Assembly (NCBI GenBank): GCA_026225555.1
Contig: JAMFSY010000151.1
Coordinates: 62,001 to 126,000, forward strand
Direction of reading: 5' to 3'
Length of the DNA stretch: 64,000 bases
Origin: Methylacidiphilales bacterium
Lineage (GTDB): Bacteria; Verrucomicrobiota; Verrucomicrobiia; Methylacidiphilales; UBA1321
Notes under the pieces: generated by a model
The model's database searches: none
What the model saw: the letters and a program-made list of their open reading frames with translations, nothing else
What the model was told of the DNA's origin: nothing
In this document: piece by piece, positions 1-64,000 of the stretch
How the letters are laid out: the number at the start of each line of letters is the position of its first letter
Numbering within the stretch: the first letter of the stretch is position 1
Program-made: the position numbers and the translations under genes

Positions 1-343
1 GAGGCATGGGGCCGTCCGCCGCGCTAACGACGAGAATGGCGCCGTCCATCTGGGCCGCGCCGGTAATCATGTTCTTGATGTAATCGGCGTGTCCGGGACA
101 GTCGACATGCGCGTAGTGGCGCTTCTCGGTCTGGTACTCGACGTGCGTGGTGTTGATCGTGATGCCGCGCTCTTTTTCCTCGGGGGAGTTGTCGATTTCC
201 GCGTAGTTCTTCGCGGTCGCCAGACCTTTTTTGGCCAGATAATTGGTGATAGCCGCAGTGAGCGTGGTCTTGCCGTGATCGACGTGGCCGATCGTGCCGA
301 TATTCACGTGCGGTTTACTGCGATTGAATGCTTCCTTAGCCAT
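1..343 (-). CDS. tuf: Elongation factor Tu, N-terminal part (runs off window start)
   Basis: Reverse strand from ATG at 343 translates to [33 protein letters not shown]...[34 protein letters not shown], the classic EF-Tu G1 and G3 motifs. Confidence 0.97.
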
Positions 344-478
344 GTGTCTTTACTCCTGAGGGTTCGTATCTTATTTCGGCCGTCCCCCGCATGCTCGCGC
401 ACCGCCAGGGCAGCCCTTCGTTTGTTAAATTCGTTCTTCTCCGACCAATCTCTCTCTACCTCTTCGCCAGTGGGGCAA

Positions 479-550
479 GCCCATGACCGGGTTTGAACCG
501 GTGACCTCATCCTTACCAAGGATGTGCTCTACCGACTGAGCTACATGGGC
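479..550 (-). tRNA. tRNA-Thr (anticodon GGT)
   Basis: Reverse complement GCCCATGTAGCTCAGTCGGTAGAGCACATCCTTGGTAAGGATGAGGTCACCGGTTCAAACCCGGTCATGGGC folds as a cloverleaf; 7-bp acceptor GCCCATG/CATGGGC; loop TTGGTAA gives GGT; adjacent to tuf. Confidence 0.95.
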
Positions 551-633
551 ACTTGACCATCTACCGAGCAAGTGGCCGTGAAGCCGACTGTTCCCGATCC
601 TTATCCTGTCCCCTCCCTGCGAATAAAGGCAAA

Positions 634-683
634 AAGTCCACCCCCGAATCTAAAACTTGCGTCCTAAATTCAGGTGTGGCCTT
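634..683. repeat. Imperfect ~50-bp palindrome in the probable leader of tRNA-Thr/tuf
   Basis: AAGTCCACCCCCGAATCTAAAACTTGCGTCCTAAATTCAGGTGTGGCCTT; outer arms CCACCCCCGAAT and ATTCAGGTGTGG pair with 2 mismatches. Confidence 0.6.
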
Positions 684-694
684 GATCTTGCTTG

Positions 695-722
695 AGCATG
701 CCGTATCTGGCGAGGATGTCAA
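695..722 (-). promoter_or_regulatory. Candidate sigma-70 promoter for tRNA-Thr/tuf
   Basis: Minus strand AAAATTTATTTTGACA (AT-rich then TTGACA), 16-nt spacer, CATGCT. Confidence 0.45.
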
Positions 723-783
723 AATAAATTTTGGGAAGGCAACCACTTTTCTTTCCCGGCTCGCCTTCGAGAAGTTTAGATTA

Positions 784-818
784 ACCCTCTTTCTTGTTAA
801 CGCAACATGAAAGAGGGT
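784..818 (-). terminator. Stem-loop downstream of ppk2
   Basis: Perfect 10-bp stem ACCCTCTTTC / GAAAGAGGGT with 15-nt loop just after the ppk2 stop; followed on the minus strand by TTAATCT. Confidence 0.5.
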
Positions 819-849
819 CCTGTTGAACCATGGGCGGCCGACGCTCCGC

Positions 850-1956
850 TCAATGATGCGCCGCTGAGTGCTTCGCTTCTCCGTGCTCGTAGATGGCCTT
901 GGCGGAGCCGAGAACCAGCGGATCCGGGGCGGTCACGGTGTCGGCATCCTTCCCGGCATAGGGAATGGAGTGAAGGACATGCTTCATCGCGTTGAGCCGG
1001 GCGCGGTTCTTGTCATCGGAACGGACAATGGTCCAGGGAGCATCAGCCGTGTCGGTGTAGAAAAGCATGGCTTCCTTCGCCTTCGTGTAAGCCTCCCAAC
1101 GGCCGAGCGACTCGACGTCCATGGGACTCAATTTCCACTGCTTGAGAGGGTCCTGCGCGCGTCCCAGGAACCGGCGTAACTGCTCCTCACGACCGACGGA
1201 GAACCAAAATTTAAAGAGCCGGATACCGCTTCGCACCATCATCCGCTCAAACTCGGGCGCCTGGCGCATGAATTCCAGATATTCGTGCGGCGAGCAGAAG
1301 CCCATGACGTGCTCGACGCCAGCGCGATTGTACCAGGAGCGATCGAAGAAGACGATCTCGCCCTTGGTCGGCAGCTTCTCGATGTAGCGCTGGAAGTACC
1401 ATTGCCCGCGCTCGGTGTCCGAGGGCTTGGCGAGGGCGACGACTTTCGCGCCGCGCGGGTTCAGGTTCTCGGTGAATCGCTGGATGGTACCGCCCTTGCC
1501 CGCGGCGTCGCGACCCTCGAAAAGGAGGACGATGCGCTCCCCGCTTTCCTTCACCCAGGCCTGCATCTTCACCAACTCGATCTGAAGCAGCTCGATCTCC
1601 TCAAGGTAATCCTCCTTCTTCATCGTCTTCGGATAGGGATAGGTGCTGCTGATGATCTCCTTCTTGCTCTTGGCTCCCTTCACCCGGGTCACGAGTTCTT
1701 CCGGAATACTGGTCCGCACCTGCTCGTCGATCAGCTCGACCATGGGAAACGTTCCCGCCATCGCCTTGGTCGCGCCCTTCCGTTTCTTCAACTCCTTTTT
1801 CAAACGCTTCTTTTCCGCCTTCTTTTCGGCCTTGGTTTGTTCCACGTCGCCGGTCGGGCGGGGCGAAGGGGGCGCGAAATCGTTTTGGATTTCTTCCGTT
1901 TTTTCGTCGGAGACGGCGGTCATGGGAGCGGCTTCCAGCAGTGTATCAGTAGACAT
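850..1956 (-). CDS. ppk2: Polyphosphate kinase 2 family protein with charged Lys-rich N-terminal extension
   Basis: FEGRDAAGKGGTIQRFTENLNPRGAKVVAL, GQWYFQRYIEKLPTKGEIVFFDRSWYNRAGVEHVMGF and WKLSPMD motifs of PPK2. Confidence 0.93.
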   Translation of the reverse strand: MSTDTLLEAAPMTAVSDEKTEEIQNDFAPPSPRPTGDVEQTKAEKKAEKKRLKKELKKRKGATKAMAGTFPMVELIDEQVRTSIPEELVTRVKGAKSKKEIISSTYPYPKTMKKEDYLEEIELLQIELVKMQAWVKESGERIVLLFEGRDAAGKGGTIQRFTENLNPRGAKVVALAKPSDTERGQWYFQRYIEKLPTKGEIVFFDRSWYNRAGVEHVMGFCSPHEYLEFMRQAPEFERMMVRSGIRLFKFWFSVGREEQLRRFLGRAQDPLKQWKLSPMDVESLGRWEAYTKAKEAMLFYTDTADAPWTIVRSDDKNRARLNAMKHVLHSIPYAGKDADTVTAPDPLVLGSAKAIYEHGEAKHSAAHH

Positions 1957-2165
1957 GGCGGTATATTTTCATGGTGGGTTGATGGCGATCTTATGACCCG
2001 TCGCTTCCCCTCGTCCGACCGGATCAAAAGATGGGGCGTGACTGACTTTTCTCCTCGAGCAGCCCCCATGCCGCTGGCCCTTCTTTTGCTATCGGAAAAT
2101 CGGCTCTCCGCTTTAACCGAGATCAACAGACGGTACTGGTAACTTGCCGATTTGATGGTAACGTC

Positions 2166-3137
2166 GTGAACGATTTAGGCTCTTCACAACCGGCAAGCCA
2201 TCTCATGGACTCTTCTCTCCTGCAACTTTTCACGGCCCAAGAATTACTCCAGCGGCTCAGCGAGAAATCGAGCACGGGCGCGCTCCACGCCTTCACGCCC
2301 AAGGAATCGGCCAACATCTTCTTCAAGGAAGGCAAGATCATCGGAGCGGCCAAGGGTCTCGTCGAAGGCGAGGAAGTGGTGAAGCAGATCATGGAGTGGA
2401 AGGAAGCCCGCTTTGTCTGGCAACAGGACTGCCCGCTCGTTTCCCTCACGAAACCGATTGAAATCGAGTTCGAGGACTTCCTGATCAAGGTCAAGGCCGC
2501 GCCCAAGCTGGAGATCGGCGGCAAACTCGTCGGATCGGAAACATCCTCGATTCCGCCCAAGCCCGTTCTCGACGAATCTCCTGCGGAACTTCGGAGCACG
2601 GGCAAAGTCTTCGCCAAGGGAGCGCCCCTCCCGCCCAAATCGGCGGGAGTCGAGCCCGCGCCCATTTTCATCACCATCCCCTCCAAGGCGGCGACCACGG
2701 GCCGCATCGAGCCAAAAACTTCGAGCGGTCCAACAGCCGCCACGGAAGTGCCCGCGCTCACGGCCACAAAGAATATCAACTCGACCACGCCCGAAGGGCG
2801 GGTCAGCCGGGAGGAAGCGCTGTTGCGGAAGTTCCCCCTCTCCCTGGCTTCGGCCGGTGATGGACCGCAAAAGCGGCTGAAAATCACCCGGCTTAGCAGC
2901 CTCATCGGACGCAACCCGGCCTGTGATTTCACGATCGAGAATGGTTCGATTTCCCGCCAGCACTGCCTCCTGCAAATCACCGACCGGGGACTGCACGTCA
3001 AGGACCTCGGCACGACGAATGGCACGAAGGTGAACGGGATTCCGCTCACCGAGGGTTACGTCAACGTGGGCGACAAGCTCATGGTCGGCAACCTGGCCTT
3101 CCTGGTGGAGAAGGACGAGATCGACGTCGAGGCCTAG
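2166..3137 (+). CDS. DUF4388/PATAN-like plus C-terminal FHA domain protein
   Basis: N-terminal LLQLFTAQELLQRLSEKSSTGALHAFTPKESANIFFKEGKIIGAAKGLVEGEEV; C-terminal RLSSLIGRNPACDFTIENGSISRQHCLLQITDRGLHVKDLGTTNGTKVNG (FHA). Confidence 0.85.
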   Translation: MNDLGSSQPASHLMDSSLLQLFTAQELLQRLSEKSSTGALHAFTPKESANIFFKEGKIIGAAKGLVEGEEVVKQIMEWKEARFVWQQDCPLVSLTKPIEIEFEDFLIKVKAAPKLEIGGKLVGSETSSIPPKPVLDESPAELRSTGKVFAKGAPLPPKSAGVEPAPIFITIPSKAATTGRIEPKTSSGPTAATEVPALTATKNINSTTPEGRVSREEALLRKFPLSLASAGDGPQKRLKITRLSSLIGRNPACDFTIENGSISRQHCLLQITDRGLHVKDLGTTNGTKVNGIPLTEGYVNVGDKLMVGNLAFLVEKDEIDVEA

Positions 3138-3283
3138 AGCGTTTTTTAATTAGATCGTCGCTCTTTTTCTCCGTCATCCTGAGCTTGTCGAAGGATCAGT
3201 TTTGCCTCGGCAAAGACAACTGAACTGATCCTTCGACAAGCTCAGGATGACAGACTTTAAAGCGACTGGACGTCCTTCCAACC
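3135..3283. repeat. Nested palindromic element, family 1 copy 1
   Basis: Perfect 29-bp arms GTCATCCTGAGCTTGTCGAAGGATCAGTT at 3173-3201 and its complement at 3223-3251; diverged outer arms; left end contains the TAG stop of the FHA gene. Confidence 0.9.
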
Positions 3284-3964
3284 TCACTCGGAAATAAATC
3301 GCCCCGTGGCCAGAAAGCAGGCGATCTGGGCACAGCAACGCCGTGAACCGAGCAGACCAAAGTGGTTGATGCGGTAGGTGACGTGTCCAGCGATACCCTG
3401 AAGCCGCGTTTCCTCCACCAACACCGTGCCGTCGCTGGGCTGAGGCAAATCGGGGAAAAGATTTCCGAGCCCGAAAGGATAAGTTCCCGCCACGACACCA
3501 AGCGGGCGGCCACCGCGCCAGACGGGATCGCGGGATTGCGCCAGGTGGTCGCGCACGGTTCGCCCGATCAAGGTGACGCCGCGGGCATGGAAGCGGATAA
3601 TGCGCCGACCGATCCAACAATCGAGAAAAGGCGAACCGATGGCGACAATCCGTCCGGGCCGCGGATCGGGATCGCTCTCGAAAACGTGACGAGTCAGCAC
3701 GCCTCCCATGCTGTGGGCCACGACATGAATCACGTCGCCCTCCGACTGCCGGATGAATTCGCGCAGGCGGCCCACATTCTCCTCCAACCCGCGCAACATC
3801 GAGTGATAACGAAACTGGCGCGTTTGATAGCCGAGCCCCTTGAGCCGGCGCCGGAGCAGTGCCATCTCCATGCCGTTCACCACCGCTCCGTGGACGAAGA
3901 CGATCGTCTCCCGCGATGAGGCGGGCGGTCTCCAGGCGGGATCAAGCTCAAAACGTCCGGGCAT
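3284..3964 (-). CDS. Alpha/beta hydrolase (lipase/esterase-like)
   Basis: ETIVFVHGAVVNGMEM...VIHVVAHSMGGVLTRHVFES (nucleophile elbow AHSMGG); start placed at internal ATG MPGRFELDPAW. Confidence 0.75.
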   Translation of the reverse strand: MPGRFELDPAWRPPASSRETIVFVHGAVVNGMEMALLRRRLKGLGYQTRQFRYHSMLRGLEENVGRLREFIRQSEGDVIHVVAHSMGGVLTRHVFESDPDPRPGRIVAIGSPFLDCWIGRRIIRFHARGVTLIGRTVRDHLAQSRDPVWRGGRPLGVVAGTYPFGLGNLFPDLPQPSDGTVLVEETRLQGIAGHVTYRINHFGLLGSRRCCAQIACFLATGRFISE

Positions 3965-4058
3965 GCGGCAAGATAGCGAAACCCGGTTCCATGGCGAGTT
4001 TCTCACGCTGGACCCTTTATCGGATTGTAAAAAGGCCCCTCCCCACCTACCCTCGCGC

Positions 4059-4808
4059 ATGGGTAAAATCGAAGAAGCGTTGCAAACTTTGATGGCCGTG
4101 GAAGACCCCACCGAGCGGGCCCTGGATCTCGCCGGGCTGATCTCGACCCTGTTCAAGCTTCAGGGCATCGTCCTGATCGTCACCGGCGAGCTCGCTTTCA
4201 ACAGCTACGCCAATTTCGCTTCCGCCCAGCCTGAACTGGAGCTCGCGCCCTTTGCCGGAAAGCTGACCCCGCGAATCCTGCAGGAGATCATGAGCGGCCA
4301 ACTCCAGGCCGTAGGGGCCATCGACCGCTGGAACCTGGTGGGCATCCCCATCCGCTTTCGCACCGAGGCAACCCTCACGCTGCGGGAACTGTGCCGGAAT
4401 TTCAACACAGACCATGGCGTGGTCAAGCTCTGGCCCGCCGAGGAAATCACCGCCGAGCGCATCGTCGCCGCGGTCTATCCCAGCCCGGACCCGGTTGCGC
4501 ATGAGGAAGCCATCGCGCTGCTCATGAACGGACTTTCCGACGCCTTTCACATGGACTGGGTGGCGCTGCGGAAACATTGCCACCTGCCCGAATACCGGGT
4601 CGGCGAGGAACTCGCGCAAATGCGAACCGAGGCGAAGCTGAAAGCCGATGAACTCGGCCTCATGCTCGACCCGGTCGGCTACGTGCCAAAGGCGGGTCTG
4701 GAAACGTCGGCGCTGCCCAAACCTGGCTCGGGCGCCCTGATCGATACCAGCAACCGCAATCCTCTCGATTCGTCGATGGCGGACGATATTTTAGGGTTGA
4801 GCCAATAG
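4059..4808 (+). CDS. Hypothetical protein (helical/alpha-beta, possibly nucleotidyltransferase-like)
   Basis: ORF from ATG 4059 ([46 protein letters not shown]), in frame with listed ORF 3840..4808; upstream part overlaps the convergent hydrolase. Confidence 0.7.
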
Positions 4809-4968
4809 GTCCCTGTCGCTTCCCCAACTCCACGGGGATCACCGTCTTCCCTTCGCGAAAATTCCAAAGGGACGGACAAGATTTCACGGTCGTCATCGTA
4901 CCGCGCTTGACTCACTTTGCTCGGCTGATAGCCTCAACCTTCCACCCGCAAAACATTTCCCTTTTGTT

Positions 4969-7836
4969 ATGTCCAAAAAATCCAAGAAAAAGTTGAAGAA
5001 AAAAGAACGTATTTCCCTCGTGAAACCCAAGAAGGCGAAGGCCCGCGCCACCGCCCCTAAATCCGCCAAGAAGGCAGCCACGAAAATCGCGCCGGAACGC
5101 AATGGACATGCGGCCGCCAAGGCGAAAAAGGGAAAGCTCGTCTACTTTTTCGGTGATGGACGCAGCGATGGCGATGGCAAGATGAAGGAATTGCTCGGCG
5201 GAAAAGGGGCGAATCTCGCGGAAATGACCCGCATCGGCCTGCCGGTGCCTCCCGGCTTCACCATCACGACGGAAGTCTGCACCTGGTTCAATCAGCACGG
5301 CAAGACGCTCCCCCGCGAAATCGACGCGCAGATCAATGATTCGATCAAGCGCATCGAGAAGAGCCTGGGCAAGGGCTTCGGCAGCGTGACCAACCCGCTC
5401 CTCTTCGCCGTCCGCTCCGGATCGCGCGATTCCATGCCCGGCATGATGGACACGATTCTTAATCTTGGTCTGAACGATGACACGGTGCAGGGCCTCATCG
5501 CGACCAGCGCCAATGAGCGTTTCGCCTTCGATTGTTACCGCCGCTTCATCCAGATGTACGGCGACGTCGTCATGGGCGTGCAAAAACGGGCCGACGAACA
5601 TCACGAGCCGTTCGAGGTCGTGATCGACGCCCTCAAGAGCGAAATCTTCCCGGGCCGCAAGGACGTCTCCGACACGGAACTCGACGCCTCGAGCCTGAAG
5701 GAACTGGTCGAGCGCTTCAAGAAGCTCGTCCGCGACCGCACCGGCAAGGACTTCCCGACCGATCCGCATGATCAATTGCGCGGCGCCATCGGAGCCGTCT
5801 TCGGCTCCTGGAACAACGAGCGCGCCATCGTTTACCGCCAGAAATACAATATCCCGAACGAGTGGGGCACCGCCGTCAACGTGCAGGCGATGGTCTTCGG
5901 CAATACCGGCAACGAAAGTTCCTCCGGCGTCGCCTTCACCCGCGATCCCGCCACCGGCGAAAAAGTGTTCTACGGCGAATACCTCATCAACGCCCAGGGC
6001 GAAGATGTCGTCGCCGGCGTCCGCACGCCCGATCCCGTCGCGACCTTGCAGGAGAAAATGCCCAAGGCCTACCGCGAGCTGGAAGATGTCCGCGCCGCGC
6101 TGGAAAAGCATTTCCGCGAGATGCAGGATTTCGAATTCACGGTGGAAAATGGCAAGCTCTTCATGCTCCAGACCCGCAATGGCAAACGGACCGGCGTCGC
6201 CGCCGTTCGCATCGCGGTGGAGATGGTGCGCGAAAAGCTGATCACCTGGCAGGAAGCGGTCGCCCGCGTCCCCGCCGATCAGCTCAGCCAACTCCTCACC
6301 CCGATCTTCGACCGCAAGGCAATCAAGCACGCGGAGAAAATCGCGTCCGGTCTGCCCGCCGGCCCCGGCGCGGCCACGGGTCGGATTTATTTTAACGCCA
6401 ACGAGGCCGAAGCCGAAGCCACCAAGGGCGCCGTCCTGCTCGTCCGCGAGGAAACCTCGCCGGAAGACATCCGCGGCATGCTCGCGGCGGAAGGCATCCT
6501 CACCGCGCGTGGCGGTGTCAGCTCCCACGCCGCGCTGGTTGCGCGCCAGATGGGCAAGGTCTGCGTTTGCGGCGCGAGCGCGTTGCACATCGATTATCAC
6601 AAGGACACCCTGACCGTTGACGGCCGCGTCTTCCACAAGGGCGACTTCCTTTCCATCGATGGCACGAGCGGCGAAGTCTTCGCCGGCGAGGTGAAAACCG
6701 CGCCTTCGGAAATCGTCCAGGTCCTGGTCGAGAAGACCCTCGACGCCAAGGAAAGCGCCACGTACGTCAACTTTGCCCAGTTGATGAGCTGGGCCGACAA
6801 GCTCCGCAAGCTGCAGATCCGCACCAACGCGGACCAACCCGACCAGGTCGCCAACGCGGTTGCGTTCGGCGCACAGGGCGTGGGTCTCTGCCGCACGGAA
6901 CATATGTTCTTCGAAGGGGACCGCATCGACGCCGTCCGCGAAATGATCCTGGCCGAGACGAAGGAAGCCCGCGAAACTGCCGTGGCCAAGCTTCTGCCTT
7001 ACCAGAAGAAGGACTTTACCGGCATCTTCCGCTCGCTCAACGGCCTGCCCGCCACCATCCGTTTCCTCGATCCGCCCCTCCATGAGTTTCTGCCCCAGAC
7101 GGCGGAACAGCAGAAGGAACTGGCCCACAAGCTCGGCGTCTCGGTCGAAACCGTCACGCGCCGCGTCGCCAGCCTGCACGAATTCAATCCCATGCTCGGC
7201 CATCGTGGTTGCCGTCTCGGTATCGTTTATCCCGAAATCTCAGCCATGCAGGCCCGCGCCATCTTTGAGGCGGCCATCGAGGTGCAGAAGGAAGGCATCA
7301 AGGTCAAACCTGAGATCATGATCCCGCTCGTCGGTTTCCAGAAGGAGCTCGAACTCCAGGTGGCCCTCGTCCGCGAAGTCGCGGCCCAGGTCATCAAGGA
7401 AAAGGGCGCCCGCCTGAATTACCTCGTCGGCACCATGATCGAAATTCCCCGCGCCTGCATCGTTGCCGATGAAATCGCGAAGGAAGCCGAGTTCTTCAGC
7501 TTTGGCACGAACGATCTGACCCAGACGACGCTCGGCATGAGCCGCGACGACTCCGGCTCGTTCCTGCCCGCCTACCAGAATCTCGAGATCATCAAGCAAA
7601 ACCCCTTCGCCACCGTCGATATCAATGGCGTGGGCGGCCTGATGAAGCTGGCCATCGAACGCGGCCGCAAGACGCGCCCCGACATCAAGTTGGGCATCTG
7701 CGGCGAGCACGGTGGAGACCCGGCCTCGGTCAAGTTCTGCCACGATATCGGTTTGACCTACGTCAGCTGTTCCCCGTTCCGCGTGCCGATTGCACGTTTG
7801 GCGGCGGCGCAGGCGGCGCTGGCCAATCCTCTTTAA
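4969..7836 (+). CDS. ppdK: Pyruvate, phosphate dikinase with Lys/Ala-rich N-terminal extension
   Basis: [56 protein letters not shown] (phospho-His), [21 protein letters not shown]. Confidence 0.97.
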
Positions 7837-7859
7837 GTACCGATGAATTAAGAAAACGG

Positions 7860-7890
7860 CCACGACGTGACAACCAAGTGCGCGTCGTGG
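7860..7890 (+). terminator. Stem-loop downstream of ppdK
   Basis: CCACGACG ... CGTCGTGG 8-bp stem, 15-nt loop; no strong T tract. Confidence 0.4.
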
Positions 7891-7956
7891 TTCGTAATAA
7901 AGGTTGCAATGATCAACCCGACCCTCATTCTTGGCTAGTCTGTATTAACTTCCCTT

Positions 7957-8796
7957 ATGTACGCGGACGACGGCGATTCAGGCATTAAGATCTACTTGCG
8001 CGAGATCGGACAAACTCCGCTTCTCACGCGCGAGGAAGAGGTGAAGCTTGCCCGTCGCATCAAACGCGGCGATCAGGCGGCGCGTCAACAGATGATCAAG
8101 GCGAACCTGCGCCTCGTGGTGAAGATCGCCCACGACTACTCCTCCTACGGCCTGCCGCTGCTTGATTTGATTTCCGAAGGCAACATCGGCTTGATGAAGG
8201 CGGTGGAGCGCTTCGACCCAAAGAAGGGCGGCAAACTCAGCACCTACGCCGCTTGGTGGATCAAGCAGTCGATCAAGCGCGCCCTGGCCAACCAGAGCAA
8301 GACGATCCGCCTGCCCGTCCACCTCGTCGACAAGATCGCGCGGATGCGCCGCGTCGCCATGCAGCTCGCCGAGGAATTCGGCCGCGAACCGACCGATGAG
8401 GAATTGGGCGAGGAACTGAACATCGCGCCGGCCAAGATCGCGCAACTGCGCACCGCCGCAATCCGTCCCGCCTCGCTCGACGCCACCGTCGGGCAGGAAG
8501 ACGACGGGGCCTCACTGGGTGACATGATTGGCGATGAGATGGCCCACACGCCCTCCGATCTGCTCAGCGATAAGAATATGCGCAAGGCGGTGATGGACCT
8601 GCTGCATGTCCTGGATGAACGGGAGCTGAAAATCATCACCATGCGCTTCGGTCTGGATGGAAAAAAGGAAATGACGCTTGAAGAAGTGGGACGAAAGTTC
8701 AAAGTCACACGCGAGCGCATTCGTCAGTTACAAAACATTGCCTTGCGGAAGATCAAGCGGGCTCTCGATAAACAGGACAAACTAAAGCCCGCATGA
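7957..8796 (+). CDS. RNA polymerase sigma-70 family factor (RpoD/RpoS-like, no region 1.1)
   Basis: Region 2: LRLVVKIAHDYSSYGLPLLDLISEGNIGLMKAVERFDPKKGGKLSTYAAWWIKQSIKRAL; region 4: MTLEEVGRKFKVTRERIRQLQNIALRKI. Confidence 0.95.
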   Translation: MYADDGDSGIKIYLREIGQTPLLTREEEVKLARRIKRGDQAARQQMIKANLRLVVKIAHDYSSYGLPLLDLISEGNIGLMKAVERFDPKKGGKLSTYAAWWIKQSIKRALANQSKTIRLPVHLVDKIARMRRVAMQLAEEFGREPTDEELGEELNIAPAKIAQLRTAAIRPASLDATVGQEDDGASLGDMIGDEMAHTPSDLLSDKNMRKAVMDLLHVLDERELKIITMRFGLDGKKEMTLEEVGRKFKVTRERIRQLQNIALRKIKRALDKQDKLKPA

Positions 8797-9332
8797 GTAC
8801 ATCGTTTAAAAGCGCCATGGATCGGCTGAAAGCCAGCATCCGTGACGTGCCGGATTTTCCCAAGGAAGGCATCGTCTTCAAGGACATCACGCCCATTCTC
8901 GCCAACGGCCAGCTCTTCCGGCTGGCGGTAACCATCTTCGCGGAACGTTACCAGCGCAAGAGCGTGGAAAAGATCGTCGCCATCGATGCTCGCGGCTTCA
9001 TTTTTGGAGGCGCGCTGGCCCATTACCTCGGCATCGGCCTGACGGTCGTACGCAAGAAGGGCAAGCTGCCCTTCACCAGCCATCAGGAAGAATACCAACT
9101 CGAATACGGACAGGGTGTCCTGGAAATGCACGTCGATGCGGTGGAGAAACGCCAGCGCGTCGTGATCATTGATGATCTCCTCGCCACGGGCGGCACGGCG
9201 GAAGCCGCGGCGCGCTTGGTGGAAAAATGCGGCGGCGAGATCGTGGAATTGGCCTTCCTGGTCGAGCTCGGTTTTCTCAAGGGCCGGGAAAAGTTGACGA
9301 AGTATCCGGTCTTTAGCGCGATCACCTACTAA
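8793..9332 (+). CDS. apt: Adenine phosphoribosyltransferase
   Basis: IRDVPDFPKEGIVFKDITPIL...VVIIDDLLATGGTAEAAARLVEK (PRPP motif); ATGA overlap with sigma factor. Confidence 0.95.
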   Translation: MSTSFKSAMDRLKASIRDVPDFPKEGIVFKDITPILANGQLFRLAVTIFAERYQRKSVEKIVAIDARGFIFGGALAHYLGIGLTVVRKKGKLPFTSHQEEYQLEYGQGVLEMHVDAVEKRQRVVIIDDLLATGGTAEAAARLVEKCGGEIVELAFLVELGFLKGREKLTKYPVFSAITY

Positions 9333-9432
9333 CGAGGCTGAGGCGAAGGCCTCGCGCGTTCGTGGAGCGGGCCGGGCGCTGGGAATCGCGATTTCCCTGT
9401 AACCTTTTCCCCCGCTTCGTGTCTTCTTTGGT

Positions 9433-10005
9433 ATGAAGCCCTCCATTCTGATCGGCGCCGCTCTCGCCTTCCTCATCGCCGGAGGAATCGTCTTCGCCAT
9501 CGTTGAGCATAAGAAGCCCGAACCGCTTGCCGCCGCTCCGGCGCCGGCCGACTCGGCGTCCGCCGTTTCATCCGATGCTGACGGCAGTAACTCTTCCGCT
9601 GCGAACAATACTTCCACTCCGCTGGTCACGAGCGATTCCAACACTCCCGCGTCCTCGAACAATTCCACATCGGCTCCGACCAATGGCGGCGGCGAAAACG
9701 GCGGACAGGGTCATCATCATCAACACGGCCAGGGCGGTGGAGGCGGCGGCGGGGGAAGGATGTTCGCTCAACTCAATTTGACCGATGCGCAGAAAACGCA
9801 GATCCAGCAAATCCGCCAAACGGTGACCGACCGCCAAGAACGTCGCCAGCAAATCATGGCCGTGCTGACGCCGGACCAGCGCACGCAGATGGAACAACTC
9901 CGAGGCCAGCGCGGCAATGGCGGGGGCCGTCACGGCGGGCAGGGCGGAGGGGGAGCGTCTTCGACTTCCACACCGGCACCCGCCGCCAATCCGGCTCCCC
10001 AATAA
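9433..10005 (+). CDS. Exported/anchored LTxxQ-motif (Spy/CpxP-like) protein with His/Gly-rich region
   Basis: N-terminal hydrophobic helix; HHHQHGQGGGGGGGG; LNLTDAQKTQIQQIRQ...LTPDQRTQMEQLRGQ. Confidence 0.6.
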   Translation: MKPSILIGAALAFLIAGGIVFAIVEHKKPEPLAAAPAPADSASAVSSDADGSNSSAANNTSTPLVTSDSNTPASSNNSTSAPTNGGGENGGQGHHHQHGQGGGGGGGGRMFAQLNLTDAQKTQIQQIRQTVTDRQERRQQIMAVLTPDQRTQMEQLRGQRGNGGGRHGGQGGGGASSTSTPAPAANPAPQ

Positions 10006-10116
10006 TTTCGGCTCTCTTCCCCGTTCGCCAAAAAATCGAGACCGCCCGAGGGTAAAAGTTGTCTCGTACAGGCAATTTGTTTTGACCGAAACTTCGCAGG
10101 GATTACCTTAGCAATC

Positions 10117-11523
10117 ATGAGTTTGAAGTTGGAACGTGATTTAGGAGCCGGACCCCGGGGAATTGTCGGTCGAGCCAAGGCCGCCTTTCAATCGAAGAAC
10201 TACGACTACGCCATCAATCTGATGCAGTCCGTCTTGAAGGACGAACCGCTTTATCTGGAAGGCCGCCGCTTTTTGCGCGCCGTGGAGATCACCAAATATC
10301 GGGGGCTGAGCAGCTTCAATCGCCAGATGATCGGCATGAAGGTGGGCAGCGCCGCCATGAAACTTTCCAATGTCGGAAAAAAAGAGCCGAACGAACAGCT
10401 CGTATTGGCCGAGGAAGTTCTCGCGCTCGATCCTTTCCAGGCCAAGGCCAACACGATCGTTGCCGAGGCCGGAACGAAGCTCGGTTTTCCGGAATTCCGC
10501 GCTTTCGCTTACGAGACCCTGGCCGAGGGCAAGCCGGGCGACAAGGCGATCCTGAACACGCTGGCGAGCACCTACATGGAATTGAAGGATGCCATGAAGG
10601 CGGAGAAAACCTACGAGCGCATTTTGGAAATCGATCCGCGCGATGGGGATGCTCTCAGCGGCTTGAAGAACGCCAGCGCGGCGCATGCATCGCGTAGCGG
10701 CGGCTGGGAAGCGGCGGGTTCCGATTACCGCAACGCGCTGAAAAGCAAAAGCGAGTCGATCGAACTGGAGCAGGCGTCCAAGGTCGTGAAATCGACCGAG
10801 GCGATCGACTCCCAGATCGCGATCAATTTCGCCAAGCACCAGGAGCAGCCGACCAATCCGGTCCACTCCCGCGCCATCGCGCAACTCTTCGCCCAGAAGA
10901 ACGATCTCGCCTCGGCGATCCAGTGGTATGAACACGCTTTCGAGGCAGGCAATCGCGTCGACTCCGCCCTGGAAAAAGTCATCGGCGACCTCAAGCTGAA
11001 AAAGAGCGAGGAAGAACTCCAGGAACTGCAGGCCGCGCAGGCCGAGCAAACCGATCCGGAAGTGCAGGCGCAATACGCCGCCGCGGTCGAAGAAAAGATC
11101 AAGGAAATCAGCGACGTGCGATTGTTTCAGGCCGAAGCCCGCGTCCGTGCGCATCCAAACGACGGCGAGTACCATTTCGCTTTCGGCGAGGCGCTCTACA
11201 ACGCCGGCCAGTACAAACGCGCCACGGAGGAACTTCAGCTTTCCCTTAAGCAGCCGAGCGTCCGGTATCTGGCGCTTAAATTCATGGGCATGAGCTTTAT
11301 GAAACGGGGCATGCTCGATTTCGCGGTGAAGCAATTGGCCATGGCCGAGAGCGAATTGCCGACGATGGACGAGCTCAAGAAGGACATCGTCTACAATCTC
11401 GGCCTCGCCTACGAAGCGACCAAGCAGACGGACAAGGCGCTCGAGCAGTGGAAGAAGATCTACGAAATTGACATGAGCTATCGCGATGTCGCCCAGCGGG
11501 TCGAAGCTTCCTACGGCGAATAA
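10117..11523 (+). CDS. TPR-repeat protein
   Basis: TPR-like helices e.g. AILNTLASTYMELKDAMKAEKTYERILEIDPRDGDALSGL. Confidence 0.8.
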   Translation: MSLKLERDLGAGPRGIVGRAKAAFQSKNYDYAINLMQSVLKDEPLYLEGRRFLRAVEITKYRGLSSFNRQMIGMKVGSAAMKLSNVGKKEPNEQLVLAEEVLALDPFQAKANTIVAEAGTKLGFPEFRAFAYETLAEGKPGDKAILNTLASTYMELKDAMKAEKTYERILEIDPRDGDALSGLKNASAAHASRSGGWEAAGSDYRNALKSKSESIELEQASKVVKSTEAIDSQIAINFAKHQEQPTNPVHSRAIAQLFAQKNDLASAIQWYEHAFEAGNRVDSALEKVIGDLKLKKSEEELQELQAAQAEQTDPEVQAQYAAAVEEKIKEISDVRLFQAEARVRAHPNDGEYHFAFGEALYNAGQYKRATEELQLSLKQPSVRYLALKFMGMSFMKRGMLDFAVKQLAMAESELPTMDELKKDIVYNLGLAYEATKQTDKALEQWKKIYEIDMSYRDVAQRVEASYGE

Positions 11524-11565
11524 TCTCCGCGAGCCCGAATCGCTCCGAGGCGGTGGGCGGGTGCC

Positions 11566-12183
11566 TTAACGTCCCGGCGGCTTGAACCCAGGAGTCTTTC
11601 GCTCGGCCTGTTGCAGCGCGACGATGCCGGAACGCACCTCGGCCTGCAGCTTGTCCATGTTATCGACGTTTTCCCAGCGTTTGATCTCGTAACCGTTCGC
11701 CCCGAAAAGCACGGCGTGCAATTGGTCCGGCGTCCCGCTCCAGTTCAACAGCGGAACGATCGTCCCCTTGAAATCGGGCACGACATGGCAGCTCCGGCGC
11801 GGGTCGTTCTTGTTGCCGTTTTTCAAATAGTAAGGTTTCAGTTCGACGGCCTCCTCGTTCAGGCTGGCCCGCATATGATCGATGACGACCGAAGGCACCC
11901 AGGCTGCAATCGAATCGCGCAGATCGACCACGACGATCAGTTGGAACTCAGGCAAGCCCTGGAAGGGATACATCGCCTTGCCCGCGCGCCGCGCCGCATC
12001 CTGGGAATCCTCGCTGGTGCCGATCACGAGCGTGATCACGCCCGGCTTGTTCAGCACGATCGTGTGGTTATCGGCATCGACCGTCTTGATCTTCGGCGCA
12101 ATAGCGATCACCGGCGCGGGCGGGTTGATGATAGCCTTAGCCGGAAGCAAAGACGCAAAAGCGCAGGCCGCGATCCGGGCCAT
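11566..12183 (-). CDS. Secreted hypothetical protein (possible thioredoxin-like/YtfJ-like fold)
   Basis: MARIAACAFASLLPAKAIINPPAP signal-like N-terminus; ITLVIGTSEDSQDAARRAG. Confidence 0.5.
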   Translation of the reverse strand: MARIAACAFASLLPAKAIINPPAPVIAIAPKIKTVDADNHTIVLNKPGVITLVIGTSEDSQDAARRAGKAMYPFQGLPEFQLIVVVDLRDSIAAWVPSVVIDHMRASLNEEAVELKPYYLKNGNKNDPRRSCHVVPDFKGTIVPLLNWSGTPDQLHAVLFGANGYEIKRWENVDNMDKLQAEVRSGIVALQQAERKTPGFKPPGR

Positions 12184-12193
12184 GGCCGCAAGC

Positions 12194-13384
12194 TTAGCGG
12201 GCCTGGGCCGGACTGACTTTTTCCAGAACATAGCCATGTAGATACTCGGTTTCCGGCACATTGACGAGTACCGGATGATCGGAACTTTGGCCCAGCCGCT
12301 GTCGCAAGCGTAGCGTCAAACCCGTTTCCGCCGCCGCCTTTTCCAGCAGTCCCGACCAATCCTCCACCGTGACATGATGCGAGCAGGAAAAAGTCGCCAG
12401 GATTCCACCGGGAGTGAGTAGGCGCAATGCGCGCAGATGCAACTCATGATACCCGCGCAGGGCGGAAGTTTTGTTGCCCTTCGTCTTCGTGAAGGAGGGC
12501 GGATCGAGCACGATGAAATCAAACGTCTCCCGCTTTTGCTCGTACTGGCGGAGGAGATCGAAAACATTGACCTGCACCCATTCGATTTCGAGTCGCGCCG
12601 CCCGCGCGGTCGCCTCGGCATGCCGCAGTGCCTCGGCGGATTGATCCAGCGCGCGACAGGAAACGGCCCCGGCCTTCATCGCGGTAAGCGCAAATGCGCC
12701 CTGATTCGTGAAGCAATCGAGCATCCGGCGGCCCTTCGCATAGGCGGCCACAGCGGCGTAGTTCTCCGCCTGGTCGAGATAGAAACCGGTCTTCTGTCCG
12801 GACCACAAATCGAGTTCGTAAACGATACCCGCGATGCGCACCCGGGTGGGTGCGGCATACTCGCCTTGGAGAACCGTCCGCTCCAAGGGCAGGCCTTCAA
12901 GCTGGCGCACCGGGGCGTCGTTGCGGGCGAGGATGACGCGGCAACCGGTTTTCGCACCAAGTAAAGCCGCGATGCTTTCCTGTCGGCGCGACATCGCGAG
13001 AGTCAAGGTTTGCAGGACGAACACGTCGTCGTAACGATCCACAATCAGGCCGGGCAACTGATCGGACTCGGACCAGACCAGACGGCGTGCCGTGCCCGCC
13101 TCGAATTTCCCACGGTAGGCCAGCGCCTCGTCGAGACGGCCGCTGATCAAGGCCTCATCGAGCGCAACCAGGCTGGTCGCGTAGCGTCGCGCGACGATTT
13201 GCGAGCGGCTATTGTAGATCGCGCTGCCCAGCAATTCGCCCTTGGGCGAGCGCAATTCCACCGTCCCGCCGTCCTCGGGCGCTCCCTCCAGCCGATCGAC
13301 TTCGCTGGCAAAGACCCAGGGATGTCCGCTGAGGATGCGATGGCGCACTCCCTTGTTCAGATGGAGGCGGGCGGGATGAATCAT
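12194..13384 (-). CDS. Class I SAM-dependent rRNA methyltransferase, RlmI family
   Basis: PUA-like N-terminus HLNKGVRHRILSGHPWVFASEVDRLEG; GQKTGFYLDQAENYAAVAAYAKGRRMLDCFTNQGAFALTAMKAGA; FDFIVLDPPSFTKTKG. Confidence 0.93.
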   Translation of the reverse strand: MIHPARLHLNKGVRHRILSGHPWVFASEVDRLEGAPEDGGTVELRSPKGELLGSAIYNSRSQIVARRYATSLVALDEALISGRLDEALAYRGKFEAGTARRLVWSESDQLPGLIVDRYDDVFVLQTLTLAMSRRQESIAALLGAKTGCRVILARNDAPVRQLEGLPLERTVLQGEYAAPTRVRIAGIVYELDLWSGQKTGFYLDQAENYAAVAAYAKGRRMLDCFTNQGAFALTAMKAGAVSCRALDQSAEALRHAEATARAARLEIEWVQVNVFDLLRQYEQKRETFDFIVLDPPSFTKTKGNKTSALRGYHELHLRALRLLTPGGILATFSCSHHVTVEDWSGLLEKAAAETGLTLRLRQRLGQSSDHPVLVNVPETEYLHGYVLEKVSPAQAR

Positions 13385-13515
13385 CCTAGTCTGATACCAA
13401 GGAAACGGGAAAAAGCGATGCGGAAGCGGCGGATCGCCTCGAAGTCGGTCTTGTTTCACCGGGGGAGCGGGGTATAAAGCTGGGATGCGGCACCCCGTGC
13501 CGTCTCCTTCCCGCC

Positions 13516-14349
13516 ATGTCCGAACTGATCATCGAAGCCGGTCGCAGCGAAGGACAATACTGGCGGGATCTCTGGCGCTACCGGGAGCTCTTTTACGTCC
13601 TGGCCTGGCGCGACGTCACGGTGCGCTACAAGCAGACCTCCATCGGCGTCATCTGGGCGTTGCTGGTGCCGTTGGTGAACACCGTGCTTCAGACGTTTAT
13701 TTTTAGAAAGCTGGCGCACATGAATTCCGTGGGTAACGCGCCCTACGCCCTGATGGTCTTTGCCGGGACGATGCCCTGGCTCTTTTTCAGCGGTTCGCTC
13801 AGCGGAGCGATGCAGAGCGTCACGCAAAACACCAACCTGATTTCCAAGATCTATTTCCCGCGCCTCATCATCCCGGCCGGAGCCGTCGTCACCGCCCTGG
13901 CCGACTTGGGCATTCAATTCTTTCTCCTCGCCGGCATGATGGCCTTCTTCCATGTCTGGCCGACCTGGCACCTGCTTTTCCTGCCCTTCTTCGTGCTGCT
14001 GGCTTTTGGCGCCGCGCTGGGGCCGGGACTTTTCCTCACTTCGTTGATCGTCAAATATCGCGATTTCCGTTTCGTCATCGGATTCCTGATGCAGGTCGGC
14101 GCCTACATCACACCGGTCGGCTATGCCAGTTCCGCCATCCGGGATCGCTTTGGAGAACTGGGGCTGGCCATCTATTCGCTCAACCCGATGGTCGGCGTGA
14201 TCGACGGATTTCGCTGGGCCATCCTCGGTGCCGACGCACCCCTTGATCCGTTGCCGTTTCTCATTTCCGTGACTACAACGGCAGCGTTCATGTTCTTCGG
14301 CATCTGGTATTTTCGACGCATGGAGCGCTCCTTCGCCGATATCATTTAG
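13516..14349 (+). CDS. ABC-2 type polysaccharide export permease (Wzm-like)
   Basis: YRELFYVLAWRDVTVRYKQTSIGVIWALLVPLVNTVLQTFIF and multiple TM helices. Confidence 0.9.
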   Translation: MSELIIEAGRSEGQYWRDLWRYRELFYVLAWRDVTVRYKQTSIGVIWALLVPLVNTVLQTFIFRKLAHMNSVGNAPYALMVFAGTMPWLFFSGSLSGAMQSVTQNTNLISKIYFPRLIIPAGAVVTALADLGIQFFLLAGMMAFFHVWPTWHLLFLPFFVLLAFGAALGPGLFLTSLIVKYRDFRFVIGFLMQVGAYITPVGYASSAIRDRFGELGLAIYSLNPMVGVIDGFRWAILGADAPLDPLPFLISVTTTAAFMFFGIWYFRRMERSFADII

Positions 14350-14361
14350 GAGCGCCCCGGC

Positions 14362-15324
14362 ATGAAAATCGCCTTCTGCACGCTCTTCGAGCACCACTAC
14401 CACCTCGGTGCGGCGGTGCTGGTCAATTCGCTCGTCCGCGCCGGTTTCAACGGGACGGTTTACGCGGGCTTTCGGGGTCCCCTGCCCCCCTGGGCGGAAG
14501 CAAAGGCCAAGGTGAAGGGCGAAAATCAGTGGGAGATGACCGTCACCCCGGAAGTGCGAATCGTTTTCCTAGCCTTGCAAACCACGGCCCACTTCACGAA
14601 CTTCAAACCCGACTTTCTTCTCCAGGTGGAAAGGATCGCCGGGCCGGAGACCGAGGCGGTGATCTATTGCGATCCCGATATCGTGGTCACCACCAATTGG
14701 ACCTACATCGAGGAATGGCTGACCTGCGGTGTAGCGCTGTGCGAGGATGTGAATTCTCCGCTGAGCGAAAATCATCCCCGGCGTGTCGGCTGGCGGCGCT
14801 TTTTTAAACCCTTCCGTTTTGATCTCACTTTCCGCGGTTCGGCTTTTGCCAACGGCGGTTTCGTGGGATTGCTCTGGGAGCACCGCCAGTTTCTCGTCAC
14901 CTGGCAGACGCTGATGGCCCATGTCGCCACCGAGCTCGGCGGCCTGGACGTGGTCGGCATCGGTGGAGGCCGAAAGCTCCAGGGACAATATGGATTTGCG
15001 GATTGTTTTCACAACACCGACCAGGACGCACTGAACGCGACGGTGCAGGCCCGCCCAGAAATCCCGATCAGCTTCCTCGGACCTCAGACGATGGGCTTCG
15101 TCGCGGGCAAGGCGCTGCTACCGCATGCCCTGGGCGCGGCCAAGCCGTGGCGACGGCGCTACATTCGAGAAGCGCTCGGCGGCATTGCGCCCGCTACAGT
15201 GGACAAGGCTTTCTGGAGTTGCACGGAAGGGCCCATCAGGCCATTTTCCCAAGTGGAGCTTTTCTGGAAACGCGTGCAACTCACCGTTGGCGCGGCCCTC
15301 GGCCGATTCATCCGGCGGGTCTAG
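14362..15324 (+). CDS. Nucleotide-diphospho-sugar (GT-A) glycosyltransferase-like protein
   Basis: MKIAFCTLFEHHYHLGAAVLVNSLVRAGF..., EAVIYCDPDIVVTTNW (DxD-type motif). Confidence 0.75.
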   Translation: MKIAFCTLFEHHYHLGAAVLVNSLVRAGFNGTVYAGFRGPLPPWAEAKAKVKGENQWEMTVTPEVRIVFLALQTTAHFTNFKPDFLLQVERIAGPETEAVIYCDPDIVVTTNWTYIEEWLTCGVALCEDVNSPLSENHPRRVGWRRFFKPFRFDLTFRGSAFANGGFVGLLWEHRQFLVTWQTLMAHVATELGGLDVVGIGGGRKLQGQYGFADCFHNTDQDALNATVQARPEIPISFLGPQTMGFVAGKALLPHALGAAKPWRRRYIREALGGIAPATVDKAFWSCTEGPIRPFSQVELFWKRVQLTVGAALGRFIRRV

Positions 15325-15342
15325 AATCTCTCCCAAAAAATT

Positions 15343-15957
15343 GTGAAAGCGATTGCCACCTGGATCCGTGAATGTGATGAGCCTGCTTTTGCACGGACGC
15401 TGTCTGCCTATCCCGAGATTCGCGCCTGGAACGCCCGAACGGAAAACGTGCCGGAGAAAATTGACGGCCTTTTGCTTACCGGCGGCTCGGATATCTCTTC
15501 GAATTATCTGCGGCAACCCGTTCTCGATCCCACCCTGATCCAGGATGCCGATCCCGTGCGCGACGCGTGGGAATTTCCGGTGCTGGAAGCGGCGCTCAAG
15601 ATGCGTCTGCCCGTCTTTGCCATCTGCCGCGGATTGCAGGTCCTGAACGTGGCTCTCGGCGGCACGCTCCATCTCGACATTCCGCATCACGACGATGATA
15701 AACTCAATAACGTGCAGACGCTCACCTACGCTCCCGGCGCGACGATCCGGATTCCCCGCGTGAACAGCTCGCATCATCAGGCGCTCGACAAACTGGGCGC
15801 GGGCATGGAAGTCGAGGCCCGTTACGAGAAGGACGGCGTGATCGAGCAGGCGCGGTTACGTGATTATCCGTTTTGTCTCGGGGTGCAATATCACCCGGAA
15901 CGCGATCCGCTTTACCGCCCTCTCTTCGACGCCTTCGTCGAACAGGTCCTACTTTGA
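15343..15957 (+). CDS. Gamma-glutamyl-GABA hydrolase family (peptidase C26)
   Basis: GLLLTGGSDISSNYL, FAICRGLQVLNVALGGTLHLDI, LGVQYHPE; GTG start. Confidence 0.88.
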   Translation: MKAIATWIRECDEPAFARTLSAYPEIRAWNARTENVPEKIDGLLLTGGSDISSNYLRQPVLDPTLIQDADPVRDAWEFPVLEAALKMRLPVFAICRGLQVLNVALGGTLHLDIPHHDDDKLNNVQTLTYAPGATIRIPRVNSSHHQALDKLGAGMEVEARYEKDGVIEQARLRDYPFCLGVQYHPERDPLYRPLFDAFVEQVLL

Positions 15958-17661
15958 CCTGAAAAAAGTCCGCGAGACAAAGATCCAGGCAATGCCACCC
16001 GCCAGGATCGCGTGCAATCCCAGCACGATCAGGCAGGGGTTAAAATCGGCGATGTAGGTGTCGGTCGATTGCCGGACGATATCGTAATGACGGTAGGCCG
16101 AGAGCGTCTTCAGGTAGCCGCTCCACCCCCAATAGGCCGCGATGAAGGGACGGCAGAACGTGCTCACCATTTCCGGCAACGCGAGAACCGCGCCCGAAAG
16201 CGGCAATTGCAGTCCCACCAGGTAAATGGCGAGGAGCGAGGCGCGCTCCGGCGATTTGGAGCCGGAGGAGATCGCGAGACAAGTCATGCTCATGGCCAGC
16301 GTGGTGATGAAGAGAATTGCGAACTGGCTGGAAAAATGACCCGGAAAACCGCACACCGTCTTCACAAACCAGGTCATCCAGAACGCCTGCGCCAGGCTAA
16401 GCAGACAGACCAGCAGCCCCTTGGTCGTGACGTAGGCCCAAGGGGAAAGTCCGGCCCGAAGCTCCTTCTCCAGCACGTCGCGCTCCTTGGCGATTTCACG
16501 CGCGCCGTTGTTCGCGCCCATGAGGGTGAGGAGAATGACCTGGAACATCGCCAACCCGGAAACGAGCGAGGCGGCGGAGAACGATTGGCGGAGATTGTCC
16601 AACTGTTCCTCCAGCGTCTGCACGATATTCGTCTCAATGCTGAGACTCAGGCTGCGCACCGTCGGTAATCCCTTCGTCGCAAAAATCGCGACGAGCAGGG
16701 GAAAGGTGACGAGCAGCGCCAGGTGCAGCCAGAGCTGCGCCCGATCTCGCCCGAGCAGGATGCCTTGGCGGCGGATCATTGTGCCAAGCTGGCTGATCGT
16801 GCCCGGAGGCGGAGCCGTATTGAGCGCGCGGGGTTCGGGCACCGGCGGAAGTTCCGAGGAAAGGTCGAGGCCGGAACTGATGAATTTACCCAAAGACGAA
16901 GCCTTCTGGTATCGGCCAAAAATTGACTCGATCGAAGTGGTCTCGAACGCCTCCAATATTTCATCGTAAGTTCCCTGCGCGCACAACTGGCCCTCATGCA
17001 AAAAGATGACCGAATCGCACAGCCGCAAGTTGCTGACCGCGTGGGTGACGAGGACGACCGTTTTTTTCAGGCCGTGCGCGAGCTCCTTGAGCCAGACCAT
17101 GAGCTCGTGCTCAGAATAGGCGTCGAGACCACTGGTCACCTCGTCGAGGAAGAGAAATGCGGGATCCCCAATGAGTTCCTCCGCGAGGGCGATGCGTCGC
17201 ATCTGGCCGCCGGAAAGCGTCCGGTATTTTTGCGAGAGCAGCGGACGAATCCCAGCGAGATCGATAACGTGGTGCAGCCATTGTTGCCGCGTCGCCGGCG
17301 GCACGGAGCTGGGCAGGCGCAAGGCCAACGCGAAATCGAGAATCTCCGCGACGGTCAGGTCGGCGTGAAAGGCGCCGAATTGCGGCAGGTAACCGACCGC
17401 CAACGGCAACTGATGCCGCAACGTTTCCACCCGATGGCCCGCGAGCAGGACCCGGCCCGCCGTGGCCGGCTGAATCCCGGCCAGCGCGCGGACGAGGGTG
17501 CTTTTGCCGCAACCCGAAGCGCCGATGATGGAAAGAAAAGAGCCCTCGGGAATCGCGAAAGAGATGTCGCGCAGGAGGGTCTTTTCCTCCTTCCCCCTTC
17601 CGATGACGACGGAAAGTTTCTCGACAAAAATGGCAGCTTCCATCCGGGCAACAGTATGCAT
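15949..17661 (-). CDS. ABC transporter, ATP-binding and ABC2 permease fused
   Basis: IGASGCGKSTLVRALAG, LSGGQMRRIALAEELIGDPAFLFLDEVTSGLD, then C-terminal TM domain. Confidence 0.9.
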   Translation of the reverse strand: MHTVARMEAAIFVEKLSVVIGRGKEEKTLLRDISFAIPEGSFLSIIGASGCGKSTLVRALAGIQPATAGRVLLAGHRVETLRHQLPLAVGYLPQFGAFHADLTVAEILDFALALRLPSSVPPATRQQWLHHVIDLAGIRPLLSQKYRTLSGGQMRRIALAEELIGDPAFLFLDEVTSGLDAYSEHELMVWLKELAHGLKKTVVLVTHAVSNLRLCDSVIFLHEGQLCAQGTYDEILEAFETTSIESIFGRYQKASSLGKFISSGLDLSSELPPVPEPRALNTAPPPGTISQLGTMIRRQGILLGRDRAQLWLHLALLVTFPLLVAIFATKGLPTVRSLSLSIETNIVQTLEEQLDNLRQSFSAASLVSGLAMFQVILLTLMGANNGAREIAKERDVLEKELRAGLSPWAYVTTKGLLVCLLSLAQAFWMTWFVKTVCGFPGHFSSQFAILFITTLAMSMTCLAISSGSKSPERASLLAIYLVGLQLPLSGAVLALPEMVSTFCRPFIAAYWGWSGYLKTLSAYRHYDIVRQSTDTYIADFNPCLIVLGLHAILAGGIAWIFVSRTFFRSK

Positions 17662-17682
17662 CTTTGCTGCGCCGCCAACCCG

Positions 17683-19857
17683 TTAGTTCGCCGCCGAACT
17701 GGAGGAGGATGGGGAAAGAATCTGCTTGCTGATGCGATCGATGCCATCGTTGGCGATGGTGCTGGCCGGATAATCATTTTGCGCGGTGACGTACCAGGTC
17801 AGGCTGTAGCCCATTTCCTTTTTCGCCTCGGCGTCGCGGGCCTTGTTGATCGCGCTGACAAAATCGGCGCTGCGCCCGGAAAGATCGGCCAGCAACTTGT
17901 TCAGCTTCATGTCATCGGGCCAGTCCTTCGCCGCGAGCTCAATGGTCTCCCAGGCGCCATCGACGTCTCCGTTCATGACCAGCATGTTGGCCTTCTCGGA
18001 GGCCATCTCCGCCTTCTGCACTTTTTCCAACGCATCCTTGAGCTGCTGGACGCGGGCCGTATCGCCCTTCACCGCGGTGGCGAAGGCGAGCTGCTTGTCG
18101 AAAATGGCGCGGTAGTTCTGCTCCTGGATCAGGTGATCGAAATCGGCCGTCGATTGGTTTTGTACATCCTCCGTGTTGAAGAAGCCGCTGGCCGAAGTCT
18201 GGAGATCGGGATTGCCCGGCCATTCTTCCGCCGCCGTCTGGAATTCCTGCATGGCCTGGGTCAAGGCGCCGCCCTGCGCGAGCAGCTTGGCCTTGCCGAG
18301 ACGCAACCGGCTTTCCAGCTTGATGCCGTTGACCATAGCCATCGGCTTGGTGGAATCGAAATCAGAGGCGATCTTTTTGACGTCCGCGATCTGCGCCTCG
18401 ACCTGTTCGAAATCACGCGACTCCAGTTGGTTCTTCAACACGTCGAGCTTGGCCAGGAAATCGCCGACCTTTTCCTTGTCGTCCCGAGGCAGGCCCTGCA
18501 GCCCGGGATGAAATTCATTGCCCACGAAGGCCTGCTGCAGTTCCTCGGCGGCGGCGCTGATCTCGCCCCGGCCCGCCTTGTACTTGAAGACCTCGATGGA
18601 CTGGCTGACCCGATTGTTGGTTTCCAGCGCCGCGTTTACCTGGTCGGCCATGCTGGTCGGTTCGATCGTTTCCGGCTGACCGAAAGCGCCGCCAAAACCT
18701 GCGCCATTGGCCAGCTGGTTGGCGAAGCCGGAGGGGATCTGATTTTGGAAGGCCATCACATTGGAGTTTCGGCCATTGCCCCCGTGCCGGCCGTTGCCAT
18801 TGGATCCGTTGTTGTTCCCGCCGCCACCGTTCCCCTGGTTGCCGGCGTTGGGCGTCGCCCCCATCATGCCCGCCGGGTAATCGGCCTCGTTGAACAGCGC
18901 CCGGTAGAAATCGGCGGCGATGATCATATGATAGTAGCGGTGGGTTTTATAGAGCGTATTGACGTATTCGGCGAAGGCATCCTTGCCCTCGTCGCTCATC
19001 TTGTTCTCGCGCATCTCGTTGAGTTTGATCTTGGCGCGAGCCTCGAGCAGCTTGATGTACTCGGAGGTTAACTCCATCTTGCCCTGTAGGCCGCTGTTCA
19101 TCGTCGGCATCATGGCGGCCTCGGCCGCCGCCGGGTCTGCGGTCGGACTGTTAAGATCGGAATTGGTGGCGTTTGAATTGCTGCCGCTGTTGTTATTCCC
19201 GCCGCTATTCTTATTTTTTTCGCTCTCGTCCTGCTCGTGCAAATCTTGCGCGATCAAATCGGCATTGTGATCGTAGGTCTCGATATTATCCCGCAGCTTG
19301 TCGTTCGCCAGCTCCAGCCCGTTCTGGGCGCGGGTCGTGTTCCAGATCGCCTCGACGCGATTGGCCAGTTCGCGGCTGATCCCTGCGTCGAGATCCTTGT
19401 ACTCGCTCATGGCGTAGAGAATCTTCCAGGCGCCGAAGGTATCGCCGTTGCGCACGGTATCGGAGACCTCCGCCACTTTCTCGAAGTACTCCTTGATGCG
19501 TGCGTCCGGCACTTCCTTCAAACTGAGATAAGTCTGGAAGCGCGCGCGGGTCTGCGGATCGTCCAGTCCCGGTGTTTTCAGGACGTCGATGGCCTTGATC
19601 TTATCGGCCAGCGCGCTGGCCACATCGCCGCCCGCCTTGGCGGTCGTGCCCTCACCCGGCTTGTGGTTGAAGAGATAATCAAGCGTCGAAGCGGTGCTGC
19701 TGTCAATCTGGCCGCCCAGGTTCGCCGCTTCGGAAGTATTGACCGGAGATTGAGGTTGAGCCGGGGCGGGAGCTGGAGCGTCCTGGGCCCAACCGACGCG
19801 AATCGAGAGCAAAAGGGCGAGCGCGAGAAGACTATTCCTTTTCACATGAGTCCGCAT
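17683..19857 (-). CDS. Secreted repeat-rich (TPR-like) hypothetical protein with Gly/Asn-rich linker
   Basis: MRTHVKRNSLLALALLLSIRVGWAQDAPAPAPA signal peptide; GNGGGGNNNGSNGNGRHGGNGRNSN linker; helical repeats. Confidence 0.7.
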   Translation of the reverse strand: MRTHVKRNSLLALALLLSIRVGWAQDAPAPAPAQPQSPVNTSEAANLGGQIDSSTASTLDYLFNHKPGEGTTAKAGGDVASALADKIKAIDVLKTPGLDDPQTRARFQTYLSLKEVPDARIKEYFEKVAEVSDTVRNGDTFGAWKILYAMSEYKDLDAGISRELANRVEAIWNTTRAQNGLELANDKLRDNIETYDHNADLIAQDLHEQDESEKNKNSGGNNNSGSNSNATNSDLNSPTADPAAAEAAMMPTMNSGLQGKMELTSEYIKLLEARAKIKLNEMRENKMSDEGKDAFAEYVNTLYKTHRYYHMIIAADFYRALFNEADYPAGMMGATPNAGNQGNGGGGNNNGSNGNGRHGGNGRNSNVMAFQNQIPSGFANQLANGAGFGGAFGQPETIEPTSMADQVNAALETNNRVSQSIEVFKYKAGRGEISAAAEELQQAFVGNEFHPGLQGLPRDDKEKVGDFLAKLDVLKNQLESRDFEQVEAQIADVKKIASDFDSTKPMAMVNGIKLESRLRLGKAKLLAQGGALTQAMQEFQTAAEEWPGNPDLQTSASGFFNTEDVQNQSTADFDHLIQEQNYRAIFDKQLAFATAVKGDTARVQQLKDALEKVQKAEMASEKANMLVMNGDVDGAWETIELAAKDWPDDMKLNKLLADLSGRSADFVSAINKARDAEAKKEMGYSLTWYVTAQNDYPASTIANDGIDRISKQILSPSSSSSAAN

Positions 19858-20317
19858 AAATGAGCCCTCCTTCTCCAACCTCGAGCGAGGCCTGATAGTT
19901 TTGACCCTTGGTAAAAAAGATATTGCTCAGCTTCGGCGGAATGAGAACGACCACGGGATGGTTGTCGTTTTCTATCGTGAAGACCATCAATCGGCCCGTC
20001 TCGGCCTTCCAGCCCAGATCGGCCGACACCTTGAGATCCGCCTTGAACTTCGCTCCGGTGAGCGAGCGGTAATCGCTCATGTACTTATCGACCGGGAAGG
20101 ATTCGAGCGTCCGGTAAGGATCCTCGAGATATTTAAAGGTGAAGTAGCCGATGATTCCCAGGACCACCAAAACCAGCAGCGAGGAAACAATCCAGAGCGG
20201 CCAGGAAATCGAATGTCTGGTGCGGGCGGGATGCACCGTGGAGGTCGTCTGCGCAAAAGGGGAAATGATGCGCTGACCTTCGGTCTCGTCCGAAGCGTGG
20301 GGATTAAACGCAGGCAC
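19832..20317 (-). CDS. Single-pass membrane hypothetical protein
   Basis: ISWPLWIVSSLLVLVVLGIIGYFTF TM helix; 3' end overlaps the next gene by 26 nt. Confidence 0.65.
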   Translation of the reverse strand: MPAFNPHASDETEGQRIISPFAQTTSTVHPARTRHSISWPLWIVSSLLVLVVLGIIGYFTFKYLEDPYRTLESFPVDKYMSDYRSLTGAKFKADLKVSADLGWKAETGRLMVFTIENDNHPVVVLIPPKLSNIFFTKGQNYQASLEVGEGGLIYADSCEKE

Positions 20318-20420
20318 TAGATTTAGATTGTAAGCGACAGAATGGGTAAACTCAAGCGCAGTCGCGAGGCTGTGTCGTGACGACCCTACTCTATTATAGA
20401 CTCCGCAGGGCCCTCATCGG

Positions 20421-21752
20421 TTACGGCCCCATGAAACTTTTCCACAGATCCATCGCCTTTTGGGTGCCCTGATTGATCAAGGAACCGCCCGATTGAATGC
20501 CCGCCGCCAGGATGCGGCTGCTGAGATCCTCCTGCAAATGATCGGGCGTTCCGGTGAGATGGACATCCGCCCAGCTATAATCCTCCACCGCGTTAGGGAA
20601 AACGGCCGTCTGAAGCTGCGGCCACTTGGCCAGAATGGAGGCAGGGAGGCCCAGCTTGAGGTGGCCATCCACCTGGTTGCTCGCATCCACATCGACCTGC
20701 CCGGTAACTCGGAGCATGTCGTTTTTGCGCACGTCGATATTGGTGAGATGCATCGTCCCGTCTTTCCAGGCGAAATCGGACGTGGCCCGGTCGAGCTCGA
20801 CGCCCGTGAGGTCCGGCATTCCGAGAAAAAGAGTCATCTTGCCGAGGAACGGCAGGACGTTGAACTTACCGCCGGTCACCGCCAGTTGTCCGTGGGCATC
20901 CGAGGCCGTATCGTCGCCATGGTAAATCAAACTGCCCGTAGTCAGACCGGAAAGTTTCACCTGCCACGGAACGGAGACCAGCATGGTGATCGGCACATCG
21001 GCCGCCTTCAGTGCGAGATGCGTTTCATGCGCGCCACCGAGAGCCCGATCGCCATCGCCGGTGATCATGCCCTGAGTGCATTGCATGCGTAGATTCGAAC
21101 AAGTGATCTGCTCCGAGTCTGCGCGCAGGTCGACCGAACTCGCACCGAGCTCGAGGGAACCGGCGGTAATGGAGGTGGCCTGTAGGTGAGTCGTCCAGAC
21201 CTGCGCGCCATTGTCCGCCGAATCGAACGAGACACCGTGGATCAACACCTTCCGGTCTGCCGCGAGATCAACTTCCACCTCGCCCTCGACGGCCGAGAGT
21301 TGCGTGACCTGAAAGCGGCGTGTCGCGGGACTTTCCCCGGAAGTCGTATTCACTTCCGTCCCGGAGGAAGCGGTCCCCGTCGAACCGCCGCCCGCTGGAT
21401 TCGGACGCAATATGACATTCCACGAAGAGACCTCGACGCTAAGCGGCATGGTCTTCGCGAGCAAGTCGTGCAAATGAAAGTGGACTGTGGCCTGACTGAT
21501 ATCGCCGTGGTCCCAGGGCGCATCAGGCCGCTGGTTGGTCAGGGTGATTCCCGCCGCACGGATTTCTCCGTCCCATAGGTTCAGACCGAGCGACGCGACC
21601 TCCACCTTGGCGCCCAAGGCATCGCCGAGACCTTGCGCAAGCTGGCTCTTGAGTGCTGCAATCTTAAACCAGGCAACGCCCCCGGCAATGGCCACAACGA
21701 TGAGAATGACGACAAAAACTCCCGCCACGACGCGAATACCGGTGTGTTTCAT
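20421..21752 (-). CDS. AsmA/DUF748-like envelope protein
   Basis: N-terminal TM VVAGVFVVILIVVAIAGGVAWFKIAALKSQLAQGLGDALGAKVEVASLGLNLWDGEIRAAGITLTN typical of AsmA-like N-termini. Confidence 0.65.
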   Translation of the reverse strand: MKHTGIRVVAGVFVVILIVVAIAGGVAWFKIAALKSQLAQGLGDALGAKVEVASLGLNLWDGEIRAAGITLTNQRPDAPWDHGDISQATVHFHLHDLLAKTMPLSVEVSSWNVILRPNPAGGGSTGTASSGTEVNTTSGESPATRRFQVTQLSAVEGEVEVDLAADRKVLIHGVSFDSADNGAQVWTTHLQATSITAGSLELGASSVDLRADSEQITCSNLRMQCTQGMITGDGDRALGGAHETHLALKAADVPITMLVSVPWQVKLSGLTTGSLIYHGDDTASDAHGQLAVTGGKFNVLPFLGKMTLFLGMPDLTGVELDRATSDFAWKDGTMHLTNIDVRKNDMLRVTGQVDVDASNQVDGHLKLGLPASILAKWPQLQTAVFPNAVEDYSWADVHLTGTPDHLQEDLSSRILAAGIQSGGSLINQGTQKAMDLWKSFMGP

Positions 21753-21971
21753 GATAACGTCCGCAACCTATCGGAAAAGCCACGCGAGGTCGCGTCGAAA
21801 GATCGTTCGAGCCAGTCTCCTTGGGGATATTAGGGGTTGTTCATTAGCTCATGCTAAATAAAAAGAGACTTTACGAGGTGTCGTTCTCGACTTATCGCTA
21901 ACAGGCTGCCATACTTGCGACTGATGTTACTTGGTTAACTGTCCCACTTTGTTTATCGTTCCGTAGAGAAA

Positions 21972-24900
21972 ATGAGTTCTACTAACACCTTCGACGAAAA
22001 AGCCACCTCATTTTCGTCCGAAACGAAAGGGGCGGAAATTCAGGTCTTCGTGGCTGGCGTGATCTTTGGCCCCTACACGGAACAGAAGATTCGCCACCGT
22101 ATTGCCGACGGACTTCTTATCCTGACCGATGAAGCGCGGCTGGTGGATACCGAAAAGTGGCTTCCTCTCAGTGAGGTACTGGAACAGATTCCCAACCTTC
22201 CTCCGCCCCCGCCCAAACCGGCACCCACCGCGACTGTATCGGTGCCAATGTCCAGGTTTACCGCGGCGTCTCCCGCGTCGATCCCCGCTTCGCCGCTCAA
22301 AAAATCGGCGTCCATCGCCGCCCCGCAAGTGCCCTTGAATGCACCCGCCACACCGGTGCCAATTCTCGATCCCCTGCCCGTCGTGGTCACGCGACCCAAG
22401 ACGGCACCGCTTGCGGTGCGGAGACCCGTTGGGCCGAAGCCTTCCACCGGGCCGCTCCCCCCCACGCCGCCACCGGCGGCCCCCGACATCGACCCGCGAA
22501 CTTCCATCAGCACTCGCCCGGCAACAACCCCGCTACCGCCACCGCCCCGGCGAACGACCACGAACCTGCCCAAATCGATGGGCATCACGCGAGCCCTGCC
22601 CGTTATCCCGCCTCTTCCTCCTTCGACGCGGACGTCGCCACTGGGCGGGATTCGTTCCAAGATCATTGCGCGGACGAGCCAGGTGGCGCTGCCTGAGTCG
22701 ATCAAGCCAAGTGCGCTGCCATTGATGGGCCGGGCCAGACCCACTCCTGTCGCCAATCCGCCAAGTGCGCCTGTCAATCTTTCCGCCCCAATACCTTTAA
22801 TGGGGCCCACGGCACCGGGTGCAATTGCGCCGAGGCTGCCCGCAACTGCTCCTTCTCTCCACGAGGAAATCCCGACGCCGGAGCCCGTCCCCAAGCTGGA
22901 GGCACTTCCGCCCGCGGCACCGCCGGAAAACGAATTTTTGCCTCCTCCGGTCGCACCGCCGCTCATTTCGCCGGAACCGGCGACTCCCCCAACCGAAGAG
23001 GAACCCGCAGCCAAGCCTCGGGACACGGACAAGGAAATCTCCTTTGCTTCGCCCATTATGTCGGACACGGCTCGGACGACGAGGCCGATTGGCCCATCCG
23101 CGCCGCGTGCGCCTTCTGCTCCGGCCGGAAGTTTTCCGATGTCCTCTTCGGGAGGAATACGCGGAGGCGACACCGTCCCGCTTCCTGCCGTCGCTCGCGC
23201 CGAGGAGTCATCCACGCCCATTCGGGCCGAAAACATCACCTCTTCCGCACCGCCGCCCGTCAAGGCCGTTTCGCGATCGACCCGCCTGATTCCGGTCTCG
23301 TCGATTGCCACCAACGTTCCGACGGATACTCCGGCCAAACCTGCCGCCAAACGCCCACAGACGACCGGGCTCGCGGTCATTCTGCCTCCCCGGAAATCGC
23401 AGGCCTTGCAGGTGCCGCCCCCGATCAAGGGCCGCGACGACAAGACAGCTCCCTCCCCGAAAACCGCTTCCGCTCCGTTGCCGGGACCGAAGGCCTCTCA
23501 GCCCACGCCCGAGCCGGAGCCGGAGATAGCGGAGCCGACGCCCTCCGCTGCTCCGGCGACCGTGCCGCCGCTGGTGGAAGCCAAGGCCCCTACTTTCGCT
23601 CCTTCCTCGACCGTCGCGAACACGGGGAGCCCGAGGCTCATCCGGCAGACCCTGGCGGGAGTGAGAACCAGCGGCTCGCTTTCCTCGGGCACTGTCCCGA
23701 CCACCAAACTGATCCGGCCCAGCCAGGACGAAACACCTGTCGCGCCCGAAGCGAAAAAGTCGGGTCCGCTTCAGTTCCATACCCTTCCCCCCGTAAAAAA
23801 AGAAACCGAGGCTTCGGCCACGCCGGCTGAAGAGCCCCCACCTGTCGCTTCAAAGCGCATCTCGGCCAAGAGAATTCGGGCGCGCCAGCGGCGGCTCATC
23901 TTTCTTTACGTCGGCCTGGGGCTTCTTTTCCTGATCCTTTTCGGAGGTGGAATTTACTATTACCTCTCGATTGGCCCGCAGGAAGAGAAACCGCAGAGTG
24001 AGACTCAGACTCCCAGTCCCGCTCCGGAAAAATCGGAACCGACGCCGCAGGCCAATCCTCCCGCCCCTACTCCCATGACGCCCGCCCCAACGGCGCAGAC
24101 ACCGGCTCCTGCTCCGACGCCCGCACCTTCGACCACGCCTCCGGCGCCCTCCGTGTCCACACCGACACCCGCGCCAGCGCCCGCACCCGCCGCAACCACT
24201 CCGGGATCCGATCCAAAGATCGCCGCCCTCGTCGCCTCCGGTCAGGCCAAGCAAAGCCACGGCGATTTCGACGGCGCGATTGCCGACTTCAGCCAAATCA
24301 TCACCCAGGCCCCGACTTACGCTCAAGGCTTCAGCTACCGCGCGGCCGCCAAGCAGGCCAAGGGCGACCTCGACGGCGCCATCGCCGATGACAACCAGGT
24401 GCTGGCCCTGGAACCGCACAACGCCAGTGCCTTTTCCCAGCGCGGCTTCATCAAGCAAACCAAGAACGATCCCGACGGCGCGATTGCCGATTATACCCAG
24501 GCCCTTTCCTTCGATCCGAAGTCCTATATCGCCTTCTATAATCGCGGCCTGATCAAGGAACAAAAGGGAGATATCGACGGCGCTATTTCCGATTACAACC
24601 AGGCGCTCGATCTTAACCCACGGCTGGCCGGGGCCTTCTACAACCGGGGCAACGCCAAGAGCGACAAGGCCGATCTGGACGGCGCCATCGCCGATTACAC
24701 GCGCGCGCTGGAGATCAATCCGAAGATCGCCATGGCCTATTGCAACCGCGGACTGGCGGAACAGAACACGAGCAATCTCGACGCCGCCTTTCTCGACTAC
24801 AACCAGGCCATCGCGCTCGATCCGAAAATCTCCGTCGCCTTTTACAATCGCGGCTTGATCAAGGAACAGCGGGGCGATCTCGACGGTTCCATCGCCGACA

Positions 24901-25415
24901 GTTCGAAGGCACTCGAACTCGATTCGAAGAACGCACAGGCCTATTACAATCGCGGCGTCGCGCAGCAGGCCAAGGGCAATCTTGATGCCGCCGCGGACGA
25001 TCTCCAAAAATTCGCATCGTTGGCCCCGAAGAACCTATATGCCGACTACGCCCATCTTTACCTGTGGGTGATCCAGACGCAGCAGGGCCACAAGGCCGAT
25101 GCCGACAAGGCGCTCTCCGACGCGCTGGAGGGCAACTGGAACGCGGAACCGGCGGAACTGCCTTCGAAGATCGCCAACTTCCTGCTCGATCACCTGAGCG
25201 AAAGCGATCTCATGGCCGTGGCCGCCTCCTCGGACGCGAAGAAGGACCAGGGCCAGCACTGTGAAGTCTGGTATTTTAGCGGCATGAAAAAATTGCTCTC
25301 GGGCGATAAGGCCGGCGCGGTCGATTCCTTTCATCGCTGCCTGAACACCGGCCAGAAAGATTTCTGCGAGTACATCCTGGCTCAAGCCCAGCTTCAGGCG
25401 CTCGGCCAGGATTAA
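21972..25415 (+). CDS. GYF_2-like domain, long Pro-rich region, TM helix and TPR array protein
   Basis: VFVAGVIFGPYTEQKIRHRIADGLLILTDEARLVDTEKWLPLSEVLE (GYF_2-like), ~600-aa Pro/Ala-rich stretch, RLIFLYVGLGLLFLILFGGGIYYYLSI TM, eight TPRs. Confidence 0.85.
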   Translation: MSSTNTFDEKATSFSSETKGAEIQVFVAGVIFGPYTEQKIRHRIADGLLILTDEARLVDTEKWLPLSEVLEQIPNLPPPPPKPAPTATVSVPMSRFTAASPASIPASPLKKSASIAAPQVPLNAPATPVPILDPLPVVVTRPKTAPLAVRRPVGPKPSTGPLPPTPPPAAPDIDPRTSISTRPATTPLPPPPRRTTTNLPKSMGITRALPVIPPLPPSTRTSPLGGIRSKIIARTSQVALPESIKPSALPLMGRARPTPVANPPSAPVNLSAPIPLMGPTAPGAIAPRLPATAPSLHEEIPTPEPVPKLEALPPAAPPENEFLPPPVAPPLISPEPATPPTEEEPAAKPRDTDKEISFASPIMSDTARTTRPIGPSAPRAPSAPAGSFPMSSSGGIRGGDTVPLPAVARAEESSTPIRAENITSSAPPPVKAVSRSTRLIPVSSIATNVPTDTPAKPAAKRPQTTGLAVILPPRKSQALQVPPPIKGRDDKTAPSPKTASAPLPGPKASQPTPEPEPEIAEPTPSAAPATVPPLVEAKAPTFAPSSTVANTGSPRLIRQTLAGVRTSGSLSSGTVPTTKLIRPSQDETPVAPEAKKSGPLQFHTLPPVKKETEASATPAEEPPPVASKRISAKRIRARQRRLIFLYVGLGLLFLILFGGGIYYYLSIGPQEEKPQSETQTPSPAPEKSEPTPQANPPAPTPMTPAPTAQTPAPAPTPAPSTTPPAPSVSTPTPAPAPAPAATTPGSDPKIAALVASGQAKQSHGDFDGAIADFSQIITQAPTYAQGFSYRAAAKQAKGDLDGAIADDNQVLALEPHNASAFSQRGFIKQTKNDPDGAIADYTQALSFDPKSYIAFYNRGLIKEQKGDIDGAISDYNQALDLNPRLAGAFYNRGNAKSDKADLDGAIADYTRALEINPKIAMAYCNRGLAEQNTSNLDAAFLDYNQAIALDPKISVAFYNRGLIKEQRGDLDGSIADSSKALELDSKNAQAYYNRGVAQQAKGNLDAAADDLQKFASLAPKNLYADYAHLYLWVIQTQQGHKADADKALSDALEGNWNAEPAELPSKIANFLLDHLSESDLMAVAASSDAKKDQGQHCEVWYFSGMKKLLSGDKAGAVDSFHRCLNTGQKDFCEYILAQAQLQALGQD
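24225..25040 (+). repeat. Eight tandem 34-aa (102-bp) TPR units
   Basis: e.g. AFYNRGLIKEQKGDIDGAISDYNQALDLNPRLAG repeated with exact 34-aa phasing. Confidence 0.85.
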
Positions 25416-25417
25416 AA

Positions 25418-25430
25418 GCCCGGATCGGGC
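25418..25430. terminator. Short hairpin between convergent genes
   Basis: AAAA-GCCCG-GAT-CGGGC between TAA of the TPR gene and TAG of rhaA. Confidence 0.4.
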
Positions 25431-26687
25431 CTAGGCGCGTTGAGACAGGAATTTCTTTTCGTAGACCTTCACTTCGCCGATCCAGTCCTTCGAACTGGGA
25501 ACATTTTGACGCCGCAGGTGCTCCTCCCAGACCGCGCCAAACGGCAACGCCTTACTTTCTTCCAGCAACGCAAGCCGTGAGGTCGCGTCGCCCGCGTTTT
25601 CCAATTCACGCAGTTGCGCAGTCGGTTCGAGGAAGGCGAGAAGCAACGCTTTCAGCGCGCTGCGTGAACCGATGACCCAGGCCGCCACGCGATTGATGCT
25701 GGCATCGAAATAATCGAGGCCCAGGTGAGTCCGCGACAGGAAATCGCCTCGCACGAGCTCTTCCATGATCGCCTTTGTCGGATCATCCAGCAACACGACG
25801 TGATCGCTGTCCCAGCGAACTCCCCGGCTAACATGCAGCAGGATTTCCGGAACGAATTGCAGCACCGAGGAAATCTTGTCGGCGAGGCTTTCCGTCGGAT
25901 GAAAGTGACCGGCATCGAGGCAATAGAGCTTCTGCTCTCTCGTGGCATAACCGAGATAAAACTCGTGCGAGCCGACGACATAGGATTCCGAGCCGATGCC
26001 AAAAAGCTTCGATTCCACCGCATCGAGATGCAGACCGGCATCGAGCTTCTCCTGAAACAAGGCATCCAGCGAAGCCTCGAGGCGTTCGCGCGGCCCTTTG
26101 CGATCCACCGGCGTGTCCTTGGAACCATCGGGAATCCAGACGTTGGTTACGGTCGGAGTGCCAAACTGCCTTCCGATTTCCGCGCCGATTTTTCGGCAGG
26201 CAATTCCGTGCTCAATCCAAAAACCGCGCACGCCCGCGTCCGTGTGGGAAAGCGTCCAGCCGTCATTGGCCAGCGGATGGGAGAAAAAGGTCGGGTTAAA
26301 ATCGATTCCCCGGACCTGACTTTTACCCCAATCGATCCAGCTTTGGAAATGTGCGGGCTCCAGGGCGTTCCGCTCCACTTTTTTCCCGGAGAAATCCGCG
26401 TAGCAGGCGTGAAGGTTGAGGCGATGTTTGCCGGGAATCAGGGAGTAGGCCTTCGCCAAGTCCTGCCGCAATTCCTCCAGCGTGCGCGCCTTGCCCGGAT
26501 AATTCCCCGTGGCCTGGATGCCGCCGCCGGTCAATCCGGCCTCGGGGTTCTCAAACCCGCCGACGTCGTCTCCTTGCCAGCAGTGGAGCGAAAGAGGAAC
26601 CTCTGCCAACTTCTGCAAGGCGGCTTCGGTTTCCACCCCGTAAGCGGCGTAGGTTTCCTGCGCGAGTGAGTAGGACGATGCGTTCAT
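25431..26687 (-). CDS. rhaA: L-rhamnose isomerase
   Basis: [88 protein letters not shown]. Confidence 0.92.
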
Positions 26688-26861
26688 GACCGCATCGTAG
26701 CCAGACCTCCTTTTATCTTAAAGACGACAAACTGACCTTTTACATATGAAAAGTGATCCTTAATGATGATTCGCCCATCTGATCTCAACAAGGTTGGAGA
26801 AAAGATTCGAGCCTTCTTTCATATAAGAAATGCCTTCTACTTTTCTCCACCTCATTCTCTC

Positions 26862-27005
26862 TTAAGAGCAACCCCTCAAAAGGAAAATCACCAGTAGAAT
26901 CGGAACGGGAACTCCGATCAGCCACAGCAGCAACAGAGACACTCGTCCCCGCAGAGAAGAACGCGAATTGGTTTCGAGATGTTGAAGTGGAGAACGTGTT
27001 TTCAT
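26862..27005 (-). CDS. Putative 47-aa single-TM small protein
   Basis: Not in the supplied ORF list; reverse strand MKTRSPLQHLETNSRSSLRGRVSLLLLWLIGVPVPILLVIFLLRGCS-TAA; GAGGGG just upstream of ATG. Confidence 0.45.
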   Translation of the reverse strand: MKTRSPLQHLETNSRSSLRGRVSLLLLWLIGVPVPILLVIFLLRGCS

Positions 27006-27160
27006 GCCCCTCTATTTGCAGAGAGCATGCCAGCAAGTGACCATCCACGTCTGTCCCTGAAAATCAAATACTTACGAAACTCACGACCTAAAAACTTTAT
27101 CACCCAAACCGTTAATTGCGGGCGCGGAAGCCCGCGAAATGCAGAATGCCCGAGACTGGG

Positions 27161-28240
27161 TCAGCGCGGAGGCCGGGACGGCTTGAGCGCCAAGATGCGG
27201 GCTTGGTCACGCGCGTTCAGCAACGCCTCATCCCAAGTGATCATCCCGCCCAGGAAAAGTTCTTCGATGCTTTCGTCAAAGGTCTGCATGCCATCCTTCG
27301 TCCCGATCTCGATCATGCTGAGAAGCTGTTGAAAGCGCCGATCGCGCAGACACGAGCGCACGCCATCATTCATCACCATGACTTCGGTGCAGGCGATGCG
27401 CCCCGCGCCATCGGCCCGGGGCAAAAGCCGCTGGGCCACGATGGCCTGCAGCGCATTGGTCAACTGCGCGATGATCTGCGCCTGCTGGTCGGAAGGAAAG
27501 GCATCGACGATGCGGTCAATCGCTTTGGGCGCGTCGATGGTGTGCAAGGTCGCGAGAACCAGATGCCCCGTTTCCGCTGCGGTGATCGCCGCCGAGATCG
27601 TTTCCAGGTCCCGCATTTCGCTGATCAAAATCACATCCGGGTCCTGCCTCAGGACGTGACGCAACGCGGTGGGGAACGACTTGGTGTCGGTGCCGATTTC
27701 CCGCTGTTTCACGCGACAAAGTTTGTGGGTGAAAATGTACTCGATCGGATCCTCGATGGAGACAATGACGCCCGCGCGGGTGGAGTTGATCTCCTCGACC
27801 ATCGCGGCCAGCGTCGTCGTCTTGCCGGAACCGGTGATGCCGGTGACAAGGACCAGCCCCTGCTCCAGTGCGCAAAGTTGCTTGACGATGGGCGGCAGGA
27901 AGAGCGCATCGATGGAGGGGACCTGGTCCGGAATGTACCGGAAAGTCGCCTCGACCACGCCCCGGCTGTAATGCGCGTTGGAGCGAAAGCGGCCCAGCCC
28001 CTTGACCACGAGCGCGAAATCGAGCTCCCACGCTTCCTCAAAACGGGTGCGCTGGTTTTCTGTAAAAACGCTGTAGATCAGGTCGCGGCAGGTCTCCGCT
28101 TCCAGCACGATATCAAGCAGCGGAATCAGCACGCCGTGCAGCCGCATCATGGGCGCGGAATCGACGCAGAGATGAAGATCGGATGCGCCGCGCTCCACCG
28201 TGAGGGTCAGAAAATGAATGATATCGACCGGGATTTCCAT
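27161..28240 (-). CDS. PilT/PilU-like twitching motility ATPase
   Basis: GITGSGKTTTLAAMVEEIN, VSIEDPIEYIF, DPDVILISEMRDLETISAAITAAETGHLVLATLHT. Confidence 0.93.
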   Translation of the reverse strand: MEIPVDIIHFLTLTVERGASDLHLCVDSAPMMRLHGVLIPLLDIVLEAETCRDLIYSVFTENQRTRFEEAWELDFALVVKGLGRFRSNAHYSRGVVEATFRYIPDQVPSIDALFLPPIVKQLCALEQGLVLVTGITGSGKTTTLAAMVEEINSTRAGVIVSIEDPIEYIFTHKLCRVKQREIGTDTKSFPTALRHVLRQDPDVILISEMRDLETISAAITAAETGHLVLATLHTIDAPKAIDRIVDAFPSDQQAQIIAQLTNALQAIVAQRLLPRADGAGRIACTEVMVMNDGVRSCLRDRRFQQLLSMIEIGTKDGMQTFDESIEELFLGGMITWDEALLNARDQARILALKPSRPPR

Positions 28241-28246
28241 AAGGCC

Positions 28247-29311
28247 CTACGCGGAGATGGAGCTGGCGCTGATGCCGCGCAGTTCGCGTTGAAGTTCGTG
28301 GGGATTCGACGCTTCCTGCATCGCGATCTTTTCCGAAATGCGCTCCGCGCGAACCGCGGCGGCGAGCGATTTGAGGAAGGTCACATTGAGCGGATTATCC
28401 CCTCGCGAGATCAAGTCGGCCAACTCGCGGAATTTGCCTTCGAGGATCCATTTGCGGGTGACCGCGTGATTTTCAAAGTGCTCGACGATCAAGGCGCGCC
28501 CATCCGGCGCCGCATTGACCAGGCGTTGACAGAGGATGCCGATGAGCTGCTGCGAAAGGACCTGGAGCACGCCCTCGCGCTCGCGCAGTTCAAAAAGGCG
28601 GGAAAGGCGCTCGAGCGAATCGAGCACGTTGGAACTGTGCAGCGTCGCCAGCACAAGATGGCCCGTCTCCGCCGCCTGCAGCGCGGTGATGGCGGAGGGC
28701 CCGTCGCGAATTTCACCGAGCAGGATCACATCCGGACTTTGCCGCAGAGAACGCCGCAGGCCCTCCGCGAATGAAGGCGTATCGATGCCCACTTCCCGCT
28801 GCGTGAAGAGGCAAAGCGCGGGCTCGAAAAGATACTCGATCGGGTCCTCGATCGTGACGACATGGCGGCGCTGGTGATGGTTCACCCAGTCGAGACAGCT
28901 CGCCAGGGTGGTTGATTTTCCCGCCCCCGTCGGCCCGGTCACGAGAATCAGGCCAGAAGGACGCTGCACCCAGGAAGTCAGCAAATCCACCGGCGCGCCC
29001 AAATCTTTCAGGGAGGGTACCGCGGTCTTGATCGGACGCAGGGCCGCACCCCGCTGAAGCAACGACCGGAAAAGATTCACCCGAAAACGATGACCGGTGG
29101 AATCGACATGGCTTCCATCGAAGTCGAGTGCATCCAGCGATGCTCCACAACGTTGCCAGAAGGCGACGAGGTCCGCCTCCGGCAGCGGCATCTCCGCCGC
29201 CGGCACGAGTTCATTCTGAATCCGAAGCTGGGGAATGCGCCCCACATGAAGAAAAAGATCGGAAGCCCCGTGCTTCGTCGCGAGCTGGCAGAGCTGATCG
29301 ATGAATTCCAC
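28247..29311 (-). CDS. PilT/PilU-like ATPase, second paralog
   Basis: GPTGAGKSTTLASCLDWVN, VTIEDPIEYLF, SPDVILLGEIRDGPSAITALQAAETGHLVLATLHS. Confidence 0.92.
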   Translation of the reverse strand: MEFIDQLCQLATKHGASDLFLHVGRIPQLRIQNELVPAAEMPLPEADLVAFWQRCGASLDALDFDGSHVDSTGHRFRVNLFRSLLQRGAALRPIKTAVPSLKDLGAPVDLLTSWVQRPSGLILVTGPTGAGKSTTLASCLDWVNHHQRRHVVTIEDPIEYLFEPALCLFTQREVGIDTPSFAEGLRRSLRQSPDVILLGEIRDGPSAITALQAAETGHLVLATLHSSNVLDSLERLSRLFELREREGVLQVLSQQLIGILCQRLVNAAPDGRALIVEHFENHAVTRKWILEGKFRELADLISRGDNPLNVTFLKSLAAAVRAERISEKIAMQEASNPHELQRELRGISASSISA

Positions 29312-29374
29312 AGTCCTCAGGATAGCGGCTTTTTCGGAACTTCACAAACAACTCGCCCGGGTCCGACCTAATTT

Positions 29375-30352
29375 CTACTCGTGCCCGGCGATGGCGTGGG
29401 GCACGTAAGGCTCGTTCAGGCGCGCGATTTCCTCGGGACTGAGCATCACCTTTTCCGCCGCGATGGCATCGGCCAGGTGATGCGCCTTCGATGCGCCGAC
29501 AATCGGAGCGACCATCGCCGGTTGATGCAGCAGCCACGCCAGCGCGAGTTGCGCCTGGGGGATTCCGCGCTGCTTGCTCAGCTCTTCGAGACGGTCGAGC
29601 ACCTGCTGATCGGCCTGCTCCGTATTCTTGTAAAGTTTCGTGGCGAAATCATCGGTCTTCGCGCGCGTTGTCTGCGCTTGGCGATTGCCTGCCAGGACGC
29701 CGCGGGCCAGCGGGCTCCATGGAATCAAACCGATGCCCTCGGCTTCGCAGAGCGGATTCATTTCCCGTTCCTCTTCGCGGTAAAGGAGGTTGTAGTGATT
29801 CTGCATGGTGGAGAAACGGGCCCAGCCATTCTGATCCGAAATGGCGAGCATCTGGGCGAACTGCCAGGCGAACATGGAGGACGCACCAATATAGAGGACC
29901 TTGCCTTCGCGCACCGCGTCGTTCAGCGCCTCCAGCGTTTCCTCCATCGGCGTGTGGGGATCGAAGCGATGGATCTGGTAAAGATCGATGTAATCGGTGC
30001 CGAGTCGGCGAAGGCTTTCATCGAGCGCGTGGCGGATATGCTTGCGCGACAGGCCCTGCTGATTCGGGTCGTCTCCCATCGCGTTAAAGACCTTCGTGGC
30101 GATCACCACCCGGTCGCGCGAAGGACCAAAATCCTTCAGCGCGCGACCGAGAATCTCCTCGCTCGCGCCCAACGAATAGACATCCGCGGTGTCGAAAAAA
30201 TTGATGCCGGCCTCCAGGGCTTCCTTGATGAAAGGACGGCTCGCCTCTTCTTCCAGAATCCACTCCCGCCATTTCTTCGACCCATAAGTCATCGTACCGA
30301 GACAAATTCGCGAGACCTTCAGGCCGGTCGAGCCGAGATTGACGTATTGCAT
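29375..30352 (-). CDS. Aldo/keto reductase
   Basis: MQYVNLGSTGLKVSRICLGTMTYG, GINFFDTADVYSLGASEEILGRAL, YIDLYQIHRFDPHTPMEETLEALNDAVREGKVLYIGAS. Confidence 0.93.
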   Translation of the reverse strand: MQYVNLGSTGLKVSRICLGTMTYGSKKWREWILEEEASRPFIKEALEAGINFFDTADVYSLGASEEILGRALKDFGPSRDRVVIATKVFNAMGDDPNQQGLSRKHIRHALDESLRRLGTDYIDLYQIHRFDPHTPMEETLEALNDAVREGKVLYIGASSMFAWQFAQMLAISDQNGWARFSTMQNHYNLLYREEEREMNPLCEAEGIGLIPWSPLARGVLAGNRQAQTTRAKTDDFATKLYKNTEQADQQVLDRLEELSKQRGIPQAQLALAWLLHQPAMVAPIVGASKAHHLADAIAAEKVMLSPEEIARLNEPYVPHAIAGHE

Positions 30353-30468
30353 AGAGATATTCTTAGCCGCGAAAACGAGATCATCAACCCACGCAGGCCG
30401 ATTTCGGCCGACTCCATTCCATACGAGGGCTTGCATGGCGAGGTTTGGCGAGAGACGCTAAGCCCCGG

Positions 30469-30888
30469 ATGGAGCGGATCACTAAAAAAGAATTTCGCCT
30501 GGTCCTGATCGACGACGATCCGCACGACCTCTTTTTTGTGAAGCTCGCGCTGGAGAAGGCGGGCTTTCCTCCGCCACTTCGGGAACTGGGCGATGGCGCC
30601 GCCGCGCTCGACTACTTCAAGGCGATTGAGAAATCGCCGGACGAATGGCCCCACATTGTGGTGATGGATTTGAAAATGCCCCGCCTGAATGGAGATGAAG
30701 TTCTGCGCTGGCTGCGCGAACATCCCGTTTACCGCGAGATGCCTGTCATCATTCTGAGCTCATCCGACGAAATGTCGGATATCAAGAAAACCACCCGCCT
30801 GGGCATTTTGAGATATCTCACCAAGCAGGTGCATTGCGACGATCTTGTCTCCGCGCTGGAGCGCTTCCTCGCGCTCAGTAAGATCTAG
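30469..30888 (+). CDS. Single-domain response regulator (Rcp1-like receiver)
   Basis: LVLIDDDPHDLFFVKLALEKAG, HIVVMDLKMPRLNGDEVLRWLR, VIILSSS, LTKQ. Confidence 0.9.
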   Translation: MERITKKEFRLVLIDDDPHDLFFVKLALEKAGFPPPLRELGDGAAALDYFKAIEKSPDEWPHIVVMDLKMPRLNGDEVLRWLREHPVYREMPVIILSSSDEMSDIKKTTRLGILRYLTKQVHCDDLVSALERFLALSKI

Positions 30889-30892
30889 TCCT

Positions 30893-31078
30893 TTATGCCG
30901 TGACATCCGGGCCCGTCGGACGCCTGCGGCTTACTTCCGCGCGATCGGTCGAGTCGAGGTGAGGAACTTTTTTCGATTCTTCCTTCTTCTTCCGTAATTC
31001 CTGGATGCTCGGAATGGGGCCGGAGAGTCCCGACCAGCCGGGTAGGTCAGCGATTAAATTCTTCACTTCGTATTGCAT
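30893..31078 (-). CDS. Small hypothetical protein (61 aa)
   Basis: In-frame ATG within ORF 30893..31264: MQYEVKNLIADLPGWSGLSGPIPSIQELRKKKEESKK...; weak evidence. Confidence 0.3.
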   Translation of the reverse strand: MQYEVKNLIADLPGWSGLSGPIPSIQELRKKKEESKKVPHLDSTDRAEVSRRRPTGPDVTA

Positions 31079-31335
31079 AAACTCTCTTAGGCAAGATGGA
31101 TGCCAACCCTTGAACGTACAAGTAAGAGACCGGGTTTCCTTCGCGCCCCAAGTTGCCGCCAACCGGTTAACCAGCTTTTTATGAGTTACTTGCGATAATG
31201 AGCAGGAGGATCTACCCGCAAGCGGGAATCTCTCGCGAATCCGTTCCGGTAGGAGTAAGATCATTCCCTAGGCAACATTGGATCGCAAAAGCGGCAACTT
31301 GTGTCACTTTTATAGAGCATTTCCCTCCGGCTTCC

Positions 31336-33102
31336 ATGACTACCGATATCGCTTCTTTCGACCCCGAAGTCATTTCCCTGCTGGAAGCCAAGCCGCTCGA
31401 GCCTGAATTGTGGGAACGACTCGCGGAAGCCGCGCGGCTGCGTCAGGACGCGCTGAGTCAAAAGAGTCTTGAAGTTATTCTCGCCGGTTTGCGGGCATTG
31501 CGCCAGGCCACTGAAACAGCCCAGAGTCGCAACCAACGTTTACCGGCTCCCTCGCCTCTCGCTGCGCCTCTCTTCTCCCGGCTGGCCAAGGCGTGCAACG
31601 ATCCTCGCTTGCTCAAGGAAGCGGGCATGCTTTATCTCTCCACCTGGCGCCTGCCGGACATCGCGCTGCAACATTTCGAGCGTTGCCAGCGCCTCGGCGA
31701 ACCGGAAAAAGATTTGCGGCCGCTGATCGAGGCTGCGGCCGTTTCCGTGCAACGCCTTCTCGCGGCGCAGTCGGGAAAGAAGCCCGCCAATTCCGGCGTC
31801 AGTGGCACGCATCACGCCAGTCCCGTCGTGGTGGATATGATGCGCAACACGCAAATGGTCATGCCGAATCGCGTCGTCCCGGCAAGCGTCACGGTCATTT
31901 CCAGGTCCACGGAAGAAGCCACCGAGGAACCCCTGCCCAAGAGCGGTGTCGAATGCCTGCGCGAGGCACCTTCGGCCATCGCCCAGGGACGGCTCGTGCG
32001 CGCGAAGGCTCTTCTCCTCCGCGCCGGAGACAATCCGCGGCACGGTCGCGAAGCCGGGCAGGCGTGGGCCAGCCTCGGCAAGGCGCACTATGAAAACGGC
32101 GTTTTTTCAGAAATGGAAATGGCCTACCAGGAGGCCTCCAAATCGGAGCCCGAAACGATGGTCGCGCAATTCAATCTCGCGCTGGCGAAGCAGCTCAATC
32201 GGAAGTTTGAGCAGGCCGAGGCACTTTATCTCACGGCGGACCACATCCAACCGAATCATCCCAAAGTCTGGTGTAATCTCGGCTCCCTTTACTTCCAAAT
32301 GGGCCGCTACGCCGATGCGGAGAAATCGCTGCGCCGCGCGGTCCAGGCCGACCCTGATTATGCCCGCGCCTGGGACAATCTCGCCTCCGCGCTGGGAGCG
32401 CAGAATAAATTGGATGAGTCGCTGGAAGCCTGCCGCCAGGCCATCGAATTGCGTCCGGGATATCCCGAAGCCTACTTCAAAATGGGCGTGATCTTCTTTG
32501 GCCGCCGTTCTCCCGCCGAAGCGGCGGAAGCCTTTCGGCACGCCACCGCGCTGCCTCATCTCGCGCCGTTTGCCTATGCTTTCCTCGGCTCGATCCACGC
32601 CCGGCTGGAGCAGACCGGCCCGGCCACCCAGGCCATTGAACGCGCCGCGCAGCTCGATCCCAAATGCGAGTTGCTTTGGACGGCCTGGAACGAGTTGGGT
32701 AAAGCGCATTATACCCTGGGGGCTTATCGCCCGGCGGCGGAGGCCTTCGAAAAGGCGACCGAAATCAAACCCGGCGAATCGGAAGGCTGGTTCAATCTCG
32801 GCCTGGCCAGCCACGTCGGCGGCCAGCGAGAGCAGGCCCGCGAGTACTACCGGAAATCGGTGGAGCTGAACGGGGACCTGCATCTGGCCTGGCACAACCT
32901 GGGCATCGTCTGCGCCGAGCTGAAACGGCACGATGAGGCGATTGACGCTTTTCGAAACGAGCTGCGGATCAAGCCAAACAACGCGCGCGGCTGGTATGAT
33001 CTCGGTGTCACCCTGGAGTCGGCCGGCCTGGAAAGTGAAGCCCTGGCCGCTTTCGAAAAAGCGGAGCAGCTCGAGCATCCCCAGGTCGCCAGCGCGGCGT
33101 GA
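31336..33102 (+). CDS. TPR-repeat protein
   Basis: Multiple TPRs, e.g. KVWCNLGSLYFQMGRYADAEKSLRRAVQADPDYARAWDNLASALGAQNKLDESLEACRQAIELRPGYPEAYFKMG. Confidence 0.88.
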   Translation: MTTDIASFDPEVISLLEAKPLEPELWERLAEAARLRQDALSQKSLEVILAGLRALRQATETAQSRNQRLPAPSPLAAPLFSRLAKACNDPRLLKEAGMLYLSTWRLPDIALQHFERCQRLGEPEKDLRPLIEAAAVSVQRLLAAQSGKKPANSGVSGTHHASPVVVDMMRNTQMVMPNRVVPASVTVISRSTEEATEEPLPKSGVECLREAPSAIAQGRLVRAKALLLRAGDNPRHGREAGQAWASLGKAHYENGVFSEMEMAYQEASKSEPETMVAQFNLALAKQLNRKFEQAEALYLTADHIQPNHPKVWCNLGSLYFQMGRYADAEKSLRRAVQADPDYARAWDNLASALGAQNKLDESLEACRQAIELRPGYPEAYFKMGVIFFGRRSPAEAAEAFRHATALPHLAPFAYAFLGSIHARLEQTGPATQAIERAAQLDPKCELLWTAWNELGKAHYTLGAYRPAAEAFEKATEIKPGESEGWFNLGLASHVGGQREQAREYYRKSVELNGDLHLAWHNLGIVCAELKRHDEAIDAFRNELRIKPNNARGWYDLGVTLESAGLESEALAAFEKAEQLEHPQVASAA

Positions 33103-33181
33103 TTTTGCCCGGCCCACCGGACCTGCGTGAATTTCAAATGCGGGTCGGAACGGTACTTGATCTGCTCTTCATGATCTCTCA

Positions 33182-33874
33182 ATGAAAATCAGCGTCCTGC
33201 AACATGCCTCCTGCGAAGGCCCCGGCGAAATCGGGAAATGGGCCATCGACCGCGGCCATGTCGTCCACATCACCCACCTTTACCGGGGCGATTCCCTGCC
33301 CGCTCTCGATTCATACGACTTGCTCGTCGTCATGGGCGGGGAGATGAACATCTATCAGGACCGCGATTATCCCTGGCTCAAGCCGGAACGCCAACTCATC
33401 CGCGCCACCATGAGCGCCGGCAAGCGCGTGATCGGAATTTGTCTCGGGTCGCAGTTGATCGCCGACGCCTTGGGCGGACGCGTCACGCAAAATCCGGTCT
33501 ACGAAATCGGCTGGTTTCCCATTCGTTTCACGGCCGAGGCGCATGAACGTTTTTCCCATCTTCCCGTTTCCGCCACCGTGCTGCACTGGCACGGCGACAC
33601 CTTCGAACTGCCTGCCGAGGCCACACGGCTCGCCGCGAGCGAGGGCTGTCCCGAGCAGGGTTTTGTTGTGAAGGACAAATGCCTGGGCCTGCAATTCCAC
33701 TTGGAAATGGATCCGGACCTGGTGCGGCAGACCGTGGAGGGAAGCTCCGATTTCTCGCTCTGGCCGAAGGGGCCTTACGTGCAGACGCCGGAGAAAATCC
33801 TGGGACACGCGCCCGATTACAGTGCGCCGAACCGGAAGTTTCTTTACGATCTGCTCGACGCGTTTTGTCTTTGA
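33182..33874 (+). CDS. Class I glutamine amidotransferase-like protein
   Basis: DLLVVMGGEMNIYQD, KRVIGICLGSQLIADALGG, KDKCLGLQFHLEMD. Confidence 0.9.
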   Translation: MKISVLQHASCEGPGEIGKWAIDRGHVVHITHLYRGDSLPALDSYDLLVVMGGEMNIYQDRDYPWLKPERQLIRATMSAGKRVIGICLGSQLIADALGGRVTQNPVYEIGWFPIRFTAEAHERFSHLPVSATVLHWHGDTFELPAEATRLAASEGCPEQGFVVKDKCLGLQFHLEMDPDLVRQTVEGSSDFSLWPKGPYVQTPEKILGHAPDYSAPNRKFLYDLLDAFCL

Positions 33875-33893
33875 CGCCCTTCACGCGAAAAGA

Positions 33894-34793
33894 TCACGCC
33901 ACCAGCATCGCCGCGCCGAAAACACCGGCGCTGTCACCCAGCGTTGGCTTGAGCAACGCGGCTTCGAATGTCGGGTTGAAAATCTTCGCGGCGATCTTCT
34001 CCCGCATTTCCGCGGTGTAGAGCGCCTCGATATTGCCCACTCCGCCACCAATGACGATGGCATGCGGATCAAGCACATCGATGATCGGATAGATCGCCTT
34101 TGCGAAAGTATCGGTCAAATGATCCAGCGTCGCCTGCGCATGGACATCGCCCTGGCTGGCGCGGGCGGCGATGTCCTTCAGCTTCCGGGTTTCGCCGGAG
34201 CGCTGCGCGTAAAAACGTTCCAGGCCAGGCCCGGCGATGAGCGCCTCCACCGTGCCGCGCGTGCCGTAACTCGAGACCGGACCCTCGGGATCAATAATCA
34301 ACTGCCCCCACTCGCCGGCAATACCATGACAACCATTGAGCACCTGCCCGTTAACCACGATTCCTCCGCCCGCACCCGTGCCTAAAATAATGCCGAACAC
34401 GGTGGGAAAACCGCGCGCTGCACCGAGGGTCGCCTCCGCCAGCGCAAAACAGTTGGCGTCGTTGGCGAGAACGAAAGAGGTCTGCTGATCGCTTTCCACA
34501 TCGCGGCCGAGGAATTGGCCATTGAGACATTGCGCGTTGGAATTCTTCAACTTGTCGGTCCGCGGATCGATCACCCCGGGTGTACCCATGCCGATCCTTG
34601 GCGGAAAAGGCAGGCCGGTTTCCGCGCTCATCATCCGGCACAGCTTGGAAATCTGCGCGCGAATGTGGGGATAACCTTGATCGGATTCGGTCGATACGCG
34701 CAGGCGGCAGAGCGGTTTTTCCGGCACGGCGGGATCGAGGATGACTCCCTCGATTTTTGTGCCGCCCAGATCGATGCCCCAGAGATGTGCCAT
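33894..34793 (-). CDS. ROK family sugar kinase
   Basis: LWGIDLGGTKIEGVIL, GMGTPGVID, VLANDANCFALAEATLGAARG, ILGTGAGGGIVVNGQVLNG. Confidence 0.92.
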   Translation of the reverse strand: MAHLWGIDLGGTKIEGVILDPAVPEKPLCRLRVSTESDQGYPHIRAQISKLCRMMSAETGLPFPPRIGMGTPGVIDPRTDKLKNSNAQCLNGQFLGRDVESDQQTSFVLANDANCFALAEATLGAARGFPTVFGIILGTGAGGGIVVNGQVLNGCHGIAGEWGQLIIDPEGPVSSYGTRGTVEALIAGPGLERFYAQRSGETRKLKDIAARASQGDVHAQATLDHLTDTFAKAIYPIIDVLDPHAIVIGGGVGNIEALYTAEMREKIAAKIFNPTFEAALLKPTLGDSAGVFGAAMLVA

Positions 34794-34816
34794 TTGCCCG
34801 AAAGGAAAAGGAGCGA

Positions 34817-36106
34817 CTAAGCCGCTTCCTTGTCCTGCTTGCGCCGGATGAGCGGGGACTTCTTGCCGTCGATCACCGCGCGATTGATCGTCACTTCGAG
34901 AATGTCCTCGCGAGAGGGAAGATCATACATGAGATCGAGCATCAGCTTTTCCAGGATGGCCCGGAGCGCCCGCGCGCCGGTGCCCTTGCGCACGGCTTCC
35001 TGCGCCAGCGCCTTGAGCGCGTCCTTGGTGAAGGTCAGCCCCACGTTATCCATCGCGAAAAGCTTGGTGTACTGCTTGGTCAGCGCGTTTTTGGTGTCGG
35101 TCAGCACCTGGACCAGTTCCTCTTCGGTGAGTTCGTCGAGGACGGCAATCATCGGGAGGCGCCCGATGAATTCGGGAATCAAACCGAATGTGAGCAGGTC
35201 TTCCGGCTCCACCTGTCGCGTGATGCCGGAGGCGGGCAGCGAGGAGTTCGCCGGGGTCTCCGTCTTGGATGCTCCGCTGAAACCGAGCGCGTTACTGCCC
35301 ACCCGGCGGCGGATGATCTTGTCCAGCCCGACGAAAGCGCCACCGCAAATAAAGAGGATCCGCTCCGTGTTCACCTGGATATATTCCTGGTGCGGATGCT
35401 TGCGCCCGCCCTGGGGCGGCACGTTGCAGACGGTGCCTTCCAGAATTTTCAGCAGCCCCTGCTGCACGCCCTCGCCGGAGACATCGCGTGTGATGGAAAC
35501 GTTGTCGGTCTTGCGCCCGATCTTGTCGATCTCGTCGATGTAAACGATGCCGATCTCCGCGCGCTTCACGTCATAATCGGCGTTCTGCAAAAGGCGCAGC
35601 ACGATTGTCTCGACGTCCTCGCCGACGTAACCGGCCTCGGTGATCGTCGTCGCATCCGCGATGCAGAAGGGCACGTCGAGGATCTTGGCCAGCGTGCGCG
35701 CGAGGAGCGTCTTGCCGGAACCGGTCGGCCCCATGAGCAGGATGTTGCTCTTCTCGATTTCCACCTCCGAGGAGGCATTCAGAGCGATCTCGGTCTTCTG
35801 ACGGTTCGCCTGGCCGGCGACGATCCGCTTGTAGTGATTGTGCACCGCAACGGCGAGGGTCTTCTTCGCGAATTCCTGGCCGATGACGTGGCGATCCAGC
35901 TCGCGCTTGATATCGACCGGCTTGATCAACTGCACTTCGGTGTTCGAGCGCCGCGCTTCTTCCTTCGTTTCCTTATCGAGGATATTCTTGCACACGTTGA
36001 TGCAGGAATCGCAGATATAGACGCCCGGTCCCGCGATCAATTTGCGCACCTCGGCGTGGCTCTTTCCGCAGAAAGAGCACATCGTTAAGTTCGCGGGGCG
36101 CGCCAT
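34817..36106 (-). CDS. clpX: ATP-dependent Clp protease ATP-binding subunit ClpX
   Basis: Zn-finger [53 protein letters not shown]. Confidence 0.98.
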
Positions 36107-36112
36107 GGGAAA

Positions 36113-36754
36113 TTACTTTTTATCTGCGGTTTCGCCGATAATCGGGAGTTCCCGGCGGGACTTGACCACTTCGTCCACGATGCCGTATTCCTTCGCGGCG
36201 TCGGCGCTCATGTAATTGTCGCGCTCCATGTCACGGTCGATCCGCTCCACCGGCTGGCCGGTGTGGGAGGCCATGATTTCATTCAGGCTCTTTTTCAGGC
36301 GCAGGATTTCCTTGGCCTGGATGCTGATGTCGCTGGCCTGGCCGCGCGCGCCGCCGCTCGGCTGGTGGATCATGATCCGCGAGTTCGGCAGCGAGAAGCG
36401 TTTGCCCTTCGTCCCGGCGGCAAGGAGCACGGCGCCCATACTGGCCGCCATGCCGATGCAGTAGGTCGCCACGTCGCAGGTCATGAACTGCATCGTGTCG
36501 TAAATCGCCATGCCCGCCGTGACGTAACCGCCCGGCGAGTGGATGTAGAGGCTGATGTCCTTCTTCGAGTCCTCCATCTGGAGAAACAGCAACTGGGCGA
36601 TGATGATATTCGCCACCGTGTCGTCGATCGGCGTGCCGAGGAAAATAATCCGGTCCTTGAGCAACCGGGAATAAATGTCGTAGGCGCGCTCGCCCCGGCC
36701 AGTCTGTTCGATGACCGTGGGGACGAGATAGGAAGAACTCAGGACGTCTTGCAT
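36113..36754 (-). CDS. clpP: ATP-dependent Clp protease proteolytic subunit
   Basis: [47 protein letters not shown] (active Ser), [10 protein letters not shown]. Confidence 0.98.
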
Positions 36755-36764
36755 AGGACTGAAG

Positions 36765-38060
36765 TTACTCGAACTTCGCTTCTTTCAAAAGGAAATCCAA
36801 CACCAGCTGATTCTGGATCTGGTTGCGGATCATCCCGAACGCATTGTTTTTGCGCACCTTGTCGACCATCTTGTCCAGCGTGGTGTTCTCGCGCTGGGCC
36901 AGGAAGGCGAGGTGCTGGCCAAGCTGCTCGTTCGTCACTTCGATCTTTTCGTTCTCGGCAATCTGCGAGGCGATGAACTTGAACTTCACCATGTCGCGCG
37001 CGCTCTTCGCGGCGTTGTTGAAAATCTCGTCCTTCTTTTCCTCCAGCACATTGGCGGGGACGCCACGGGCCTGATTCTCCGCCACGATATCGTAAACAGC
37101 TGCGTGCGTTTCCTCGTCCACCGTGGTGGGAGGTAGATCGAACTCCACCGCACCGATCAGCTTTTGCACAATCTCATTGCGGGCGGCGCGGTCGGCATAG
37201 GCCTTCTTGTCCTGCGCCATGTTTTCGCTGACGCGCTTTTTCAACTCAGCGAGATCAATCTTCGCGACATCCTGCGCGAAGGCATCATCGATCACCGGCG
37301 CGTTCTTGATCTTGATCTCCTTCAATTCGACGTCGTACTGGGCCTTCTTGCCCGCGAGCGCCGCCTGGGGGAAATCGGCCGGGAATTCAATCTCCACGGT
37401 CCGCTTCTCGCCCTTGTTCAGCCCGACCAATTGCTCGGCGAACTTCGGCAGGAAACCTTCCGTGCGCATCCAAAGCCAGAACTGCGGGCTCTCCGCGATG
37501 TTCTTCGCCTCGGGCGCGAGCTCGATCAGCGGTTGACCGTCGATTGTGCCCTTGTAGGAAATCACGGCGAAATCTTCCATCGCGAGCGGACGGTCGGTCG
37601 CATCCTCGAAATTGGCGCGTTGATCGGCCAGTGAGTTGAGGGTCTTCTCGACGTCCTCATCAGTCACCTCGGATTCCTGCTTCTTCAAGGTGAGCCCTTT
37701 GTACTCGGGCAGCTTGAACTCCGGCACGAGTTCCACCAACGTGGAAAAACTGAGCGAAAGGCCCGGCTGATATTTCACGTCCTCGATCTCGGGCGAGCTG
37801 ACGACGCGCAGCTTCTTCTCGTTGACGGCTTCCTGGTAGGCCTCGGGCACGAGCGTGCGCTGGGTCTCATTCGCGATGTCTTTCTGGAATTTTTTCAGGA
37901 TGACGGTGCGCGGCGCGTGGCCGGGACGGAAGCCGGGAATGCGCGCTTCCTTCTGGAAATCATCAGTCACCCGGTCATAAGCCTGTTGCACACGATTGGC
38001 GGGAACTTCAATCTTCAGGCGTTTTTTGCAAGGGGCGACATCTTCAACGGTAATATTCAT
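36765..38060 (-). CDS. tig: Trigger factor
   Basis: [54 protein letters not shown]; tig-clpP-clpX order. Confidence 0.96.
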
Positions 38061-38238
38061 GGGACTCTCCAGCCTAAAAGTGCGGCCCGGTTATTCAACC
38101 CTTATTTAGTGGGAAAACTCCAATCGCCACAAAAAGGTGGAAGAAAGCGGGATCGCTGGTTTACCCTGCCGCAACATGCATGATATATCCTAGCGGTCAA
38201 AACACGCATGTTTCGATGCTTCGTTTAACTCCTCCTTC

Positions 38239-40725
38239 ATGAGCGAACCCGATTTCTCTCTCCCTGAGCGACCACCGCCCCGGCGCCGAAGGATCGCCGC
38301 GACCGCACTCCGGATCTCCCGTTTCGCCTGCCTTTCGGCCCTCTTTCTCAGTTTCACGTCGCTTCTTGGCTGGGTGCTTCATAACAACACCCTGAAGGCA
38401 TTTGACCCGGCGCATGTCAGTATCAAGACCAATGACGCCGTTTGCTGCGCTCTCGCCGCCTTGGCCCTCCTCCTCAGCTACCTCAGCTACCCGCATCGCT
38501 GGCATGCCTACCTTCGCTGGATCGTGGCCGGGATCATTGCCCTTATCGCCGTTGCCACGCTGGTCGAGTATGCCGCCCATGTCTCCCTGGGAATCGATGA
38601 ACTCATTTTCAGCGACACTCCTCCCGGGCCTGGCACGTTTTATCCGGGGCGGATGGGCCCCAATGTCGCCGTCGTTCTGCTCTGTTTCGCTGCCGCCCTG
38701 CCTCTTCTTTCCCGTGGCAAGGCCGGGGCGGCGTTTGCACAGACCCTGGGCATCACCGGCCTTTTCATCGCGGTTCTGGCCGCCTTCAGTTACGTCTTCA
38801 GCGGGGGAATCTTCCTCTCGTTCTACCACTTTACCCGGATGTCGTTTCCCGACATCGCCTGCTTCATCCTGCTCGGGATCGCCATCCTGGGAATTCGTCC
38901 CAACCGCGGTGTGGTCGCCATGTTTCTGGCCGACAATCCCGGCGGCCTGGTCGCACGACGTCTGGTTGGACCGGTCCTTCTGGGGCCGGTGGTCCTGGGC
39001 ATGCTCGCCTTTCGCGGACTGGCTCTCGGTTATTATAACGAGGCCTTCACCGGGCTTCTCGTCATCTTCTCCAACCTCGCGGTCGGCTGCCTCATCACGC
39101 TCCGCAGCATCACCTCGCTCAATCAGATCGATTCCGAACGCAGGCGCTTGAACGAAGCCCAGGTCCACGCCGAGATCCGGGAACAGGGCACGCTGGAAGC
39201 CTCGCGATTGAAATCGGAATTTGTCGCCAATGTCAGCCACGAGCTGCGCACTCCTATGAATGGCGTCCTGGGCATGACGAACCTCCTGCTCGGCTCCCCT
39301 CTCACTCCGGAGCAGCGCGAACAGGTCGAGACCATTCGCCAGAGCGGCGATGCGCTCCTCACTTTGGTCAACGAGATCCTCGACTTCTCCAAGATCGAAG
39401 CGGGCAAGGTGGAGCTCGAGCACAAACCACTCCATCTCGGCGCCTGCGTGGACGAGGTCGTGGCCCTGGTGGCGCCAATGGGCCGCCGCAGTCGGATCAA
39501 CCTGATCGCCTTCATCGATCCGAGTCTGCCCACGACCTTCCTGGGCGATACCGCCCGCCTGCGGCAGATCCTCATCAACCTCATGGGCAACGCCATCAAG
39601 TTCACCAGCGAGGGCGAGGTGATCCTCGAAGTGAACGGCGTCGTGCGGGAGGATAACCGCCACGAGATCAATTTCGTGGTCAGCGATACAGGCATCGGGA
39701 TTTCCCCCAACGCGCTGCCCCTGCTCTTCCAACCTTTTCAACAGGTTGACGCCTCGGCCCGGCGCAAGCACGGCGGCACCGGCCTGGGCCTGACCATCAG
39801 CAAGCGACTTGCGGAACTTATGGGTGGCGAAATCCACGTCTCGAGCATTCTGTCCATCGGCTCGACCTTCCGATTCAGCGTCCCGCTTCAATCCGTTCCC
39901 GGCACCCCGCCGGATGAGCAACTGCCCCCTTCCACCCGCGTCGTATTGATCGCCCGGGGCGGCAAATATCCGAGTCTGCTCCAGCGCCAGTTGGAGGCAT
40001 GGGGAGCTGATGTCCTCGCCGTACCCAACCCGCTCAGCATGCTCCATCCCCAGGATGCGCGGTTTGCCGCCGTCCTCATGGATCGCGACGAGGAAACGAT
40101 TCCGATCATCCGCCAGATGCAGGCCGATCCGATGTGGAAGGACGTGCCCAAGGTTCTGCTCGATTTCGGCGATCCCCTGCTCGAAGAGGACAAGCTCCTC
40201 TTTGCCAAGCGGATGCCCAAGCCTTTCAAGCGGAACCATCTTCATGCGTTTCTGCTCGAACGCACCGGCACGCAGATGGTGCATTCGCTCTCGCGGATCA
40301 CCTCCCCGCTGCACCAGATACCGCTCGCCCAGAAGCTTCCGTTGCGCATCCTCCTCGCCGAGGACAATTATATCAATCAGAAGGTCGCCGTCGCCCTGCT
40401 CGGCCGCTTCGGTTATCGGGCGGATGTGGCCGGCAACGGAGCCGAGGCGCTCGAGAGCGTGGTCCGCCAACCCTATGACCTCGTTTTCATGGATATCCAG
40501 ATGCCGGAAATGGACGGCATCGAATCGGCCCATGCCATGCGCCGCAAGCTCAAGGAACGCTGTCCCAAGCTCGTGGCCCTGACCGCAAACGCCTTCCCCG
40601 GCGCCCGTGAACAATATCTCGCCGAGGGTTTCGACGATTACCTGAGCAAACCGCTCGTCGCCGATGTCCTGCGCCAGGTGATCACCCGCATGGGTGAAGC
40701 CTCCCGGCCCGTGGCGGTGAGTTAG
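38239..40725 (+). CDS. Membrane hybrid histidine kinase (HisKA-HATPase-degenerate REC-REC)
   Basis: N-terminal TM helices; [65 protein letters not shown]...[16 protein letters not shown]. Confidence 0.93.
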
Positions 40726-40884
40726 ACCGCTTTCCAATTAAATGGTCGCATCAAAAATCAGTCATCCTGAGCCTGTCGAAGGATCAGTTTCGCCTCAGTA
40801 AAAGCCAAGAGGCAACCCACACGTGTGTGCAGCAAGCTCAGGAGGACTGACTTTAGAGCCACTATCTAAATGGAAATCGCTCTA
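40723..40884. repeat. Nested palindromic element, family 1 copy 2
   Basis: Outer arms TTAGACCGCTTTCCAATTAAATGGTCGC... and complement of CCTTAGAGCGATTTCCATTTAGATAGTGGC...; core GTCATCCTGAGCCTGTCGAAGGATCAGTTT; CACACGTGTG module at 40818-40827 in the right arm. Confidence 0.88.
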
Positions 40885-42903
40885 AGGAATGGTCTGGGGC
40901 TCTTCCGTTTCGGACTGCGGCGTCAACGGATTGGTGCCCGGCACTGAAGGGGGAAATCCCTGCTGGTCCAGGATGGCGCGAACTTCGTGCGCGGAGGCGG
41001 CGGCTCCCTCGCTTCCATGCGGACACTGCGATGCGATGAGGTAGGCCTGCTCCGCCTTTTGCAGCAACCCGCGCTGCCAAAAATGATTCCCCAGCGCGCT
41101 CCAGAACTGGCCGTCATAAGGCTGGGCCGTCACCGCCACCTGGTAGCAGAAGAACGCCTCGGAATAACGGCGCATCGCGTCAAACGTCAGCCCCCGTCGC
41201 GCCTGAATGGTGTCATCGAGGGGATTCGCCTTCCACGCCTTGGCGTACGCCTCGAGCGCCCGCTGGCCTTCGGAGACTCGCTCTCCAATCTCCTTTTCCT
41301 TCAACGCCCGCACCCGATAAAGATCACCCAGCAGCACCATCGCCTGCGCGTTGCCGGGGTCAATCGTCAGCGCCTCGTCCAACGCCTGGATTGATTCCAC
41401 CGACGAGGCCGTTTCCGCAGTCGCAAACGTGTGCTCGTAAAGAATATCGCTCACCGCCGTTCGCCCCAGTTCAGCGGCATCAAGCAGCGCAAAGACCAGT
41501 AATCCCCAGCCTAACCAACGGCCCAGCGGTGCCAGCGGGAGGGTGCTCCAGTGACGCGGAATTTCCTCCCGCGGAAGGCGGCGCAGCCCGAGTCCGGCCA
41601 AGGCAAACAACACCATCGCATTGGCGGGGATGTGCAGGTTGAAATCGAAAAGGGAATGGATCAACAAGGCACACCAGGCCGCCAGGGCCGTGGCCACGAC
41701 CACTCGATCGCCCCAGCGGAAATCCGCTCGCACCCGCTGAAACAGCGCAAGGGTGACCGCCCAGACAAAGAACATCGCGATGGCAAAACCGACCAGGCCG
41801 TAATCGCACAGGCAGTTCAGGTAATCGTCATGGGTGAGCTCCGCCCGGTAGGCCATCAAGGGGCCTTGGTAGCGTGGATGGACGAAAATAAAAGTCGCCG
41901 GGCCCGTCCCGAAAGCGGGGTAATCGTGCGCGATGTGCAGCGCATCCCGCGCGAGTTGAACGCGGAAATAATTCTGAACCGTCCCGTCGTGTACCGCGTC
42001 CGCTATCTCCGCCACCCGGCTCTGCACCGTGGGCGAGTCCTTGTAAATCGTGGTGACCGCGCCAGACAATAGAACCAGACCGATCACGAGGACCCACCAT
42101 CTCAGTGTCCCGTACCGCAACGCAAAGAAGGTTAGCGCGCCGAAACAGCCCACCAGCGCGAGCCAACCTCCGCGCGAATAGGAATAAAAAATCGCGACCA
42201 GGATGACCGCCGCGAGATAGCAGCAGACAATGCGCACCGGCCATCCCAGTTTCGAAAAGCACCCGATCGCGAGCATGGCCCCCAAGGCCATGACGAGCAG
42301 CGCGGCATAATGATCCGGACAGCCATAGGTGCCCACCCAGCGCGGCGCATAGTGCAGTTGCAAGCGCTCCGTCGGGCCGAAGGGAAACCAGAGCGATTCC
42401 GGATGGTTCACGTCCGAATGGAGACTGAGGTAGTAACCAAAGCCGGTCTCGGCCGCGCCCAACACCGCCAGCACGATCACCAGCGCCAAGCCATATTCAC
42501 GGCGTACGAGACCGTAGCGGCAGGTGAAAAAGAGGATCGCGTAGCCAATGACGTTCAGCACTTCCACCCGCGAGAAATATTCCGTGGGCGACGTCTGCCA
42601 GCGGATCAGCGCGTAGACCACGAAAAGAACGACCGAGAGATCAATTGCATCCACATGCCGAAAGGCTCCGGCACCGGGAATCGCCAGCAGCCGGACCGCC
42701 TGGATCATGAGCAGCACGGCGATGACGCCGAGCAGGGGAAGTTCGTACCAAAGCCGCGCCGCACCCAGCACGGACGGCCCCGCGATCAAAATGACGGCGA
42801 GGAGAATCGTCGTGACGAGGCTGGCCAGACTGCCCTGGCCGGATGAAGTCCTCTCGCTGGGCTGATAATGAGGGCGGAAAGGAACAGTCGTCGTAGGCCT
42901 CAT
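40882..42903 (-). CDS. O-antigen ligase/polymerase-like membrane protein with C-terminal TPRs
   Basis: Many TM helices; YSYSRGGWLALVGCFGALTFFALRYG and ELTHDDYLNCLCDYGLVGFAIAMFF typical of the Wzy/WaaL family; C-terminal TPR. Confidence 0.85.
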   Translation of the reverse strand: MRPTTTVPFRPHYQPSERTSSGQGSLASLVTTILLAVILIAGPSVLGAARLWYELPLLGVIAVLLMIQAVRLLAIPGAGAFRHVDAIDLSVVLFVVYALIRWQTSPTEYFSRVEVLNVIGYAILFFTCRYGLVRREYGLALVIVLAVLGAAETGFGYYLSLHSDVNHPESLWFPFGPTERLQLHYAPRWVGTYGCPDHYAALLVMALGAMLAIGCFSKLGWPVRIVCCYLAAVILVAIFYSYSRGGWLALVGCFGALTFFALRYGTLRWWVLVIGLVLLSGAVTTIYKDSPTVQSRVAEIADAVHDGTVQNYFRVQLARDALHIAHDYPAFGTGPATFIFVHPRYQGPLMAYRAELTHDDYLNCLCDYGLVGFAIAMFFVWAVTLALFQRVRADFRWGDRVVVATALAAWCALLIHSLFDFNLHIPANAMVLFALAGLGLRRLPREEIPRHWSTLPLAPLGRWLGWGLLVFALLDAAELGRTAVSDILYEHTFATAETASSVESIQALDEALTIDPGNAQAMVLLGDLYRVRALKEKEIGERVSEGQRALEAYAKAWKANPLDDTIQARRGLTFDAMRRYSEAFFCYQVAVTAQPYDGQFWSALGNHFWQRGLLQKAEQAYLIASQCPHGSEGAAASAHEVRAILDQQGFPPSVPGTNPLTPQSETEEPQTIP

Positions 42904-43000
42904 GGGAAGAGTTAGTTAGAATGACACTCTTTTTTCGAGTAGCCAGTAGAATTACAGATTCGCTGTACGTCCCGCCTTCCCCGGGGCAAAATCAGACCGT

Positions 43001-43306
43001 ATGATTTTCCGCCGCCTGCTTTCGCCCGAGGCCTCCGATGCGGGCCCAACTCCGGCCAAATTCGAAGACCTGCTCGCGCGACTGGAGCAGATCGTTTCCG
43101 ATATGGAGACCGCCGATTTGCCTCTGGAAAAATTGCTTTCGAGCTACGAGGAAGGCATGCGCCTGATCAAGTCCTGCGGCGATAAGCTCACCGATGCGGA
43201 ACAGAAGGTGGAAATCCTCTCCCGCTCCATGGAAGCGGCGAAGCCAGCTCCGGTTGCGCCCGAAAATCCGGCCGCAAAGCCGGACGAAGACATCCGGCTC
43301 TTTTAG
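43001..43306 (+). CDS. xseB: Exodeoxyribonuclease VII small subunit
   Basis: KFEDLLARLEQIVSDMETADLPLEKLLSSYEEGMRLIKSCGDKLTDAEQKVEIL. Confidence 0.93.
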   Translation: MIFRRLLSPEASDAGPTPAKFEDLLARLEQIVSDMETADLPLEKLLSSYEEGMRLIKSCGDKLTDAEQKVEILSRSMEAAKPAPVAPENPAAKPDEDIRLF

Positions 43307-43384
43307 AGGGTAGGGACGCGAGTCCTCTCGCGTCCGTCTTTGACTCATTAAGTCGGACGGCAGAGACTGCCGTCCCTACCTAAA
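43304..43384. repeat. Palindromic element family 2, copy 1 (double hairpin inside an outer inverted repeat)
   Basis: Outer GGTAGGGACG (43309-43318)/CGTCCCTACC (43371-43380); inner GGACGCGAG-TCCT-CTCGCGTCC and GGACGGCAG-AGA-CTGCCGTCC, both perfect 9-bp stems. Confidence 0.88.
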
Positions 43385-43387
43385 GCC

Positions 43388-44548
43388 TTACGCCCCGACG
43401 AACGTCGCAATCCGCTTCAAGCCGTTGGTGATGTTTTCCTGGCTCGTGGCGTAGGAAATCCGGATCGTCTTGTCATCGCCGAAGGCGACACCGGGGACGA
43501 CGGCGACCTTCTGTTTGTCGAGCAAACGCTCGGCGAATTGCGTCGAGTTCTGGCCGGTGGCCGAGATGTCGACCAGCACGTAGAAGGCGCCTTGCGGCTT
43601 CACATACTTCAGCTGGGGAATGCCGTCGAGCAAGCCGCAGATCAAATCGCGGCGCTTGGCGTATTCTGCCACCATCTGGGTGACGCAATCCTGCGGGCCT
43701 TTGTAGGCGGCGAGAGCGCCCTTCTGCGCAAAGGAAGTCGGGTTGGAAGTCGAGTGGCTCTGGAGCGAATCGATCGCGCGGGCCACGCCTTCCGGGGCGG
43801 CGACGTAACCGAGACGCCATCCGGTCATCGCATAGGGCTTGCTGAAGCCGTTGACCGTCAGGGTCAGGTTGTAGACGTCTTTGCTCAGCGTCGCGATGCT
43901 GACATGCTTCGCATCGCCGTAGATCAGCTTCTCGTAAATCTCGTCGGAGAGAATGAGGATATCCTCGTCCAGGGCGACATCGGCCAGCCCGGCCAACTCG
44001 TTCTCCGTGTAGACGGAACCGGTCGGGTTGCCGGGGGTGTTGATGACGATCATCTTCGTCTTCGGCGTCATCGCGTCACGGAACTCTTCCGGCGTGATCT
44101 TGTAATTGTTCTCCGCCTTGGTCGGCACGATGACCGGCACGGCGCCAACGAGCTTTGCCATCTCGGGGTAGCTCAGCCAGTAAGGGGCGGGGATGATCAC
44201 CTCGTCACCCGGCTCCAGCGTGGCCAGCATGGCGTTGAAGCAGGAGTGCTTCGCGCCACAGTTCACAATGATCTGGGAGGGCTTGTAATCGAGCCCGTTC
44301 TCCGCCTTCAGCTTCTCGCTGATGGCCGCGCGCAACTCGGGAATGCCGGAGGAGGGCGTGTACTTGGTGAAACCCGCGTCGAGCGAACCCATCGCCGCCG
44401 CCTTGATATGCTCGGGCGTATCGAAGTCGGGCTCGCCGGCGCCGAAACCGATGACGTCCTGGCCCTCGGCCTTCATGGCCTTGGCCTTGCTATCGATGGA
44501 CAGAGTGAGTGACGGGGTGAGTTCTTGTACGCGGGAGGAGGGTTCCAT
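43388..44548 (-). CDS. Pyridoxal-phosphate aspartate aminotransferase
   Basis: MKAEGQDVIGFGAGEPDFDTPEHIKAAA, INTPGNPTGSVYTENEL, LTVNGFSKPYAMTGWRLGY. Confidence 0.95.
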   Translation of the reverse strand: MEPSSRVQELTPSLTLSIDSKAKAMKAEGQDVIGFGAGEPDFDTPEHIKAAAMGSLDAGFTKYTPSSGIPELRAAISEKLKAENGLDYKPSQIIVNCGAKHSCFNAMLATLEPGDEVIIPAPYWLSYPEMAKLVGAVPVIVPTKAENNYKITPEEFRDAMTPKTKMIVINTPGNPTGSVYTENELAGLADVALDEDILILSDEIYEKLIYGDAKHVSIATLSKDVYNLTLTVNGFSKPYAMTGWRLGYVAAPEGVARAIDSLQSHSTSNPTSFAQKGALAAYKGPQDCVTQMVAEYAKRRDLICGLLDGIPQLKYVKPQGAFYVLVDISATGQNSTQFAERLLDKQKVAVVPGVAFGDDKTIRISYATSQENITNGLKRIATFVGA

Positions 44549-44612
44549 AAAATTGAGTTGTTAGAAAAGGTGAGCGTTGATCAAAGCACGACCGGCGGCC
44601 ACAAGCCACGCA

Positions 44613-45782
44613 TTAATGTTGATAAAAACTTTCGATCAGGGATTTGAAGTTGTTCTCGCGGATCTTCACGATGCCCATTTCCCGCCGGGCGTTATCGGGT
44701 GAATCGGAGGCGTGGGCGGCGTTGACCATGATGGTCGAGCCGAATTCGCGCCGGATCGATCCGGGAGGCGCCTTGGCGGGATCGGTCGGCCCGAGGACCT
44801 CGCGAATCTTGCGCACGGCGTCGATGCCCTCGTAAACCAGGATGATGCACTTCTCCGTGCCCGGTTCCGTCCGAGCTTCGCCATGGGTTTCCGAAGGCGC
44901 GTGGCCGGTCATGAACTTGACGATGCTGTTGAACTGCATGTCGCCCGCCAGCGGCCCAAGCAGGTCGCCGATCTGCTTCTCCAGTTCGGGTGTGATCGGG
45001 ACGTTCAGCGCGGAACTGAGGAGATCCTTGGCCCGCTCGCCGAAGGGCCCGGCCAGCTTCTCCTTCAAAACATCGCGGACAGGTCCGTAGAAATCCTCCG
45101 CCTGCGCAACCGTCATCCGATGCACCTTGATTGCCGTGATGGCAAGGCCGGTGCGGGAGAAAATATCGAGGATGTTGCCGGGACGGCCGTTCGGGAACTT
45201 GAAGTTGTCCGGCTTGATGATGACCAGCGTGCGCTCGTGCCGGGGATCGGTCACGGTGGGCGTCGCCTTCTCCAGCAGACCGCCGTCGCTGTCGCTGTAC
45301 TTCGCCCAGATGCGGAGCTTCGTCCGCGCCTCTTCGAGATTGGGCGAGGCCAGCACGGCAGGCTCGAAATAGCGCACCGAGCCATCGCGGTTATGGACGA
45401 TATCGCCGTAGGTATCGCGGATCGATTCGCCGCCCAGACAATTCTCCTTGAAGGTGCCGACGGTCTCGCGAATGCGGCGCACGGCGTTCTCGCCGCGGAA
45501 CAGAAGAACCATGACGCGCTCGCGCACACCGGTCACCGGATCGGGCGCCAGATTCTCGCGCACGTAATCGCGGATCAATTCCTGGATATGCCGGTCCTGC
45601 GGATCGGCCTCGGTCACGATGCTCTTCGCGTATTCGTCGATGAGCGCCTGGCTCGGGGCAAACATTTGCGCGCCAACCAAATCCAGCGAGGTCCGCGTCA
45701 GGAGACGCGCCAGAACCCCTCCCGTGCGCGATTTATAAATCGTATACGGGTTGATGATAACGTAACTGAGTTCTTCTGCCAT
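44613..45782 (-). CDS. Tandem nucleoside diphosphate kinase-like protein; N-terminal domain lacks active-site His
   Basis: Domain 2 RTLVIIKPDNF...RREFGSTIMVNAAHASDSPDNARREM; domain 1 YVIINPYTIYKSRTGGVLARLL...RDTYGDIVHNRDGSVRYFEPAVLASPNLEEARTKL. Confidence 0.85.
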   Translation of the reverse strand: MAEELSYVIINPYTIYKSRTGGVLARLLTRTSLDLVGAQMFAPSQALIDEYAKSIVTEADPQDRHIQELIRDYVRENLAPDPVTGVRERVMVLLFRGENAVRRIRETVGTFKENCLGGESIRDTYGDIVHNRDGSVRYFEPAVLASPNLEEARTKLRIWAKYSDSDGGLLEKATPTVTDPRHERTLVIIKPDNFKFPNGRPGNILDIFSRTGLAITAIKVHRMTVAQAEDFYGPVRDVLKEKLAGPFGERAKDLLSSALNVPITPELEKQIGDLLGPLAGDMQFNSIVKFMTGHAPSETHGEARTEPGTEKCIILVYEGIDAVRKIREVLGPTDPAKAPPGSIRREFGSTIMVNAAHASDSPDNARREMGIVKIRENNFKSLIESFYQH

Positions 45783-45826
45783 AAAGGGGTATGACCGTAT
45801 GCTTTGCCACGAAGGGGGTCAAACGT

Positions 45827-45846
45827 AAAAGTCTTACAAGACTTTT
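45827..45846. promoter_or_regulatory. Perfect 9-bp inverted repeat upstream of the NDPK-like gene (candidate operator)
   Basis: AAAAGTCTT-AC-AAGACTTTT, 45 nt upstream of the start codon. Confidence 0.4.
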
Positions 45847-45920
45847 ATAAAAACCGGGACGTCGCCGGGGCGCAGTGGCCCCTGCGCTGATTCCATGAGC
45901 CTGCCCACGAGCCTTGAATC

Positions 45921-46077
45921 GCTTGGGAGCTTTCTAAAAAAGGCGGTCATCCTGAGCTTGTCGCACACACGTGTGGCAGGATCAGTTCAGATGCCTTGCC
46001 GAGGCAGAACTGATCCTTCGACAAGCTCAGGATGACCAGCTTTTTGGAGAGTGAGCCTTTTTTAGCAAGCTCCTAGG
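45921..46077. repeat. Nested palindromic element, family 1 copy 3
   Basis: Outer arms GCTTGGGAGCTTTCTAAAAAAGG (45921-45943) / CCTTTTTTAGCAAGCTCCTAGG (46056-46077); core 45946-46036; CACACGTGTG module at 45966-45975 in the left arm. Confidence 0.9.
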
Positions 46078-46405
46078 AACCGGAATCCAAGCTCGCTTCC
46101 CACCACTGCCGATAAGCCGGCGCAATTTCCTCCGGGCTGATCGCCACGACCTCGGGGCATTCGTAGGAATGGTGCAGCGCAATCAGCTCCCGCAAGACCT
46201 CGAATTGCTCTGCCGAGCTTTTGATGAGTAACTGCACTTCCGCCGTGACTTCGAGCTTCCCCTTCCACCGATAGTGGGACTCAACTCCGGGAACCAAGCT
46301 CACGCAGGCGGCAAGATGCTCCGCCCCCATGATGACCTGGGCCAATTTTTGCGCCTGCTCCAGGGAAGGCGCCGTGACAAAAACGATTCGAGGGGTGAAG
46401 GACAT
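46073..46405 (-). CDS. cutA: CutA-like divalent cation tolerance protein
   Basis: RIVFVTAPSLEQAQKLAQVIMGAEHLAACVSLVPGVESHYRWKGKLEVTAEVQLLIKSS, YECPEVVAI. Confidence 0.92.
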   Translation of the reverse strand: MSFTPRIVFVTAPSLEQAQKLAQVIMGAEHLAACVSLVPGVESHYRWKGKLEVTAEVQLLIKSSAEQFEVLRELIALHHSYECPEVVAISPEEIAPAYRQWWEASLDSGS

Positions 46406-46486
46406 TCTAAGAGAAGACTAAACCGAAAAAGACTGTCTGTCTTCCTGAACTGGCCGCATCGCCACCACGTGCGCGTTCTCCTGGGC

Positions 46487-46500
46487 AGGGCGAAAGCCCT
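46487..46500. repeat. Short hairpin at gcvH 3' end overlapping its TAG stop
   Basis: Plus strand AGGGC-GAAA-GCCCT; minus strand reads GAGTAGGGCTTTCGCCCTGCCC. Confidence 0.5.
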
Positions 46501-46882
46501 ACTCCCCTATCAGCGCGCGATAGCCTGCCGCATCCTTCAGCGCATCGACTTCTTCGGGCTTGGAAAGCTTCAGCTTGAAGAGCCACGCTGCGCCGTAGGA
46601 ATCGCTGTTCACCAGTTCCGGCCTGGTGATGAGTTCCGGGTTGATCTCGGTCACCTCGCCGCTGACGGGTGCGTAGATATCCGAGGCGGCCTTGACCGAT
46701 TCGATCACCGCGATGGTCGTGCCCGCCGCGAATTGCGCACCGACTTTGGGAAGATCGACATAGACCACGTCGCTGAGTTCCGCCTGCGCGTGGTCGGTGA
46801 TACCGACGGTGCCGACGCCGCTCTCAACGCGGAGCCATTCATGGGAAGGGGCATAACGAAGCTGATCGGGAACGTTGCTCAT
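46499..46882 (-). CDS. gcvH: Glycine cleavage system H protein
   Basis: [77 protein letters not shown] (lipoyl Lys in ESVKA); start set at ATG 46882. Confidence 0.96.
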
Positions 46883-46899
46883 AGGACCCGCATGCTGGC

Positions 46900-48009
46900 T
46901 CAGGAAGCGCGTTTGTAAAAGGGCTTTTTGATCACCTCGACCGGCACGCGCGCGCCTCGCACTTCGAGGTGCAGCACGGTCCCCGGCTTCGCCAGCACGG
47001 AACTTACATAGGCCATGCCGATGCCACCGCCGAGCGTGGGCGAAGGCGCGCCACTGGTCACCTCGCCGACAAGATCGGGCCCGCAATAGATCGGGTAATG
47101 GGGACGGGGCGGCGGTCCCTTGTCGGTCAGGCGAAAGGCGACGAGACTTTCCTTCACGCCCTCATTTTTCTGCCGTTGCAGGATTTCCTTGCCGGGGAAG
47201 ATCGCCTCCTTGGTCAGCGAGACAAAAGTGCCGAGACCCGCCGCCAGCGGCGTGCGTTGCGCCGAGAGATCGTTGCCGTTCAGCGGATAACAGGCCTCCA
47301 GGCGCAAGGTATCGCGCGCGCCAAGCCCGCAAGGTTTCAGGCCAAGCGGCTTCCCCGCTTCGAGCAGTTCCAGAAAAACCTTCTCCGCGATTTCATTCGC
47401 GAAAAAGAGCTCCAGACCGTCCTCGCCCGTGTAACCGGTGCGGGCGGTGAGGATCGGCTGACAGTTCCACGAGGCGGTCGTGACCTCATTACGCTTCGGC
47501 TCCGGCCAGCTCGCGCCGAGGAATTTCCGCGCGATTTCCAGCGCCTTCGGCCCTTGCAAGGCGATTGCGCTGAAGGCATCGCTTTTGTCCGAGAAACTCA
47601 CGCCGGCGGGCAGGTTCTTTTTGATCCACGCATGGTCCTCCTCGATCTTCGACGCGTTGACCACAAGGAAGAATTCCGTTTCGTGCAGGCGGTAGATAAT
47701 CAGGTCATCGATCACGCCGCCCTCTTCGTTCAGCATGAGCGTGTACTGCCCCTGCCCGACCGCGAGCTTCGCCACGTCGTTGGTCAGCAGGCCGTTCAGG
47801 AACGCGAGCGCGTTGTCCCCGCTGACGAAGAATTCGCCCATGTGCGAGATGTCGAAGACACCCGCCGTTTCGCGCACCGCCTTATGCTCCTCGACAATGC
47901 CGGTGTATTGCACGGGCATGGTCCAGCCGCCAAACTCAACCAGGCGTGCGCCAAGTTTTTCGTGAGCGGAGAAGAGAGCGGTTTTTTGCAGGGAGCTGGG
48001 AGCGTTCAT
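46900..48009 (-). CDS. gcvT: Glycine cleavage system T protein (aminomethyltransferase)
   Basis: [53 protein letters not shown]. Confidence 0.97.
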
Positions 48010-48107
48010 GGAGCGGCCTATTTAAAAGCAGGTGAGGGCGGAGATGCGAGTTCCTTTGTCGGGTCAGGCTTCTAAAAGCCGAGGCAAGCCTAACCTCTGG
48101 AGAAAAA

Positions 48108-48506
48108 TCAGACCGTGATCGCGTTCATCATGCCCCATTGAATGGTTTGATTCATCAAGAGCATGGTCGCGAGCACGAGCATTAAAAAACTAAAGCGACG
48201 GCGGGTACGCGCGCGCAGCGTGGCCATAAGATGGAGAGGATAAACGACGTAACCAGCCGCGAAACCAAGGGGAAGTAGAACGTAGGCCAGAACGTGGCTG
48301 ACCGCGTCAGGCATCATATTAAGCGGAACAGCGACGAGCATGCCGAGGTAGGATGGAAAGAGCAGAATGCTAATGGGATTATAGTCAGAACCCAGACGCC
48401 AAATAATGGGCAACTGAGCGGCGAGGTAGATAATAAACCAGAGGGCAAGCCGACTGCTCTTTTTAGGAGCTGGAATCGGCTCAGAGGCGGTTTCTTGAGG
48501 ATTCAT
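48108..48506 (-). CDS. Multi-TM hypothetical protein
   Basis: Internal start MNPQETASEP; several hydrophobic helices. Confidence 0.55.
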   Translation of the reverse strand: MNPQETASEPIPAPKKSSRLALWFIIYLAAQLPIIWRLGSDYNPISILLFPSYLGMLVAVPLNMMPDAVSHVLAYVLLPLGFAAGYVVYPLHLMATLRARTRRRFSFLMLVLATMLLMNQTIQWGMMNAITV

Positions 48507-48539
48507 GCGCTTGTCAATTACCCTTCTTCCGCCATTCAC

Positions 48540-48566
48540 GGACGCGAGCGGACTCGCGTCCCTACC
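48540..48566. repeat. Palindromic element family 2, copy 2 (single hairpin)
   Basis: GGACGCGAG-CGGA-CTCGCGTCC-CTACC; same 9-bp stem and CCTACC flank as at 43309. Confidence 0.8.
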
Positions 48567-49074
48567 TATAGTAGGTTGCCTCGAGCAACCGCGCCGCTTC
48601 GATGAAGCCTTCGTGCAAAACTTGCGAGCGTTGCGCCGCGAGGAGCAGCGCCTGCACCGCCGAACGCCGCGTGTCCGCCCCGAGCAACTGCGCCGCCGCC
48701 CGCGTGAGTGCGTTGTCTTCTCCGCTGGCCGCGAGGATGCGGAAGGCGCGGCCCTCCTCCGGGCTCATGCAGCCATCGACCAGTTCGAAATAGGCCGGAT
48801 CGATCGGCACGCGCGCCATTTCCAGCAGCGCAAATCCGCGATAGATACTCGCCACATAGGCAATGCGCGAGGAACGCTGGTTGAGATGTAACTGGAGGAC
48901 GTAATCACCCACGCTCATGCCCCGCTGCTTGGCGGCTTCGATAATTTCCAGGCTGATGCTGACCGTACGGCGAGTCTTCGGCGACACATCGAGAGGGTAG
49001 TGCCGCGCCCGGCGCTGGTCAAACTCCTGAAAGAAGGAGAACGAGTGGTTGAAGAGAAAGCCGTCGGTGAGCAT
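48562..49074 (-). CDS. Hypothetical protein
   Basis: 170-aa ORF with coherent helical C-terminus; stop TAG lies in the palindromic element. Confidence 0.55.
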   Translation of the reverse strand: MLTDGFLFNHSFSFFQEFDQRRARHYPLDVSPKTRRTVSISLEIIEAAKQRGMSVGDYVLQLHLNQRSSRIAYVASIYRGFALLEMARVPIDPAYFELVDGCMSPEEGRAFRILAASGEDNALTRAAAQLLGADTRRSAVQALLLAAQRSQVLHEGFIEAARLLEATYYR

Positions 49075-49193
49075 GGCGCGTTCTTCCAGATTATCTCTCC
49101 TCCCGGTCTTGTCGAAGGCTCAATTCGATCCGCCCTCCCGGGTATGGCCAGCAAGGCGTTTGGCTTCCCGTCAAATTCTCCTACCTTTTTCTC

Positions 49194-50204
49194 ATGAAGC
49201 TTTACGAACTGCGCGCCTTCGGTCTCGAGAATCTGCAACTTTCCGAACGTCCCACGCCCGAGCCGCAGCCCCATGAGGCTCTCGTCCGCCTCCGCGCCGT
49301 CTCGCTCAATTATCGCGACCTGCTGACCATTCAAGGCAAGTACAACCCGCGCATGAAACTTCCCCGCGTGCCGGTTTCCGATGGCGCGGGCGAGGTCGTT
49401 TCCGTGGGCTCCGCCGTCACCTCTTGGAAGCCGGGCGACCGTGTCGTCATTCCCTTCATGCCCGATTGGCTCGAAGGTCCCCCTGAAACCGCGAAAAGCG
49501 CGACTGCGCTGGGCGGCGAGGTCGATGGTCTCCTGCGCGAATTCGCCGCGATCCGCGCCGACGCCCTGCTGCCCATTCCGAATCATCTCAGCTTTGAGGA
49601 GGCCTCCACGCTTCCCTGCGCCGCCGTGACGGCCTGGAACGGTCTCTTCGTCTCGGGCAATCTGCAGCCGGGGCAGACGCTTCTGCTTCTCGGCACCGGC
49701 GGAGTCTCGCTTTTCGGTCTCCAGTTCGGCCATCTCGCCGGCGCGACCATCATCCTGACTTCGAGCAACGAGGCCAAAATGGAGCAGGCCCGCGCACTCG
49801 GCGCCCACCACACGATCAACTACCGCACGACTCCCGATTGGGAAAAGGAGGTGCTGAAAATCACAGGGGGACACGGCGTCGATCTCACGCTGGAAGTCGG
49901 CGGCGCGGGCACCCTCGCCCGCACCTTGCGTTCGACGCGGCCCGGCGGCCAGGTCAGTCTCATCGGCATTTTGACCGGAGGAGAAGGTGACGTGAAGCTG
50001 GGCCAGATTTTGCACAAGGCGATCAAGGTCCACGGGATCTATGTCGGCTCCCGGGAAATGTTTGTCCGCATGAATCAAGCGATCGGCCAGCACCGCCTCA
50101 AGCCCGTCATCGATCGCGTCTTTTCCTTCGCGGATACCCCTGAAGCGGTGCGTCATCTCGAATCGGGCCGCCATTTCGGCAAGATCGTGATCCGCATCGA
50201 TTGA
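49194..50204 (+). CDS. Zinc-type alcohol dehydrogenase/quinone oxidoreductase (MDR family)
   Basis: ALVRLRAVSLNYRDLLTIQGKY, GDGAGEVVSVGSAV-like motif, LLLGTGGVSLFGLQFG. Confidence 0.93.
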   Translation: MKLYELRAFGLENLQLSERPTPEPQPHEALVRLRAVSLNYRDLLTIQGKYNPRMKLPRVPVSDGAGEVVSVGSAVTSWKPGDRVVIPFMPDWLEGPPETAKSATALGGEVDGLLREFAAIRADALLPIPNHLSFEEASTLPCAAVTAWNGLFVSGNLQPGQTLLLLGTGGVSLFGLQFGHLAGATIILTSSNEAKMEQARALGAHHTINYRTTPDWEKEVLKITGGHGVDLTLEVGGAGTLARTLRSTRPGGQVSLIGILTGGEGDVKLGQILHKAIKVHGIYVGSREMFVRMNQAIGQHRLKPVIDRVFSFADTPEAVRHLESGRHFGKIVIRID

Positions 50205-50312
50205 GCGCAAGCAGTCAAAATAATTGCGCGAAAAAACAAACGGGAATGGATCGGCCCACGTCTAATCAATGGAACAGCACCTGCTTTTTCAGCGAAGAAT
50301 TTCATCTTTCTT

Positions 50313-51494
50313 ATGCCGACCCTTTGCGCTCCCCCTCCCGCCCAGCGGAGGGAAAGCCGTCCGGCGGAGAAAGTTAAATCCAGCTACCAACCTCATCTCG
50401 ACGGCCTTCGCTGTCTCGCTATTTTCGGCGTCCTCTTCGAGCACTTCGGCGTCACTTTTCCGGCGCTCCTTCGCTTCGGGCCACTGAGCGTCCGGTTCTT
50501 TTTCGTCCTCAGCGGATACTTCATCACCCTCTCGCTTTGGAAGATGCAGTCGGAAATCATCAATTCGAACAGCGGCAGTTTTCTTCCCGTCTGTCGCTTT
50601 TACCTCGCGCGCTTTCTTCGCATCGGGCCGCCCTTTTATCTGGCGCTCGCCATCGGAGCGCTCTTCGGCATCGAGGAGGTGCGCACCAATTTCCTCTGGC
50701 TCGCCACGTTCCAGGCGAACAACTACATCGCCTTCGAGGGTTACTGGCCGGAGGCGATTTCCCACTTCTGGTCGCTCGCGGTGCAGGAACAATTTTACAT
50801 TGTCTGGCCCGTGATCGTGCTCACGCTGCCCAAACGCTGGTTCCTGCCCACCATGGCCGGTTTCATCCTTTTCGGCCTCGTGTTCCGCATTTACTGCATC
50901 TCGACCGCCGCGCCCACACTCGTCCGCTGGGTCACGCTTTTCGGCTGTTTCGATTCCTTTGCGGTCGGTGCCCTCGTCGCCTATCTCCGGCAGGCGCGTC
51001 TGCTGGACAGGATGCGCTTCCTTTCCCGCACCACGTTGTTCGCCATGCCCCTCGCCGCGTTCGGCTGCTTTTTCCTTGGGCGCGCCTTGATGACGCTGCC
51101 CGAGACGAACATCTTTTTATCCCTGACCGAATCGGTGGACGCGGTTTTTCTTGCCTGGCTTCTCGCCATTTCGCTGGGCGGGATCAATGGAATTTACGGC
51201 CGCTTTCTCAGCTGGGCTCCCGTCGTTTATGTGGGAAAAATCAGCTACGGCATTTACGTCTACCACGTCTTCGTCATCATCCTCGTTTCGCCGCTGCTGA
51301 TTCCGTACGGCCTGAGCGTTGATCATTTCGCGACGGCGCGGATCCTCGTCCTGCTCGCCGTGACGCTAGCGCTCTCATCGCTCTCGTGGCACTTCCTGGA
51401 ACAACCGTTCCTTGCCTGGAAGGAAGCCTTGAAATCGCCGCGTTTGAAACCCACTTTCAAGCCGGCCCCGTCGCTGCCGCTGATGGCGCGTTAG
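50313..51494 (+). CDS. Acyltransferase 3 (OafA/YrhL-like) family protein
   Basis: YQPHLDGLRCLAIFGVLFEHF, RFFFVLSGYFITL, HFWSLAVQEQFYIVWPVIVL. Confidence 0.93.
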   Translation: MPTLCAPPPAQRRESRPAEKVKSSYQPHLDGLRCLAIFGVLFEHFGVTFPALLRFGPLSVRFFFVLSGYFITLSLWKMQSEIINSNSGSFLPVCRFYLARFLRIGPPFYLALAIGALFGIEEVRTNFLWLATFQANNYIAFEGYWPEAISHFWSLAVQEQFYIVWPVIVLTLPKRWFLPTMAGFILFGLVFRIYCISTAAPTLVRWVTLFGCFDSFAVGALVAYLRQARLLDRMRFLSRTTLFAMPLAAFGCFFLGRALMTLPETNIFLSLTESVDAVFLAWLLAISLGGINGIYGRFLSWAPVVYVGKISYGIYVYHVFVIILVSPLLIPYGLSVDHFATARILVLLAVTLALSSLSWHFLEQPFLAWKEALKSPRLKPTFKPAPSLPLMAR

Positions 51495-52579
51495 GCTTCG
51501 GGCAGTTCCTTGGCGAAAACGATCTCGACCTGCGTGCCCTGAATTTCCGAGCTGGTGAGTTTCACCCGCGCGCCGCATTTCGCCGCAAGTTTATCCACCA
51601 GGGCGAGACCGAGGCCCATGCTGCCCATGTCCTGCCTTCCCAGATCGGAGGTGCGGAAAGCGGCGAGGCGTTTGATCTCATCGGGCGCCATGCCCCGGCC
51701 CGCATCGATCACGGTCAGCGCGCCATTTTTATCGAGACGGACTTTTACCGGCGTACCCCGGCGGGAAAAATTACAGGCGTTGTCGACCAGTTCCTCGACC
51801 ATGACGCTCAGGTCGGTCGGCGTGCTGGCAATCGAGCAGTCATCGACCTCGACCTGCACATCCTTGGGCCGTTGCGTCCGCACCGCCGTCGCCTTGACGC
51901 CGGAGAGAATACTTTCCCTCACCTCGCGGGGGGTGAGCATCTGCACAAGCCGCCCTTCCTCCTGCGAAGCCGCCGGAAGGTCGAGCAGAAGAAGATAGTT
52001 GCGCAAGCGGCGATGGAGACGGTTCGCCGTGTTGTCCATGTCCGTGAGGATGCTCTGGATCTCATCGGTGGAGAGTTTCTTCAAATCGGAGCGCAGGATC
52101 TGGATCAATCCGATGATGCCGCCGAGCGGCGTGAAGAAGCCGTAAGGCACGGTGGAGTGCAGCGAGGAGCGAAGCTGGTCGAGCATCCGGTCCTCCACCT
52201 CGCCGCGAATATGCGCGCGGCTCAGCCGGGCCTCGACGCACTTGAGCAGCGCCTCAATGCTGACCGGCTTCGAAAGGAAATCGTCCGCCCCTTGTTCCAT
52301 GCCCTTGCGCGGCGAGACGGCGTGCAACTGGCCGGTCATCAGCACGACCTGCTTGTCGCTAAGATCGGGATTCTGCCGGATGTTACGCAGGAGCGCTTCG
52401 CCATCGCCGTCCGGCATGGCGATATCGGTGAGGATCAAGTCGGGAATTTGTTCCTGCGCAATCGCGTAACCGGCGGCGCCGGAAGCGGCCTCGAGCACAC
52501 GGTAACCGTGGTCGCGCAGGACGGTGCCGAAGATCGAGCGGATGGCCGCGTCGTCGTCGATCAGGAGAATGGTTTGCAC
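51491..52579 (-). CDS. REC + HATPase two-component protein with atypical H-box
   Basis: ILLIDDDAAIRSIFGTVLRDHG, DLILTDIAMPDGDGEALL; VPYGFFTPLGGIIGLIQIL; DAGRGMAPDEI, GMGLGLALVDKLA. Confidence 0.88.
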   Translation of the reverse strand: MQTILLIDDDAAIRSIFGTVLRDHGYRVLEAASGAAGYAIAQEQIPDLILTDIAMPDGDGEALLRNIRQNPDLSDKQVVLMTGQLHAVSPRKGMEQGADDFLSKPVSIEALLKCVEARLSRAHIRGEVEDRMLDQLRSSLHSTVPYGFFTPLGGIIGLIQILRSDLKKLSTDEIQSILTDMDNTANRLHRRLRNYLLLLDLPAASQEEGRLVQMLTPREVRESILSGVKATAVRTQRPKDVQVEVDDCSIASTPTDLSVMVEELVDNACNFSRRGTPVKVRLDKNGALTVIDAGRGMAPDEIKRLAAFRTSDLGRQDMGSMGLGLALVDKLAAKCGARVKLTSSEIQGTQVEIVFAKELPEA

Positions 52580-52755
52580 GGCGGATGGATGGGAAGCAGG
52601 ACAACTTTCAGCCTAAGGAAAGCGGCGGGTGCGGACAAGCTTCGTGTGTTTTTAAGATGGCCCGGCAACTTCCGGCAGCGAATCGGCAGTGAGAAATGGC
52701 CGGCGGGGATTGAATGGGATGGCCTTGAATGCCGCGTTGGCTTAAAGGTACCTCC

Positions 52756-53265
52756 ATGTGGCGAATGGTCCTACTTCTCGCTTGGCTGATTCCGGCCCCA
52801 TGTTGCTCCGCGCAAATCCTGCTTAAGACCAATCCGCAGGCGACCTCCTATTTGTTCTACGCGGGCCAACCGCCGCGCGCGGTTATTTCGCCCCTGACGA
52901 ACGAGGAAAGTGAGAAGTTCCAGCAAGTCTATACCGCGGCTCTCCGGGGCAATTCCGCTCTCGATGCGGAGGGAGACGCTCTCTCGGCGCAGATGGACGC
53001 TTACCGCAAGGTGCTCATGGCTGCCATGGCCAAGGCCGACCCGAAAGTCGCACCGATACTGGGACCGTCCCAAAGCCCCCTGACCGGCGCGCAGGGTGAT
53101 GAAATCCGTCAGGTCCAATCCGAGGTCATGCAGGCCGATCCATCCCTGCAATCAAAGTGGGACGACCTGACGAAAAAGATGATAGCGCATCAGCAAGCGG
53201 TCGATGCCGCCATGTTGAAATTGGACCCGACCATCGCCCAGATCTTGGCTAAATTTTCGTCCTGA
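52756..53265 (+). CDS. Exported hypothetical protein
   Basis: MWRMVLLLAWLIPAPCCSAQ signal peptide; helical body. Confidence 0.55.
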   Translation: MWRMVLLLAWLIPAPCCSAQILLKTNPQATSYLFYAGQPPRAVISPLTNEESEKFQQVYTAALRGNSALDAEGDALSAQMDAYRKVLMAAMAKADPKVAPILGPSQSPLTGAQGDEIRQVQSEVMQADPSLQSKWDDLTKKMIAHQQAVDAAMLKLDPTIAQILAKFSS

Positions 53266-53338
53266 ACGGTTCGGCATTCCGCAACATGCCCGACTTCCTC
53301 CCTCCTTGTTAATTTCCGCAATTCCGCCATGGTGAAGC

Positions 53339-54937
53339 ATGGCCCCTAACCCCGGTTACGATTATGTCGTGCTCGGCTCCGGCATTGCCGGCCTCACGTT
53401 TGCGCTGAATGTTGCCGAGCAGGGATCCGTCGCGGTCATCACCAAAAAGAACCGCGCGGAGTCCAACACGAACTACGCCCAGGGCGGCATCGCCTGCGTG
53501 ACCTCGGACGAGGACAGTTTCGATCTCCACGTGCGCGACACGCTGGAGGCGGGCGCGGGTCTCTGCCATGAGGATGTCGTGCGCGGGATCGTCGAGGAAG
53601 GCCCGGCGCGAATCAAAGAGTTGATCGAGCTCGGAATGTCCTTCACCGAACGCGAGACCGGCCATGGCCAGGAGCTCGATCTGGGCCGGGAAGGCGGCCA
53701 CTCGAAACGGCGCATCCTTCACGCCCGCGACGTGACCGGGCGCGAGATCGAGAAGGCGCTGCTCGCCGCGCTGGCGGCCCATCCCAACGTCGCCATGTTC
53801 GAAAATCACGCGGCGATCGACCTGATCACGCGCCGCAAGATGGGCTTCGCCACCGACAACCGGTGCGTCGGCGTCTATGTGCTCGATTGCGCGAGCGGTC
53901 GCGTCGATGCGGTAGCCGCGCAGCATGTCCTGCTCGCGACGGGCGGGTGCGGGAAGGTTTATCTCTATACCACCAATCCCGATATCGCGACGGGCGACGG
54001 CGTGGCCATGGCTTATCGCGCAGGCGTGCCGGTCGCGAACATGGAGTTCATCCAGTTCCATCCGACGTGCCTCTTTCATCCCAAGGCGAAATCGTTCCTG
54101 ATCAGCGAGGCGGTGCGCGGCGAAGGCGGCATTCTGCGCAACGCGGAGGGGAAGGCCTTCATGCACGGCGTGCATCCGCTCGAATCGCTCGCCCCGCGCG
54201 ACATCGTGGCGCGGGCCATCGATGCCGAATTGAAGAAGAGCGGCGCGAAATGTGTCTATCTCGATATCACGCACCAGAGCCGCGAGTTCCTGCAGGAACG
54301 CTTCCCCGCCATCTACGCGAAGTGCCTCGAGTGCGGCATCGACATGGCGATCGAACCGATCCCGGTCGTCCCTGCCGCCCATTATCAATGCGGTGGCGTG
54401 ATGACAACTCCGGAGGGCCGGACCGAATTACCCGGACTTTGGGCCGTCGGCGAAGTCGGCTGCACCGGTTTGCACGGCGCGAATCGGCTCGCGAGCAATT
54501 CCTTGCTCGAGGCACTGGTCGTGGCCCATCGCGCGGCGGAAGCGGTGAAGCGAGAGAAACCGGCGCTACGGCAAAAAAGTCTGCCCCCGTGGGAGAGCGG
54601 TTCGGCCCAGGATCCCGACGAGCTGGTCGTGATCTATCACAACTGGCGGGAGATCCGGCAATTGATGTGGGATTACGTCGGCATCGTGCGGACGACCAAA
54701 CGGCTGCGCCGCGCCGCCAGCCGTCTGCATAGCCTGAGCGAAGAGGTGCAGGAATATTACTGGAATTACAAAATGACCTGCGACCTGGTGGAGCTGCGCA
54801 ACCTGGTCCTGATCGCGTCGCTCATTGTCGATTCCGCGCTGAGCCGCCACGAGAGCCGCGGGCTGCACTTCCTGCTCGATCATCCGGAGACCGACGGAAA
54901 CGAGACCGCGGTCGATACGGTGTTGAGGCCTGGGTAG
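53339..54937 (+). CDS. nadB: L-aspartate oxidase
   Basis: YDYVVLGSGIAGLTFALNVAEQG, NTNYAQGGIA, GANRLASNSLLEALVVAHRAAE. Confidence 0.96.
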   Translation: MAPNPGYDYVVLGSGIAGLTFALNVAEQGSVAVITKKNRAESNTNYAQGGIACVTSDEDSFDLHVRDTLEAGAGLCHEDVVRGIVEEGPARIKELIELGMSFTERETGHGQELDLGREGGHSKRRILHARDVTGREIEKALLAALAAHPNVAMFENHAAIDLITRRKMGFATDNRCVGVYVLDCASGRVDAVAAQHVLLATGGCGKVYLYTTNPDIATGDGVAMAYRAGVPVANMEFIQFHPTCLFHPKAKSFLISEAVRGEGGILRNAEGKAFMHGVHPLESLAPRDIVARAIDAELKKSGAKCVYLDITHQSREFLQERFPAIYAKCLECGIDMAIEPIPVVPAAHYQCGGVMTTPEGRTELPGLWAVGEVGCTGLHGANRLASNSLLEALVVAHRAAEAVKREKPALRQKSLPPWESGSAQDPDELVVIYHNWREIRQLMWDYVGIVRTTKRLRRAASRLHSLSEEVQEYYWNYKMTCDLVELRNLVLIASLIVDSALSRHESRGLHFLLDHPETDGNETAVDTVLRPG

Positions 54938-54949
54938 AGAGACCATTCG

Positions 54950-55456
54950 ATGAGAAGGTATTTTCCACCGCTCGCCCTTCTCGCCATTAGTTACGTCCTC
55001 TTTTTCGCTTACGTTTATTCCTCGTATGACAGCCTGCCATCCAAAGTGGTGAGTCACTTCGACATACTGGGCCGTCCCAACGGTTGGATGAGCCGTTCCC
55101 AAGTCATCACATTCACCTTGGGATTGGGAATCTTCCTCCCCGCAATTATCGTAGGGACGATGGCGGGCGCAGGCTCTATCCCAGTCAGTTTTGTGAATCT
55201 TCCCCATCGCGAATACTGGCTCGCACCCGAGCGACGCCTAGCCACAACGGCGGTGATGCTAAAATTTGGACTTTGGTATGCCATTCTGAACGTGCTTTTT
55301 GTCACAGGCCTGCATGCCCTGATCGTGCAGGCGAATACGCGGCCCGGCGATCCGAGCTTGAATGGAGCTGGAATGATCGTCCTTCTCGGCAGTTTTATTC
55401 TTGGGACAGCCATTTGGGCCATCCTGCTCCGACGGTGCTTTGCGCGGAAATCTTAG
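54950..55456 (+). CDS. DUF1648-type membrane protein
   Basis: DSLPSKVVSHFDILGRPNGWMSRSQ (DUF1648-like) plus TM helices. Confidence 0.75.
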   Translation: MRRYFPPLALLAISYVLFFAYVYSSYDSLPSKVVSHFDILGRPNGWMSRSQVITFTLGLGIFLPAIIVGTMAGAGSIPVSFVNLPHREYWLAPERRLATTAVMLKFGLWYAILNVLFVTGLHALIVQANTRPGDPSLNGAGMIVLLGSFILGTAIWAILLRRCFARKS

Positions 55457-55543
55457 ACCATTTCCCAATCTAAACGGCCGCGTCAAAATTGCCGTCAGGA
55501 TGACCGAAGTTTTTGAAAGTGAGCCTTTTTAGCAATCTCCTGG
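55453..55543. repeat. Nested palindromic element, family 1 copy 4 (core deleted, chimeric arms)
   Basis: Left arm TTAGACCATTTCCCAATCTAAACGGCCGCGTC resembles the left arm of copy 2; right arm GGATGACCGAAGTTTTTGAAAGTGAGCCTTTTTAGCAATCTCCTGG resembles the right arm of copy 3. Confidence 0.75.
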
Positions 55544-55552
55544 ACGAAAAAC

Positions 55553-55590
55553 AAAAAACCCCGGACGAGAAAATCTCGACCGGGGTTTTT
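55553..55590. terminator. Strong bidirectional intrinsic terminator
   Basis: AAAAAACCCCGG-ACGAGAAAATCTCGA-CCGGGGTTTTT. Confidence 0.9.
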
Positions 55591-55605
55591 GGATCGAGCC
55601 TTCGC

Positions 55606-56454
55606 TTAGAAGTTGTACTTCACACCCGCCGTGATCAGGTGCTGGCCGATGTAGCTCGGGTTGATCTTGCCCGTGATGTTGGCGCCGCCGAACGTGCCGA
55701 CCGTGCCGAGATTGAACGAGGGATCGATGCCCGCCACGAATTTATATTCCGTGAAGATATCCCAGTGCTTGGCCACTTCGATGTCGAAGCCCGCCAGCCC
55801 CTGCGTGGCGAAAACCACATCGTCGTCGCCACCGACCGTACCATTGCCATGGGCAACGGTGCTGCCGCGGATGGTGGTCACGGTCGCGACATCGGTGCCG
55901 TTGCCGCTCGAGAGACTCATATACTCCGCGCCCACGCCGATACCGAGGTAAGGCGTAAAGATCGTGCCCGTCTTGAGCCTCAGGATGCCGTTGACGAAAA
56001 AGGCGGCGGAATCCAGGTTGTCCTTCACCGTACCATCGGTCGTCAGGGTCGCTGCGCCCACGGCGGTCGAGCCGTGGTAGTTGAAGTGAGGCGTCGTGCC
56101 GAGATAAAAGGCTTCCGCCTCAATCGCCGGCTGGAGGCGGAAATCGCCGTCCACGGCAAAGGAGTTGAAATTGTAACCGAACTTCAGGCCGCCGACCCCG
56201 CCGACGTTGCTCCCCGAGCCGACCTTGATATCAGTCGTGGAAAAAATCGGGGGCGCGCTGGCCGTACCGTGACGATCGCCATAATCCTGCGCGACATTGG
56301 CGCCGCCAAAAACGGCGACGTAGAAGCCCGCATCGGAAGGGGATTCCGCCGCGACCTGTTTCGTATCCTTGGTATCCTTGACATCCGTTCCGGCATAAGC
56401 CGAAAGGGAGACAGCCGACAAAAGCACGACTCCAGCAAAGTTCTTGAATTTCAT
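55606..56454 (-). CDS. Outer-membrane beta-barrel protein
   Basis: MKFKNFAGVVLLSAVSLSAYAGTD signal peptide; GFYVAVFGGANVAQDYG...; ends IGQHLITAGVKYNF (terminal Phe). Confidence 0.85.
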   Translation of the reverse strand: MKFKNFAGVVLLSAVSLSAYAGTDVKDTKDTKQVAAESPSDAGFYVAVFGGANVAQDYGDRHGTASAPPIFSTTDIKVGSGSNVGGVGGLKFGYNFNSFAVDGDFRLQPAIEAEAFYLGTTPHFNYHGSTAVGAATLTTDGTVKDNLDSAAFFVNGILRLKTGTIFTPYLGIGVGAEYMSLSSGNGTDVATVTTIRGSTVAHGNGTVGGDDDVVFATQGLAGFDIEVAKHWDIFTEYKFVAGIDPSFNLGTVGTFGGANITGKINPSYIGQHLITAGVKYNF

Positions 56455-56564
56455 TTTTTCTCCGTAAGGGGTTTTCCTCGGCGAGATCCTAGCGTAACGG
56501 GATGGTTTATGACAACCGTTTTTTAATGTATGACAACAATACGCTTGGATTATCAAGATTGGCG

Positions 56565-57419
56565 CTAGATGAGGCCTTCGATCTTCAAACAGGCCACTTC
56601 CACGGCTAAATGGGGCTCGATATTTTGCGCCAGCGACGCTTGGAGGTCTTCCAAGGCTTTCACAGCGCGAATGCGTTCCAATTCCGAGGTTCCGGCCGCC
56701 TTTTCGGATTGCCGCCAGTACCAGCGCTGAAGCTGCGCGACCGATTCCTGACGTCCCAATTGAAACTCGGCCTCAAGCAGCGCCGTGGCGGCTTCGTCCT
56801 CCATTTCCGAGGTGTCGCGCAGGTGGGTCTCCGCCAGCTCGCGAATTTCCGCCCAATGCTCATGCAGGACCTGGGCCCGGGCGTAGGCGCGCAGGGCCGG
56901 GTTGGGTTGCCGGGCGTACCAGCGGGCAATCCAGGCAGGTTCGTGGGCAGGCGCGGGATCGATATCCTCAAAGCCGAGATCCAGTCGCAGGCAGCGGGAG
57001 ATGATCGTCGGCAGCAGCATCGCCGGACGGCCCGAAGTCAGCAGAATAAGCGTGTGGGCGGGCGGTTCCTCCAGCGTCTTGAGGAAGGCATTGGCCGCGC
57101 TCGCGCCGCCGAGGCACATGCGCTCGGCATCAAAGATGACGGCGACCTTGAGCGGCGCGGTGAAGGGGCGAAGATAAAGCTCCCGCTCCAGGTCGCGGAT
57201 TTGCTCGACCGTGATATGCCTCGACTTCGATTCGGGCCGGACGGAATGGAAATCGGGATGCTCCTGCGGCGCGGCGCCGAGGACCTGCCCGGCCAGGCCG
57301 AGGGCCAGATTTTCCAGCGATTCCGAGCGATCGCCGGTGAGCAGGTAGGAGTGGCCCATCCGGCCCTGCTCAATGCTGGCGGCAAACCGTTGGCGGAGTT
57401 CTTCGGAACGAAAAGGCAC
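56565..57419 (-). CDS. holB: DNA polymerase III delta' subunit
   Basis: SIEQGRMGHSYLLTGDRSESLENLALGLAGQVLG, VEQIRDLERELYLRPFTAPLKVAVIFDAERM, ANAFLKTLEEPPAHTLILLTS. Confidence 0.92.
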   Translation of the reverse strand: MPFRSEELRQRFAASIEQGRMGHSYLLTGDRSESLENLALGLAGQVLGAAPQEHPDFHSVRPESKSRHITVEQIRDLERELYLRPFTAPLKVAVIFDAERMCLGGASAANAFLKTLEEPPAHTLILLTSGRPAMLLPTIISRCLRLDLGFEDIDPAPAHEPAWIARWYARQPNPALRAYARAQVLHEHWAEIRELAETHLRDTSEMEDEAATALLEAEFQLGRQESVAQLQRWYWRQSEKAAGTSELERIRAVKALEDLQASLAQNIEPHLAVEVACLKIEGLI

Positions 57420-57482
57420 ACGACTATGAAAGCCGTCCGCATCGGCGTTGTCGAAGTTGAAATCAGTGCAGTGAATTCAAAT

Positions 57483-58127
57483 CTACAACTCAAAAACCTT
57501 CGCCACCTGCTGCCAGATCAAGTCCGCCGTTTCCTCCACTGATCCGGCGCCGGAAAGAATCTTCACCCGCAAGGGGTGGGCTTTCGCGACGGCATAATAA
57601 CCTTCACGGACTCGCGCATAAAACTCCGTCGGCTCGGCCTCCATGCGATCGAAATCTCCGGTGGGCTTGGGCCGTTCCTGCAGACGTTGACGCGCGATCT
57701 CTGGCTCGAGATCAAGCACGAGCGTAAGGCCCGGCAAGTGAGGACCGACGGAGAAGGCGTTGATCCGTTCCACGATTTCCACTGGCAGACGACGGCCCGC
57801 GCCCTGATAAACGGTGGTGGAATCGAGAAAGCGGTCGGAAAGCACCCACGCGCCCTCGTCGAGCGCGGGGATAATGACCTTGCGCACGAGTTCGGCCCGG
57901 CTGGCGAGGAAGAGGAGCAGTTCCGCCTCCGACGTCATGCCGCGTCCTTCTGGCGCGTGCTTGAGGAGATGGCGAATCGATTCGCCGAGGGGCGTGCCGC
58001 CCGGTTCGCGGGTGACGAGAACATGATGCCCCAGGTGAGTCAGCCGATGCGCGAGCCGCGCGATCTGCGTCGACTTGCCCACCGCCTCGCCGCCTTCGAA
58101 GGAAATGAAGCGGGAAGGAATGGACAT
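57483..58127 (-). CDS. tmk: Thymidylate kinase
   Basis: RFISFEGGEAVGKSTQIARLAHRL, VLVTREPGGTPLGESIRHLL, DRFLDSTTVYQGAGR. Confidence 0.96.
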   Translation of the reverse strand: MSIPSRFISFEGGEAVGKSTQIARLAHRLTHLGHHVLVTREPGGTPLGESIRHLLKHAPEGRGMTSEAELLLFLASRAELVRKVIIPALDEGAWVLSDRFLDSTTVYQGAGRRLPVEIVERINAFSVGPHLPGLTLVLDLEPEIARQRLQERPKPTGDFDRMEAEPTEFYARVREGYYAVAKAHPLRVKILSGAGSVEETADLIWQQVAKVFEL

Positions 58128-58249
58128 GAAGTGATCGGTTTTAATTCGCCATCCGGCGATGCGACGGCAGCCAAACGGAGGCTTTATCAGCCCGGCATGA
58201 CGGAAGTTAGCATACTAAACCGCCTCGAAAATGATATGAGTAAAATGCG

Positions 58250-59014
58250 ATGCCAGAAGATCCGGTCATTCTCGAAACCCATCCCGACTTTCTCGTCGTG
58301 GCGAAACCAGCGCATCTGCTCTCGCATCCCACGCGGCCCGATGGCAAGCCGACGCTGCTCGGTTGGCTGCAGGCGCAATTCCCCGGCGAGTTCGTCGCCT
58401 TGGTGAACCGGCTCGATCGCGAGACGAGCGGAACGATCCTCGTTGCGCGGTCGCCCGAGGCCGCCTCCCGACTCGGCACGTTGACGATGCAACGGCAGAT
58501 TCACAAATACTACCTCGCGCTCGTCTCCGGGCGGGTGGCCGAGGAGCACGGCATCATCGATGCGCCGCTGGGCCGTCTCGGCATCTCGCCGGAAAATCCG
58601 ATCTGGCTGCGACGGGGCGTCATCGCGCCGGACGATCCCGAGGGTCGAAAGTCCGCCGCAGCGCAATCGGAATATTGGCGCGTGGCGGCCGGTGAAACAA
58701 TGTCGCTCCTACGCCTCCAGGCGCACACCGGACGACTGCACCAGTTGCGCGTGCATCTCGCGCATATCGGCCATCCGGTCATCGGCGATAAAATCTACGG
58801 CCCCGATCCGAATCTCTACCTGAAGTTCATCGCCGAAAGCTGGACGGAAGAACATGCCCGCGTCCTCGGCCTTCCCCGCCACGCCCTGCACGCCCACGAA
58901 ATGCGCTTCACCTGGAACGGCGAGGAGCGGACTTTCACGGCGCCGCTCCCCGAGGACATGACGAACTGGGCGGAGAAATCAGGCCTGAAAATGCCCCGAA
59001 TTGAACGGAGGTAG
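58250..59014 (+). CDS. RluA-family pseudouridine synthase
   Basis: LVVAKPAHLLSHPT, LVNRLDRETSGTILVARS, LLRLQAHTGRLHQLRVHLAHIGHPVIGDKIYG. Confidence 0.94.
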   Translation: MPEDPVILETHPDFLVVAKPAHLLSHPTRPDGKPTLLGWLQAQFPGEFVALVNRLDRETSGTILVARSPEAASRLGTLTMQRQIHKYYLALVSGRVAEEHGIIDAPLGRLGISPENPIWLRRGVIAPDDPEGRKSAAAQSEYWRVAAGETMSLLRLQAHTGRLHQLRVHLAHIGHPVIGDKIYGPDPNLYLKFIAESWTEEHARVLGLPRHALHAHEMRFTWNGEERTFTAPLPEDMTNWAEKSGLKMPRIERR

Positions 59015-59034
59015 CCGTCGTTCCTAGGGGCCAC

Positions 59035-59610
59035 CTAACTGTTTTTGCTGGCACTTTTGCTGACAGCCCCAGAAGACGCTTCCTTTATGGCGAACAGTTC
59101 CCGTAAAAAACTGGCCATTTTAATCTCCTCAGATCTTCCGAGCCATTTGCCAAATTTTACTATGGCGATTCCCATCACCAACATAAAAACGGGCAGGAAA
59201 ATTCCTAAAAGAGGATTGCCGTTCTTACCGTGATCGTTGTGTCCCGTGATAAGCTGGTTCAAACCGGTTAAGATTGAAACCCCAACCCCGAGGAGCACTC
59301 CTCCAAACCAAACACCCATAAAAGCAAAGACAATAGGGTGCATTCGGAATTCACCATCAATTTCAGTGCCATTATCCATCTGCCGCAACTTACCGTAAAG
59401 AAGGGGACCGAAGGCATTTCCATAGAATCTCTTTTGCCGAAGCGTAAATTTGTCTTTGTTCAATTTGCAAATAATTGTGCCAGAAGCACTGAACATGGTT
59501 CCGAAAAGAGTGTCCTCGATTGTCGCACTTTTTAGGGCACTAACGCATTCTTCCACACCAAGGGGACTTTGAATTTTGATGACCGCAGATTTTTTGAATA
59601 TTGGTATCAC
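59035..59610 (-). CDS. Membrane hypothetical protein in an AT-richer island
   Basis: 191-aa ORF with two TM segments; DGEFRMHPIVFAFMGVWFGGVLLGVGVSIL. Confidence 0.65.
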   Translation of the reverse strand: MIPIFKKSAVIKIQSPLGVEECVSALKSATIEDTLFGTMFSASGTIICKLNKDKFTLRQKRFYGNAFGPLLYGKLRQMDNGTEIDGEFRMHPIVFAFMGVWFGGVLLGVGVSILTGLNQLITGHNDHGKNGNPLLGIFLPVFMLVMGIAIVKFGKWLGRSEEIKMASFLRELFAIKEASSGAVSKSASKNS

Positions 59611-59814
59611 GAAAAGATGCTATTGGGGGATGGGCACCAAATTGCCGGAGCGTGAGGGCGGAACCCTCCTAGATGTGAAGCTCAGAGCCACTTCTATCGC
59701 CTAAAATTGCTGGAGTCACAAGAAGACTTATGGCAAGCGGTCAACGTCCGACACTCTAAAAGCAATCTTTTGGATTTTATCTCGAAGCCTCTGAATTGAG
59801 GGTGTCCGAGATAA

Positions 59815-59854
59815 CCAAAACGGAGGAGAGAAGAAGAGCTCTCACAACTCCGTT
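59815..59854 (-). terminator. Probable purF terminator
   Basis: Minus strand ACGGAG ... CTCCGTTTTGG with inner GAGAG/CTCTC complementarity. Confidence 0.45.
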
Positions 59855-59937
59855 CTTCGGTCGAAAGGCACCACCGCGCGGCGCGCGGCGGCTACCGACT
59901 GCACGCACCAGCGTGCGGCAGATGATCCAACCCGCCG

Positions 59938-61440
59938 TTAAATCTTGCCGTTGAACAACCGTGGCGAGGCTTCCTCCGCGAAGACGAGCGAATCGGCGCG
60001 GTCGCGACGGCGTTCGAAGACGAGCTTGTCGAGTTCCGGATTCACGGCCACCGGATATTTCTCGTTGAAGCAGGCCATGCAGAAGCTGTTCTCCGGTTTC
60101 TTCGTCGCCCGCACCATGCCGGCTTCGTCGAGATAGCCGAGGGAATCGGCCTGGAGATATTTCGTGATTTCCTCGTGGGAATAAAGGTTGGCGATCAAGT
60201 CCTTGGGATCGGGAAAATCGATGCCGTAATGACACGGGTGCTTATGCGGAGGACAGCTGATGCGGATATGCACTTCCTTCGCGCCCGCGTTGCGCAGATT
60301 CATGACGCGCGCACGCGCCGTGGTGCCGCGCACGATGGAGTCATCGACCACGACCACGCGCTTGCCCGCGACCCGTTCCTTGATGATGTTCAGCTTCACC
60401 TTCACGCCAAATTCGCGCGCGAGTTGCGAGGGATTCAGAAAGGTGCGCCCCACATAGTGATTGCGCACAAAGGCGTGGTCGTAGGGAATGCCCGATTCCT
60501 CGCTATACCCGAGCGCGGCGTAGTTGCCGGAGTCGGGCACGGGAATGACCAGATCGGCCTCCACGGGATGAAGCCGTGCCAGTTCGCGGCCCATGTTGGT
60601 GCGCACGGCGCTGACGTTCATGCCCTCGAGCGTGCTGTCGGGCCGCGCGAAATAGACGTACTCGAAAATACAGAAGCCGAGCTTTTCCTTCGAGACGAAC
60701 GGCTTGATGGAACGCAGCCCCTTGTCGTCGATGACCACGATCTCACCCGGTTCCACATCGCGGACGAACCTGGCCCCCGGAATGATATCGAAGGCGCAGC
60801 TTTCGCTGGAAAGCAGCCACGCGTCGCCGACCTTGCCGATACAGAGCGGACGAAAGCCGAGCGAGTCGCGCACGCCGATGACCTCGCGCTCACTCAGGAG
60901 GACGAGGGAGAACGCGCCCTTCACCTTGCACAGCGCCTGCACGAGGCTGCTGTCGCCAAGGCTGTTCGAGGGCTTGGCCATGAGATGGAGAATGACCTCG
61001 CTATCGACCGTGGTCTTGAAGATGGAACCCTGCTCCTCCAATTCGGCCCGGAGGACATGGGCGTTGACCAGGTTGCCGTTATGGCCGACCGCGATCTGGC
61101 CGCGCGAACAATCAGCGACGATCGGCTGCGCGTTTTCAAGCGTGCTGGAGCCCGTGGTCGAATAGCGGACGTGGCCGATGGCCCTCGTGCCGGGCAGCTT
61201 GGCCAGTTGATGCTCGTTGAAAATCTGCGAGACCAGGCCCATGCCATGGTGGCTTTTGAAGTTACGCTCGTGGTCGTTGGCGACGACGATGCCGGCGCTC
61301 TCCTGCCCGCGGTGTTGCAGCGCGTAGAGTCCAAAAAACGTTATCTCGGCTGCGTTCGGGTGTCCAAAGACGGCAAAAACGCCACATTCGTCCTTGGGCC
61401 GATGTTGAAGAACGGCGTCTGCCGCAAATGAATGATTCAT
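59938..61440 (-). CDS. purF: Amidophosphoribosyltransferase
   Basis: DECGVFAVFGHPNAAEITFFGLYALQHRGQESAGI; VVVVDDSIVRGTT; CPPHKHPCHYGIDFP. Confidence 0.97.
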   Translation of the reverse strand: MNHSFAADAVLQHRPKDECGVFAVFGHPNAAEITFFGLYALQHRGQESAGIVVANDHERNFKSHHGMGLVSQIFNEHQLAKLPGTRAIGHVRYSTTGSSTLENAQPIVADCSRGQIAVGHNGNLVNAHVLRAELEEQGSIFKTTVDSEVILHLMAKPSNSLGDSSLVQALCKVKGAFSLVLLSEREVIGVRDSLGFRPLCIGKVGDAWLLSSESCAFDIIPGARFVRDVEPGEIVVIDDKGLRSIKPFVSKEKLGFCIFEYVYFARPDSTLEGMNVSAVRTNMGRELARLHPVEADLVIPVPDSGNYAALGYSEESGIPYDHAFVRNHYVGRTFLNPSQLAREFGVKVKLNIIKERVAGKRVVVVDDSIVRGTTARARVMNLRNAGAKEVHIRISCPPHKHPCHYGIDFPDPKDLIANLYSHEEITKYLQADSLGYLDEAGMVRATKKPENSFCMACFNEKYPVAVNPELDKLVFERRRDRADSLVFAEEASPRLFNGKI

Positions 61441-61681
61441 GCCCTACGTAACTTATACATCATCCCGCCCGAAGGGAAAAGAGATTCGCCCCATTTCAAC
61501 GTTTTTGTAAAAATCAGATGACGATTCTGTTTTCGTAAGGAAGGTGCGGACAACTTGTTGGCGGTTACGCGCCCGCCACAAAGAAACGCCTTAAAGTTTC
61601 CCTCTTCCCTTAACCAATAAAAATTCCTTCCCCATTCTGGAGCTCGACAAGCTTGCCTTCCCTGCTTTAAGAGACCATCGA

Positions 61682-62590
61682 GTGAAACCCGAGCTCATCC
61701 TTTCCCTGCCCGCCCGTCCGGTGCCCTATGCCGTGCTGGGCAAGCCGGTCGGCCATTCGCTTTCCCCCGCAATGCAGCAGTCCGCCTTCGATGCCTGCGG
61801 GCTGGAGGCCCGTTATTTCCGCGTGGAAGTGGACGAGGCGGGGCTCGAGCGCGCCGTGCAGCATCTCCGTGATGTGCCCTTCGGCGGCTGGAACTGCACC
61901 GTGCCGAACAAAGTCCGCATGATGGAACTTTGCGACCAACTCGGCGAATCGGCCCGGCAACTGCATGCGGTCAACACCGTGGTCAACGAAAACGGCGTGC
62001 TAATCGGCCACAATACCGATGGCATCGGCTGGATGCGCGCCCTCCGCGAGGCCTTTGACCAGGGACCGGAGAATCTCCGCATCCTCCTGCTCGGCGCGGG
62101 TGGCGCGGGCCGGGGCATTGCCACACAGGCTCTGCTTGAGAAATGCCCGGAGCTGGTCATCGCGAATCGCAACATCGTACGCGCGGAGGAACTCCGCGGA
62201 CAATTGCAGTCGCAATTCTCCGACGGCCCCCTGGCCCGCACTCTGAAGAATCTCCGCGTGATTCCCTGGACCGAGGCGGAACTCGAGGCCGCGCTGCGGG
62301 AATGCGATCTGGTCATCAACGCCACGGCGGCCGGACTCGATCCCAGCGTGCCAGCAATTTTGCCCGCCCGGATGATCCCGCCCAGCGTGATGGTTTTCGA
62401 CACCGTCTACGGAGCGGGCTGCGCCAAACTCCGCCAGGAAGTCGAAGCGACGGGAGCGCGTTGGACCGACGGGCTCGGCATGCTTTTGCATCAGGGCGCG
62501 GCCGCTTTTTCGCTTTGGACCCAGCGCGAGGCACCCCTGGAAATCATGCGCCGGGCGCTGGCCAGCGCATTTTCCGCTTCGCGTGCATGA
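61682..62590 (+). CDS. aroE: Shikimate dehydrogenase
   Basis: YAVLGKPVGHSLSPAMQQSAF, WNCTVPNKVRMMEL, NTDGIGWMRAL, LLLGAGGAGRGIATQ; GTG start. Confidence 0.94.
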   Translation: MKPELILSLPARPVPYAVLGKPVGHSLSPAMQQSAFDACGLEARYFRVEVDEAGLERAVQHLRDVPFGGWNCTVPNKVRMMELCDQLGESARQLHAVNTVVNENGVLIGHNTDGIGWMRALREAFDQGPENLRILLLGAGGAGRGIATQALLEKCPELVIANRNIVRAEELRGQLQSQFSDGPLARTLKNLRVIPWTEAELEAALRECDLVINATAAGLDPSVPAILPARMIPPSVMVFDTVYGAGCAKLRQEVEATGARWTDGLGMLLHQGAAAFSLWTQREAPLEIMRRALASAFSASRA

Positions 62591-62618
62591 AAGTTTAGGC
62601 ATCTTCAAGTCTCTACCC

Positions 62619-63488
62619 ATGGATCCCCTCGCATTGCATCGTCTCGTTGAAGCCATTGGCGCCTTCGTCGTGGGAGCCTGTATCGGCTCCTTTCTCAATG
62701 TCTGCGTTTATCGCATTCCGCTGAACCGCTCCGTCGTCTCACCCGGATCGCACTGCGCCGCGTGCGGTGCGCCCATCCCCTGGTACAACAATCTTCCCAT
62801 CATCAGCTGGCTCGTGCTGCGCGGTCGCGCCGCCTGCTGCGGCACGCGGATCGATGCCCGCTACTGTCTGGTGGAACTCGGCGTGGCGTTGCTTTTCCTC
62901 GCGATCTGGCTGCATTACCCGCCACTCGAGGCCGTGATCTACTCCATCATGGTCAGCGGCCTGACCGCTGCGTGTCTGATCGATCTGGATCACTTCATCA
63001 TCCCCGACCGTTTCACCCTTGGCGGTTGCGTGGCGGGCATCATCGCCTGCACCATCGATCCCCATTTGATGGGCCAGGACACGGCGTTGCACGGCTTTTC
63101 CTGGAGCCTCGCCAGCGCGGTCATTGGCGCGCTTACCCTGCTCGCGGTCGCGTGGCTCGGCACGATCCTCTTCAAGAAGGAGGCGATGGGCATGGGCGAC
63201 GTGAAGTTTCTCGCCGCGATCTGCTCCTTCTTTGGCGCATCGTCCATCGCGTGGATTCTTCCCCTTTCCTCTCTCATCGGATCGATCCTGGGCCTGATCC
63301 TCATTTTCTGGCAGCGCGGCGCCTGGGGCACGCGGATTCCCTACGGCCCCTTTCTCGGGTTGGCCGCCGTCCTGTGGCTCTTTGGCGGCGCGGAATTCAT
63401 GAGTGCCTACTGGCAGCATGTCGGACATTTGTGGAACCTGTCCAACTCCCCGATGATCGACCAGCGGATGATCGTGCCGGGGCATTGA
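62619..63488 (+). CDS. pilD: Prepilin peptidase (type IV leader peptidase)
   Basis: GACIGSFLNVCVYRIP, CAACGAPIPWYNNLPIISWLVLRGRAACCGTRIDARYCLVELGV, GMGDVKFLAAICSFFG. Confidence 0.95.
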   Translation: MDPLALHRLVEAIGAFVVGACIGSFLNVCVYRIPLNRSVVSPGSHCAACGAPIPWYNNLPIISWLVLRGRAACCGTRIDARYCLVELGVALLFLAIWLHYPPLEAVIYSIMVSGLTAACLIDLDHFIIPDRFTLGGCVAGIIACTIDPHLMGQDTALHGFSWSLASAVIGALTLLAVAWLGTILFKKEAMGMGDVKFLAAICSFFGASSIAWILPLSSLIGSILGLILIFWQRGAWGTRIPYGPFLGLAAVLWLFGGAEFMSAYWQHVGHLWNLSNSPMIDQRMIVPGH

Positions 63489-63577
63489 TCTCTTCCACGG
63501 AATGCGAAGGATTCGCGTTCCCATCTTTTCAGTCCAAAAACCCTTGCGCTTTCCGTCCGCAGGTTAGAACGTAAGAC

Positions 63578-64000
63578 GTGCTCCCCTATCGGTATTCCCT
63601 GCCATTGCTTGCCTTCCTGCTCGCCCTGCTCGCGGGCGGGTTGGGCTACTTCTATTGGCAGGACCACCGGCCCAAGGAAACCGTCTACGATCCGATGATC
63701 ATCCAGGTCGCGCATGAATCCGGCGTCGATCCCTTCCTCATCCGCGCGCTCATCTGGCGCGAGAGCCGTTTCAACCCCTCCATCTACGGCCTCGCCCAGG
63801 AACACGGCCTGATGCAGGTCACCCCCGCCGTTGGCGAGGAGTGGGCGAAGGCCAACAAGATTCCCGACTTCAAGCCAGACGACCTGTTCGATCCGCTGAC
63901 CAACATCCGCGTAGGCACCTGGTATCTCAGCCACGCCATCAAGCGCTGGAGCCAGACGGACGACCCGGTGACCTTCGCACTGGCGGAATACAACGCGGGC
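63578..64000 (+). CDS. Lytic transglycosylase (SLT domain), runs off window end
   Basis: GTG start; AHESGVDPFLIRALIWRESRFNPSIYGLAQEHGLMQVTPAVGEEWA...NIRVGTWYLSHAIKRW. Confidence 0.9.
   Translation, partial: MLPYRYSLPLLAFLLALLAGGLGYFYWQDHRPKETVYDPMIIQVAHESGVDPFLIRALIWRESRFNPSIYGLAQEHGLMQVTPAVGEEWAKANKIPDFKPDDLFDPLTNIRVGTWYLSHAIKRWSQTDDPVTFALAEYNAG

Follow-up and report, generated by a model that had tools for sequence, protein, structure and literature searches.

In the 64,000-nucleotide stretch of Methylacidiphilales DNA analyzed here (the window), an FHA-domain gene (2166–3137) runs into a long palindrome (3135–3283), the left end of which is the TAG stop codon of the gene itself (3135–3137). 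On its other side the palindrome nearly reaches a convergent, hydrolase-like open reading frame (ORF) that ends at 3284. The 29-bp arms of the palindrome (3173–3201 and 3223–3251) match exactly, as stated in an earlier note on this DNA, and are 97% complementary when extended to 32 nt; the 21-nt loop between them contains the apical hairpin TTTGCC-TC-GGCAAA that was also described there. Folded as RNA, the whole element has a predicted energy of −70 kcal/mol, and a search of Rfam returned only weak, sub-threshold hairpin matches. The element consists of two inverted hairpin repeats (REPs), a spacer and two outer arms:

3135..3172, + strand: outer arm on the left, type I (TAGAGCGTTTTTTAATTAGATCGTCGCTCTTTTTCTCC), with the TAG that terminates the FHA gene
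3173..3199, + strand: left REP; GTC tag, hairpin ATCCT-GA-G-CTTGT-C-GA-AGGAT, then CAG
3200..3224, unstranded: spacer of class A, containing the small apical hairpin TTTGCC/GGCAAA
3225..3251, − strand: right REP, inverted
3252..3268, − strand: right outer arm, type I, degenerate (AGACTTTAAAGCGACTG)

The REP dimer at 3173–3251 belongs to class A of the four classes defined below. The left arm (3135–3172) folds by itself, with AGAGCG pairing to CGCTCT ahead of a run of five T residues.

The core of the repeat was found four times in the window within three mismatches, compared with 0.18 expected. The earlier note had listed related copies at 40723, 45921 and 55453; the first two are indeed paired relatives, and the third is only a remnant. 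The outer arms belong not to one family but to two (I and II), which are mixed among the four copies: copies 1 and 2 have type I arms, copy 3 has type II arms, and copy 4 has one of each.

40723..40760, + strand: copy 2, left type I arm; the TAG at 40723 is the stop codon of a histidine-kinase ORF (38239–40725)
40761..40787, + strand: copy 2, left REP, with a C variant in the loop
40814..40847, − strand: copy 2, right REP, diverged, CACACACGTGTG loop variant
40848..40884, − strand: copy 2, type I arm on the right; a convergent O-antigen-ligase-like ORF stops at its TAG
45922..45945, + strand: copy 3, left arm, type II short
45946..45985, + strand: copy 3, left REP, its loop carrying CACACACGTGTGGC
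46010..46036, − strand: copy 3, right REP
46037..46078, − strand: copy 3, right arm, type II long
55453..55545, unstranded: copy 4, a remnant with a left type I arm, a GTCAGGATGAC scar and a right type II long arm, the REP dimer being almost wholly lost

The reduction of the dimer to GTCAGGATGAC in copy 4 could be a scar of excision or deletion. Directly behind this remnant, at 55554–55590, lies a hairpin resembling a conventional intrinsic terminator (AAAAACCCCGGACGAGA / TCTCGACCGGGGTTTTT). The REP variant with CACACACGTGTGGC in its loop (GTCGCACACACGTGTGGCAGG) is present at 45946–45985, at 40814–40847 and in many other copies, usually in one half of the dimer only, and may represent a nested insertion or an alternative loop.

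Cores were counted as pattern matches on the whole genome, and the statistics on elements were collected from 0.93 Mb of its 4.09 Mb. The core GTCATCCTGAGCTTGTCGAAGGATCAG had 265 matches in the genome within two mismatches and none in a reversed control, and all 56 close pairs in the 0.93 Mb of this genome (G000) were head-out dimers, as were 44 of 44 in a sister genome (G005). The element is therefore a dispersed family rather than a single terminator; the earlier note had described it as dispersed, layered and either non-autonomous or structural. The palindrome is one of about 130 copies of a short DNA repeat that is probably mobile. Spacer lengths in the dimers formed two main groups, 52–60 and 87–92. 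The fifth stem pair in G005 was T-A in 69 halves, C-G in 21 and mismatched in none; with 21 double changes and no single change at this pair, the hairpin covaries.

The short core recurs in many genomes, as the earlier note had suggested. CGTC-tagged REPs, surveyed by Di Nocera et al. in 2013 (PMC3733652), are palindromes with an unpaired CGTC (or TGTC or CCTC) at one end, an 8–9-bp stem starting with complementary A and T, a loop of 4–5 nt and a 3-nt tail, mostly CCA; head-to-head dimers predominate, and the class includes the Neisseria dRS3 and the rickettsial RPE-4 and RPE-6 repeats. Nearly all REP halves in our set were preceded by CCGTC or TGTC, and we place the dimers in the CGTC class because of this tag, the AT start of the stem and the dimer form, which is head-to-head in every one of the pairs counted above. 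The element is built as a non-autonomous pair of CGTC-type REPs, with two inverted GTC-tagged hairpins whose tags face outwards. It shares with the REPs of the survey (PMC3733652) a structured spacer and a location behind genes and between convergent genes, and some of the known families likewise lie within longer host palindromes (H. neapolitanus). Unlike those REPs, it has a stem of five Watson–Crick pairs, starting with AT and followed by tandem GA/GA mismatches and a G-C pair, so that it reaches 8 bp only if the GA pairs are counted; the loop is the 5-nt CTTGT provided that the GA and G-C pairs are formed, and is 11 nt long otherwise. The tail is CAG instead of CCA, which is described as common, not universal, and which is present in the REPs that surround related nucleases in Alphaproteobacteria. 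Four dimer classes, A to D, are distinguished by the sequence immediately inward of the hairpin, with 72 class A and 39 class B halves in this genome.

Both families of outer arms end in YTAG, YTAA or similar and are nearly exclusive to REPs (58/61 and 35/39). An arm ended at the stop codon of an ORF of at least 100 codons in 43 of 88 cases, whereas 3.7% of positions drawn at random and 17% of YTAG sequences overall do so (Fisher, 4e-11). CGTC and GTAG dimers within host palindromes, and also REP ends that supply stop codons, are known from other species (PMC3733652). With gene calls approximated by the longest ORFs, the elements were enriched between convergent genes (28/61, vs. 143/611 gaps; P = 0.0006, or 6e-5 with three genomes pooled). 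Type II arms were paired one short with one long in all 15 typed pairs (chance 3e-5), which we read as insertion of the dimer at a single fixed spot within a host palindrome; among type I arms, unlike subtypes are combined as well. In this genome, the dimers mostly lie directly downstream of genes, at a fixed position within one of two older palindromic host repeats (arms I and II). Complementarity between an arm and its own partner is no higher than that between elements, so that the pairing of arms is not being maintained; solo arms are rare and belong mostly to truncated elements.

Elements with one arm of each family make up 8 of 55 (among them L045, L065:7861, L066:13421, L069:1960, L079, L087:6190 and L088:10279) and may mark past recombination between dispersed copies. 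The REP dimers in the sister genomes G005 and G007 are mostly free of arms I and II, so that the dimer is the basic unit. Many REPs in G007 (L165–L168) are preceded by a different recurrent arm, GGAGACCTCTGCGAAACTCTCACATTTAGCATTA, and the host palindromes thus appear to be genome-specific. Synteny with relatives at the window locus was weak when empty sites were sought. We also considered the outer arms as terminal inverted repeats (TIRs) of an insertion sequence and rejected this, as no coding element bearing such arms was seen.

A RAYT or other HUH transposase had been suggested in the earlier note as the agent that mobilizes the element. We searched this genome and 19 related genomes for Y1 genes with PF01797. 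The only Y1 gene of the present genome is an IS200 TnpA (NF033573, 140 bits) that scores 37.9 bits against the RAYT model, below the cut-off of 80, and has no REPs nearby; none of the 30 Y1 loci in this and the related genomes had the repeat near it, and a RAYT/HUH partner was rejected on these grounds. The tag, moreover, is GTC and not the GTAG of REPIN/RAYT systems, and the sole Y1 gene here is not a RAYT gene flanked by the same REP. Of the first interpretation, the dispersed, layered, non-autonomous element is supported and the RAYT/HUH partner is not; the four copies, moreover, are not uniform, and the partner to which the data point, a small GIY-YIG nuclease, was absent from that interpretation.

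This nuclease gene was found by seeking REP pairs with a long spacer, of which the genome contains one (L065:13519–13880). The spacer is a complete ORF for a 99-aa GIY-YIG protein with a single Pfam domain (PF01541, 4e-16). The genome has no further small GIY-YIG gene; its second PF01541 match is a UvrC-sized frame of 541 aa. The domain and the catalytic-type residues Y7, Y17, R27, H31, E65 and N84, which are conserved in 41–43 of the 43 loci of its subfamily, place the protein in the GIY-YIG superfamily. The closest solved structures by sequence are those of UPF0213 GIY-YIG proteins (PDB 1zg2, E = 2.5e-8; 1ywl, 4e-4), which differ in that the other small GIY-YIG subfamilies in the genomes searched were flanked by REPs in only 1 of 41 cases. 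Like the GIY-YIG homing endonucleases of the I-TevI type (PMC1564403), the L065 protein combines the GIY-YIG domain and catalytic-type residues with a link to mobility. Unlike them, it has only about 100 residues, one Pfam domain and no separate, NUMOD-type DNA-binding part, and its gene lies outside introns and inteins, as the spacer of a REP pair.

NCBIfam contains no model of this small nuclease, whose usual annotation is just “GIY-YIG nuclease family protein” or, erroneously, “excinuclease ABC subunit C”. In the Sphingobium deposits (L205–L206) the REP-type nuclease appears under the latter name or as “hypothetical protein”, and the family is obscured by these misleading names. Upstream of the L065 gene, the REP (L065:13478–13564) is open in frame and reads VILSLSKDQ, so that automatic gene calling can lengthen the nuclease or produce spurious ORFs across REPs of this kind.

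A tblastn search of plasmid records with the L065 nuclease, blind to repeats, yielded 35 records. The regions came from Alpha-, Beta- and Gammaproteobacteria, Cyanobacteria and Bacteroidota and mostly had local CGTC-type REPs on both sides; among the first 12 loci, too, most had local GTC-tagged palindromes at both sides. The flanking palindromes were dRS3-like in N. gonorrhoeae; Planktothrix had GTCATTCTGAGTGAAACGAAGAAT, and both Sinorhizobium and Shinella had GTCATCCTCGGGCTTGACCCGAGGAT. In Azospirillum, where the element lies between sufB and sufC, the palindrome was GTCATCCCCGCGAAGGCGGGGAT. Pattern matching for REPs on the plasmid records gave low counts (5 and 12), since the search covered replicons and not chromosomes.

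For a systematic count we used 43 non-redundant loci of the subfamily from several phyla, sampled by protein similarity from mostly incomplete assemblies, and scored a strict, outward-facing tagged hairpin within 200 bp. Such a REP was present at 30 of the 43 loci and on both sides at 15, compared with 1 of 41 (none on both sides) for other small GIY-YIG genes and 11 of 125 (none on both sides) for control ORFs in the same loci; Fisher tests gave 1.8e-11 and 2.8e-14, ignoring kinship beyond 90% identity. The subfamily profile had been seeded with eight loci already seen to be flanked by REPs, and the count is 24 of 35 when these are removed. A strict REP was lacking at 13 loci. The strict detection misses some real cases, three with clear GAGCG-type flanking repeats that close with GGACC (L172, L178 and L189) and one with GTCG tags (L205). 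The REP that flanks a nuclease is of the type abundant in the same genome, and the sequences of REP and nuclease diverge together (Mantel r = 0.23, P = 0.002). REPs of this kind are thus associated with one GIY-YIG subfamily, and specifically with that one.

Small GIY-YIG genes of other subfamilies (e.g., those with ...YLKSGSG... or KLKRQKGG) were found by ARAGORN to lie near tRNA genes for Met, Pro, Asn, Gly and Ser (L171, L181, L183, L186, L188, L190, L195, L263, L264 and L265), some with repeated tRNA pieces around them. No tRNA was detected at the six REP-type loci scanned. The tRNA-adjacent genes seem to represent another kind of small GIY-YIG element, one that targets tRNAs.

The abundance of REPs also follows the nuclease. 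Genomes of the family with a small GIY-YIG gene had 265, 207, 192, 184, 153, 46, 30 and 7 REP halves, compared with 10, 3, 2 and 0 in those without (exact one-sided P = 0.004, ignoring kinship); the genome with 7 (G003) has three small GIY-YIG matches. The single core in G025 is about 95 bp from the only GIY-YIG gene of that genome, which was left uncounted because it scores as another subfamily (56.7 bits). G030 has no copies of the first REP type and 152 of a second, which flanks its own nuclease, and G271 has just three copies of its own REP, two of which make up the pair on either side of the nuclease. In an unrelated genus (g26), three genomes with the subfamily nuclease had 177, 154 and 133 REPs, and a fourth, with a GIY-YIG gene of another subfamily, had 8.

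The dimers and the nuclease elements also share sequence beyond the hairpin. The subterminal sequence of class A (CAGTTCGGTTGC) is that of the GIY-YIG element L260, class B (CAGCYTCCG) that of L175, L177 and L196, class C (CAGACTCGTGT) that of L251, and class D (CCTCTAACTATT) that of L172 and L178. A 34-nt inverted repeat around the nuclease in L175 is identical to the ends of class B dimers, so that coding and short elements share their TIRs as in MITEs. The nuclease of the present genome is of class B only, yet class A dimers are more numerous. S. meliloti Ak57 has a full element beside an internally deleted copy that has kept the two REPs along with the 3′ portion of the gene, and Sinorhizobium K101 has neither; one site in Sphingobium is occupied by REP-GIY-REP (TomMM7A), by a single collapsed REP (TomTYG74/64) or by unrelated sequence. 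Such full, deleted and absent states are the patterns that a mobile element would be expected to leave, with none showing direction or target duplication. The Shinella comparison gave no sharp element boundary, and the Sphingobium, Shinella and arm-flank comparisons demonstrated no clean empty site, target-site duplication or transposition event. As with MITEs, there are short, repeated, internally deleted relatives of a coding element with inverted ends; unlike MITEs, the coding partner has no known transposase, and no target-site duplication was seen.

We propose, with a probability of roughly 0.6, that the GIY-YIG nuclease mobilizes the CGTC REP dimers, whose autonomous relatives would be the same REP pair with the gene for this single-domain nuclease of about 100 aa as its spacer. 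The nuclease would recognize the REP hairpin and cut near the GTC tag, and repair or replication of the cut ends would copy the REP-bounded segment into new sites, acting in cis on the nuclease gene and in trans on the short dimers. GIY-YIG enzymes hydrolyze DNA without a covalent intermediate, and joining would therefore need host repair. We infer binding, cleavage and mobilization of REPs by the nuclease as the reason for the association. The nuclease would be to CGTC REPs what RAYT presumably is to GTAG REPs, through an unrelated enzyme. As in REPIN/RAYT systems (TnpA-REP, REPtrons), a low-copy nuclease gene is bounded by inverted REPs, many short REP doublets occur per genome, and REP and enzyme co-vary; unlike them, the fold is GIY-YIG and not HUH/Y1, the tag is GTC and not GTAG, and no RAYT is linked to these REPs in the genomes examined. 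To the wider proposal, that this nuclease is the dedicated mobilizer of the CGTC REP super-family across phyla, including Neisseria dRS3, and moves it with neither transposase nor HUH enzyme, we would give even odds.

The main rival is that the nuclease is a homing parasite using existing REPs as its cleavage or insertion site, with the REPs spread by another agent that has been lost or acts in trans. GIY-YIG domains are best known from homing endonucleases (PMC1564403), the nuclease is low in copy and the REPs high, and the single palindrome of Sphingobium TomTYG74/64 sits exactly at the REP-GIY-REP site of TomMM7A, as for insertion into a REP. That case is equally readable as excision or deletion, however, and more than 100 identical sites should often be filled, whereas genomes carry one to five genes each. 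The class-matched subterminal sequence beyond the REP and the near-zero REP numbers in relatives without the gene also speak against homing, which we regard as unlikely. Mere shared preference, with small mobile ORFs and REPs gathering in intergenic space and no functional link between them, could account for the strict REPs near 11 of 125 control ORFs in REP-rich loci; the counts for other small GIY-YIG genes (1/41, never on both sides) and Y1 loci (0/30), together with the match of the flanking REP to the type abundant in its genome, make it very improbable.

The REPs might instead serve the host as hairpins between convergent genes, in termination, mRNA protection or supercoiling, with the nuclease as a domesticated processor kept near for regulation. 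The enrichment between convergent genes, the left arm ending in a hairpin and T-run, and the predicted RNA fold would all suit such a role. We nevertheless consider it quite unlikely, as it leaves unexplained the gene within a REP pair, the class-matched termini, the internally deleted copies, the insertion within operons (sufB–sufC in Azospirillum) and the erratic copy number between sister species (2 to 265). It is likewise improbable that the element is a composite MITE, in which the outer arms would be the true TIRs of a DDE element inserting at YTAR and the REP dimer its cargo. The YTAG/YTAA ends of the arms, their near-exclusive occurrence with REPs and their frequent stop codons fit that arrangement, but dimers in G005 and G007 mostly lack the arms, type II arms pair only short with long, as for insertion of a dimer into a host hairpin, we saw no transposase enclosed by such arms, and the flanking 4-mers agree between ends in some copies only.

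Mobilization by the nuclease, the reading that we prefer, bears on repeats for which no dedicated transposase had been reported. The 2013 survey found CGTC repeats not to be associated with transposase genes, and proposed extinct or borrowed enzymes; it identified no dedicated transposase and left GIY-YIG genes unconsidered (PMC3733652). A search of CC-licensed PMC text found no paper linking GIY-YIG with REPs, dRS3 or extragenic palindromes. We know of no paper that links a GIY-YIG nuclease to REPs. CGTC REPs are abundant in many bacteria, and the link names a specific candidate enzyme of about 100 residues. If the nuclease does mobilize REPs, the REP/RAYT arrangement would have a second solution, unrelated to the first, in which a nuclease without strand-transfer chemistry supports the spread of dispersed repeats. 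It would explain small GIY-YIG genes in odd intergenic places, such as between sufB and sufC, and would define a novel type of mobile element, bounded by REPs and moving independently of any transposase or HUH enzyme.

Follow-up and report, generated by a model that had tools for sequence, protein, structure and literature searches.

At positions 40723-40884 of the window, the 64,000-nucleotide stretch of DNA analysed here, a hairpin-forming palindromic element lies between two convergent genes, coding for a histidine kinase (HK) and an O-antigen-ligase-like protein, and both genes end within it. The question raised by this locus is whether the element created the two stops, or whether it entered stops that already existed and left the proteins as they were. 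It was addressed with the copies of the element in the genome from which the window derives (G000, a 4.09 Mb draft in 180 contigs, 94% complete) and with the corresponding loci of relatives.

The element and the genes that end in it

The element is flanked by TA dinucleotides, and on either side the TA plus the first base of the element reads TAG. The left junction (40717-40730) has the sequence ...GTG AGT TAG ACCGC... and the right junction ...CGCTC TAA GG.... An earlier sequence-only reading had placed the TAG stops of both convergent genes inside the element termini; its coordinates are exact, and both reading frames were confirmed. The features of the locus and the other copies in the window are as follows.

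38239-40725, plus strand: hybrid sensor histidine kinase/response regulator, 828 aa; its stop, TAG at 40723-40725, is the element end
40723-40724, no strand: left copy of the TA target-site duplication, which with the next base forms the HK stop
40725-40751, plus strand: left outer inverted end, type A (GACCGCTTTCCAATTAAATGGTCGC...)
40758-40785, plus strand: left CGTC-type REP arm of the inner dimer (CAGTCATCCTGAGCCTGTCGAAGGATCA; motif description from PMC3733652)
40819-40849, minus strand: right REP-dimer arm, which has diverged and carries a CACACGTGTG replacement common to many copies
40856-40882, minus strand: right outer inverted end, type A (reverse complement GAGCGATTTCCATTTAGATAGTGGCTC)
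40883-40884, no strand: right copy of the TA target-site duplication, part of the ligase stop on the minus strand
40882-42903, minus strand: O-antigen-ligase/IctB-like protein with a TPR-like C-terminal part, 673 aa (frame 42903-40882); its stop, TAG at 40884-40882, is the element end
3135-3266, plus strand: further copy with a type A left end, whose TAG ends the FHA-domain gene 2166-3137; right end degenerate
45924-46075, plus strand: further copy with type B ends, whose right TA is the stop of a short minus-strand gene (46405-46073)
55454-55547, plus strand: shrunken copy, left end type A, right end type B, core almost gone; the weakly called gene 54950-55456 ends at its TAG

All four window copies thus coincide with a stop (at 3135, 40723/40884, 46075 and 55454), the genes at 46075 and 55454 being short and weakly scored.

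The element is built in two layers. Outer inverted ends that start with G surround an inner palindrome whose two arms are (C)GTCATCCTGAGCTTGTCGAAGGATCA and the complementary sequence; this palindrome is similar to REP dimers of the CGTC class. In that class, arms begin with CGTC and have an 8-9 bp stem starting with AT and a loop of 4-5 nt. The core arm, (C)GTC-ATCCTGAG-CTTGT-CGAAGGAT-CA, agrees with this in its AT stem start and 5-nt loop, but its stem contains two G/A mismatches. The outer ends have the forms GAGCG...CGCTC or GGAGCTTGCTG and fall into type A (TA followed by GAGCGATTTCCAGTTAAATAGTCGC, or GACCG variants) and type B (TA followed by GGAGCTTGCTGAAAAAGGC). In the analysed stretches of G000 there are 265 arms, 110 pairs and 155 core copies, at least one end being recognisable in 114 of the copies; the 66 copies with both ends have them inverted and measure 138-193 bp, and no transposase gene lies inside the end-bounded intervals. 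As in CGTC REP dimers, the copies are numerous, the arms form inverted pairs, and the flanking genes are mainly convergent or unidirectional (in-in 17, in-out 15, out-out two). Among these 66, the end combinations are BB in 33, AA in 18 and mixed in 15, and the mixed copies suggest recombination between subfamilies. Type B ends are also present in the relatives G004 and G006, type A ends occur in numbers only in G000, and the sister species G005 and G007 carry a naked core, devoid of the outer layer. Searching Rfam with the element gave only sub-threshold matches, and a literature search on the core sequence found no paper describing it.

Two further observations concern the interior. A CACACACGTGTGG palindromic replacement in one core arm is common to distant copies (40817-40832 and 45962-45976 in the window, and many other loci). 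The same outer ends also surround a longer interior, containing a GTAG-type palindrome (GGTAGCCGCCGCACGCCGTGCGGCGG), at four loci, C30:60, C35:3051-3324, C101:46 and C16:7576 (L104, L107, L105 and L116, respectively), so that interiors seem to be exchangeable.

Target site and the stops before insertion

The TA is kept at 131 of 180 ends. Empty sites were reconstructed for the 34 copies with both TA intact, and they read NTAN: TTAG in 13, CTAG in eight, TTAA in six, CTAA in three and other sequences in four, so that 30 of 34 conform to YTAR. At either end, the base next to the TA on the outside is in most cases a pyrimidine; left flanks are typically YTAG and right flanks CTAR, which means that the TA alone is duplicated (2 bp) and not the four bases. 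This bears on the proposal that the element is IS5-like rather than IS630-like, since IS5 duplicates YTAR (PMC10359306) and the copies flanked by CTAG are compatible with either a 4-bp or a 2-bp duplication; the TTAA, TTAG and CTAA sites, however, give YTAG on the left and CTAR on the right and not identical tetramers, which makes an IS5-like origin very improbable. A 4-bp duplication was rejected because the left and right flank tetramers differ.

The pyrimidine preference is not confined to stops. A first census, based on the best match to a regular expression, found a pyrimidine before the TA at 60 of 67 non-stop ends, against an intergenic background of 53% (p = 2.5e-10). This census was slightly incomplete and left out some copies, that at 40723-40884 among them; in the redone census, from which the later counts are taken, the pyrimidine precedes the TA at 62 of 69 ends away from stops, compared with 53% for intergenic TA. 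The relatives G004 and G006 together have it at 27 of 28 TA ends. Because the preference persists away from stops, it is attributed to the target choice of the insertion process and not to a by-product of stop codons.

The sequence-only reading held that insertion would create the stops; on this view the element inserts inside coding sequences in the TAG frame and trims the proteins. At 40723-40884, removal of the element together with one TA joins the flanks into GTGAGTTAAGGAATGG, in which each gene has a TAA stop and ends where it does now, HK at aa 828 and the ligase at aa 673. When the same operation was applied to all testable stop-coincident ends, an in-frame TAA or TAG was restored in 26 of 27, leaving a single case of stop creation. 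In that exception, at C120:10403 (L167, C120:8400-12500), a DUF1501-family protein has been shortened from 466 to 444 codons with loss of the C-terminal residues YFRDPDFNLIEVSNYLPATETAR; once the flanks are joined, TAT stands in place of a stop, and the site, ATAC, is not YTAR.

Orthologues point the same way, as those free of the element end at or near the same place with stops of their own. In eight relatives the ligase has its C-terminus at this position or close to it, with a conserved ...T-x-P tail and its own TAA, TGA or TAG, and in seven of these eight the element is missing from the 3' end of the gene. HK and ligase also lie tail to tail in G004 and G005, which belong to the same genus and lack the element here (an overlap of ~31 nt in G004, a gap of ~18 nt in G005), and in both of them HK ends near the same residue. 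Elsewhere, proteins that end at the element are complete at their C-terminus, with family profiles covered to the end or nearly so (ProS, MqnC, UvrA, NadA, LptG and an FAA hydrolase); for prolyl-tRNA synthetase (ProS) the coverage is 475/475. With essential proteins of this kind at full length, and with the C120 gene as its one clear case, the creation of new stops is refuted as a general rule and is hardly credible as an explanation of this locus. The earlier interpretation is therefore mostly wrong. It had also predicted that insertion in either orientation would give a clean stop; TAG is indeed presented inward at both ends, but the prediction is too broad, as the terminal TAG is read in only one frame of three.

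The ligase gene of G002 has, immediately after its TAG, a repeat that contains the core but has different outer ends (L045, G002:C38, about 3529), which suggests a separate insertion at the stop of the same gene.

What is proposed instead, and is very probably correct, is that the element is a miniature, non-autonomous, TA-targeting mobile element of about 140-195 bp that inserts in YTAR and rebuilds TAG at the stop that it enters. Its ends, the TA duplication, the YTAR preference, the empty-site stops and the orthologue C-termini are direct observations; its mobility is suggested by the multiple copies, their ends and the target duplications. Insertion would take place at the TA within YTAR, with duplication of that TA, probably through an IS630-like cut-and-paste transposase acting in trans. 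On both strands, YTAR holds a TAA or TAG stop in one of the frames, and, as the element has a terminal G at both ends, its insertion into a stop always rebuilds TAG for the gene that runs into it, from either side. In the present case the target would have been TTAA, in which two overlapping convergent genes had their TAA stops in common; both proteins would remain unchanged, and a hairpin of ~160 bp would now lie between the genes.

Stop coincidence and a possible terminator role

A genome-wide excess of overlap between stops and element ends, which the sequence-only reading had proposed as a check, does exist. Gene calls were obtained with an iterated hexamer gene caller and not from standard annotation; a simple codon score confused sense and antisense frames. 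A gene's 3' end is faced by 124 element ends, and half of them (62/124) carry the stop of that gene exactly at the element TA. Of the genes that reach the element, 62 stop in the TAG frame and five read past it otherwise, compared with one third for random frames (p = 3e-24). Of the 97 copies that keep an intact TA end, 60 sit on a stop, and in G004 and G006 the gene ends stopping at the TA are 7 of 12. Stops on both sides are rare (2 of the 34 copies of G000 with both TA intact); the arrangement of the window locus has a parallel in G004, where two convergent genes, of 324 and 686 codons, both take their stops from the copy C42:38691-38844 (L207).

How far this excess reflects an attraction to stops depends on the comparison. 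Measured in the first census only, stop and intergenic sites stand at 58:33 for the element and 94:467 for available YTAR sites (OR 8.7, p = 2e-19). The excess at stops is moderate when the reference is YTAR sites up to 50 nt after stops (OR 2.7, p = 0.0014) and weak when it is those up to 30 nt after stops (OR 1.8, p = 0.08). Most of the stop excess is thus a matter of position, for which the target motif and the removal of harmful insertions are sufficient, and a special attraction to stops is not needed. Copies in coding DNA would accordingly be expected to be lost through selection.

It could also be argued that the element sits at stops only because selection has kept it between convergent genes as a domesticated terminator acting in both directions, and that its target motif did not bring it there. 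The full element folds into a strong hairpin (-59 kcal/mol, z -5.5; the copy at 3135 reaches -69 kcal/mol, z -9.0), 83 of 104 copies have TTTT no more than 22 nt from the hairpin on one side or both (40 of them on both), as against 15 of 104 control windows, and ends that point inward to a gene exceed those that point outward, 124 versus 52. A terminator, however, has no need to start exactly at a stop codon, the pyrimidine preference is also seen at ends away from stops, and a consensus scan detected no terminator inside the 40723-40884 copy. Selection for termination as the cause of the stop coincidence is therefore unlikely, and insertion into YTAR is retained as the explanation. The hairpin with its T-runs might terminate transcription from both genes, and a role as bidirectional terminator between convergent genes is plausible on these sequence features, with about an even chance of being correct.

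Relation to known elements and significance

An autonomous partner was sought by searches with PF13358, PF01797 and PF01609 and in end-bounded intervals of 230-3500 bp, with no match. DDE_3 (PF13358) is absent from the 94% complete draft of G000, and none of the five DDE_3 genes in sister species of the genus has the ends of the element. The sole Y1 transposase found in G000, at C101:44265, is flanked by unrelated inverted repeats and not by the element, unlike the REP-associated Y1 transposase of a GTAG REP/RAYT system, which has the repeat on its flanks. At locus L182 on contig C101 (620-1970), an IS200-type Y1 transposase adjoins the frameshifted remnant of a DDE transposase, neither having the element's ends. 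IS630 duplicates TA and prefers CTAG (PMC2170065, with reference to Tenzen and Ohtsubo 1991), and the element shares both properties, but no IS630-like transposase with these ends was found. As no autonomous IS with matching ends was identified in drafts that are incomplete, the element is not filed as a member of IS630.

The closest precedents are of several kinds. In pneumococcus, 36 genes take their stop codon from a BOX element, and comparison with orthologues gave no strong evidence of truncation (PMC3049150); the pattern and the conclusion on stops are the same here, although BOX is modular (boxA/B/C), belongs to Streptococcus and is unrelated in sequence. In GTAG REPs, the termini frequently serve as TAG stops for the ORFs beside them (Di Nocera et al. 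2013, PMC3733652); CGTC REP arms form dimers that lie between convergent genes, and larger palindromes enclose some REP dimers (PMC3733652). The present element differs in that its TAG is supplied by the outer ends, which are flanked by TA and enclose a CGTC-like dimer, instead of by a GTAG tag; its host, too, is different, being a genus of Verrucomicrobiota. Miniature elements that duplicate TA are common, and those of the RUP and ERIC type are alike in their inverted ends, TA duplication, stable hairpin and lack of coding capacity, and RUP has been attributed to an IS630 transposase (PMC2229807, PMC2759123); they differ from this element, which has two exchangeable end types, a strong YTAR preference and no partner transposase found. 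Given these precedents, the element represents a new family of an already known kind.

What is added here is the explicit link between the YTAR target, the terminal G and the regeneration of stops on two strands, which was not found stated in the literature examined, itself partially covered. It is doubtful that the machinery arose, or was retained, as a system for targeting stop codons, in which YTAR recognition and a terminal G at both ends would serve to turn overlapping convergent genes into separated, terminator-insulated ones. The link does offer a simple, testable reason why BOX and REPs often supply stops, namely that a palindromic TA target is a stop on both strands and a harmless place to land. 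It also cautions that a stop inside a repeat should not be taken as a sign of truncation, and a poorly studied phylum gains a repeat family.

Follow-up and report, generated by a model that had tools for sequence, protein, structure and literature searches.

The DNA analysed here (the window, 64,000 nucleotides) belongs to a Methylacidiphilales genome of 4.09 Mb in 180 contigs, 94% complete (G000), and holds copies of a palindromic repeat at four places. Copy 3 is a complete element of 149 bp with type B ends (45925–46073). It abuts a CutA-like ORF on the minus strand (46073–46405), the TAG stop codon of which (46073–46075, minus strand) is made up of the end of the element and the flanking TA (46074–46075); on the left the element is flanked by CTTG, a decayed CTAG (45922–45925). 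The core of copy 3 (45946–46036) is built from a pair of inverted REP-like arms (GTCATCCTGAGCTTGTCG...CGACAAGCTCAGGATGAC) with the loop, and reads GTCATCCTGAGCTTGTCG-CACACACGTGTGGCA-GGATCAG...CTGATCCTTCGACAAGCTCAGGATGAC, so that the left arm is as an earlier, sequence-only reading of this DNA had described it. Within that arm a side-hairpin insert, CACACACGTGTGGC, lies on the plus strand (45964–45977) in place of one A of TCGAAGG. The core is enclosed by a short type B outer end on the plus strand (GGAGCTTTCTAAAAAAGG; 45926–45943) and a long type B outer end on the minus strand (46037–46073), which has an asymmetric extra segment (minus-strand reading GGAGCTTGCTAAAAAAGGCTCACTCTCCAAAAAGCTG). 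No Rfam family matched above its gathering score, the top match, RF02901, reaching 29 bits against a cut-off of 97; the sub-threshold match on the minus strand of 45945–46037, to AaHKsRNA41 (29 bits, cut-off 97), has a similar palindrome, GCUGAGCUUGCCGAAGC, in its consensus.

Copy 2 (40725–40882) is likewise complete, at 158 bp, with type A ends, TA flanks on both sides (40723–40724 and 40883–40884), the insert in its right arm (40817–40829, minus strand; CACACACGTGTGG on that strand) and a reversed loop. The insert had been placed at the equivalent point of this arm, and the junction is indeed the same; the arm itself is not fully equivalent, its inner GGATCAG segment adjoining the insert having been deleted. 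Copy 1 (3137–3274) has type A ends and no insert, and its right boundary is approximate owing to decay of that end. The outer arms of copy 3 thus differ from those of copies 1 and 2, as had been noted. Copy 4 (55456–55540) is an 85 bp deletion remnant of a recombinant element that has lost most of its core; its left end is of type A and its right end of type B. Elsewhere in the window, seven tandem units of 102 bp (24248–24956) lie within a coding region and are probably TPR-like, at 34 residues per unit.

Anatomy and copy number of the element

The element, present in well over a hundred copies in the genome, is a small mobile palindromic DNA repeat of about 140–160 bp. Imperfect terminal inverted repeats enclose a core in which inverted REP-like arms, two in number (GTCATCCTGAGCTTGTCG-AAGGATCAG), surround an asymmetric loop (..TTGCCT..TTTTACCGAGGC..). 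Allowing one mismatch, a whole-genome search for the arm CCTGAGCTTGTCG gave 316 matches, against 5 for the reversed control. The plain arm, free of the insert, is widespread in Verrucomicrobia among the matches listed, which also include single matches in Bacteroidetes, WPS-2 and Pedobacter assemblies. A blastn search of the copy 3 element against plasmids and phages returned no match, and nothing relevant to the arm sequence was found in the open-access literature.

For comparison of whole elements, 75 two-armed copies were extracted from 1.40 Mb of the genome. Their outer ends, the sequences of which are found almost only in elements, fall into two groups, A and B, with unequal pairing and with mixed A/B elements in addition; short B was paired with long B in 23 elements, A1 with A2 in 10 and A3 with A4 in 6. 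In the congener G007 the same core and insert are enclosed by a different terminal repeat, GAGACCTCTGC, which also encloses unrelated cores of about 270 bp; the occurrence of one core inside unrelated terminal repeats, and of one terminal repeat around unrelated cores, indicates that cores and ends have been exchanged. The suggestion that these parts behave as exchangeable modules was accordingly borne out, outer arms, cores and insert occurring in many combinations. One G007 subfamily (L147–L166 and L190–L203) is homogeneous: its copies share the terminal repeat GAGACCTCTGC and have the insert always in the same arm.

Position, polarity and folding of the side hairpin

The insert had been read as a self-complementary CACACGTGTG. 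Sites of that sequence are real, but the inserted segment is the 14 nt CACACACGTGTGGC, which replaces one A of TCGAAGG. A minority of element copies carry it, always at one fixed point; since the sampled regions (1.44 Mb) were picked partly for known elements, the insert-bearing fraction among the extracted copies is biased upwards. Exact CACACGTGTG occurs at 23 sites in the genome and at none in the backwards control, and the window holds two of them, in copy 3 (45966–45975) and copy 2 (40818–40827). All 23 lie inside an element arm at the same junction, and none was found anywhere in G000 outside the element. A chance palindrome is excluded by these counts, and the proposal of a lateral hairpin at one fixed point holds genome-wide; the outcome that had been named as contradicting it, an insert at random positions or absent from all other copies, is not what the collected copies show. 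A scan of 40 genomes for CACACACGTGTGGCAGGATC, allowing two mismatches, counted 29 occurrences in G000, 11 in G007 and a single one in each of G002, G006 and G010. Open-access literature on MITE and REP families yielded no description of an insert of this kind, and we know of none.

When elements were oriented by their asymmetric loop, 22 of the 27 readable G000 copies had the insert in the same arm (p=0.0015), and the homogeneous G007 subfamily was uniform in this respect (17 of 17 copies). These figures do not support free insertion into either arm. Copies 2 and 3 both have the majority polarity. Their inserts do stand in opposite arms in window coordinates, as had been observed; relative to the loop they occupy the same arm, and because the loop of copy 2 is reversed, the apparent opposition is an effect of element orientation. 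No element was seen to carry the insert in both arms. In one element (L189), the partner arm may bear a deletion scar of an insert. The insert is independent of outer-end class (9 of 22 A-type and 10 of 24 B-type elements, Fisher p=1) and is found with all outer-end types and several loop types. Simple vertical descent is not enough to account for the five readable copies of opposite polarity; an insert of one sequence family, mostly in one arm and never in both, fits a single origin followed by spread and shuffling.

Comparison of 19 distinct inserts was used to decide which part of the insert is conserved. In the register G-CACA-[4 nt]-TGTG-(G)-C, 93.7% of cells are paired. Three cells of its CACA[4]TGTG stem are compensatory; they belong to two pairs, each with A-U changed to G-C. 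Covariation support is moderate, since the count of double-changed cells was matched by 16 of 500 shuffles. No compensatory change was seen in the CACACGTGTG palindrome register of the same inserts. A longer register that takes in part of the arm (CTTGTCGCAC...GTGTGGCAGG) was also considered and set aside, as it showed no compensatory changes though it is favoured when the arm is folded alone. Some variants, for example CACACTCGTGTG and CACGCACGCGTG, break the palindrome and keep the stem-loop. Judged from these alignments, the data favour a CACA-NNNN-TGTG stem-loop as the conserved part of the insert, rather than the perfect palindrome first proposed. The variants also speak against the insert being bound by a symmetric CACGTG-binding protein. 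The wider idea that a dimeric regulator or a nucleoid protein binds CACACGTGTG as double-stranded DNA draws on its being a perfect palindrome of 10 bp, present 23 times; with the palindrome broken in these variants and the motif nowhere in the genome outside the element, we regard it as very improbable.

RNA and DNA fold models alike predicted a single long hairpin for full elements (−85.8 kcal/mol, z = −11.2), branching at the insert into a three-way junction; this agrees with the expectation that the insert turns the stem into such a junction, and it favours a stem-loop of the single strand over a protein site on the duplex. A CGTC REP unit would be expected to have a stem of 8–9 bp and a loop of 4–5 nt. 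A single arm (ATCCTGAG-CTTGT-CGAAGGAT) needs tandem G.A pairs to form its stem, and as DNA its predicted fold is no better than those of shuffles (−2.4 kcal/mol, z −0.7). In the insert-bearing arm of G007, ATCCT..AGGAT is changed to ATCTT..AAGAT, in one lineage only.

Target sites, stop codons and the search for a transposase

Among 45 two-ended copies, TA flanks were found at both ends in 22 and at one end or more in 39. The base outside the TA was a pyrimidine (C or T) at 54 of 61 ends, giving Y-TA-R as the usual context. At the copy 3 locus, the flanking orthologous genes are present in the congeners G006 and G001 and the element is absent, while congener G004 retains a decayed remnant. Relatives are thus polymorphic for presence of the element at this locus, as judged from the flanking genes; the empty site did not align to the exact base, and TA alone is a short duplication.

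Element ends coincide with TAG or TAA stop codons of neighbouring genes, and do so much more often than comparable sites. Within the window such coincidences lie at 3135–3137, where the left end of copy 1 lies on the TAG stop of an ORF (2166–3137), at 40723–40725, the TAG stop of a hybrid histidine-kinase-like ORF, at 40882–40884, the TAG stop of a convergent ORF, and at 46073–46075. Copy 2 (40723–40884) therefore parts two convergent genes, each stopping at an element end, and in its predicted empty site, AGTTAAGG, both stops would overlap on TTAA. Across the sample, 71 ends had a TA, the upstream frame was open for at least 80 codons at 48 of these, and at 41 of the 48 the TAR was the in-frame stop of that frame. 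Of ends facing a gene, with genes taken as ORFs, 28 of 64 fell exactly on the stop, every other distance being represented by at most 4 ends. For elements with a TA end, the stop was located there in 28 of 41; the same rule, applied to 1690 comparable YTAR sites, gave 570 (about 34%; p=7.6e-6), and another candidate-site count gives 21%. The gene calls used were crude (longest ORFs).

The simple reading is that the element inserts into the TA of TAA or TAG and that its first base (G or A) rebuilds the stop. Selection against other insertions could contribute to the excess. Should a proper gene set confirm the preference, it would offer a simple reason for a high copy number in a gene-dense genome. 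A more elaborate version treats the copies as asymmetric hairpin elements, with a mobilising system that targets the stop-codon TA and a terminal base that rebuilds the stop (TA+G or TA+A), so that an insertion would cost next to nothing; the side hairpin would serve as a mark by which an enzyme tells the two arms or strands apart. In this form the proposal is unlikely.

The search of G000 and its genus turned up no transposase bordered by the A or B terminal repeats, although in a genome 94% complete and split into 180 contigs a missed transposase copy is possible. IS630 was discarded as a source of mobility, as no IS630-type DDE_3 gene was found in G000. The single DDE_Tnp_1 of G000 is a broken IS5-like fragment with ends unlike those of the element, and none of the DDE_Tnp_1 loci of the genus carries A or B ends; IS5 was likewise rejected. 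The single Y1_Tnp is IS200-like, with different hairpins of its own and no element arms flanking it. No other Y1 or DDE_Tnp_1 transposase was found in G000, and these two adjoin one another (L046, G000:C101:43415-44621), the IS200-like tnpA with its hairpins standing beside the broken IS5-like gene. A candidate autonomous element in genome G005, marked by B-like ends 1.1 kb apart (L294), proved to span ordinary genes.

Origin of the element and likeness to known repeats

The fixed position of the insert, the copy number, the polarity, the variable partners, the empty orthologous site and the TA flanks are together best explained by a high-copy, non-autonomous, MITE-like palindrome, the side hairpin of which was probably gained once, spread by transposition and shuffled by recombination. 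The 14 nt stem-loop would have entered one arm of an ancestral copy before the members of the genus diverged, and would then have multiplied as elements transposed, presumably by means of a transposase acting in trans. Recombination or gene conversion along the common arms may have carried it between element subtypes. A single strand, whether transcript or ssDNA, would form a long hairpin, the stem of which opens into a three-way junction where the insert lies.

The same fixed junction could also be produced if the side hairpin were an exchangeable cassette, repeatedly inserted at that arm site by an enzyme or by hairpin-directed template switching, and its presence in both arm orientations, with all end classes and with several loop types is what such a cassette would give. 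Repeated insertion is nonetheless unlikely, given a single sequence family, a polarity of 22:5, no element with both arms occupied and no free copies of the insert in G000. Moreover, none of the GTDB species genomes searched, a set possibly without close relatives, contained an exact match to a somewhat degenerate insert pattern. The layout of the arms (GTC-AT...loop of 5...AT-CAG) resembles the description of CGTC REPs (PMC3733652) and Y1_Tnp proteins are present in most relatives, features that would suit arms that are inverted dimers of CGTC-type REPs, moved as folded single strands by a RAYT, with the insert tuning recognition of strand or arm. We consider this quite unlikely: the only Y1_Tnp of G000 belongs with its own IS200-like hairpins, no RAYT flanked by the repeat was encountered, and a single arm as DNA folds no better than shuffles. 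CGTC repeats are reported not to be associated with transposase genes (PMC3733652), and TA flanks with terminal repeats point instead to a DDE-type MITE.

As a MITE-like palindrome spread by transposition, the element has counterparts in the TA-flanked bacterial families ERIC/RU-1, Correia/NEMIS and RUP (reviewed in PMC2229807), with which it shares a length of 100–200 bp, terminal inverted repeats, TA at the ends, a single long stem-loop, an intergenic location and the lack of an encoded protein. Most features of TA-flanked MITEs are thus present, the exception being a cognate transposase, and even for RUP the link to a transposase is indirect (PMC2229807). Its terminal repeats and core differ from those of known TA-flanked MITE families, as far as searched, and unlike ERIC, Correia and RUP it combines one core with two or more different terminal repeat sets, has a side hairpin of 14 nt at a constant position and strongly prefers stop codons.

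The arms, compared with the published text description, resemble CGTC-tagged REPs, for which the tags CGTC, TGTC and CCTC are named (Di Nocera 2013, PMC3733652); those of G000 read NGTC-ATCC, with N often G or A. Their layouts look alike, with a GTC tag, AT at both stem ends, a 5 nt loop and a short tail; both occur mostly as inverted pairs downstream of genes and have no dedicated transposase known. In contrast to CGTC REPs, long terminal repeats enclose the pair, one unit contains a side hairpin and the single unit has no stable fold in the DNA model. GTAG REPs and REPINs with their RAYT transposases are similar as high-copy inverted pairs of short palindromes, but the element has neither a GTAG tag nor a linked RAYT. 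CGTC-like REPs are an orphan superfamily, so far without a known mobilising enzyme; the present lineage embeds CGTC-like arms in TA-flanked terminal repeats, with cores and ends that recombine, and the side hairpin provides an internal marker for tracing the descent and shuffling of copies.

A similarity to the IS5 family was met in G007, where the terminal repeat GAGACCTCTGCAAAAGTC has TGCAAAAGTC in common with both ends of a G006 locus for an IS5-like DDE_Tnp_1, a likeness that is a lead only. No such match was found for the A or B ends of G000, and the apparent G007 duplications are not TA. Some copies of the G007 subfamily are flanked by apparent 5 bp repeats (e.g. TTGCA).
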